From positions 64,001 to 95,808 of the IMG/VR virus record IMGVR_UViG_3300017963_000220: a stretch of 31,808 nucleotides of DNA, one strand, 5' to 3'. The notes beneath the pieces are model-generated. The model worked only from the letters and a program-made list of their open reading frames with translations, did not search any database and had not been told where the DNA came from. Every line of letters begins with the position of its first letter. Positions within the stretch are counted from its first letter, which is position 1. Positions 1 to 31,808 of this stretch are shown here, in pieces. This DNA is from a virus. The translations under genes and the position numbers were made by a program.

Positions 1-2
1 CG

Positions 3-2000
3 AAACGTGTCTTCACTATGCGTCCTCGTGAAATGGGCCTTGACGTGGTTGATGTCCGGGGCGTGAAGAAACTCCAGTATTCAGAGCGTAAGGTCACGTT
101 CCCTGCGGAGAAGGCGAAGATGACGCCAGATGGAACACCTATTCCGATGGTGTTTGACCATCATGCCGGTAAGCTTGTATCGCTCTACAGTCTAGTGAAC
201 GACGAGAATTTCACAGCAGCGTTGTCTATGGTCAGGGACGTCAAGACATGGTTCAGAAACAAGGGCTGGCTAAATCCAGATAGCTCTCAAGCCCTGCCAA
301 CACTCAAAGAATTGAAGAACTCACTCGAGCCTGGAATGTTCAATGACGGGCCTCCTGTGGGTACAGCAACGTACAAAATGGTAGAGGACCCCGATACCGG
401 AGAACACAAGCTCAAAAAGGTTCCTAAGAGTCCTACGTGGCGAGCGTGGAAGAAGGCCCAGGAAAAGGCATTTATGGGACGCTATCTTGAAGCGGCTCAT
501 GGCTCGACAGATGTGGCAGCAATCTTCGACGCGGAAGACAAGAAAATTGTCGCGAACTACCTCTCGTGGAAACGTGAGGGGGGTGATGACTGGGAAGCTT
601 TCAGGCGGTGGTGTGGTGGGCATGGTCCACCGAAGGGTGTAGATCCCTCTGATTGGATCTCTAAGGTCCATTTGGAGATACTCAAGGATCATAATACTGG
701 GAGTCCTGCCTTTAGGGTAATGTATTCCAAACTGATGGAACAGCTTGGGATCACACTCGAGGGGTTAGGGAACACTCATGATATTATGGTAAGAGAGCAG
801 AACTACAACCAGGCTCTTACTAAGCGTACTGCTCAAGCCGTTGGCCCTCGTTCGGCCTACACGGCTGACGTGAAGGAGGGAGATAAGAAGGTCGAAGTGC
901 CTGATGGTCTTCCTAAGTATGATGACTACGTAAAACTCTCCAGAAAGGAGGGTCGTCATCCTCTTCTACGGCACGTAAGTATAGGTCAAGTCATCGCCAC
1001 TCTCCGGGCGGTTCATGAAAGTGGTTCAGGGATTGACTATCAGGTTTCACAGCGTAAGCGCTCTGAGTTGCGGCCTGTTACAAGGTATGTATTCCGTGAG
1101 GAAGCCTACCAGACTGATCCAAAGGGGAAATACATCGTTGATGAAGAAGGCAAGCGTGTTCCTAAGGAAGGCGTTTTGACCACTACCAAAACGAAGCTAA
1201 AGGTTCGTGGTGGTTCTGGTCAATACAAAGGTCCTGAGACCTATGAGCAAGCCTACGTCGTTGAGGAGAAGGTAGTTCCCAAGCGACCTATCGTATCGAA
1301 GGTTGAGGAGAAGGCTGGTAAGGGTAAAGCTACGCAGCGAAGAGTGAAACGTTTAGCCGAAGGTCGAAGACCAGGCCCAGGTGAATCCTGGTTTGTCGAA
1401 GGTCGTGTACAGCAACTACAACCATCAGCGGTTCCTATCGAGGCTCCGGTCGATTCGGCTGGTAGAGCCTCAGATCCTCAGGAGTTTGGTGGCGACCCCG
1501 CTAAACACCACAGGATATTGCCTCCAGCGGAGACTAAACGAGCCCCTGGTGGTGGTGTGCAAGTGTTTCTACCGGAGCGTGATCCGACTAAGATCAAAAG
1601 TGAGAAGCCTGTCACTTCTGAGGTGGAAGCGGCAGCCTGGGCTCATGAGATCCGTCAGCGGACCTTGAAGGCTCCTAAGTATGAAACCAAACGGGCTCCT
1701 GCTCATGAAGAGCTGAAGCCTAAACGTAAGCCTACAAAGGCTGAACTGGCTAGCGCGGCCCATAAAGCCTTGAACGCTGAGATAAAAGCACAGAACAGAC
1801 TACGAGCTAAGGGGAAGAAGATATCCTCGAAGCGCCTACAGAAGCTCAAGAAGCTTTGGACGGAGTACCGAAAGTACATGCCTGAAAAAGTGAAGGGCTC
1901 CAAGATCAAGAAAGATGACACACGTCCAGAATATATGAAACGTGACCCGAGATTTGCTTTCTCAGAGACAGTCTACGTCTTCCCCCAAATGGAAGAGTAG
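3..2000 (+). CDS. Large basic phage protein upstream of the prohead protease, 5' partial, function unknown
   Basis: The reading frame is open to the left edge: the codons before the first ATG (position 18) read KRVFT, with no stop and no ribosome binding site, so the gene probably starts outside the window. At least 660 residues are visible. Residues 1-340 look globular, with many Trp, Tyr and His. Residues from about 370 to the end are low-complexity and rich in Lys, Arg, Pro and Glu. The short motif ETKRAP occurs twice (near residues 513 and 558), and a strongly basic Lys/Arg stretch lies around residues 572-640. No known family was recognised. In PBSX-like phages the portal gene occupies this place, so this could be a very diverged portal C-terminus, but I see no portal signature. 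A minor head or internal DNA-associated protein is equally possible. The stop is 13 nt before the protease start, so the two are probably co-transcribed. Confidence 0.6.
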   Translation, partial: KRVFTMRPREMGLDVVDVRGVKKLQYSERKVTFPAEKAKMTPDGTPIPMVFDHHAGKLVSLYSLVNDENFTAALSMVRDVKTWFRNKGWLNPDSSQALPTLKELKNSLEPGMFNDGPPVGTATYKMVEDPDTGEHKLKKVPKSPTWRAWKKAQEKAFMGRYLEAAHGSTDVAAIFDAEDKKIVANYLSWKREGGDDWEAFRRWCGGHGPPKGVDPSDWISKVHLEILKDHNTGSPAFRVMYSKLMEQLGITLEGLGNTHDIMVREQNYNQALTKRTAQAVGPRSAYTADVKEGDKKVEVPDGLPKYDDYVKLSRKEGRHPLLRHVSIGQVIATLRAVHESGSGIDYQVSQRKRSELRPVTRYVFREEAYQTDPKGKYIVDEEGKRVPKEGVLTTTKTKLKVRGGSGQYKGPETYEQAYVVEEKVVPKRPIVSKVEEKAGKGKATQRRVKRLAEGRRPGPGESWFVEGRVQQLQPSAVPIEAPVDSAGRASDPQEFGGDPAKHHRILPPAETKRAPGGGVQVFLPERDPTKIKSEKPVTSEVEAAAWAHEIRQRTLKAPKYETKRAPAHEELKPKRKPTKAELASAAHKALNAEIKAQNRLRAKGKKISSKRLQKLKKLWTEYRKYMPEKVKGSKIKKDDTRPEYMKRDPRFAFSETVYVFPQMEE

Positions 2001-2013
2001 TCAAGAGGTTCAA

Positions 2014-2895
2014 ATGACAGAACAGTACGACTTGATATGCTCGTTCGACGAGATTGGGATGTTGAAAGGTGGGGAAGGCGACACCATGCGTATGTATGGC
2101 TGGGCGTCGACACCGGCTCTCGACTCCGATCAAGAGCGAGTGGTACAAGAGGGTCTGGATACGACTGACCTGCTCAACAAGGGATGGATCAATTGGAACC
2201 ATCAGTCTGAGAAGATCATCGGTATTCCCAAGGTCGCTGAGGTACGTGACAGAGGTCAAGGTCTTGGCAAAGGTTTGTATACCGAATTCGATCTCCTCAA
2301 AGACCACAGCCTGGCTCAAGAGGTGTGGACGCTCAGTAAGTCCCTCAAAGGTACGGGGCGTAGTCTGGGTCTCTCACTCGAGGGCAAGAAACAGTTGGTC
2401 GATAAGGGGAAGATCGTCAAAGCCAAGGTGATGAACATCGCTGTGTGTCCCAACCCACGCAACCCTGAAGCCACTGTCGAAGCCTTGGTAAAGGCCATAG
2501 TCCACGGCGAGGAAAACGCCGCTGAGAAGTTTTCACCTATCACTCTCGCAAAGAATGAGATGGTGGAACGGATCGGTGACATTGTGGCGGGAGCCATGAC
2601 CAAAGCCTTGGACGCTGGGCATGATATCAGTGGAACTACTCAGACGGGTGGAGCCGCTGTCCGGAAGGAAGAGCTTGAAGCTATCCCGGAGAAAGAGCTG
2701 GTCGCTCTACCTCCAGACCACAGCATCCGAACACATCATCTCAACGGTGACTTGAACACAATCCGAAACGCTATCGCTGGTGTTGCTGATCAACGCGATG
2801 GAAAACTCACAAAAGCCGAAGCGGCGCTAGTCACATTCCTCGTGACCGAGGACACTGGGCTGGTGGATTGCTTCAGAGTATTTGGTCTCGTCTAA
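2014..2895 (+). CDS. Prohead maturation protease, XkdF-like
   Basis: A 293-aa serine protease that trims scaffold and capsid during head maturation. The start at 2014 is preferred over the upstream in-frame ATG at 1942 because AAGAGG lies at 2003-2008 and the upstream start would overlap the previous gene. The N-terminal 150 residues carry the herpes-type/HK97-type prohead protease pattern: a MYGWASTPALDSDQ strand, the likely catalytic His63 in NWNHQ, and the likely catalytic Ser121 in LGLSLEG (Ser117 is the alternative), followed by an NIAVCPNPRNPEA strand. Position between an upstream head gene and the scaffold and capsid genes fits. The C-terminal part is not protease core. Residues 197-222 closely match the major capsid protein N-terminus (see findings), suggesting a docking or self-processing segment. 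The family call is strong; exact catalytic residues are inferred. Confidence 0.85.
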   Translation: MTEQYDLICSFDEIGMLKGGEGDTMRMYGWASTPALDSDQERVVQEGLDTTDLLNKGWINWNHQSEKIIGIPKVAEVRDRGQGLGKGLYTEFDLLKDHSLAQEVWTLSKSLKGTGRSLGLSLEGKKQLVDKGKIVKAKVMNIAVCPNPRNPEATVEALVKAIVHGEENAAEKFSPITLAKNEMVERIGDIVAGAMTKALDAGHDISGTTQTGGAAVRKEELEAIPEKELVALPPDHSIRTHHLNGDLNTIRNAIAGVADQRDGKLTKAEAALVTFLVTEDTGLVDCFRVFGLV

Positions 2896-2919
2896 CAGCG
2901 AGACCCTCGGAGGAAAATA

Positions 2920-3573
2920 ATGACTGGAAAGAACGTGGCCAACAGCATCGACGACGCCATGGACCTTCTCAAAGCCAGTACGGACGACGAGGAGATCGAA
3001 GAGGAAGAAGAAGAGGAAGAGGAAGACACCAAGAAGGCAGTCGAACTTGACCTCATGAAGGCTGAAGACGACGTTGAGATCGCTCAACTCGTCCAGGCTG
3101 ACGACTTCATGATGGCTCTCGCACAGAACCAGGACGTGAACACAGAGCGGCTTACGAAGGCTGTCGAGGGGAACCTCAACGCTACCTACGCCGTCTTGGA
3201 CTTCCTGAAGGCCCAGCAAGATGAGATCAAGGAACTCCGGGAAGAGGTGACCTCTCTGAAGGCTACGCCCCAACCCGCGAAAGCCGCGATCAGCAAGGCG
3301 GAAGCCGATCAGCTCTCGAAGGCTGTCGGAACGCCTCCTCTCGACGCTGAGATCAAGGATGTACCGCCGTCTCTCACGAAGTCGGATATCGTCAGTGTCC
3401 TCAACAGCGCTGTCGAGGCCAAGCAGGCCGATCCTATGGACGTGATCAAAGCTGAGACCGCCTTCGGTGGCGCGATGTCGATGGCTGAGATTCCGTTCAC
3501 CGATGTGGTCGCGCAGATGTCCCCTGGTGGACGGAACGCGATCAAAGACTACCTCAAAACAACTCAAGAGTAG
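2920..3573 (+). CDS. Head scaffolding protein
   Basis: A 217-aa protein with the composition expected of a scaffold. It has a run of Glu at residues 25-35, a predicted helical coiled-coil centre (around residues 85-115, containing FLKAQQDEIKELREEV) and a mixed C-terminal segment from about residue 130 that would contact the capsid. It would form the inner core of the procapsid and be degraded by the protease encoded just upstream. The start is fixed by GGAGG at 2909-2913, 24 nt after the protease stop. Codon use is biased to C/G-ending codons like the capsid gene, consistent with high expression. No catalytic motif is present. The assignment rests on acidity, coiled coil and position between protease and capsid, not on recognised homology. 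Confidence 0.7.
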   Translation: MTGKNVANSIDDAMDLLKASTDDEEIEEEEEEEEEDTKKAVELDLMKAEDDVEIAQLVQADDFMMALAQNQDVNTERLTKAVEGNLNATYAVLDFLKAQQDEIKELREEVTSLKATPQPAKAAISKAEADQLSKAVGTPPLDAEIKDVPPSLTKSDIVSVLNSAVEAKQADPMDVIKAETAFGGAMSMAEIPFTDVVAQMSPGGRNAIKDYLKTTQE

Positions 3574-3634
3574 AACCAAACAAACCCCAATTGGGCCGCG
3601 CAACAAGAAAATCCCTGATTGGGAGGAACGAACA

Positions 3635-3901
3635 ATGGAAAGAGTAGCATTTCTTCATGGTGGCGGTGGCGGTATGACCGCCGAGCGTGCCAGAGCTGAA
3701 ATTGGTGAGTCCAATCGTCTCCTCGGCGCTATGCGTCGGCGAGCGGCTGGTGGACCCGCGACAGGACAGACGGCGGACGTCTCTCGTGAGATGGCCGCCC
3801 GAGAGGTCGGACGTCTCGAGGCCCGGAACAGGATGCTTCGTAGGGTCATCGGTGGCCCGGCTCGTGCAGCGGAAGCCCGTACTGGAGCAGCCCGAGTTTG
3901 A
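3635..3901 (+). CDS. Small Arg/Ala-rich protein between scaffold and capsid
   Basis: An 88-aa protein starting at ATG 3635, 9 nt after GGGAGG (3621-3626). A longer in-frame start at 3467 would overlap the scaffold gene by more than 100 nt and lacks a ribosome binding site, so the short form is chosen. After a Gly run (residues 10-14) the chain is predicted to be helical and very basic, with repeated Arg in segments such as MRRRAAGG and EARNRMLRRV. Nothing catalytic is visible. It could be a minor head or DNA-binding internal protein, or a helper of capsid assembly. Position and strong translation signal support a real gene, but function is unknown. Confidence 0.65.
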   Translation: MERVAFLHGGGGGMTAERARAEIGESNRLLGAMRRRAAGGPATGQTADVSREMAAREVGRLEARNRMLRRVIGGPARAAEARTGAARV

Positions 3902-3914
3902 TCTGAATCAGATC
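3900..3914. promoter_or_regulatory. Perfect hairpin GATCTG-AAT-CAGATC after the 88-aa gene
   Basis: A 15-nt element with 6-bp perfect arms and a 3-nt loop begins inside the TGA stop codon (3899-3901) and ends 46 nt before the capsid start. There is no T-run after it, so it is not a standard terminator. The same 12 fixed bases recur at 19760-19774 (inside a baseplate gene) and at 31399-31413 (right-end control region), which hints at a protein-binding site or a processed RNA hairpin. Confidence 0.4.
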
Positions 3915-3960
3915 GGGTTCAAATGAAAAGAAACAGGAACAACTTTAGGAGGATTTCTCA

Positions 3961-5418
3961 ATGAGCTTTGCTGACCAGCTTGGGAGTATCCAGGGCTTCG
4001 GCGCTATGAGTGGCGACGAGTTCGAGATGCTCCGAAAAGCCATCGATTCCGGCTATGACGTCGGTGGCGATACGCAGACTGGCGGCGGAGCCTGGAGGCT
4101 GGAGTTCCTCGAGAACACGTTGGCTATTCTGACTCAACAGATGCGCCACATCTCGTTCTGGAACGACATCCCGAAGGTTCCCGCTACCTCAACCGCGATT
4201 GAGTACGCTCGTCGCTCCGCACTCGGCCTCGAGCAGGGCGGGTGGTACGCGAGTGGTGAGCTTCCGCTCTCACACGACAGCGACTACGACCGGAAGGTCG
4301 CCCTGGTGAAATTCCTCGGCGACGTTCGCGAGATCAAGATGCCTTTCCTTCTCACTCGTACCCTCGTGGATCAGCGAGCCGAGGTCACCCAGGCTGGTAC
4401 CCTTTGGCTTCTGTCCATCCTCGAGCGCTCACTGTTCCGTGGCAACGCGAAGCTGGGCGTCGGTGGGGCCGAGTTCGAGGAAATCGATGGTCTGGAGACC
4501 TTCATCTCTCGCGACGCTCCCGCAGACAACATCATCAACCTCGGTGGTTCCCCTCTCGAAGAGGGCCACATCCGAAACGCCGGTCAGGTCGTTATCGCGA
4601 ACTACGGCGTGGGTACGCACATCTACGCGCCGAGCGAGATCCTCGAGGATTACTCGGCGAGCTACCTCAAGCAGCAGTACATCCCGACCCCGGTAGCGGG
4701 TGGTGGTGTCGCCGCTGGTATGAGGGTCGACCGTCTCTACACGGCGGGTGGGGATTACCTCCTCCGTCCGCTGTTCCTCTACAAAGGCTGCACCAGAGAG
4801 CTTCCGAAGACCTCGGCTCCAACCGAGTCTCCGGCCCCCAATCCGACCGTCGCTATCGCTGGTATCCAGGCCAGCACGACTGGTCAATGGGGAACAGCTC
4901 TGGGTCTGAACGCCGCTGGTGCCGGTGCGTCCGGTTCGGTAGAGTATCAGGTCGCCTATGCCAACAAGTTCGGAGAAGCCCTAGCGGTACTCTCGAGCCC
5001 AACTTCCCAGGCTGTGACGTATGCGCAACGCGACGATCACGTCCGAATCACCATCACGAACCCGTCAGGCTTCACGCAAGCCCCGACACACTTCGTCGTA
5101 TACCGCCGAGACACCTACGCTGACGGGACCGTGAGTCCTTGGGGCCAGGTTGCACGTGTGGCTCTCGATTCGGTAGCCGCTGGCGCGTCTCAGAACTGGG
5201 ATGACGATGGCGCTCACATGCCTGGAATGGCGAAAGCCTGGTTCATGGAACTGAATCAGAACGTCATGCACGTCTCTCAGCTCCTCCCCTTCACGCGAAT
5301 CCCGCTTCCGGCTCTTACGCTGGCGGAGAGGTTCGCTCTCGTCATGTTCCTGTCCTTCGTGATGCGTATCCCGAATCGTGTCGTGGAATTCCGGAACATC
5401 GGTAGGCGTACCGTCTAA
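3961..5418 (+). CDS. Major capsid protein, HK97 fold, with Ig/FN3-like insert
   Basis: A 485-aa shell protein. The start is set by AGGAGG about 10 nt upstream. The N-terminal arm includes KAIDSGYDVGGDTQTGGGAW (residues 26-45), followed by RLEFLENTL, a pattern often seen at phage capsid N-termini. The core (about residues 55-280) has the mixed A/P-domain pattern, with features such as QMRHISFWNDIPK and GDYLLRPLFLYKG. Residues about 284-418 read as an inserted beta-sandwich of Ig or fibronectin-III type (VEYQVAYANKFGEALAVLSS, then HFVVYRRDTY). The chain returns to capsid-like sequence at AKAWFMELNQNVMHVSQLLP and ends at NIGRR. Codon bias is strong, as expected for the most abundant virion protein. 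It lies directly after protease and scaffold. Capsid assignment is secure; the insert boundaries are approximate. Confidence 0.9.
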   Translation: MSFADQLGSIQGFGAMSGDEFEMLRKAIDSGYDVGGDTQTGGGAWRLEFLENTLAILTQQMRHISFWNDIPKVPATSTAIEYARRSALGLEQGGWYASGELPLSHDSDYDRKVALVKFLGDVREIKMPFLLTRTLVDQRAEVTQAGTLWLLSILERSLFRGNAKLGVGGAEFEEIDGLETFISRDAPADNIINLGGSPLEEGHIRNAGQVVIANYGVGTHIYAPSEILEDYSASYLKQQYIPTPVAGGGVAAGMRVDRLYTAGGDYLLRPLFLYKGCTRELPKTSAPTESPAPNPTVAIAGIQASTTGQWGTALGLNAAGAGASGSVEYQVAYANKFGEALAVLSSPTSQAVTYAQRDDHVRITITNPSGFTQAPTHFVVYRRDTYADGTVSPWGQVARVALDSVAAGASQNWDDDGAHMPGMAKAWFMELNQNVMHVSQLLPFTRIPLPALTLAERFALVMFLSFVMRIPNRVVEFRNIGRRTV

Positions 5419-5433
5419 CAACAATCACACTCC

Positions 5434-5489
5434 CTGGTCAGCAAGGTGATTGGCTCAAAATGATCTGAGACCGATCACCCGCTGGCCAG
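5434..5489 (+). promoter_or_regulatory. Long imperfect RNA hairpin after the capsid gene
   Basis: The gap between capsid and decoration genes folds into one long stem. CTGGTCAGC (5434-5442) pairs with GCTGGCCAG (5481-5489), GGTGATTGG (5445-5453) pairs with CCGATCACC (5471-5479), and CTCA (5454-5457) pairs with TGAG (5466-5469); G-U pairs are the only irregularities apart from small bulges. No T-run follows, and the next ribosome binding site begins around 5503. It is more likely an mRNA-stabilising or processing hairpin guarding the 3' end of the capsid message than a terminator. Confidence 0.55.
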
Positions 5490-5513
5490 TATTGTGGTTG
5501 TGGAGGAGAAACA

Positions 5514-6050
5514 ATGCCCGGAATTCCCAAGAGCGTAAACGCGATGAACAAACACCCTTACTGGTTCGCTAAACTCCAGTTGGGGACAAGGTTCTATCAG
5601 TGGGTACAACTGCTCAGAAACCTGTTCGACATTCAAAAGTCAGGGCTCCTCGGGAATCCCGCTGTGGTACAGAACACTGGCGGTGGTGGAAACACCCAGA
5701 TGGAGCACGGAGCTTTCGACTATATGGTCGATGGCGCTGTGTATTCCAAAGCGCTCACCCAGGACATCGCGGTGGCGGCTGGTGCTGCTACTGGCGCGGC
5801 TGAGTACAAATGTATCCTCATCTCTGTGGATGATGGTGGTACTCTGACTCAGACAGTGAGTGATGCCCACAGCGCGGCTCCCGTACCGATCCCAGACATC
5901 CCCAATGGGGACTGTCCCGTGGCGTCGGTGCAGATTCCGCCGAGCTTCGTTCCCGGTACGACCGCGTTCACCACTTCATGGGTGACCAACGGTTACTCCG
6001 GACGTATGACAGCGAGCAAGCCCGAGACACTCCCCGACACAGACATCTAG
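5514..6050 (+). CDS. Probable capsid decoration or head-associated structural protein
   Basis: A 178-aa protein directly after the capsid gene, with a clear GGAGGAG ribosome binding site before ATG 5514. The N-terminal 50 residues are amphipathic (HPYWFAKLQLGTRFYQW). From about residue 60 the chain is a beta-rich domain with the pattern DYMVDGAVYSKALTQDIAV, then PIPDIPNGDCPVASVQIP, then FVPGTTAFTTSW. That arrangement, ending in a PDGxxPVxxxxIP strand followed by FxPGTT, is one I associate with head fibre or decoration-type phage proteins. Position after the capsid supports a shell-binding role. I cannot say whether it is a true decoration protein, a head fibre or another minor head component. 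Confidence 0.5.
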   Translation: MPGIPKSVNAMNKHPYWFAKLQLGTRFYQWVQLLRNLFDIQKSGLLGNPAVVQNTGGGGNTQMEHGAFDYMVDGAVYSKALTQDIAVAAGAATGAAEYKCILISVDDGGTLTQTVSDAHSAAPVPIPDIPNGDCPVASVQIPPSFVPGTTAFTTSWVTNGYSGRMTASKPETLPDTDI

Positions 6051-6066
6051 GTAAGGAGGCCGCAAG

Positions 6067-6522
6067 ATGAGTAAACAGAAGATCGCTTTCCGAGATAGGA
6101 GCGTCCCGAATGCGAAAAGGATGGGTTTTTCCATTCGGATCGGCGAGACTGTCGTGGAGTTCAACCAAGGGGAAGCGATGGTGGATTCGGAGACTGCCCA
6201 ATATGTTCGTAAGAATATGGAGGGACACTTCGTACTTCTCACTGAGGACGGGTCACCTGACCTACCTCCTGTAGAGAAGCAGGCTGCTCCTCCTGTGGAG
6301 AAGAAGCCTGTCGTGGTTCCTGACCCGATACCTGACGAGCCAGTGTCAGACGACGATTCGGATGACATTGCCGTGGGTGAAATGGTCGAGGACCCCGAGG
6401 AAGCCGCTCCGAAGACACGAGTGAGGGTATCAAAGCCCCGTCCGGTAAAGGTCAAGCAGACCAAAGCCAAAGCGAAGGCGGCGAAGCCCAAAGCCAAACC
6501 TCGTAAGAAGAAAGGTAAGTAA
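6067..6522 (+). CDS. Small head-region protein with acidic linker and Lys-rich tail
   Basis: A 151-aa protein with AAGGAGG 5-6 nt before ATG 6067. Residues 1-60 form a compact beta-rich domain (FSIRIGETVVEFNQGEAMVD, then YVRKNMEGHFVLL). Residues 65-120 are a Pro/Glu/Asp linker with a repeated PPVEK. Residues 122-151 are almost entirely Lys, Ala, Pro and Arg (KAKAKAAKPKAKPRKKKGK). This layout suggests a capsid or neck component with a charged tail that touches DNA, but no family was recognised. The stop TAA shares its last A with the ATG of the next gene (TAATG at 6520-6524), so translation is coupled to the adaptor gene. Confidence 0.6.
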   Translation: MSKQKIAFRDRSVPNAKRMGFSIRIGETVVEFNQGEAMVDSETAQYVRKNMEGHFVLLTEDGSPDLPPVEKQAAPPVEKKPVVVPDPIPDEPVSDDDSDDIAVGEMVEDPEEAAPKTRVRVSKPRPVKVKQTKAKAKAAKPKAKPRKKKGK

Positions 6523-7352
6523 TGCGCGTCAAAGACCTTGACGATCAGTGGCTCGTGAGAGCCCACCTCTTCGGTATCTACGAAACAGACGAGGACGGCA
6601 AGGTCTACGTTCCAGCTCCTCAAGACCCATCACGGCGGCTGGAAGCCCATGTCATACAGGAATCTATTGACCAGTCAATAGCATTCCTGGAGACATTCTT
6701 CGACGCTTCAATACGCTACCGCGAACGCATCACAGAGTACCATGACTACGATAGGGATACTTATGAGGACTTCTTTACTGTAATGACTCGTAAGTATCCT
6801 GTAGTCAAGGTACACTCCATGCAAGTGGTCTATGGGGAGGGTGGGTCGGTGATATGGGACATTCCCTCAGAGATTATCCAGAAACATGGGATAGGCTCTA
6901 AGTTTGGGATGCTCCAGGTTCTACCGAAGTGGGGTGTTCCCCACAACTACGACCCCGCCTACGCTTTACTGTTCCCTGGTATAGTTCGAGCGCATCACGC
7001 TCCGTCAATGATCAAGCTAGTGTACGACGCTGGGATGGACGGTATCACTCATCCTGATGATGAGCAGTTGATTCATTTGGATGATGACGTGGTAAGAGCG
7101 ATCTCACTCAGATCAGCCATTCATATCTTCAACATCCTTGGTGACATCGTTCTAGGCGCAGGTGTAGCCAGCTTCAGTACCTCAGTTGATGGCGTATCCC
7201 AATCAATCAGTACAACTTCGTCCGCTGAGAACGCGGCGTACTCGTCGCGTATCATCATGCACCGTAAGGAGCTTTTCGGTGAACAAGGCGTACCAGGACT
7301 TCTGGAAACACTACAGAAGAAGTGGAGAAGGCCGTCGTTGGGGTTGCTATAA
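6522..7352 (+). CDS. Head-to-tail adaptor / neck protein
   Basis: A 276-aa protein translated by TAATG coupling from the previous gene. It has an N-terminal helical segment (HVIQESIDQSIAFLETFFDA), a middle beta-rich region (YEDFFTVMTRKYPVVKVHSM, then SVIWDIPSE) and a C-terminal segment SVDGVSQSISTTSSAENAAY followed by SSRIIMHRKEL. The last pattern (DGxSQSISTTSSAxNxxYxxRI) is one I associate with phage connector or adaptor-type neck proteins. It would sit below the portal and close the head after packaging. Position between head genes and the gp10-like and terminator-like genes agrees. The adaptor call is an inference from the C-terminal motif and gene order. Confidence 0.6.
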   Translation: MRVKDLDDQWLVRAHLFGIYETDEDGKVYVPAPQDPSRRLEAHVIQESIDQSIAFLETFFDASIRYRERITEYHDYDRDTYEDFFTVMTRKYPVVKVHSMQVVYGEGGSVIWDIPSEIIQKHGIGSKFGMLQVLPKWGVPHNYDPAYALLFPGIVRAHHAPSMIKLVYDAGMDGITHPDDEQLIHLDDDVVRAISLRSAIHIFNILGDIVLGAGVASFSTSVDGVSQSISTTSSAENAAYSSRIIMHRKELFGEQGVPGLLETLQKKWRRPSLGLL

Positions 7353-7495
7353 GTCGTAAGCCCTTCTATTGGGGCGATCAGCTTGGTAGGCGCACCCATC
7401 CGTCTACTGGTGGTGAGCCTTCGGGTTCTTCACGTAAACGCATTGCGGCCCGGCGTTGGTTGGTCGCTCCACTAGGAGGGCTTACCTATGGCTAA
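7322..7495 (+). CDS. Possible overlapping small basic protein, GTG start
   Basis: The 135-nt gap between the adaptor and the next gene is fully open in one frame. That ORF begins with GTG 7322 inside the adaptor gene and ends at TAA 7493-7495, 8 nt into the next gene. It would encode 57 residues with a basic, aromatic composition (RKPFYWGDQLGRRTHPSTGG, then SSRKRIAARRWLVAPLGG). Overlaps at both ends match the tight packing elsewhere, and no other feature explains the gap. The weak point is the start: only a purine stretch (AGAAGAA) precedes the GTG, so coupled re-initiation or frameshifting from the adaptor would be needed. Function unknown. Confidence 0.45.
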   Translation: MEKAVVGVAISRKPFYWGDQLGRRTHPSTGGEPSGSSRKRIAARRWLVAPLGGLTYG

Positions 7496-8300
7496 ACAGC
7501 CAAAACTACCAGTGCTCCCTCCACGATTACCTGATAGCTTTCTACGAATTGATATGGGTAGGGTTCTCCCTACCCTCGATAGTATCATTCGTCATAGAAG
7601 CACACCGATGATTCACACCACCCACATCATCTGTCCATGTATTACCCCTACTCGTCAAGGCGGGACGGGGGAAGCTGTCCCTGATTGCCCGGAGTGTAGT
7701 GGAACTGGTTTCGCTTATCCAGGTAATGGTGACAAGATAGGTGGCGTGGTTTTTGGTGTTCGTGCTGACGACACACACATCGAGGTGGGTTCTGTCAGTA
7801 TGGGTCAGATCTCTGTGACGTTTCCAACGGAAGTACAGGTTGCTGAGGGAGACAGACTACATCTGTATAGGTCACTCGTACCAATGAGACATCTGAGGAA
7901 GTACAAGGCTTCCATGAGAGGTATGTCTCTGCCCTTCGATGTTCAAGACGTTATCAAGCTTGTCACGAATGAGCCCACAACGCTCCGGATCATCGAGCTG
8001 GTAAGAGGCAAGGATTACACTCTGGATATAACCAAGAACTTTCTCACGTTTCCATCTGACGGTCTCGTCAAGGATAACGCTGTTGTTAGCGGTGTGTTTC
8101 TCGCTGCTCCTTACTACATCATTCAAAGCCTCACGTCAGCCTTTCGAGGTCAAATAACCCGTGCCTACTCGGATGAAGCCGAGCCTGAATGGGTGAAGAT
8201 GCCACAGGCGGTGATCGCTACCAGATCAGATATTCTGGCTGGACGCTTTCAACGTGACGTGGTGGCGCGTGGTGATGCTGAACAAGGGGAGGGGTACTAA
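7488..8300 (+). CDS. Neck-region structural protein with Cys4 zinc-ribbon-like cluster
   Basis: A 270-aa protein with AGGAGGG about 8 nt before ATG 7488. Near the N-terminus it carries Cys49, Cys51, Cys67 and Cys70 in the arrangement CPC-x15-CPEC followed by SGTG, which resembles half of a DnaJ-type zinc ribbon and probably binds one metal ion. A beta-rich domain follows (IGGVVFGVRADDTHIEVGSV), then a second beta segment near residues 165-215 (LVRGKDYTLDITKNFLTFP). Its place between the adaptor and gp10-like genes suggests a neck or head-tail joining role. I do not recognise the family. TAA overlaps the next ATG (TAATG). Confidence 0.55.
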   Translation: MAKQPKLPVLPPRLPDSFLRIDMGRVLPTLDSIIRHRSTPMIHTTHIICPCITPTRQGGTGEAVPDCPECSGTGFAYPGNGDKIGGVVFGVRADDTHIEVGSVSMGQISVTFPTEVQVAEGDRLHLYRSLVPMRHLRKYKASMRGMSLPFDVQDVIKLVTNEPTTLRIIELVRGKDYTLDITKNFLTFPSDGLVKDNAVVSGVFLAAPYYIIQSLTSAFRGQITRAYSDEAEPEWVKMPQAVIATRSDILAGRFQRDVVARGDAEQGEGY

Positions 8301-8746
8301 TGAGACAAACCGTTACAATGAGGGGCTCGGCGGCTCAGGCTGTTCGAGCTGGTCTTCAGCGTCGTGCAGCAGTAACTAATCATCTACTTCAACGCTTGTG
8401 GCGTAACGCCGTGATGAGAACTCATCTATCTCACCGCGCTAAGGTACGGTACTGCAAAGCCATTCAACCCTACAGGGACAGACCAGGAGTCTACATAGCT
8501 GATAAGGTAGCCAAGCTCCTAGAGACTGGCTGGAAGCCTTTCGATATGAGACCTGGACTTCTGAAGGGGATGTTGCGTCGCGTGATTCCTATCAAGGGAC
8601 CAGGCGGTACTACGGAATTTCGTACTGTATCTCACACGAGTCCTCATGGTTCCTGGCAACATCCAGGGTTCAAGGGGGCTAACGTACTCAAGGAACTTCA
8701 GAAGCGGCTTGATAAGCTAGTAGCGGAGGCAACTCGTGGCGAATAG
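8300..8746 (+). CDS. HK97 gp10-like neck / tail completion protein
   Basis: A 148-aa basic protein coupled to the upstream gene by TAATG at 8298-8302. The N-terminal half is helical and Arg-rich (QAVRAGLQRRAAVTNHLLQR). Near the C-terminus it has GSWQHPGFKGANVLKEL, matching the W-x-HPG-h-K-x-x-x-hh-x-x-h signature of the HK97 gp10 family that caps the head-proximal end of the tail. About 150 residues is usual for the family. It precedes the tail-terminator-like gene, the usual order. The internal GGAGG at 8725-8729 is the ribosome binding site of the next gene, which overlaps this one by 11 nt. Confidence 0.6.
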   Translation: MRQTVTMRGSAAQAVRAGLQRRAAVTNHLLQRLWRNAVMRTHLSHRAKVRYCKAIQPYRDRPGVYIADKVAKLLETGWKPFDMRPGLLKGMLRRVIPIKGPGGTTEFRTVSHTSPHGSWQHPGFKGANVLKELQKRLDKLVAEATRGE

Positions 8747-9719
8747 GATGAGACCACGGTACCACAAGGGGCTCAGGGCGAACGCTGGGATGACATTCCC
8801 AGAGTTTGTTCTACATGCTGCGTTGAAACATTTACCTGAGATTCTGGGTAAGGGGATCTATGCACAAGACGCTCAAGAGGAGGTACTGTTCACAAGTATC
8901 AGTCAGGATATGATTGACGCTTGTTTCCATAAGCTTCAGATGCGTCCGCCCGCTATCTCGCTTCAGTTTCCTGTAGAACGTACACAGCTTCCAATGGTGA
9001 CGATTCGACGTGAAAACATGCCGTTTGACGCACCTATCATTGGTGACGACGCTGGTATGGTAGAGGAGGATACCCATTGGACCACAGACGAAACTATCCT
9101 TACACCAGCCGGTGGGGCGGTAGGGGGTGAAACCTCTTTCTCGTTCCCTTATGCTGGGGAGATCGTTACGCGTTCTCCTGAGGTATACATCCGACGTGGT
9201 TCAGATGATATTCCCCTAGACTATGATGCCAGTGACTTCACAGTGGAGAATAACAGGATCGTCTTAGACCCTTCCTGGGCTCTCCAAGCTGGTGATGAGC
9301 TGGTAGTGACTCGTTACGCAACGTATGGCCTAAGCGGTGGTGATTTATTCGGCTACCAGTATCGCTTCAACTACGTAATCTTTGTAGACACCGAAAACGC
9401 GATGCTCACATCATTTCTGGCTGGTATCGTCTGGAGAGAACTTGTGCTGAAATACAACGAACTCCTAGCCTCGGGCCTTGTAGACCTCGAGTTTAGCTTC
9501 CGAGCTATGTCTCTATGGGAACAATTCGTGCCTCCGCTAGGTGATCGGGCTGAGATCACTCTCTCAGGTCTCACAGATTGGGTCGCCTATCAGCCTCGAG
9601 AACAAATACGCACTGTCCACTCTGAAGTGGCTCAGACTTCCGATGGGGAAAACATCCTTGTAATGGACACAGAACTAGTTGTGTATGAAAGCACGACTAC
9701 TGAATGTGGCGAGGAGTAA
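8736..9719 (+). CDS. Probable tail terminator / neck protein with beta-sandwich insert
   Basis: A 327-aa protein. GTG 8736 is chosen because GGAGG at 8725-8729 is ideally spaced for it; the in-frame ATG at 8748 would be too far away. The N-terminal 90 residues and residues 205-300 read as one alpha/beta domain (ISLQFPVERTQLPMVTIRRE, then YQYRFNYVIFVDTENAMLTS and EFSFRAMSLWEQFVPP). This resembles the joining or terminator fold in which strands pair around a helix. Between them, about residues 125-205, lies a beta-sandwich insert ending in IVLDPSWALQAGDELVVTRY. Position directly before the sheath gene is where contractile phages encode their tail terminator. The call depends largely on position. 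Confidence 0.5.
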   Translation: MANRMRPRYHKGLRANAGMTFPEFVLHAALKHLPEILGKGIYAQDAQEEVLFTSISQDMIDACFHKLQMRPPAISLQFPVERTQLPMVTIRRENMPFDAPIIGDDAGMVEEDTHWTTDETILTPAGGAVGGETSFSFPYAGEIVTRSPEVYIRRGSDDIPLDYDASDFTVENNRIVLDPSWALQAGDELVVTRYATYGLSGGDLFGYQYRFNYVIFVDTENAMLTSFLAGIVWRELVLKYNELLASGLVDLEFSFRAMSLWEQFVPPLGDRAEITLSGLTDWVAYQPREQIRTVHSEVAQTSDGENILVMDTELVVYESTTTECGEE

Positions 9720-9722
9720 TAG

Positions 9723-11582
9723 ATGCCGAGAAACGTTCGATGGAAGGGTCAGACCCTCTATCGTCCTGGCTCGTACACCTTTACAGACCTTTCTGGTCTG
9801 ATCAACTTGGATCTTGGGTCCGAGGCCGCCATCATCGTCATTGGTGAGGCCGCCGCAGGTCAACCTCAGTTGAACGCGGCGAACCCGGTCTACCACGCCT
9901 TTACAGATCCCCAGGACATGATCGACACCTTCCAAGAAGGAAACCTTGCCGAGGTGGCTCAACTCGCCTTTGACCCAGCGAAGGACGGCCAGGACGAGGA
10001 TGGCGTTGCCATTCGCGGCTGTGATGTCGTCTACGCTATCAAGACGAACGCCTCGGTACAATCCAACGACACCGTTCAAGACGGTTCCTCCAACGACGCA
10101 GTAACCTTCAAGGATCTCATTTGGGGTCTGAAGGGCGACCAAACCTGGTATCAGATTTCTACCTCAGGTACAGGGGTGATTATCACCTTTGGCCGGGAGA
10201 ATGCTCCCAACGTGGGTAGCCAGGAGTCCATAGCGTTCGGTATCGATGGTACCGATGAGTGGATTGAACTGGGTATCACAGCAGCATTTACCGGAACATC
10301 TTGTACGGTAGCTTTCGATGGTACCACACTGACCTTCGACTCGGATGTAGCTTCCGAGGATAAGGCGATCACTTGCACAGGGAAAACCATTCAAGAGATA
10401 GTGTCGGAGATCGTAGCCTTCGCGCCTATCACGACAGCCTGTTATTCAGCTACGGTATTGCGTAGCGCTCGAGCTGAAGTCGCGGCCACGTACCTCGACC
10501 AGTTCACCGCTACCAGTATCTTCGCGGCTGATGTATCGTTCCATGGTTCTGCTTACGATATCGTGGACTGGTTCAACAGTAACAGCGTGTATGTCGAGGC
10601 TGAGTGGGAGGGTGGATTCCTTCCAGCGGCAACCAGCGGACGAGTTTATCTCTCTGGTGGGGCTCTGGGAGACTCTACGGCTACCTCTATCCAAGACGCT
10701 TACAAGATAGCGAAGCGTGTCAATTGCCGTTTCGTGGTCAGCGCTTTCAACGGCGCTGTCGGTTCTGGTGGTTCGATAGCTCTGTCAACGGTGAACAACT
10801 ATCTCTCGAACCATCTTACGCAGTGTAACCCGATCAAGGGTAGGAATGAGCGACAAGGTTTCTGTGTTCTAGGGTCCACTACCAAGGCGAATCTGTGGAC
10901 AGAGCTGGAAGGCTACAATAGCGCGTTCCAGGCAGCCTCGATGGACGAGGTTCGCCGTGAGGGTCCAGACGGAACGAAACAATGGCTTGGCGCTCACTGT
11001 ACCGCTACTATGGCAGCAGCCATCATGGCTGGTTCACCTATAGCGACGCCTTTGACCGTCAAGTATGCCAAGATCTACGATTCGAGACCATTGGCAACCG
11101 ACTTTGACCCAGATGAGGAAACAGACTACGCGACGGCTATCGAGAAAGGGCTTCTTTTCCTGGAGCACATATCTGGTGAAGGTATTCGCTTCGCGAAGGG
11201 GATCTCGACGTACAAAACCGTTGACAATGACGGCTACATCATGCTCGAGGTAGTAGAGGCGTGGCTGTGGTTGTCTCGACTGTACCGTCGGAATCTCGAG
11301 AAGCCCCAAGTGGGGAAGAAGGGCAGAGGTATTCGTTCTGTGAACCAAGCGAAGGGCGCTGTCAGAAAGCTTCTACGTGAGGTTTCAGACCCGAATAACC
11401 CAGACTTCCTTCTCATAGAGGGCACCGACGACGAAGGAAACGTCGTTCCGCCTTGGAGAAACCTCCGGGTGTGGAATGTCAGTGACCAGCTTTATACGTC
11501 GGTGGAGGTCACGTTCACGCAAGGAATCAACTTCCTTCTCAACGAGCTGAGGGCTTCACTGCCCACGGCGCTGTCCAGCTAG
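9723..11582 (+). CDS. Contractile tail sheath protein
   Basis: A 619-aa protein starting three nucleotides after the previous stop. The N-terminus RPGSYTFTDLSGLINLDLGS, followed by EAAIIVIGEAAAGQP, is the classic sheath opening. The C-terminal part has the conserved sheath core (RVNCRFVVSAFNGAVGSGGS, EGIRFAKGISTYKTVDND) and ends with QLYTSVEVTFTQGINFLLNE, the strand-helix arm that links neighbouring sheath subunits. The middle (about residues 130-250) is a beta-rich, Thr-rich insert, probably the surface-exposed variable domain. Codon use is strongly biased, as expected for a protein needed in hundreds of copies. The tube gene follows after 12 nt. This is the strongest evidence for myovirus morphology. 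Confidence 0.93.
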   Translation: MPRNVRWKGQTLYRPGSYTFTDLSGLINLDLGSEAAIIVIGEAAAGQPQLNAANPVYHAFTDPQDMIDTFQEGNLAEVAQLAFDPAKDGQDEDGVAIRGCDVVYAIKTNASVQSNDTVQDGSSNDAVTFKDLIWGLKGDQTWYQISTSGTGVIITFGRENAPNVGSQESIAFGIDGTDEWIELGITAAFTGTSCTVAFDGTTLTFDSDVASEDKAITCTGKTIQEIVSEIVAFAPITTACYSATVLRSARAEVAATYLDQFTATSIFAADVSFHGSAYDIVDWFNSNSVYVEAEWEGGFLPAATSGRVYLSGGALGDSTATSIQDAYKIAKRVNCRFVVSAFNGAVGSGGSIALSTVNNYLSNHLTQCNPIKGRNERQGFCVLGSTTKANLWTELEGYNSAFQAASMDEVRREGPDGTKQWLGAHCTATMAAAIMAGSPIATPLTVKYAKIYDSRPLATDFDPDEETDYATAIEKGLLFLEHISGEGIRFAKGISTYKTVDNDGYIMLEVVEAWLWLSRLYRRNLEKPQVGKKGRGIRSVNQAKGAVRKLLREVSDPNNPDFLLIEGTDDEGNVVPPWRNLRVWNVSDQLYTSVEVTFTQGINFLLNELRASLPTALSS

Positions 11583-11594
11583 GAGGGATGAGAG

Positions 11595-12041
11595 ATGGCT
11601 CAACAAGTCCTAACTGGTGGTCGCGCAAGGTTCTTCCTGAATAGCCAACGTGTCGGTTGGGCCATGGGCGTAACCATCACAGAGGATATCGTTCAGGAAC
11701 CTGCCGTTGTATTGGACGCTTTGGTTCCAGCGGAACATGTAGTCACTGGCTACACTGTTCAGCTTCAGTGCCAGATTTACAAGGTCCCACAGAAGGATCT
11801 CGTTACGTCTGGTCTTTGGCCTCAGATGGGGCGTACCCCAGATGAGCACAAGGCTATCCTTGTGGACTTCCCAGAGATGACAGCCGAGGTATGGGATTCC
11901 TACCTCGACTTACCTGTGGGGAAAGTCTACAGGGTACTGCCACGAACGCGGAACATCGCTATCCAGGCTCGAGGTCTGGTGGCGACCAACTGTACATTCG
12001 TAGCTATCTACTACTCAGACGAAGGCAGTGCCGACATCTAA
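11595..12041 (+). CDS. Tail tube protein
   Basis: A 148-aa protein with AGGAGGG upstream of ATG 11595. It begins MAQQVLTGGRARFFLNSQRV, followed by GWAMGVTITEDIVQEPAVVLDAL. This is the beta-barrel pattern of inner tail tubes of contractile tails, and the length is typical. A later segment (YRVLPRTRNIAIQARGLVAT followed by NCTFVAIYY) supplies the remaining strands. Tube rings stack around the tape measure and form the DNA channel inside the sheath. Position directly after the sheath gene agrees. A strong hairpin terminator follows 36 nt after the stop, which would let tube and upstream genes be expressed more highly than the chaperone and tape measure genes. Confidence 0.9.
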   Translation: MAQQVLTGGRARFFLNSQRVGWAMGVTITEDIVQEPAVVLDALVPAEHVVTGYTVQLQCQIYKVPQKDLVTSGLWPQMGRTPDEHKAILVDFPEMTAEVWDSYLDLPVGKVYRVLPRTRNIAIQARGLVATNCTFVAIYYSDEGSADI

Positions 12042-12077
12042 TACAGTCGTCATGTCCCTGGGTAGGTCATGGGGTTT

Positions 12078-12134
12078 GGCCGGATGGTTTCCTCTGGGCA
12101 TCTGCCCCTCGGAGCCATCCGGCCAGCCTTTTTT
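12078..12134 (+). terminator. Rho-independent terminator between tail tube and chaperone genes
   Basis: GGCCGGATGG (12078-12087) pairs perfectly with CCATCCGGCC (12115-12124), and GGGC/GCCC can extend the hairpin inside. A T-run of six (12129-12134) follows after AGCC. This is the best intrinsic terminator in the window. As all genes on both sides read rightward, it probably acts as an attenuator: abundant structural genes lie upstream, and low-copy chaperones and tape measure lie downstream. Confidence 0.85.
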
Positions 12135-12151
12135 ACTTGGAGGGTCGTGTG

Positions 12152-12559
12152 ATGGAAAAGAAATACAGCTTCTCGGTAGATGAGAAATCACGAATTGATG
12201 GGAAACGGTACAAGGGCACCTTCCACATGAGACGCGCCAACATAGGTGATCTGGGAGCGATCAGCGCTGCCTTGTCTCGCTTGAATCAGGGTCAACCAAT
12301 CGTCTCAGATTCATTCGAGGCGCTTCTGACCGTGGTGGCGACAATCGAGATCTGTGGAGAAGACGTTCCTAAATGGTGGCAGGCTCTCGTCGATGAGGGT
12401 GGAAATGAGTCCATCATCATTCGCGTTGGGAACGCCATGAGCAGGGAGCGTGATAAGGGACAGCCCTTTCGATCTGAAAAAGATCAATCTGAACAAACTG
12501 GCGACGGGAGCGACGTGGGCTCATCCGTCGAAAGCGAGAGCGGTACAGACGATACCTGA
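12152..12559 (+). CDS. Tail assembly chaperone, upstream frame (gpG-type)
   Basis: A 135-aa protein starting at ATG 12152 after GGAGGG (12139-12144). Longer in-frame starts lie upstream of the terminator and are rejected. It has a compact domain (YKGTFHMRRANIGDLGAISA, then FEALLTVVATIEICGEDVPK) followed by a hydrophilic Ser/Glu/Asp tail from about residue 105. In contractile and siphovirus tails such a gene sits between tube and tape measure, coats the tape measure during assembly, and is partly extended by programmed frameshifting. The adjacent ORF overlaps by 119 nt in the +1 frame, as expected for that arrangement. The polar tail, absent from the fused form, would be the non-shifted ending. 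Confidence 0.8.
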   Translation: MEKKYSFSVDEKSRIDGKRYKGTFHMRRANIGDLGAISAALSRLNQGQPIVSDSFEALLTVVATIEICGEDVPKWWQALVDEGGNESIIIRVGNAMSRERDKGQPFRSEKDQSEQTGDGSDVGSSVESESGTDDT

Positions 12560-12956
12560 TGAGTTGTTTGACGCAGCTCAGGAACAACTCACAGACAGCC
12601 ACCTAGCTCGGTACTTCTCGAAGAAGTATAGTATGCCACCACATCATCCCTTACTACAGGAGTATACCTGGGAAGAGATGCTCGTGGAGTTTGTGGCTGA
12701 CGCCATAGAAGAAGAGCGGCTCGAAGTGGGTGTAGGTGGTCGTCCAATCAAGAAGCTTACGCACAAGGGCGTTGAAGTAGTTCAGACAGGTTCCAAGGTA
12801 TTCGATGACCTTGAGATGGAGTGGGCTGACCAGGACGTAGAACCTAACGATGAAGAATTCACATTCCTGCCTCCGGAGGACGAAGACGAACTTCCGGATG
12901 GTACAGACTTGTTGGAGACGATAGGCGAACAGATGAGGAAATCAAATGCCGGGTGA
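12441..12956 (+). CDS. Tail assembly chaperone, downstream frame (gpGT-type extension)
   Basis: This frame is open from 12441 to the TGA at 12954-12956, in +1 (equally -2) register relative to the upstream chaperone. It has only a GTG at 12450 as a possible start, without a convincing ribosome binding site, so I read it as the C-terminal part of a frameshift fusion of about 267-268 residues. Its sequence has a helical section (FDAAQEQLTDSHLARYFSKK, then YTWEEMLVEFVADAIEEERL) and a very acidic C-terminus (PEDEDELPDGTDLLETIGEQ). It overlaps the tape measure start by 11 nt, matching the chaperone/tape-measure coupling of tailed phages. Independent translation from GTG 12450 is the alternative. 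Confidence 0.7.
   Translation, partial: AGSVIRDSPFDLKKINLNKLATGATWAHPSKARAVQTIPDELFDAAQEQLTDSHLARYFSKKYSMPPHHPLLQEYTWEEMLVEFVADAIEEERLEVGVGGRPIKKLTHKGVEVVQTGSKVFDDLEMEWADQDVEPNDEEFTFLPPEDEDELPDGTDLLETIGEQMRKSNAG
12464..12482 (+). other. Candidate programmed frameshift region
   Basis: Fusion of the two chaperone frames needs a shift of +1 or -2. Two candidates lie in the overlap. (a) CCC-TTT at 12464-12469: proline tRNA on CCC can re-pair with CCT after a +1 move. (b) GAAAAAG at 12476-12482: lysine tRNA on AAA (12479-12481) can move back two to AAA (12477-12479), giving AAG next. The A-run sits in the loop of a small GATCT/AGATC hairpin (12471-12485). I cannot choose between them from sequence alone. 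Confidence 0.45.
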
Positions 12957-15495
12957 CGACCTCACCCTCACATTAGGATTTGACGTTGACGAAGCTGACC
13001 TTGAACGTGCCATAAAGGATCAAGTTCAAGGGCTAGGTATGGAGATCGAGACCGCGAATATCTCACTCAGATCACTTCAGGCCACATTACGTGACATGGT
13101 TGCTCCTATGAGGGAGCTACGCGATCTGTCCAATGAGATGAAAGCGGCCTTTGACTCAGCTAAGGACTCTGCCAAATCTATCCGTGAGTCTATCGCCTCT
13201 ACGCGTCTACAGACGGGCGCGAGCGCTACTGGGGCCGCTCCTACTTCCACACCTGGTCTTGGTGGTGGCACCGGGGGCCTTGGTGGTTTAGGGGGCCTTG
13301 GTGGTCTTATAGGTGGCGGTGGTGGTATTCTAAGTACCCTTGCTACTGGCGCTTTAGGGGCTGTTGGGGTCGCTGGGGCTGGCGCTGTAGGTCTAGGTAT
13401 AGGTGGCGGTTTAGCGTCCTTGGCGCAAAGACTTTCTCCTGGTGTACGTGCTCTTATGGAGGGTGAGAATCCTCTCACAGCGATACGTCAAGCCGACGAA
13501 CGACGGCAGGCTAGAACACGAGAGACGATTTCTACTGGTGGCTTTATGGCCCCTTTCCAAGCCTACGCTCAGGGAGCTTCTCTGGGAGACATCATGTCTG
13601 GTGGTATTACTGCCCGACAAGTTGGTGGTTCCTATGGTATGGTCCGAGGGCTTATGGGTGGTATAGGCCAGGGGCCTATAGGTATGATGTCTCAGGTCGT
13701 CGGTGGTGCCTACGGCGCGGCTGGTGGTGTTGACGTAGGTGGTCGTCTATCCTCTATGTTGGGGCTAGGCGAGATGCCTGGTCAAATAGCTGGGGCTGAG
13801 ATAGGTCGTCAGCTAGGCTCTGGAGCTGTTCAACGGTACATACAAGAGGGAATGTCTCGTTATACTGGTTACATCTCTACGATGGCTGGTATTGCAGCAC
13901 CTCGTCAGTATGGTATGACGCGTGGTCAGTTCAGAGACATTCGAGGTATGGCTGGCCGCTTCGGTTATGGTCCCGAGCAAATCGGGGCTGAGATGGGCGG
14001 CTTGTTCCAAGGCTTCGGTGGCGGTGAATTGACCACTGATACCTTGCGTACAGCTATGGCTTATTCTCGTTCTCAAGGTGTGGGGATGGGCCAGATCGGC
14101 GCTTCTATTGGTGGTCTCATGATGGCTGGTGGTGCTGCTCCTCAGGACGCTCAGGCTCGAGAGTCCATCATGGTTCGTGTCATGGCTGACGCTGTATCAG
14201 CAGGCTTCGGTAGACGCCTACCAGAATTCGCGTCAGCGGTGGGTACTGGTGTCAGTGTCGCGATGTCTGGTCCTAGTATGATTCGCAATACTGACATGGC
14301 TGGTTTGATCGAATCCGTATCACGTGTGACATCGAACGTCGCTAGGTCTCGTGGTGTTGGTCTCCAGGATGCTGGACGTTTCATTTCTCCTATCGTCGGC
14401 GCGGCTGGCGGTATGATGAGAGGACTTCTCAGCGGTGGCGGAGATCCTATAGCCATGTCGATGCTGGTGAACACACAACGTCAACGCTTCGGCGGCGACA
14501 TGTTTGAGATGATGTTTGGGGAGGGCGGTTTACAAGAGGCTCAGGCAGATCCTTTTGGTCGTGGTATGGAGATAATGGCTCCTATGATGAGGAACGCCCT
14601 CCGGACCAGCTCAACACGTTATGGTGCTGCTGTTTCATTACAAAACATCTTCCAAGGTATGGGTCAGGAAGCGACTCCTGAGATGATTCGTGACATCGTT
14701 CAACAGGGTGGCGGCGCTATGGCTTCTGCCCGTGCTGAGGGACGAGATCTAACTGACGAGGAGATGTTAGAGATACTCCATGAGATTGTGGGGACGAACG
14801 AAGAGAGCACAGAGACTACTCAGGAGACCATGAGGGATATCCAACAGAGTGGTGAGAATATCATGCGTGAACAGCTGGGTGAGATGAGGACAGCGGCTCA
14901 GTATTCTTGGGCTCAGTTAGGAATCTCAGCGGCTATGGCGCGTGATGCAGCTACATTCCATCAGGCTCAGATGGCTGAGACTAGGAATATGGCTACCATG
15001 ATGAGGGCTTCAGCCATATCTGGTACGTTGAGAGCCTTGAATGAAGTTCGTACTGAGGCAGCAGAAGAAGGGGCGCGGGCTCGCGACATTTCTACGTATG
15101 TAAGCCGTTTGACAACAGGTTTGTTAGATGTTGCTGGTGAGATGGGTACTGAGGGTTGGGGATTAGCTGACCCAGGCGGTAATCCTGAAGAGATGAGAAC
15201 TGCTGCTGAGAAGGTAGCTCAGATGACAGAGACTCAGCTTTCAAGACAAGCTCTAACGTCGCCTCAAGGTGCTCGAATGAGGGCTAGGGCTTTGGCTGGC
15301 GAACAAAGGGCTAGGGCTCACCAGCGACGTAATCTTGGGGCTGGTCCTGAGAGTAGCATGTCTGGCCTTATCGCTCGAGAAGAGGCTCGAGCGGCTCAGC
15401 GGCAGAACCCACCACGTTCTAGAGCACAGGAAGCCGCTAACACAAATGTAGCGATGACACCAATTCGTACTGGTGCGGGAAGTAGTAGGCAATAA
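12946..15495 (+). CDS. Tape measure protein
   Basis: An 849-aa protein, long, hydrophobic in parts and otherwise helical, beginning inside the end of the chaperone frame. Residues 10-95 are predicted coiled coil (FDVDEADLERAIKDQVQGLG, then RELRDLSNEMKAAFDSAKDS). Residues about 100-165 are a Gly-rich hydrophobic segment with GLGG repeats, likely membrane-active. Residues 165-560 are rich in Gly, Met and Ala with many YG and GG pairs. The C-terminal third is helical and charged. It sets tail length and is ejected with the DNA. With the common rule of about 0.15 nm per residue, it implies a tail near 127 nm; that number is an inference. It ends TAATG, coupled to the hub gene. Confidence 0.88.
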   Translation: MPGDDLTLTLGFDVDEADLERAIKDQVQGLGMEIETANISLRSLQATLRDMVAPMRELRDLSNEMKAAFDSAKDSAKSIRESIASTRLQTGASATGAAPTSTPGLGGGTGGLGGLGGLGGLIGGGGGILSTLATGALGAVGVAGAGAVGLGIGGGLASLAQRLSPGVRALMEGENPLTAIRQADERRQARTRETISTGGFMAPFQAYAQGASLGDIMSGGITARQVGGSYGMVRGLMGGIGQGPIGMMSQVVGGAYGAAGGVDVGGRLSSMLGLGEMPGQIAGAEIGRQLGSGAVQRYIQEGMSRYTGYISTMAGIAAPRQYGMTRGQFRDIRGMAGRFGYGPEQIGAEMGGLFQGFGGGELTTDTLRTAMAYSRSQGVGMGQIGASIGGLMMAGGAAPQDAQARESIMVRVMADAVSAGFGRRLPEFASAVGTGVSVAMSGPSMIRNTDMAGLIESVSRVTSNVARSRGVGLQDAGRFISPIVGAAGGMMRGLLSGGGDPIAMSMLVNTQRQRFGGDMFEMMFGEGGLQEAQADPFGRGMEIMAPMMRNALRTSSTRYGAAVSLQNIFQGMGQEATPEMIRDIVQQGGGAMASARAEGRDLTDEEMLEILHEIVGTNEESTETTQETMRDIQQSGENIMREQLGEMRTAAQYSWAQLGISAAMARDAATFHQAQMAETRNMATMMRASAISGTLRALNEVRTEAAEEGARARDISTYVSRLTTGLLDVAGEMGTEGWGLADPGGNPEEMRTAAEKVAQMTETQLSRQALTSPQGARMRARALAGEQRARAHQRRNLGAGPESSMSGLIAREEARAAQRQNPPRSRAQEAANTNVAMTPIRTGAGSSRQ

Positions 15496-17189
15496 TGGGC
15501 TTCTATGGAAGACATAGAGTCTACACGGTATTCTGGACCTGGAGTATTGGTCCGTTTCTTTGTACAACGGACATTATGCAGGCTTCTGGCTCGAAGAGTG
15601 TTGGTGGTTCTGGTAGGTCTAAGCTGGTCCTCTACCCTCGACCTGTTCCACGTGTCGTAAGGTCACGTGGGCAGCGACGTGGTGTAGTACAACGCTCTGA
15701 CCAGGGTTACATGGATGTTCTACGTCCTAATGACTGGGTATTCATCTGGGTAGATCCCTTCGATGGTGAGCAACCGGAACCTCTTTTCGTAGGTTTTATT
15801 GATGACGTTCGTCTAGCTTGGACGTTAGACGCTACAGGTACGCGTCAGCTAGCCATTCATGTTTCCTGCTCCTCGTGGGAAAAAGCTATTGAGAACACCA
15901 ACTGTATCAGTAACCTTTGGGTTTCTGAGAACATCAACATAGGTAATCTGTACGACCTGGCACTACGCGCTTCTGATAATCAGTATACACCACTTGTTCC
16001 TGCCGCCGTGGCGGCTATCATGGAGACCTTCTTGGACGCTGAGTCTCGAGAGGAGTTTCTACAGAGACAACAGGATCAGTATCGAGAGGAACTGGCACGA
16101 GCGGAAGTTGACCGTCTGGTAGCGGAGCTGACAGGCGTCGAGGAGGATAGCCCTCAAGGTGATCCAATTCAGATCAATGACAACCCAGCTATGCAGGGTA
16201 ATGAAGATCCAGTACAGACTATCATGGGTCAATTTGAGCTTCCGGGTACACGTGTACCTCTCTGGCGTCTGATACGTCTGCGTTTTGAGGACCTGAGACA
16301 GCGCGTGTTCACCATACCTCAGAGTATGGTGAACAACTTGGGGTCTCCATTATCCCGGTTTGTAGATGAGTGGTCCAACAGTACCATCAATGAGATCATC
16401 TATGACGTTCGGCGCATATCGGCGGACGGTACAGCTCACCTCGAGCGGGGTGGGCGACAGCTTTCTCAAGAGGCTGTACAAAACGAGGGACGTCTGAAGA
16501 CTGCCATGGGTGATGTAATCTCAGCGGCTAATGAGGTCTCTGACGCTGTAGGACTTCTCTTCAATGACATAGCTCCTTATGCCATACTCATGGAGCGTCC
16601 GCTCATGTTGGACGAGATCGAGGATCTCGAGGGACCAACCCTGGATGCCTCGGAATTGACTAACATGGGCCTAGGCTTTTCGGATTCAGATCATTACAAC
16701 ATGAGTTGGCTGGAAGCTCCTCAGATTGACGCTAATCAACAGATGGCAGCCAGTGGTTTGACAGGTTTTGACTTCGCCCGGACTCGAGCCATAGAGATGG
16801 TTCGGCGTCATGGTTTGAGAATCTATACAGACCAGGTGCAAGGTTGGCCAGATACTTCTGACGCGAATAATCCAACTGGTGTACCTAATCCAGATACCAG
16901 AGAACTACTTCGAGATTGGAACAGACGTATCCAGATAGCAGGCTTGGACCAGGTAGAACTTCTGACAGGTGACATCACTATACCGAAGTATGTCAGAGGC
17001 GCTTACATTGGTGGCAAACTACGGCTGTCAATACCCCCTGAGCCAGGCGTCTTCGCTGATGGAGCGATGAGGGTGTTCTATCTTGAGGGTATAGACTGGA
17101 GCTATCAGGCACAGAACGGACATTTCGAGTACACAATGGCGTTGACTCGTGGTTACCAATCACAGAGCCCTGGTGTACCCATCATCTAA
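15495..17189 (+). CDS. Baseplate hub protein (gp27/gpD/XkdQ-type)
   Basis: A 564-aa protein coupled to the tape measure by TAATG. The first 140 residues carry the hub beta-barrel pattern: RPNDWVFIWVDPFDGEQPEP, then LFVGFIDDVRLAWTLDATGT and QLAIHVSCSSWEKAIENT. This resembles the first barrel of the late-control D/gp44/XkdQ hub family, with a short-range bending of DNA-like barrel strands around the phrase 'excursion parameters then observable output'. A helical charged insert lies at about residues 175-225 (EEFLQRQQDQYREELARAEV). The C-terminus returns to beta structure and ends VFYLEGIDWSYQAQNGHFEY, TMALTRGYQ, typical of the last hub strand pair. The next gene is the spike, which the hub trimer would hold. 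The family call rests on pattern and order. Confidence 0.65.
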   Translation: MGFYGRHRVYTVFWTWSIGPFLCTTDIMQASGSKSVGGSGRSKLVLYPRPVPRVVRSRGQRRGVVQRSDQGYMDVLRPNDWVFIWVDPFDGEQPEPLFVGFIDDVRLAWTLDATGTRQLAIHVSCSSWEKAIENTNCISNLWVSENINIGNLYDLALRASDNQYTPLVPAAVAAIMETFLDAESREEFLQRQQDQYREELARAEVDRLVAELTGVEEDSPQGDPIQINDNPAMQGNEDPVQTIMGQFELPGTRVPLWRLIRLRFEDLRQRVFTIPQSMVNNLGSPLSRFVDEWSNSTINEIIYDVRRISADGTAHLERGGRQLSQEAVQNEGRLKTAMGDVISAANEVSDAVGLLFNDIAPYAILMERPLMLDEIEDLEGPTLDASELTNMGLGFSDSDHYNMSWLEAPQIDANQQMAASGLTGFDFARTRAIEMVRRHGLRIYTDQVQGWPDTSDANNPTGVPNPDTRELLRDWNRRIQIAGLDQVELLTGDITIPKYVRGAYIGGKLRLSIPPEPGVFADGAMRVFYLEGIDWSYQAQNGHFEYTMALTRGYQSQSPGVPII

Positions 17190-17198
17190 GGAGACCAC

Positions 17199-18071
17199 AT
17201 GGCAAACGACGGACAATGGGATAGTGACGGTGGTCGTCTTCAGGGATGGCTACGCAGATACACAAACATTCGTGGACGTTCTCAAACAGAAGGCTTCATC
17301 CGTTCGGAGCTGGGTCTGGTCATCGCTCGCTACTTTCCAGATGACGCTGACAGCAAGTCTGGAAAGTATACAGAGTACGATGTGTGGATTCCGCGCTACC
17401 AGGTTCAGATCAGTCATCTGAGTATGGTAACGCCATATGCTGGGGTGAGCGGTGGAAATCAAATCACTCTCAAGCCAGCGGACGGTGTTCCAGATATGTC
17501 AGACCCTTTTGCTATCCATCAGAACGTGATGGACAGCGATGGTGATCTGGTCATGGTGGAGTACATAGGTGGGAAGTGGCCTGTTATTACAGGGTGTGTG
17601 AACCATCTACGTACAGCCGGTGATGGTACAGACTGGCACTCAGATTCTAACGATGGTGAGGTCTACTCACTCTTCTACAACACGACAAGAGCACGTATCA
17701 ATTCCGATGGGAACGTTGAGCTTGACCTAGATGACGCTGAAGCTCCACCTGATCGGAGTCTGATCATCAACGCTGGTAGTAAGCAGCTATTGAAGATTAG
17801 CTACGATGACGGGGCTGGTGAAGTGAGAATCGAACTAGGCTCAGGTGGCACTTTGGAAAAAGTGATTCTAGGTGAGACTTTTCAAAGTTACTTCAATGGT
17901 CTTGAGGGACCTGTTAGTCACGTTCACGTCTATACTCCACCTAGCACAGGTGTTCCTCTATTTACTACGGGTCCTACAAAACCTTTACCACCATCTACGC
18001 CAGCTTCACCTATAGCTATGGATAGCATGGCTAATGATAATCTGACAGATAAAGTGAAAGCTGAAAAATAA
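17199..18071 (+). CDS. Baseplate central spike protein (gpV/gp45-type)
   Basis: A 290-aa protein with AAGGAGA before ATG 17199. Residues 30-150 read as an OB-fold (LGLVIARYFPDDADSKSGKY, YDVWIPRYQVQ, DLVMVEYIGGKWPVITGCVN). The middle (150-225) is a repeating strand region of the sort that forms a trimeric beta-helix (ARINSDGNVELDLDDAE, LKISYDDGAGEVRIELGSGG). His241 and His243 in PVSHVHVYTPPSTG match the HxH motif that binds an iron ion at the spike tip of P2/phi92-type spikes. The last 45 residues are Pro/Thr-rich and end in a Lys-rich tail. It would pierce the outer cell surface on contraction. Stop overlaps the next start (TAATG). Confidence 0.8.
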   Translation: MANDGQWDSDGGRLQGWLRRYTNIRGRSQTEGFIRSELGLVIARYFPDDADSKSGKYTEYDVWIPRYQVQISHLSMVTPYAGVSGGNQITLKPADGVPDMSDPFAIHQNVMDSDGDLVMVEYIGGKWPVITGCVNHLRTAGDGTDWHSDSNDGEVYSLFYNTTRARINSDGNVELDLDDAEAPPDRSLIINAGSKQLLKISYDDGAGEVRIELGSGGTLEKVILGETFQSYFNGLEGPVSHVHVYTPPSTGVPLFTTGPTKPLPPSTPASPIAMDSMANDNLTDKVKAEK

Positions 18072-20179
18072 TGCTTAGACTAAGAGAGAAGACGTTAGAT
18101 GACCGAGGTTACTATCGTCAAGGTGTATACTCACTACGCATATCGCCCATTGAGGACGGCTCGATAGTTATCGACGCCAATCGGGCGGTAGACAATTTTC
18201 AGTTCGCTCCTAATCCAACAGACCTAGACGACACCATGCAGTTTGCGAACACGGTTCAAGCGGACCACGCTAACGGGTACTATGTGGATGTCAATGAGCT
18301 AGGTATGAAGACCATTTCCATCAGGGGTATTACTGGTCAAAAACCAAAGATGCACGTAGCTGACCGTGTTCTGGGAAGCTCCGCGCTTACAAACAGTGGT
18401 ATACCCTACTTTGACACTGGGGATGGTTATACTATCTGGCAGCAGCTTTATAACTTCTTTGTAGCCTGGGCTAACGCCATACGTGAGAGGCCCCATGGTT
18501 ACGCCTTGATGTTTGTCAACACCAAGGATGCTGAGATTTACCAGGTCGTTCCAATGACCGTGAGGAAGGTCCGGACATCAGCTCGGCCTTTGACTTATGG
18601 TTACGCGATAGACTTGCAGGTCTTAGGAGAAGCCGACGCCAGAGATGAAACTCCAAGTTGGTTGGAGCGAATGGACGATATTCGCTCGAGGGTGAAGAGC
18701 TGGCAGAATACCATCAATCAAACCCTCATTCTCGCGGCGAATCTACTCAACGACGTGGCACTATACACGGTCGGCTCTGTGTTCGGTCCCATCACGAGTA
18801 CGTTGACTCAGTTGAACAATGGGCTTCAAGGTTTTGGCTTTACCGCACAGAAGATAAACCGCTACGGAGCTTACTCTCATGACAGGCTGAAGGCTGTGGC
18901 CGAAGAGCTAGCTAATTCTGCCAAGATTGATGAGGGTCAGAACGCTGTAACGAAGACGCTGACGGATACCAATATTCCGGCGGGGTCGATTCCCGGAGTG
19001 TATCCACCTACGGCTGACGCGTGTTACACTAGCTTAGTTCCACCTGCGGAGATTATCTTACGAACAGGGGTACAAGCTCTCTCAGAGAATGCTGTGGTGG
19101 ATGAGGGTATTCGTTCTAATCTCGACTTGGACAGCCCAAATCTGGAGACCTATGGTGACGCTCTACGTATGCTTCAGCTGGTATATCTGACTGTAGACTC
19201 GGCTCCTCTACCTAATTCTACTCCTGCTGGTAACGCCAGCTCGGAGAGTAAGGATCTACACAGGGTAGTCCGCGCCGGTTCGGCTGGAGATGTCATAGGC
19301 CGCGAAGATGTGTTGGCTTCAGCAGCGTTGGCTGGTGAGACCGATCTACTCGAGGACACTGTGATAGGTACAGAGACACGTCACGCTGTTCGACGGCAGA
19401 AAACCATAGAAACGTACACGCTGTCTCATCTGGCTACAATAGTGTTGAGAGATTGGGCGCGGTCAAACAACGACCGCATATCTCCACAGTTGAATTCCTT
19501 CCGAAAGTGGTTCTTGGGGATGAGAGACCCATCGTCTTTCTCTACGGTCTATAAGAATGTGGAGGTGAGCAGCACCGACACAATCTACTCGTTGGCCAGT
19601 AGGTACCTGGGTTCATGGGAGCGTTGGGCCGAAATAGCTTTGGTGAACGGCCTCAAGTACCCATACATTTCTCGGCAGGGCGGAGCTTATCAGAAAGCTC
19701 CGGGTGAGGAGATCGCTATCCCTGTGGAGGACGCTAAAGTACCCGTAGAGGTGGTGGAAGATCTGATTCAGATCACTAAGACACATGACCTTCTTACTAC
19801 ACAACAGCTATTCCTAGGCTTCGACGTTGAAATTAGCGGAGTGTCTGGGGATATGGTGTATTCTGTCTATGACGTTGCCCATTTGGCTGGACTACAAGCC
19901 TTCCGTCAAGAACTATCTCTCGTGATTGAGGGACGTGGCGGCGTGACGCCTGATAGGTCTGCTGGTCCTGTTATCAAGATAGGCTCGAGAAGTCGTGGGC
20001 GTCAGTCCATAGACCTCTGGCAGGCTGTCCTGAAATTGTGGTTCTCTCAGGACCCAAGAGTCAATGAGGTAGTCTGGGTACGCGTGGAACAGAGGGGTGA
20101 TGTGGTGCAATTCTCATCAAAGCTGAAATTCGAGAATTTCGACTCGGCCACAACGGTCGCTGGTGAATTGAGGAGCTGA
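18071..20179 (+). CDS. LysM-containing baseplate protein, possibly fused to a gp25-like domain
   Basis: A 702-aa protein. Residues 1-200 resemble the N-terminal domain of XkdP/DNA-circularisation type baseplate proteins (YSLRISPIEDGSIVIDANRA, ELGMKTISIRGITGQKPKMH, TYGYAIDLQVLGEADAR). Residues 205-480 are mixed and poorly conserved in appearance. Residues 494-551 form a LysM-like unit: VSSTDTIYSLASRYLGSWER, then WAEIALVNGLKYPYIS and PGEEIAIP. The last 120 residues (QELSLVIEGRGGVTPDRSAG, then LKLWFSQDPRVNEVVWVRVE) loosely resemble the GPW/gp25 wedge domain that normally forms a separate gene before baseplate J. No separate gp25 gene is seen here, so a fusion is plausible. LysM in tail proteins usually serves baseplate assembly or peptidoglycan contact. 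Overlaps J by one base (TGATG). Confidence 0.7.
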   Translation: MLRLREKTLDDRGYYRQGVYSLRISPIEDGSIVIDANRAVDNFQFAPNPTDLDDTMQFANTVQADHANGYYVDVNELGMKTISIRGITGQKPKMHVADRVLGSSALTNSGIPYFDTGDGYTIWQQLYNFFVAWANAIRERPHGYALMFVNTKDAEIYQVVPMTVRKVRTSARPLTYGYAIDLQVLGEADARDETPSWLERMDDIRSRVKSWQNTINQTLILAANLLNDVALYTVGSVFGPITSTLTQLNNGLQGFGFTAQKINRYGAYSHDRLKAVAEELANSAKIDEGQNAVTKTLTDTNIPAGSIPGVYPPTADACYTSLVPPAEIILRTGVQALSENAVVDEGIRSNLDLDSPNLETYGDALRMLQLVYLTVDSAPLPNSTPAGNASSESKDLHRVVRAGSAGDVIGREDVLASAALAGETDLLEDTVIGTETRHAVRRQKTIETYTLSHLATIVLRDWARSNNDRISPQLNSFRKWFLGMRDPSSFSTVYKNVEVSSTDTIYSLASRYLGSWERWAEIALVNGLKYPYISRQGGAYQKAPGEEIAIPVEDAKVPVEVVEDLIQITKTHDLLTTQQLFLGFDVEISGVSGDMVYSVYDVAHLAGLQAFRQELSLVIEGRGGVTPDRSAGPVIKIGSRSRGRQSIDLWQAVLKLWFSQDPRVNEVVWVRVEQRGDVVQFSSKLKFENFDSATTVAGELRS

Positions 20180-21627
20180 TGAAGCTACAGGCATATACAC
20201 ACGAGGAACTCTTCGCCCTGGGCCGAGCGATAGTCCGTTCCGTCACGGGCGTAGAGTACCCGTTCTCCGAGAAGACCTTTCATAGGGCATTACTTCAGGT
20301 TCAGGCCATGTTCGGTGCGAACGCCAACATGGAGACATTACGTATGATCAAGGGTGGCAGTTTGGAGGGCTTGACGGGACAACTTTTGGACCGTCGCGCT
20401 CTTCAGAACTCCACGGTGAGGGAACCCCCACAGGCAGCACGTGTAGCTGGTCGCTTTCAGCGAGCTGGCGCGTCTACCACTGAGGGGAGGGCCATTCCAC
20501 CGGCTACAGTAATACTGCGACCTTCGACAGCTACTCAGTCAGAGGTAGCGTTCCGTACAGAGGCCGCCGCGACAATCGCGGTAGGGGATACACAATCCAA
20601 TCTTGTCTTTGCCGTAGCCACGGAAACAGGCGAGAAGGGAAATGTAATTCCATCAGGCGCTCAACTTCAGCTACGAACGCCTATCAGTGACGTAGACTAC
20701 TTTCTGACAGACCGTCAAAGCGGTGGTGGGCAACCTCTTGAGACTGACGACAACCTTCGGGTAAGGGCTCGTACTCGAGCCAAAGCCGTTGGTGAGGCTA
20801 CCTGGTTAGGTATAGAAACCTTGCTTGGTACGGTAGAGCTTTCTACAGGTCAACGTATCACAGCGGCTCGGGTATTCGAGGCGTTTGATGAAGTCACAGC
20901 CATGGGTTTTGGCCGTGTCTATGCCATCATCGATGACGGTAGTGGTGACGCTTCACTTATTGGTGTGATAGATGACACCACTTACGGTCCATACGATGCC
21001 TTCGCTTCTAACCCATACTACGAGTACGAGGAACAGAGCTATCACATCTACGTGGATTTACCAGAGCCTCATCTTGCCTCTTGGTCGGATGGCGTGGACG
21101 CGGCTCTTCAGCGCGATAGTGGTAGCGGTTACGTTGCTCAGACAGAAGGTACGGACTATTGGGTAGACATTGACAGAGGTGTCATAGCCATGGCGACGCC
21201 TTTGACGGTGGGCCACAAACTCCGTATGCAGTTTGAGTTTTACACAGGTCTCGTGAAAGAGGCCGCTTACTTCGTCAACGGTATAGTAGGTAGTGATAGC
21301 ATACGTGGTTGGAGACCTGTAGGCTACAGTACGCGAATCAGACCACCAACGTCTGTTGTGAAGCCTTCAGTGAACGCTGCGATGGTGTTCAAAGCTGGCT
21401 GGGATAGCGTGTTTGGTCGTACCCTAGGAGCGACTAACGTGTTGGCCTATCTCGATGGGCTAAACATTGGCTATCCTGCACGTTATGACGTGATTGGTGG
21501 TATTCTTCACAAAACGCCAGGGGTGGACTACGTTTCTGGCCTACTACTTGATGGCGGAACAACCGATGTAGCTGCTGCCGATAAGTTCGGTGTGGTACGT
21601 GGTGATCCGAGTACGATCAACTTGTAG
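20179..21627 (+). CDS. Baseplate J-like wedge protein (gp6/gp47/XkdT-type)
   Basis: A 482-aa protein with the hallmark baseplate J segment at about residues 148-200: ATETGEKGNVIPSGAQLQL, a PIxxVxxF strand, then RQSGGGQPLETDDNLRVRAR. This is the family pattern GxxGNV...GGxxxESDxxLRxR. The N-terminus is helical (EELFALGRAIVRSVTG). Residues about 275-365 form an extra beta-sandwich insert (DYWVDIDRGVIAMATPLTVG followed by HKLRMQFEFYTG), after which the wedge domain resumes (AAYFVNGIVGSDSIRGW, VLAYLDGLNIG). J proteins dimerise to form the ring of wedges that triggers sheath contraction. It follows the LysM gene with a TGATG overlap and precedes the second wedge protein by 8 nt. Confidence 0.85.
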   Translation: MKLQAYTHEELFALGRAIVRSVTGVEYPFSEKTFHRALLQVQAMFGANANMETLRMIKGGSLEGLTGQLLDRRALQNSTVREPPQAARVAGRFQRAGASTTEGRAIPPATVILRPSTATQSEVAFRTEAAATIAVGDTQSNLVFAVATETGEKGNVIPSGAQLQLRTPISDVDYFLTDRQSGGGQPLETDDNLRVRARTRAKAVGEATWLGIETLLGTVELSTGQRITAARVFEAFDEVTAMGFGRVYAIIDDGSGDASLIGVIDDTTYGPYDAFASNPYYEYEEQSYHIYVDLPEPHLASWSDGVDAALQRDSGSGYVAQTEGTDYWVDIDRGVIAMATPLTVGHKLRMQFEFYTGLVKEAAYFVNGIVGSDSIRGWRPVGYSTRIRPPTSVVKPSVNAAMVFKAGWDSVFGRTLGATNVLAYLDGLNIGYPARYDVIGGILHKTPGVDYVSGLLLDGGTTDVAAADKFGVVRGDPSTINL

Positions 21628-21635
21628 GAGACAAC

Positions 21636-23321
21636 ATGACACAGATGATAGGTGCTGAACATGTTTCTCCTAACTGTGTGAAGTTGAAGTTTGACGGGCC
21701 TATGAGGAATGACTCAGCACTCAGGAACAGATCCTACTACACGGTGGATGGGACAAACCCTATACGTGTAGAAATAGAGTACGCTCAGAGTCAACCTTAT
21801 GTGAGTAGCAGTCAAAGAGGCGGCGCTCCAGAGAATGTGTACCTCATCACGGCTACGAACCCGTACTTGGGTGGAGCTTCGGTGAATGTACAATATGCCG
21901 CTCTTCCGTTGAAGGATTTTGACGGGAGCGGGCTGACAGGCTCAAGTACGACTTCTATGGACACGGTGACATTCAAAGATATCACTTACTGGACGGCAGA
22001 CGGAATACGTACACAGGAAGCTTTCGACGAGTATAGTAAGCTTGGTAGAGCCAGGTGGACTAGCGCTCAGCCACTCAACTACAGCACGGCTCACATGGTA
22101 GGGAAAATCAATGACCTTATGTCCGGGGGCCTTCGAGCTATTTTGGAGGGGGACATCGAAGGTCCTGCCGAGCCTACAAGAGTGGCTACGTTCTCTGGGG
22201 CGGGATACGCGTCACCGACGATATCTATTCCAGGGATAGGTTCCACTATTACGTTCAAAGACGGAATAATACCCTGCCATGTTGACAAACTCTGGGGAAG
22301 CTCCAACGGTACAAACCGTCTTTTCCGTACAAGCAATGCTTTCCAGCCTCATTCATGTGTTCTCATCGTTTCCGAGGGATCGTCAGATTCTCCTGACGCT
22401 GGGGTTATGGATAATACACGTTGGTATTGCCCTAATAGTGGACACGACCGACAGATTATCCTTGAGGACGCCCTTCCCGCTGGCGCTACTATCATAGCTG
22501 TCTATGTGCCTCGGCGAAGTCTTTTGTCCATAGGACACGAGATCATCGCCTATGAGGAAGTGGACATAGCGGCTGGTACAGCGGTCATCTATGGCAGGGC
22601 TCAACTCATGTCTCAGCTTGAGGAACACAAGAATGGCGACTACATGGAGGATGTATGGGGAGCGTCCTTTGTGAAGAGGGCAGAGTACAACACATTAGCG
22701 ATGGGAGCCTCGGGACGAGCCTTGGAGTATGTAGGCTTGGATAGCGGGTCTCCGCGCAGTGATAATCCTACGCTACAGGATTTAGACCTTAGGCGTATGA
22801 TTTATCATACGTCGGTAACGATGAGGGGTGTACCTGGCACCGTGAAAGAGGGCTTACGGTACATTTACCCTAGGTTGTGGCCTCACATCATTGTGGAGGA
22901 GGACCCCCGTTGGCCAGCATGTGTGACGATCTGGTTCAGTGAGGATACCATAATAGGTGATCTGAGTTGGATCACTTCCCCCAATGTTGAGCCCTGGGAA
23001 ACCTGGCTTGACGAGCTATCCTGGCCTGATGGGATGCCTCTGGAACTCATAGCTGAGACCTACTACAGGGATGACGGTGTTGATGATGGCACCTATGGGG
23101 ACTACTTCCTCGAGGACTTCACAGAAGATCCTGTGATATGGCCATATCCTGTCGTCCTTAGTGGTTCTATTGTAGGTTTGCTAGGTACAGCGGCTCCGTC
23201 GATACCTCCACCAGCTTCAACAAGTACAACATACAGGAGTTACCTTGTGCGGCCAGAGGCTTTAGACAAGGTACTCCCATCGGGATGTGGGGTGTTGTTA
23301 CTCGACATCTCTCTCCTGTGA
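21636..23321 (+). CDS. Baseplate wedge / tail protein I-position protein
   Basis: A 561-aa protein with AGGAGA before ATG 21636. The first 100 residues form an Ig-like domain (HVSPNCVKLKFDGPMRNDSA, LRNRSYYTVDGTNPIRVEI) of the type often used in cell-surface and fibre-anchoring proteins. Residues about 160-290 include a second beta-rich domain, and residues 380-440 contain a helical stretch and KEGLRYIYPRLWPHIIVEED. The C-terminus ends in a Pro/Ser/Thr stretch followed by a hydrophobic end. In Mu- and PBSX-like phages the gene after J encodes the gp48/XkdU/tail-protein-I wedge component that links fibres to the baseplate. The role is inferred from this position; the sequence itself was not recognised. 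Confidence 0.5.
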   Translation: MTQMIGAEHVSPNCVKLKFDGPMRNDSALRNRSYYTVDGTNPIRVEIEYAQSQPYVSSSQRGGAPENVYLITATNPYLGGASVNVQYAALPLKDFDGSGLTGSSTTSMDTVTFKDITYWTADGIRTQEAFDEYSKLGRARWTSAQPLNYSTAHMVGKINDLMSGGLRAILEGDIEGPAEPTRVATFSGAGYASPTISIPGIGSTITFKDGIIPCHVDKLWGSSNGTNRLFRTSNAFQPHSCVLIVSEGSSDSPDAGVMDNTRWYCPNSGHDRQIILEDALPAGATIIAVYVPRRSLLSIGHEIIAYEEVDIAAGTAVIYGRAQLMSQLEEHKNGDYMEDVWGASFVKRAEYNTLAMGASGRALEYVGLDSGSPRSDNPTLQDLDLRRMIYHTSVTMRGVPGTVKEGLRYIYPRLWPHIIVEEDPRWPACVTIWFSEDTIIGDLSWITSPNVEPWETWLDELSWPDGMPLELIAETYYRDDGVDDGTYGDYFLEDFTEDPVIWPYPVVLSGSIVGLLGTAAPSIPPPASTSTTYRSYLVRPEALDKVLPSGCGVLLLDISLL

Positions 23322-23328
23322 GGGACGA

Positions 23329-24870
23329 ATGGATGAGATAAAACTTACTGCAAATCAACGCTTCGACTTACTCGACATGACACGTCTGAAGTCTTACATC
23401 CAGACGGGCTTCGCTGAATTGATGCGTCAGGTGATGGGAGAACCGTATCACTACTCTGGCGTGGCTACTTGGGACCGTACAGATGCTCCGTTAGTCTTTA
23501 GAGACTTCAGTGTTTCCCATGGTGGGGCACCTTCTTTGGTCTTTACAGTGTCTCGTGTATGGACTGGCCTTTATAGCAAAACCTATGAAGGTACTATGTT
23601 CGACAAGGATGGCTACAGAATAGGCGGTCCTAATTCTGCCACCAGTAAACAGCTAACTGTGGCGGCGGCTCCTGGTTCTACTACACGTTACCTGATGATA
23701 AGACGTGCCCTGACAGACGATACACCAGAGCCCAGGAAATTCTATAGTTCTTCCACAGGTAAGTACACGACGACTGTGAACACTCGAACCATAGAGGACT
23801 GGGAGATACAAGAGAACGCCAACTCAGCCAGTACCACGGCGGCATTACGTGACGCTGGTTGGATAGATCTTGTCTCTTTTCAAACGAACGGTACAGATGA
23901 CATAACTGCGCAAACCACTATAAACAGTGACATCATGTTCCGTGATATTCTTACTTGGGCCTTAGGTGCCACTCTCCCGGATCAGGGTTTTTATGGTGGC
24001 TACAGTAGTATTCCTACCATGATTTCCGGTCTTAGGCAGATGCTTAGTCTACTTCGAGGCGACTCGGATTGGTCGGACGATCCAGCTAACCATGCCGAGT
24101 TCCATTCGGAAGGTGGCTTACGTTTTGGCTCTGGTGATACCTCCGACAGTGGGAAATACAATCTGTACTTGTCCGCGCTGAGTCCTAACGTCGTGGCTGT
24201 AAGCGACGAGGATATGCCTACAGCCCTCACTGACATGGAGATACTCAATGCCAAAGGTATCGTGACTGAGGGGCCACCTAGTCCTGCTGCTAATAAGGGC
24301 TATATCTACACAGATACATTTGGCACGTTCACTCCTCTTATTCTCGAAAGGGAATTTGATGTGCCTGCTGATTTCTTCAGGCCGGAAGAGATGGGCGCGA
24401 ATACTATCTGGACTAGCACGGGTGTACATAAATGTTGGCGTAGGTATAACTCTACACCACCAGGTTGGGTTTTGACGTGGAATGGTAATGGTGGTGGCGC
24501 TGACACAAGCTATTATCTGCTTGGCGCTGTACATCTGCTGGACGGAGTACGGATTTATCAGATGGAGGTGTTCTACAACGTTCTTTCTACTTCCAGTTCA
24601 ATAACTGTGGAGCACGCGCTAAGGCGTTATAACAAATCCACCGGAGCTACTTCTGCTGTAGGTTCAAATTCTTCAGTGGTTGGTACCTCTACTGGTTGGA
24701 CCCAGAAAACAACCTTCACATCTGGTTCCATAGCGGTAGACAACGAAGCCTATGGTTATTACGTTCAGATTTACTTGAGTGATCCTGTAGGTGTTGATGA
24801 GGGAGACATTATTCGCTTTCATGGTGCCACGATACACGGTCAGATACGCGAGGCGTCCTACATCTTCTAA
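23329..24870 (+). CDS. Tail fibre / baseplate-attached structural protein
   Basis: A 513-aa protein. ATG 23329 is chosen over the in-frame ATG 23287 because GAGGGA lies just upstream (23320-23325) and the earlier start is within the previous gene, though spacing is short. The N-terminal 75 residues are helix then beta (LTANQRFDLLDMTRLKSYIQ), suited to binding the baseplate. The long middle is beta-rich with many Thr/Ser. The phrase GPPSPAANKGYIYTDTFGTF near residue 310 resembles fibre linker segments. The last 120 residues look like a jelly-roll head (ITVEHALRRYNKSTGATSAV, then GWTQKTTFTSGSIAVDNEAY and GYYVQIYLSDP), which could bind a receptor or sugar. First of a run of fibre-like genes. Confidence 0.55.
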   Translation: MDEIKLTANQRFDLLDMTRLKSYIQTGFAELMRQVMGEPYHYSGVATWDRTDAPLVFRDFSVSHGGAPSLVFTVSRVWTGLYSKTYEGTMFDKDGYRIGGPNSATSKQLTVAAAPGSTTRYLMIRRALTDDTPEPRKFYSSSTGKYTTTVNTRTIEDWEIQENANSASTTAALRDAGWIDLVSFQTNGTDDITAQTTINSDIMFRDILTWALGATLPDQGFYGGYSSIPTMISGLRQMLSLLRGDSDWSDDPANHAEFHSEGGLRFGSGDTSDSGKYNLYLSALSPNVVAVSDEDMPTALTDMEILNAKGIVTEGPPSPAANKGYIYTDTFGTFTPLILEREFDVPADFFRPEEMGANTIWTSTGVHKCWRRYNSTPPGWVLTWNGNGGGADTSYYLLGAVHLLDGVRIYQMEVFYNVLSTSSSITVEHALRRYNKSTGATSAVGSNSSVVGTSTGWTQKTTFTSGSIAVDNEAYGYYVQIYLSDPVGVDEGDIIRFHGATIHGQIREASYIF

Positions 24871-24881
24871 AAGGAGGAAAA

Positions 24882-25565
24882 GTGCTAGCTGATATTGTCA
24901 ATACCATGTTCTTGTACAAGCGGCCTACCATAGGCCCCTCGTTAGACATAGCGGTAGGGGATACGATAGGTGTGCAGGAGTTCTTCCAACAAGGACTGTA
25001 CCTCGTTCAGAACATGGGACCAAACATCGTATACATGAGAATGCACCACGATGACGGGACGCTATTCACTTTAGCTCCAGCGATCCCTATCAGTGGGCAA
25101 GACGAAACCAGTTACGACAACACTCCAACGACGGAGGGTACGTTTTCTGGCGGAACAGGCTACAACGCTGCTGACGTTATCACGATGTCTGACGGTTCAG
25201 TTGTGACAGTAGATCACGAAACACTGAATGTCGTAGACCAGTTCACGGTAGACTCCGCCAATTCTGTGGGTGGCGTCTCTCCAACAGACGTACTTACGCA
25301 GGTGTCTGTCACACCGGCTGGCGGCTCGGGATTCACACTGACGCTCGATACGGACAATATCGAGCTGAGACTCAAAGAAATGCCGTTGTTCCCTTACGGG
25401 TCCGGCGACATGTCGAGTATTCCTATTCAGATAGGTTTGCGCGATGTGAAGAACGTGACATCAGGTATTCAGGGTGGACATCCCCCCGACCTAAAGTACC
25501 TTCATAGTGTCTGTGCTGCTGGCGAATCCGCTACTCTCAGAGCTACAAGGTTGACCAAGGATTAG
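24882..25565 (+). CDS. Fibre-associated beta-rich structural protein, GTG start
   Basis: A 227-aa protein starting with GTG 24882 after a very strong AAGGAGG (24871-24877). The N- and C-terminal parts (GVQEFFQQGLYLVQNMGPNI, IQIGLRDVKNVTSGIQGG, AAGESATLRATRLTKD) form one beta-sandwich domain that looks like a tail-fibre tip or connector domain. It is interrupted at about residues 80-165 by the repeatable module FSGGTGYNAADVITMSDGSV, VTVDHETL, VGGVSPTDVLTQVSVTPAGG. I recognise that module as a type that recurs in phage fibre and head-fibre proteins. A small adaptor or tip protein between two larger fibres is the best guess. Confidence 0.5.
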   Translation: MLADIVNTMFLYKRPTIGPSLDIAVGDTIGVQEFFQQGLYLVQNMGPNIVYMRMHHDDGTLFTLAPAIPISGQDETSYDNTPTTEGTFSGGTGYNAADVITMSDGSVVTVDHETLNVVDQFTVDSANSVGGVSPTDVLTQVSVTPAGGSGFTLTLDTDNIELRLKEMPLFPYGSGDMSSIPIQIGLRDVKNVTSGIQGGHPPDLKYLHSVCAAGESATLRATRLTKD

Positions 25566-25568
25566 ACT

Positions 25569-26549
25569 ATGGGTAACCCTCGCGACTTTCTCAACCTCGG
25601 TGTTCACATTGGAGGAAGAAATGTCGCTGCTGGGTCTGTACCCGAATCGGCTCCAACGTTGGCTGGCGCGGGTTTCCCTGTTACTGTGACCCTACGTTCT
25701 GGGGTCACAGTAACACCACCGAATATAGCTTGCCTTGTCGACTTTGAAGGTGGTACTGATCCGACAGCGATCATTGAGGTATATGGGTACTTTCCCGAAG
25801 CCGTTGACCTGTTGTCGCCTTGGCAGAAAATACTCGAAACAGAAGTAGGGGAGTCTGTGAACCCCTGTGTGACATTCTTTCACGCTGGGTCAAGGCGGAT
25901 ACAGGTCATTGTAGTTTCGGCTACGGGCAGTCCTACCAGTGTTCGCTTGGCTCTTAGGGGTGTTTCAGGCCCTTTACCAGATGAGGACGGAGTGGGCGGC
26001 GGCGCTCCGTCCGCCCATGCGCCTACACACATTCGAGGTGGCTCTGATGAGATAGATGGTGATGTCATTGACATCGACTTTACGCCATCAGCGTACACTC
26101 CGGATGTGTCACCGCCACAGGTCTCTAGTACAGAACATCTGACAGCACACTTAGCTGGGATAGATACTATTCTGGCCGGTTTGGTTCCCAATGTAGTTGT
26201 GGCCAACTGCCTGTCAACTGATACAGAGGGAAAACTGGTTTGTAACAATGGCGATTCTGTCGGTGGTGTCCTTCAGGTCACTACGGCAGATCCGTTCACG
26301 AATACAAAAGTTCCAGCTATAGGTGTGATTGTCTCGAAGTCATCATCTACTGATTGCCTCGTTCAAATCTCAGGATTGATAACCGTGTTATCTGGGCTGA
26401 CTCCGGGTAAGCTCTACTGGCTAAATACCAATGGCACAGCTACAGTAGCGGTTCCAACGGGTGGGACACGTTATGTTCATAGCGTGGGTGTAGCTCTTGC
26501 GTCTAATGTCCTGTTGTGGAGACCACAGGACGTTTACACACTAACATAG
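25569..26549 (+). CDS. Tail fibre protein
   Basis: A 326-aa protein starting 3 nt after the previous stop. The first 140 residues are a beta-sandwich (FPVTVTLRSGVTVTPPNIAC, VTFFHAGSRRIQVIVVS). Around residues 148-190 it has the shaft motif HAPTHIRGGSDEIDGD, then IDIDFTPSAYTPD and STEHLTAHLAGIDTIL. This His-x-x-THxxGGSDEI followed by IDIDxTPxxYTP and LTAHLxGID series is widely seen in trimeric phage fibres. The C-terminal domain (GDSVGGVLQVTTADPFTNTK, LTPGKLYWLNTNGTAT) is the knob-like end. It would project from the baseplate for host contact. Fibre identity is well supported by the shaft motif; the receptor is unknown. Confidence 0.7.
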   Translation: MGNPRDFLNLGVHIGGRNVAAGSVPESAPTLAGAGFPVTVTLRSGVTVTPPNIACLVDFEGGTDPTAIIEVYGYFPEAVDLLSPWQKILETEVGESVNPCVTFFHAGSRRIQVIVVSATGSPTSVRLALRGVSGPLPDEDGVGGGAPSAHAPTHIRGGSDEIDGDVIDIDFTPSAYTPDVSPPQVSSTEHLTAHLAGIDTILAGLVPNVVVANCLSTDTEGKLVCNNGDSVGGVLQVTTADPFTNTKVPAIGVIVSKSSSTDCLVQISGLITVLSGLTPGKLYWLNTNGTATVAVPTGGTRYVHSVGVALASNVLLWRPQDVYTLT

Positions 26550-26559
26550 GAGATGAGAA

Positions 26560-27045
26560 ATGGCGAAAAGGGTCGCAAAGTCAAAACCGAAGGTCAAGGG
26601 TAAGAAGAAAGTTACTAAGCTGGATGGGCCACAGCACAAAGAGTTTCCTCCACAGAAACATCCTCCAGAAGACCCCAATCTTCCTTGGCGTGATGAGGAG
26701 ATGGTTCTTCATATGCCCAAGGTCGACCAGTTTCAAGCTGTGATGTACCGCGAAAAGATGGCGAAGCTAGACGCGCTCGCCGCTACAAAGCGTCTTACCG
26801 CTGACAAGCTCGAGTGGCAAGCTCAACAGAAGGTCATGGGCCTTCGGCTGGAAGCCAAAAGGATAGCGGAAGAGGTCGACGAGGCTCGTGCAGAGTACGA
26901 GGCTCTCCTCATCCGTATTGGTAGGAAGTTTGGTCTCGACGAAAAGGGTGAGTACCGTGTGAACTTCCTGCACACACATGGGTTCGACTCGGAAACCGGG
27001 AAGGTTGTTCTGATAGACCCACAGATACTCAAAAAGGAAGTCTAG
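26560..27045 (+). CDS. Lys-rich coiled-coil protein inside the fibre cluster
   Basis: A 161-aa protein with AGGAGATGAG before ATG 26560. The first 22 residues are almost all Lys, Ala, Pro and Val (MAKRVAKSKPKVKGKKKVTK). Residues 60-115 are a charged helix with coiled-coil character (REKMAKLDALAATKRLTADK, LEWQAQQKVMGLRLEAKRIA). The end is a short globular piece (YRVNFLHTHGFDSETGKVVL). It has no fibre features although fibre genes flank it on both sides. A fibre assembly chaperone, a minor virion protein or an injected basic protein are all possible. No family recognised. Confidence 0.6.
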   Translation: MAKRVAKSKPKVKGKKKVTKLDGPQHKEFPPQKHPPEDPNLPWRDEEMVLHMPKVDQFQAVMYREKMAKLDALAATKRLTADKLEWQAQQKVMGLRLEAKRIAEEVDEARAEYEALLIRIGRKFGLDEKGEYRVNFLHTHGFDSETGKVVLIDPQILKKEV

Positions 27046-27082
27046 GTAATAAACACAAGGGCCGAAAGAAAGGTTACTGAAC

Positions 27083-28489
27083 GTGGCAACTGTTTATCCC
27101 CTGTATTTCAACTCCGCTGGTGACCCTCCTGGCCCAAAACCAATGAGCAGTTCGGATGACCTACTCATTGGGGCTTTGGAGATTTCCAGTGGTGGGGATA
27201 TCTCCCTGTCCGGTGGCGGTACCGTCACAGGACTACCAACGACACCCGTGGGTTCTACCGATGCTGCCTCGAAGGCTTATGTCGACGCGATAGCTGGCGG
27301 TGTCGACCCGAAAGCTTCAGTTCGTTACGCTACTGCTGCTGCCTTGGCCGCTTACACAGCTACAGGTTCCGGGGTAGGAAAGTACCTCGAAGCCGACGCC
27401 AATGGCGCACTCTCTGTTGACGGTCAGACACCTAGCGTGGATGATCGGATTCTGGTCAAGGACGAAAACTCTGGTGGAGCCGACGTGGACCACGGCATCT
27501 ACGTCGTTACGACAGTCGGTGACGCTGGTACGCCGTGGCGTTTGACCAGGGCGACTGACTTCGACGAGGACGCGGAAGTCACCTCTGGAGCCCATTGCTG
27601 GGTCGAGGAAGGTGATACGCTCGCTTCCACCGCCTGGGTTGTCGTAACGGCTGACCCGATCACCGTTGACACCACGGCAATCGACTGGTCCCAATACGCT
27701 GGTGAGGGTCTCTACACGGGCGGGAATGGTATCGCCATCTCCGGTTCACGTGAAATCACCGTGGATCTCTCCGCAACTTCTGGTCTTGAATTCGATACCG
27801 GGAAGCTCCAGGTCAAGGACTACTACGGTATCACTGTCGATGCCAATGGTGTGAGTGTGGACGGCTACGCTGGTATCACAGTTGACGCCAATGGTGTCAG
27901 CGTTGACGCTGGTGACGGTCTTATCGCGAACGCAGGTGGTGACCTGGATGTCGAGCTTTCGGCTACCTCAGGTCTCGAGTTCTCTACTGGACAGCTCCAG
28001 GTCAAGGTAGATCCAGCTGGTGCAATCGACAGATTGGCGGCTGGGCTCCATGTCCGTACTGATGACACAACCATCCAGATCAACGGCTCCAATGAGCTGG
28101 AGGTTTTGGCAGCTTCCACAGCCAACAGGCTCGAGGCTGAGAGAACGGCAGCTGAGGCGCTCGCCTTGGGCGACGCTATCGAGTTCGGGACCACAGCTGA
28201 CCGTATCCGAGAATGTCAGGCAAGCGTAGGAGCGCGTGTCGACTGTTGTGGTGTGGTCGAAGAGGCTGGTGGTATCGGCTCAGGCTCGACAGGCACAGTG
28301 GTACACAGTGGTATCGCTGTAGGTGTCATCTCTGGCGCTACGGTTGGTCAACGCTTCTACGTTGGACGTACTGGCGGTATTGTGCAGGGTGTCAGCTCCC
28401 TTATCGCTGGAGACCATGTGGTCTTCGTAGGTCAGGCTGTGAACGCCAACGACCTGTACGTACAACCGCAGTATATCACCCAAATCTGA
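27083..28489 (+). CDS. Tail fibre protein with internal repeats, GTG start
   Basis: A 468-aa protein beginning with GTG 27083 behind a weak AAAGG. Early residues contain the fibre-shaft phrase GLPTTPVGSTDAASKAYVDA. Residues about 78-210 form the widespread fibre domain starting ASVRYATAAALAAY and including the DRILVKDENSGGADVDHGIY strand pair. Residues 210-310 carry short repeats (LSATSGLEF-TG-LQVK twice, GITVDANGVSVD twice), typical of a trimeric beta-helical shaft. The C-terminal knob (VCG-like DCCGVVEEAGGIGSGSTGTV, then FYVGRTGGIVQG) may be the receptor-binding end. By eye the gene uses more C/G-ending codons than its neighbours, resembling the capsid and sheath genes. Confidence 0.7.
   Translation: MATVYPLYFNSAGDPPGPKPMSSSDDLLIGALEISSGGDISLSGGGTVTGLPTTPVGSTDAASKAYVDAIAGGVDPKASVRYATAAALAAYTATGSGVGKYLEADANGALSVDGQTPSVDDRILVKDENSGGADVDHGIYVVTTVGDAGTPWRLTRATDFDEDAEVTSGAHCWVEEGDTLASTAWVVVTADPITVDTTAIDWSQYAGEGLYTGGNGIAISGSREITVDLSATSGLEFDTGKLQVKDYYGITVDANGVSVDGYAGITVDANGVSVDAGDGLIANAGGDLDVELSATSGLEFSTGQLQVKVDPAGAIDRLAAGLHVRTDDTTIQINGSNELEVLAASTANRLEAERTAAEALALGDAIEFGTTADRIRECQASVGARVDCCGVVEEAGGIGSGSTGTVVHSGIAVGVISGATVGQRFYVGRTGGIVQGVSSLIAGDHVVFVGQAVNANDLYVQPQYITQI
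27767..28006 (+). repeat. Short in-frame repeats within the fibre shaft
   Basis: Two copies of a 51-nt unit encode LSATSGLEF(D/S)TG(K/Q)LQVK at 27767-27817 and 27956-28006. Between them two copies of a 36-nt unit encode GITVDANGVSVD at 27827-27862 and 27872-27907. All are in frame and diverged at third positions, so they are old protein-level repeats of a fibre shaft, not a recent DNA duplication. Confidence 0.75.
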
Positions 28490-28504
28490 TCGGAGTAAGA
28501 TCAC

Positions 28505-29236
28505 ATGGCTATAGGGACTGAGAGAGTCCAAGTAGCCAAATACGAGTCTTCCGGGGGTGGTGGGGATGACAATGATGCTGGTATTCATCAGAATCCTACT
28601 CCCATCAACCCTCAGGAAGACGTTGTAGAAGCTGCTGGAGTCTACCTACAAGACGCTAGTGATAGAGATCAGAATGTTTACATAGCTAGGGCTAGTGGTC
28701 GGGCAGTTTGGCGTGATACGGTTGTAACTTCTCCCGTTATTATGGGTAATGCCTTACAACTTCAAGGTCAGACGTTACATACCTCAGTTCCAACTGCCGA
28801 TCAATACCTTAGATGGAATAACACAGAATCTCGTTGGGAAGCTCAGGATGGTCCTACACCAGGTTTTGGTAACTGGTATGACCATGCTCAAGATTCTGAC
28901 GAGATCGGTACTAGTGGTAGTACATGGGAAGATGCTATACAGCTAGATTTTCCCAGCGACTTAGAGCTAGGAGACTACAGGGTAGATTGTGCTTTGTTAG
29001 CTAGGGGCTCATCTAGCTCAACACAGGTAGGCTTACGTCAGACATGGGATGGTGATGTTATCTGTTCCATAGTTGTACAGGCTACAGGTTCTGCTGTGTA
29101 TATTCCTATGATGAATTTCCATATCCAGGAGGCTATATCAGGTTCTCACACTTTCAAAGTTCAATACAACAAGAGTGGTGGTGCTGGTACAGCTTACGTG
29201 AGCCATAGGATAGCTATGGGGTTACGGGTAGCATGA
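28505..29236 (+). CDS. Tail fibre tip / receptor-binding-type protein
   Basis: A 243-aa protein with GGAG about 10 nt before ATG 28505. The N-terminus VQVAKYESSGGGGDDND, then NPQEDVVEAAGVYLQDASDR and DQNVYIARASG, looks like a conserved connector that would attach to another fibre. After a shaft-like segment (TADQYLRWNNTESRWEAQDG) the last 110 residues form a beta jelly-roll (WEDAIQLDFPSDLELGDYRV, then DCALLARGSSSSTQVGLRQT), close to the carbohydrate- or receptor-binding ends of phage fibres. Codon use is more A/T-ending than in the preceding fibre. The stop overlaps the next start by 4 nt (ATGA). Confidence 0.6.
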   Translation: MAIGTERVQVAKYESSGGGGDDNDAGIHQNPTPINPQEDVVEAAGVYLQDASDRDQNVYIARASGRAVWRDTVVTSPVIMGNALQLQGQTLHTSVPTADQYLRWNNTESRWEAQDGPTPGFGNWYDHAQDSDEIGTSGSTWEDAIQLDFPSDLELGDYRVDCALLARGSSSSTQVGLRQTWDGDVICSIVVQATGSAVYIPMMNFHIQEAISGSHTFKVQYNKSGGAGTAYVSHRIAMGLRVA

Positions 29237-30315
29237 TGACAGACTACGATTACCTAATAACAGACACACTTTACGACAAGCTAGACCCAGACAAGTTGAA
29301 AAACGAAGTGCATGAGAATCCTGATATCACAATTGGGGTGGATCGTGTAACTTACCAAGTGACTGCCGGTACCTTCAAAGTTTGGATGAAGGCTGACCTG
29401 GACGCTACCCAAAAGACAGAGCTTGATTCGACGGTAGCGGCTCATGATGGTGAACCAGAACCTGATGAGGGGATGCCTGTCTCTGTGACTAATGAGGCTT
29501 TACCTACAGAGGTTACGAATCATCCGATAGTCATCAATGACCTTCGAGAGGACAGCAGAGTTGATCTGTTTTCGATCAACTTATGTGACAAGTGTACGTG
29601 GTACTCTGGTTCTCAAGAGCAAAATGATGAGGTACTTACAACGTCAGATAACTTGACGTTTTCATCTACACACATGCATTGGATAGACCTCTATCACGCT
29701 CGTCTCTCAGACGAGGATGACTTGGTAGGTGACTATCCTATTGCTGTGACAGTCAACGATTCGCCAGTCACTATGGATACTCCTTTTGGTCCTGGTGGTG
29801 ACGAGGATTACAGTATCTCTCCAGAGAGTGGTGAAATCACGTTCCATACTGCCTTGGACCCTTCAGATGTAGTCAAGGCTAGCTTTCATTACGCCGACAC
29901 CAGCGAGTGGGTTGTAGAACCTGCCGCCGGGAAGACTCTTGAGCTACTCAAGGCTGAGTGTCAGCTATCCAAGAGTATTGATATCAAGGATACTATCCAA
30001 TATGAAGTCCTTATTCTAGGGCAGTATGTTGGTGGTCCTCCTGGGGTTCTTGTACCCATTCGTACCAAGAAGTACAAATGTGTGAAAGACTTCATCAACG
30101 AATCAAATGGTGCCTATCCAGAGGTTCCGGCCTTTGGTGGCTCTAGTCGGGGTATTTCAGACCCAGTTCTGATCTTCCCATGGTTATACTTAGCAAAAAC
30201 TCAACTCCTATCCGCTTACGGAATGGCTGTCAAGGTAAGGCTGGCAGCTGACCAGGTGTGTGATGGTGAGTTGGCGGTTGTAACATTCTACTGTGTGAGT
30301 ACAGATGCCAGCTAA
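29233..30315 (+). CDS. Fibre-cluster structural protein with beta-sandwich domains
   Basis: A 360-aa protein coupled by an ATGA overlap to the previous gene. Residues 1-75 (YDYLITDTLYDKLDPDKLKN, then VTAGTFKVWMKADLDATQKT and ELDSTVAAHDG) resemble a small module that recurs at the ends of phage fibre-operon proteins, in which ADLxxxxKTxLDxxVAAHxG is the core. Residues about 95-360 are a larger beta domain that includes VTVNDSPVTMDTPFG, DYSISPESGEITFHTALDPS and DVVKASFHYADTSEW, then a jelly-roll-like end (KVRLAADQVCDGELAVVTFY). It may be the outermost adhesin or an attached enzyme-free binding module. Position at the end of the fibre cluster supports a host-contact role. Confidence 0.5.
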   Translation: MMTDYDYLITDTLYDKLDPDKLKNEVHENPDITIGVDRVTYQVTAGTFKVWMKADLDATQKTELDSTVAAHDGEPEPDEGMPVSVTNEALPTEVTNHPIVINDLREDSRVDLFSINLCDKCTWYSGSQEQNDEVLTTSDNLTFSSTHMHWIDLYHARLSDEDDLVGDYPIAVTVNDSPVTMDTPFGPGGDEDYSISPESGEITFHTALDPSDVVKASFHYADTSEWVVEPAAGKTLELLKAECQLSKSIDIKDTIQYEVLILGQYVGGPPGVLVPIRTKKYKCVKDFINESNGAYPEVPAFGGSSRGISDPVLIFPWLYLAKTQLLSAYGMAVKVRLAADQVCDGELAVVTFYCVSTDAS

Positions 30316-30326
30316 GGGAGTACGTG

Positions 30327-30557
30327 ATGAGCGGAAGTAGAATGGAGGCGGTAGCGTTGGACGAATGCAAAACAGAGGATGATATCATGGGGAGGATCTA
30401 TGAAGAGGTTTTCTCTATGAGTAAACGCCTCTATGCCGTGGAGAAGAGCCTTACTATGTTGGTAAACGCTTTTCAAACACATGGCATCCGATTGACCAAG
30501 TTGGAGAGTGTGGGGCCTCCCACACCTGCTCCTGAGGGTTCTGACAATGGCCGATGA
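30327..30557 (+). CDS. Small coiled-coil protein
   Basis: A 76-aa protein. ATG 30327 lies 6 nt after AAGGGAG (30314-30320); the GTG three bases earlier is less well spaced. Residues 10-60 are predicted helical with heptad-like hydrophobics (DIMGRIYEEVFSMSKRLYAV, then EKSLTMLVNAFQTHGIRLTK). The tail is Pro/Gly-rich. It lacks a membrane segment. It overlaps the next gene by 11 nt, and both proteins have coiled coils, so they may pair. A role in lysis control, tail assembly or host takeover cannot be distinguished. Confidence 0.6.
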   Translation: MSGSRMEAVALDECKTEDDIMGRIYEEVFSMSKRLYAVEKSLTMLVNAFQTHGIRLTKLESVGPPTPAPEGSDNGR

Positions 30558-31245
30558 CAAACATGGTGCTATGACACCCGTCCCACGGGCGTTTTTGAAC
30601 ACTCTCAGCGATGATCTGAGTGAGATCAAGCGTGACACAAGATCCACGAACGAAGCCATAGTCGAACTTCGGACTGATATGCGGGCCACGAAGGGGCGCG
30701 TGAAGAAACTCGAGAATCACATACCATGCGAGGCTGTGGCAGAAGTCAAGGATGACACGAAAAAGCTCATTCTCAAGGTAAATACCGCTGAGGCCAATAT
30801 CGCGGAGCAATCTACTGATCTGGATGCGATCACCAAAAAGGATTCAAAACGCGTCTACTGGCTTTTAGGGGCTGCTGTGGTGGTTGTGGGGGCAGTGGCC
30901 GGATGGCTTACTACCATGGCTACCATGGAAGCTAACGTAGATACGCTCCAGTCAGAGCAAACAAACATCAGGGACGAGATCAAGGGTTTACGTTCTGCCA
31001 CCTTTCAGCATACTGAAGAGGTACAGGAGGCTACAGAAGCCGTTCAATCTGCCGCTACAGAGATGCAGAATGGGAAGGAACACACCATTCCTGTCGATAT
31101 TTGGTACAGCACGCTATCTGAAGAGGATAAACGTCTATTGCGTCGTAGGGGGATCAACGTACCTATTCAACTTGTAAATGACCTTCCTGTGGAGGCTGCC
31201 GCGCCAGCGGAGAATTCCACAGAGATTCCTACCTACGCTCGTTAG
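30547..31245 (+). CDS. Single-pass membrane protein with flanking coiled coils
   Basis: A 232-aa protein starting at ATG 30547, with GAGGG about 9 nt upstream; an earlier in-frame ATG at 30508 lies deep in the previous gene. Residues 14-100 are helical coiled coil (LNTLSDDLSEIKRDTRSTNE, then MRATKGRVKKLENHI). Residues 103-125 are a clear membrane helix (VYWLLGAAVVVVGAVAGWLT) preceded by KKDSKR, which suggests the N-terminal coil is cytoplasmic. A second coiled coil (130-175) follows outside, then a Pro/Ala-rich end. XhlA-type holin partners also pair a coiled coil with a membrane helix but are much shorter. A lysis, superinfection-exclusion or membrane-anchoring role is possible. It is the last gene of the late run. 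Confidence 0.65.
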   Translation: MADDKHGAMTPVPRAFLNTLSDDLSEIKRDTRSTNEAIVELRTDMRATKGRVKKLENHIPCEAVAEVKDDTKKLILKVNTAEANIAEQSTDLDAITKKDSKRVYWLLGAAVVVVGAVAGWLTTMATMEANVDTLQSEQTNIRDEIKGLRSATFQHTEEVQEATEAVQSAATEMQNGKEHTIPVDIWYSTLSEEDKRLLRRRGINVPIQLVNDLPVEAAAPAENSTEIPTYAR

Positions 31246-31257
31246 TTCAGGCAAATC

Positions 31258-31283
31258 ACCCCCCAGACTACGGTCTGGGGGGT
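31258..31283 (+). terminator. Strong GC hairpin with UACG tetraloop after the last gene
   Basis: An 11-bp perfect stem (31258-31268 with 31273-31283) is closed by the loop TACG between C and G, the UNCG type that makes RNA hairpins exceptionally stable. It begins 12 nt after the last stop codon. The sequence after it (ATACTTACAC) has no T-run, so it may stop polymerase poorly and instead define a processed 3' end. Confidence 0.6.
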
Positions 31284-31303
31284 ATACTTACACTGTACTA
31301 TGA

Positions 31304-31322
31304 TGTAGGTGTTTTCCCTACA
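31304..31322. repeat. 19-bp hairpin element, copy 1
   Basis: TGTAGG and CCTACA form 6-bp arms around the 7-nt loop TGTTTTC. The same element with the loop TGTTTAT occurs at 31516-31534; 17 of 19 positions are identical. Here the outer flanks CACTGTA (31291-31297) and TACAGTG (31319-31325) offer an alternative longer pairing. Confidence 0.6.
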
Positions 31323-31340
31323 GTGAAACTATGAATCAAA

Positions 31341-31440
31341 CCCATAATGACTATGACAAGCTCGTTGACGATAGTCATAAGTCATAATGATTATGGGTGA
31401 TCTGAGCCAGATCAAATTGATATAAGTCATAATGATTATA
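31341..31440. promoter_or_regulatory. Cluster of three 13-bp operator-like palindromes
   Basis: CATAATGAYTATR occurs at 31343-31355, 31383-31395 and 31428-31440. The middle copy is a perfect dyad (CATAAT-G-ATTATG). The second and third are embedded in an exact 18-bp direct repeat (31377-31394 and 31422-31439), and the first and second form part of a larger inverted repeat (31341-31357 with 31381-31397, 15 of 17 matching). Iterated dyads spaced 40 and 45 bp are typical of repressor operators or replication iterons. Confidence 0.6.
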
Positions 31441-31515
31441 GGCCTTGACGGTCCTATATCCTGGTCATGTGTCCAGTAAATGGTTCTAACCTCTTGGAAT
31501 CATAGGCTTTTTCTG

Positions 31516-31534
31516 TGTAGGTGTTTATCCTACA
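31516..31534. repeat. 19-bp hairpin element, copy 2, within an 11-bp perfect stem
   Basis: The arms extend here to an 11-bp perfect inverted repeat (31511-31521 with 31529-31539). A T7 run begins 12 nt after the stem, too far for a standard terminator. The loop sequence TGTTT is shared with copy 1, so the element is conserved as sequence as well as structure. Confidence 0.6.
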
Positions 31535-31686
31535 CAGAATCGACCCCAAATTTTTTTCGTCGCTGTAACTTCGCGATATCATGGCGCTTTTCAGGTTTCT
31601 CAGAATCGCTATGAAAGATTCTTATCTAACATCTTCGTTCTGAGATAGGTCACTCCACAGAACAGGGGATAATCCTTTGTTTTCAC

Positions 31687-31808
31687 GGCCCTGGAGCCCG
31701 GCCCTGGAGCCCGGCCCTGGAGCCCGGCCCTGGAGCCCGGCCCTGGAGCCCGGCCCTGGAGCCCGGCCCTGGAGCCCGGCCCTGGAGCCCGGCCCTGGAG
31801 CCCGGCCC
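31687..31808. repeat. 13-bp GC-rich tandem repeat running off the right edge
   Basis: Nine perfect units of GGCCCTGGAGCCC plus five bases of a tenth fill the last 122 bp, with no sequence variation. The array is truncated by the window edge, so its true length is unknown. It is far more GC-rich than the adjacent A/T-rich control region. The minus strand carries GGG runs separated by 5 and 2 nt, compatible with a G-quadruplex. The unit length is not a multiple of three. Confidence 0.9.

Follow-up and report, generated by a model that had tools for sequence, protein, structure and literature searches.

Results

The head maturation protease encoded in the analysed DNA imitates the mature N-terminal arm (N-arm) of the major capsid protein of the same virus, without the rest of the capsid precursor, and the two arms co-evolve at the protein level and not by codon copying. 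This arm copy is a feature of a family, with losses, and is not universal. The stretch of DNA under analysis, 31,808 nucleotides in length and called the window here, belongs to an IMG/VR virus contig of 95.8 kb; positions below are those of the window unless the contig is named, and all window features described lie on the plus strand.

The protease and capsid genes of the window

The protease gene (2014..2895, 293 amino acids) matches Peptidase_S78 (PF04586) with 26.4 bits against a cut-off of 21, and phrog_1028 with an E value of 4.5e-42 over residues 28-222. The label "XkdF-type", which the sequence-only reading had given to this protein, is not supported: no XkdF model occurred among its Pfam matches at E up to 0.1. 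In the protease domain (residues 1-160, 2014..2493) D37, H63 and S121 are invariant among 40 proteases and are assumed from the family to be the candidate catalytic residues. Behind the domain follow a first putative self-cleavage site, K160|A161 (VEALVK|AIV, 2491..2496); a linker (2494..2601), predicted to be disordered and then helical up to the second site; a second putative self-cleavage site, K197|A198 (GAMTK|ALDAG, 2602..2607); the copy of the mature capsid N-arm, assigned by alignment to the capsid (residues 198-222, 2605..2679); and a small helical domain at the C-terminus (residues about 247-290, 2752..2883, model pLDDT about 80), which relatives conserve at this place as well.

The next gene, which encodes a very acidic protein of 217 amino acids (2920..3573), stands in the scaffold position by the gene order known from SPO1; it has no family match among Pfam and phrog profiles and bears the K|A motif three times, at residues 39, 80 and 134. 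The major capsid protein gene (3961..5418, 485 amino acids, phrog_752) encodes an HK97 fold nearest to SPO1 gp6.1, and the first match of its predicted fold is the SPO1 capsid, PDB 9vel. It comprises a propeptide (residues 1-26, 3961..4038), assigned by the Kayvirus homologue and ending in K26, and the mature N-arm (residues 27-51, 4039..4113), the template of the copy by alignment to the protease. For both protease and capsid the closest named relatives belong to Herelleviridae, and the order protease-scaffold-capsid with a phrog_752 capsid is that of the Herelleviridae-type head module. The portal homologue lies at contig 49260-50615 and the protease at contig 66014, so the two genes are not neighbours, the portal lying about 15 kb upstream.

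Residues 197-222 of the protease, KALDAGHDISGTTQTGGAAVRKEELE (translation of 2602-2679 from the start at 2014), align without gaps to residues 26-51 of the capsid protein, KAIDSGYDVGGDTQTGGGAWRLEFLE (4036-4113, from the start at 3961), with 16 of the 26 residues identical; translation and alignment thus reproduced in full the match from which the sequence-only reading had started, including its positions. That the similarity is far above chance was borne out too. The local BLOSUM62 score of the two proteins is 83, while the same comparison in 20,000 shuffles gave a mean of 35.7 (SD 5.2) and a maximum of 77, by which a chance resemblance is ruled out, and independent profiles concur. Residues 23-70 of the window capsid match the protease profile phrog_1028 over its arm segment (E 0.008), and 18 of the 26 capsid proteins of a wider set match this profile too (best 2e-11); the capsid profile phrog_752 is matched by 12 of 40 proteases (best 1e-8). 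A PDB-wide search with the Kayvirus or the SPO1 protease as a query returned solely the capsid N-arm (E 1e-6 and 2e-6). In many relatives the likeness reaches some residues past the 26-residue peptide. It starts at the P1 lysine and ends some 25 residues on, which is why we speak of the mature N-arm and not of the full precursor, and the P1 lysine together with P1' to about P25' is the meaningful unit by which the shared segment is best defined. The window protease is accordingly an N-arm-copy protease, since its copy starts at a K|[SA] site and is aligned to capsid P1'-P25'.

Spread of the arm copy and its losses

Essentially all of the Herelleviridae phages that were fetched, which infect Bacillus, Lysinibacillus, Exiguobacterium, Listeria, Brochothrix, Staphylococcus, Mammaliicoccus, Enterococcus and Lactobacillus, have in the protease, C-terminal to the protease domain, a recognisable copy of their own capsid N-terminus. 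Examples are Brochothrix phage ADU4 (protease KSMTTGYEHGGTDQTDGSALRRQSL, capsid KSMTTGYNHGGTDQFNGQALRRQSL) and LysYB1 (protease KALEAGYATTPETQVDGGALRKESLEGSLKVL, capsid KALSAGYATSPETQVNGGAFRVESLENSLKVL). When viral contigs were searched directly with the window protease as a single query sequence, no relatives came up, and divergent proteases vary too much for their alignment to serve as a query; 80 metagenomic loci were gathered through capsid alignment. A profile made of the capsid N-arm only matches the protease at 61 of the 99 loci that have both genes, and at these 99 loci it matched no open reading frame besides protease and capsid, the scaffold and the neighbours being without an arm copy. 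Direct comparison of the protease with the capsid arm of its own phage was significant at p<0.01 for 58 of the 82 distinct pairs of protease and capsid, and many pairs outside the 58 retain fragments such as GALVPESLE.

The sequence-only reading had seen in homologous proteases without the segment a sign against its proposal. Most relatives carry the segment, but it is absent or unrecognisable in Bacteroides phage DAC16, Chryseobacterium phage MA9V-3 and the clade of locus L079, and degenerate or unrecognisable in loci L002/L003, near relatives of the window with a 61% identical capsid; it follows that delivery of the protease can work without the copy. No significant similarity was found in the protease/capsid pairs of DAC16 and MA9V-3, nor in those of HK97, T4 and P2, where the score of the HK97 pair was equalled in 61 of 1500 shuffles and its alignment falls elsewhere. 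The results for HK97, T4 and P2 rule out a general trait of protease/capsid pairs. We found no earlier account of the shared arm in the open-access literature, which is weak evidence, as the coverage was incomplete and the older A511 and SPO1 genome papers lay outside it.

Co-evolution of the two arms

Of the 46 distinct phages, 40 had a protease copy for which no distant arm scored above the phage's own capsid arm, and the cross-similarity of arms tracks phylogeny (rho 0.44, with none of 2000 permutations as high). Column by column, identity within own pairs exceeds identity across clusters practically only over P1'-P25'; the same test gave no co-variation at P2-P13, nor past about P29'. Among 21 sister pairs without overlap, the positions at which the two capsid arms differ show the protease agreeing with its own capsid 72 times and with the sister's 29 times, and matched double changes number 15 against 3 in the swapped control (p 0.0075), these counts being read with the reservation that the sequences form only about 8 capsid clusters, which leaves fewer independent events than pairs. 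In one clade two residues are missing from the protease copy and from the capsid arm alike. A partial Mantel test controlling for the protease domain and the capsid body was marginal, with r at 0.12 and 117 of 2000 permutations reaching this value, so the claim of co-evolution is carried by the sister-pair and own-versus-foreign tests.

At the level of DNA the two window segments share 46 of 78 nucleotides and agree at 9 of 26 third positions. Over the whole set, codons at identical residues are the same in 346 cases against 373 expected from codon usage, which is not raised; it points to co-evolution at the protein level and not to gene conversion. Recent gene conversion as the usual cause and recent duplication are thereby ruled out, and the remark in the sequence-only reading that this is not a fresh duplication holds. 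An older event may be imagined, in which the arm would be a functionless relic of an ancestral protease-capsid fusion or of a partial gene duplication. As an origin it is plausible, and phrog_617, which bears the name major head protein, includes a protease-like domain; a relic, however, would be expected to drift, whereas the copy is kept in divergent genera and fits the capsid arm of its own phage in protein and not in codons. With the co-evolution statistics disfavouring it, we give this explanation hardly any credence.

Putative cleavage sites

The Kayvirus-type capsid chains in PDB 9row, 9rox and 9roz (48 chains) start at S25, directly after K24. The residue aligned to this K24 in the window capsid is K26, the first residue of the 26-residue peptide, and K26 and A27 are invariant among 26 capsid proteins. 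For the SPO1 gp6.1 capsid up to 445 of 468 residues have been modelled, which fits a cleavage at K23|A24. In the protease, K160 at the end of the domain is invariant in 40 proteases, and K197, which is aligned to the capsid maturation-site lysine, is kept in at least 90% of them. The motif K|[SA]-hydrophobic occurs at 110 sites in the scaffolds, where 24 are expected (z 18); it is depleted in capsid bodies (11 against 21 expected) and stands at chance level in protease domains. The putative site at K160 of the window protease agrees with this motif. The enrichment in scaffolds, the conserved lysines and the start of the capsid chains lead us to take K|[SA]-hydrophobic as the likely motif at which proteases of this family cut, and the enzyme probably cleaves its own chain after K160 and K197.

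It could be argued that the shared segment is a recognition site of the protease and nothing else, the further likeness reflecting an extended substrate specificity. The similarity does start precisely at the P1 lysine, and K|[SA]-hydrophobic is common to capsid, protease and scaffold. Serine proteases, however, usually read the non-prime side most, and here protease and capsid show no similarity on the non-prime side at P2-P13, while co-variation extends to P25'; the scaffold sites, moreover, share just the short motif and never the remaining 20 or so residues of the arm. We regard this explanation as unlikely. The "shared cleavage site" of the sequence-only reading is thus upheld for the first few residues, where the P1 lysine start and the scaffold enrichment speak for it, and does not extend to the remaining ~20, which are found only in protease and capsid.

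Structure predictions and detection in virions

In the model of the lone protease the domain is confident (residues 21-160), the arm is disordered and the small helical C-terminal domain comes after it; the arm is of low confidence in the capsid model as well. Such disorder is as expected of a part that would fold upon binding. The PDB folds nearest to the window protease domain are those of herpesvirus proteases, while a Foldseek search with the whole protease gave no match below E 0.001, probably since about half of the chain is of low confidence. Mass spectrometry has found the protease in virions of CKA15 (29.5% coverage, PMC12282133), fRuSau02 (PMC5618024) and Bc431v3 (PMC3601020), which is compatible with a retained fragment, the part of the protein being left unspecified.

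The arm might also be an autoinhibitory pseudo-substrate, held in the active site until assembly and then cut off. It opens with a putative cleavage site in cis, and phage proteases whose C-terminal propeptide is removed are known, such as SPN3US gp245 (PMC10052503). Inhibition would, however, not need 25 residues that track the capsid arm, and the model places the arm disordered and away from the confident domain, although this is weak evidence. We consider such a role improbable.

Discussion

An arm that is disordered by itself, is a copy of a capsid segment and co-evolves with it is best explained as an anchor at the binding site of the N-arm. We propose, with somewhat more confidence than doubt, that this is a self-cleaving modular protease which is anchored in the procapsid through its N-arm mimic until it releases itself. 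The protein would consist of the protease domain, a K|A site, the linker, a second K|A site, the mimic and the small helical domain. Its arm would take the binding site of the capsid N-arm in the procapsid, whether this belongs to an adjacent capsid subunit or to the scaffold, and docking would build the protease into the inner wall. Once active, the protease would cut the scaffold, the capsid propeptide and its own chain, each at K|[SA] sites; the cuts after K160 and K197 would set the catalytic domain free, and the arm with the helical domain may remain in the head. The docking and self-cleavage steps are inferred. Procapsid entry and docking on the same surface had both been offered in the sequence-only reading, and the ~20 co-evolving residues unique to protease and capsid may fit either.

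As to the docking partner, the capsid N-arm and its copy in the protease might bind one and the same scaffold surface, which would be a special case of anchoring. The order protease-scaffold-capsid is in line with it, and coat N-arms contact the scaffold in other phages such as P22. The long, apparently scaffold-fused proteases (MA9V-3 and loci L090, L105 and L106, all of one clade) have the copy lost or degenerate, as if the fusion had made it needless. We take the scaffold as a possible but rather doubtful partner. For Herelleviridae and their relatives at large we may tentatively suggest, as a conjecture that we would not yet favour, that mimicry installs the protease in the procapsid, its arm standing in for a capsid N-arm, and that after self-cleavage the arm and helical domain persist in the virion as an unrecognised minor component of the head.

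How maturation proteases enter the procapsid in the right number, and how they are switched on, is poorly understood. A co-evolving arm copy in relatives of SPO1, phage K and A511, which are model and therapy phages, offers a concrete and testable mechanism of recruitment. This mechanism predicts K|[SA]-hydrophobic as the cleavage motif, along with a pair of self-cleavage sites, and it may account for the repeated detection of the protease in virions. The arm is also a compact tag that might load cargo into such heads.

Comparison with known systems

The arm copy is here widened from one genome to a family, that of the SPO1, K and A511-like viruses, and the known kind in which it would fall is the self-releasing, capsid-directed protease. 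In T4 the capsid-targeting sequence, a short N-terminal peptide of about 10 residues common to internal proteins, guides them into the prohead and is removed by the protease. The window segment, in contrast, lies on the C-terminal side of the protease domain and is similar to the mature capsid arm, of which the T4 sequence is no copy; T4 gp21 and gp23 show no similarity to each other. The maturation protease gp245 of Salmonella phage SPN3US, which is found in the head, has an autocleaved C-terminal propeptide of 64 residues and cleaves after A-X-E, whereas the window protease is predicted to cleave after K; the part of that source available to us does not describe a capsid-arm copy (PMC10052503).

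The Herelleviridae proteases (SPO1 gp3.2, Kayvirus Pro and the A511-like ones) have the protease domain, the lysine behind it, the arm copy and the C-terminal domain as in the window, and their head genes stand in the same order. Identity to the window protease is about 30%, the window linker between the lysines is longer, and the portal gene, directly upstream of the protease in the Herelleviridae-type module, is far removed in the window. The annotations of Herelleviridae proteases, as far as they were accessible, do not mention the arm copy.

A counterpart in the way of working is the herpesvirus protease/scaffold, to which the fold of the window protease domain also comes closest. At its C-terminus the precursor of herpesvirus assemblin carries an extension, removed on maturation, by which it binds the major capsid protein; it also has two self-cleavage sites, for release and for maturation, with which the two conserved lysine motifs flanking the window linker may be compared. 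The herpesvirus tail is the scaffold's own capsid-binding tail, whereas the arm in the window is a copy of the capsid N-terminus.

Loci L017, L090, L105 and L106, fetched for comparison, form one clade with long proteases of about 500-540 aa, which are apparently fused to the scaffold, and in the same clade the arm copies, the protease segments resembling the mature capsid N-arm, are lost or degenerate. The pattern looks as though scaffold fusion took over the proposed anchor role of the arm copy. In the metagenomic relatives L071, L081, L086, L100 and L102 cysteine clusters occur between the two lysine sites of the protease, and these linker clusters may constitute a metal-binding insert.

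The scaffold itself (window 2920-3573) carries glutamates in a long run; repetitive DNA resembling that of this run is also present at contig 12413-12643 of the same virus. Between the scaffold and capsid genes, a candidate 88-residue gene (window 3635-3901), preceded by a strong GGAGG, is likely a gene missed so far, and its sole relative among the loci fetched is a weak match in L001.

Immediately upstream of the protease lies a 660-residue open reading frame (window 18-2000), for which Pfam and PHROG searches returned no match, and which among the loci fetched has a relative only in L004/L030, overlapping stretches of one contig. The portal homologue was located at contig 49260-50615 and the protease start at window 2014 (contig 66014), with a large intervening segment between them. 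In SPO1 relatives the portal and protease genes are adjacent, whereas here the portal lies ~15 kb upstream of the protease.
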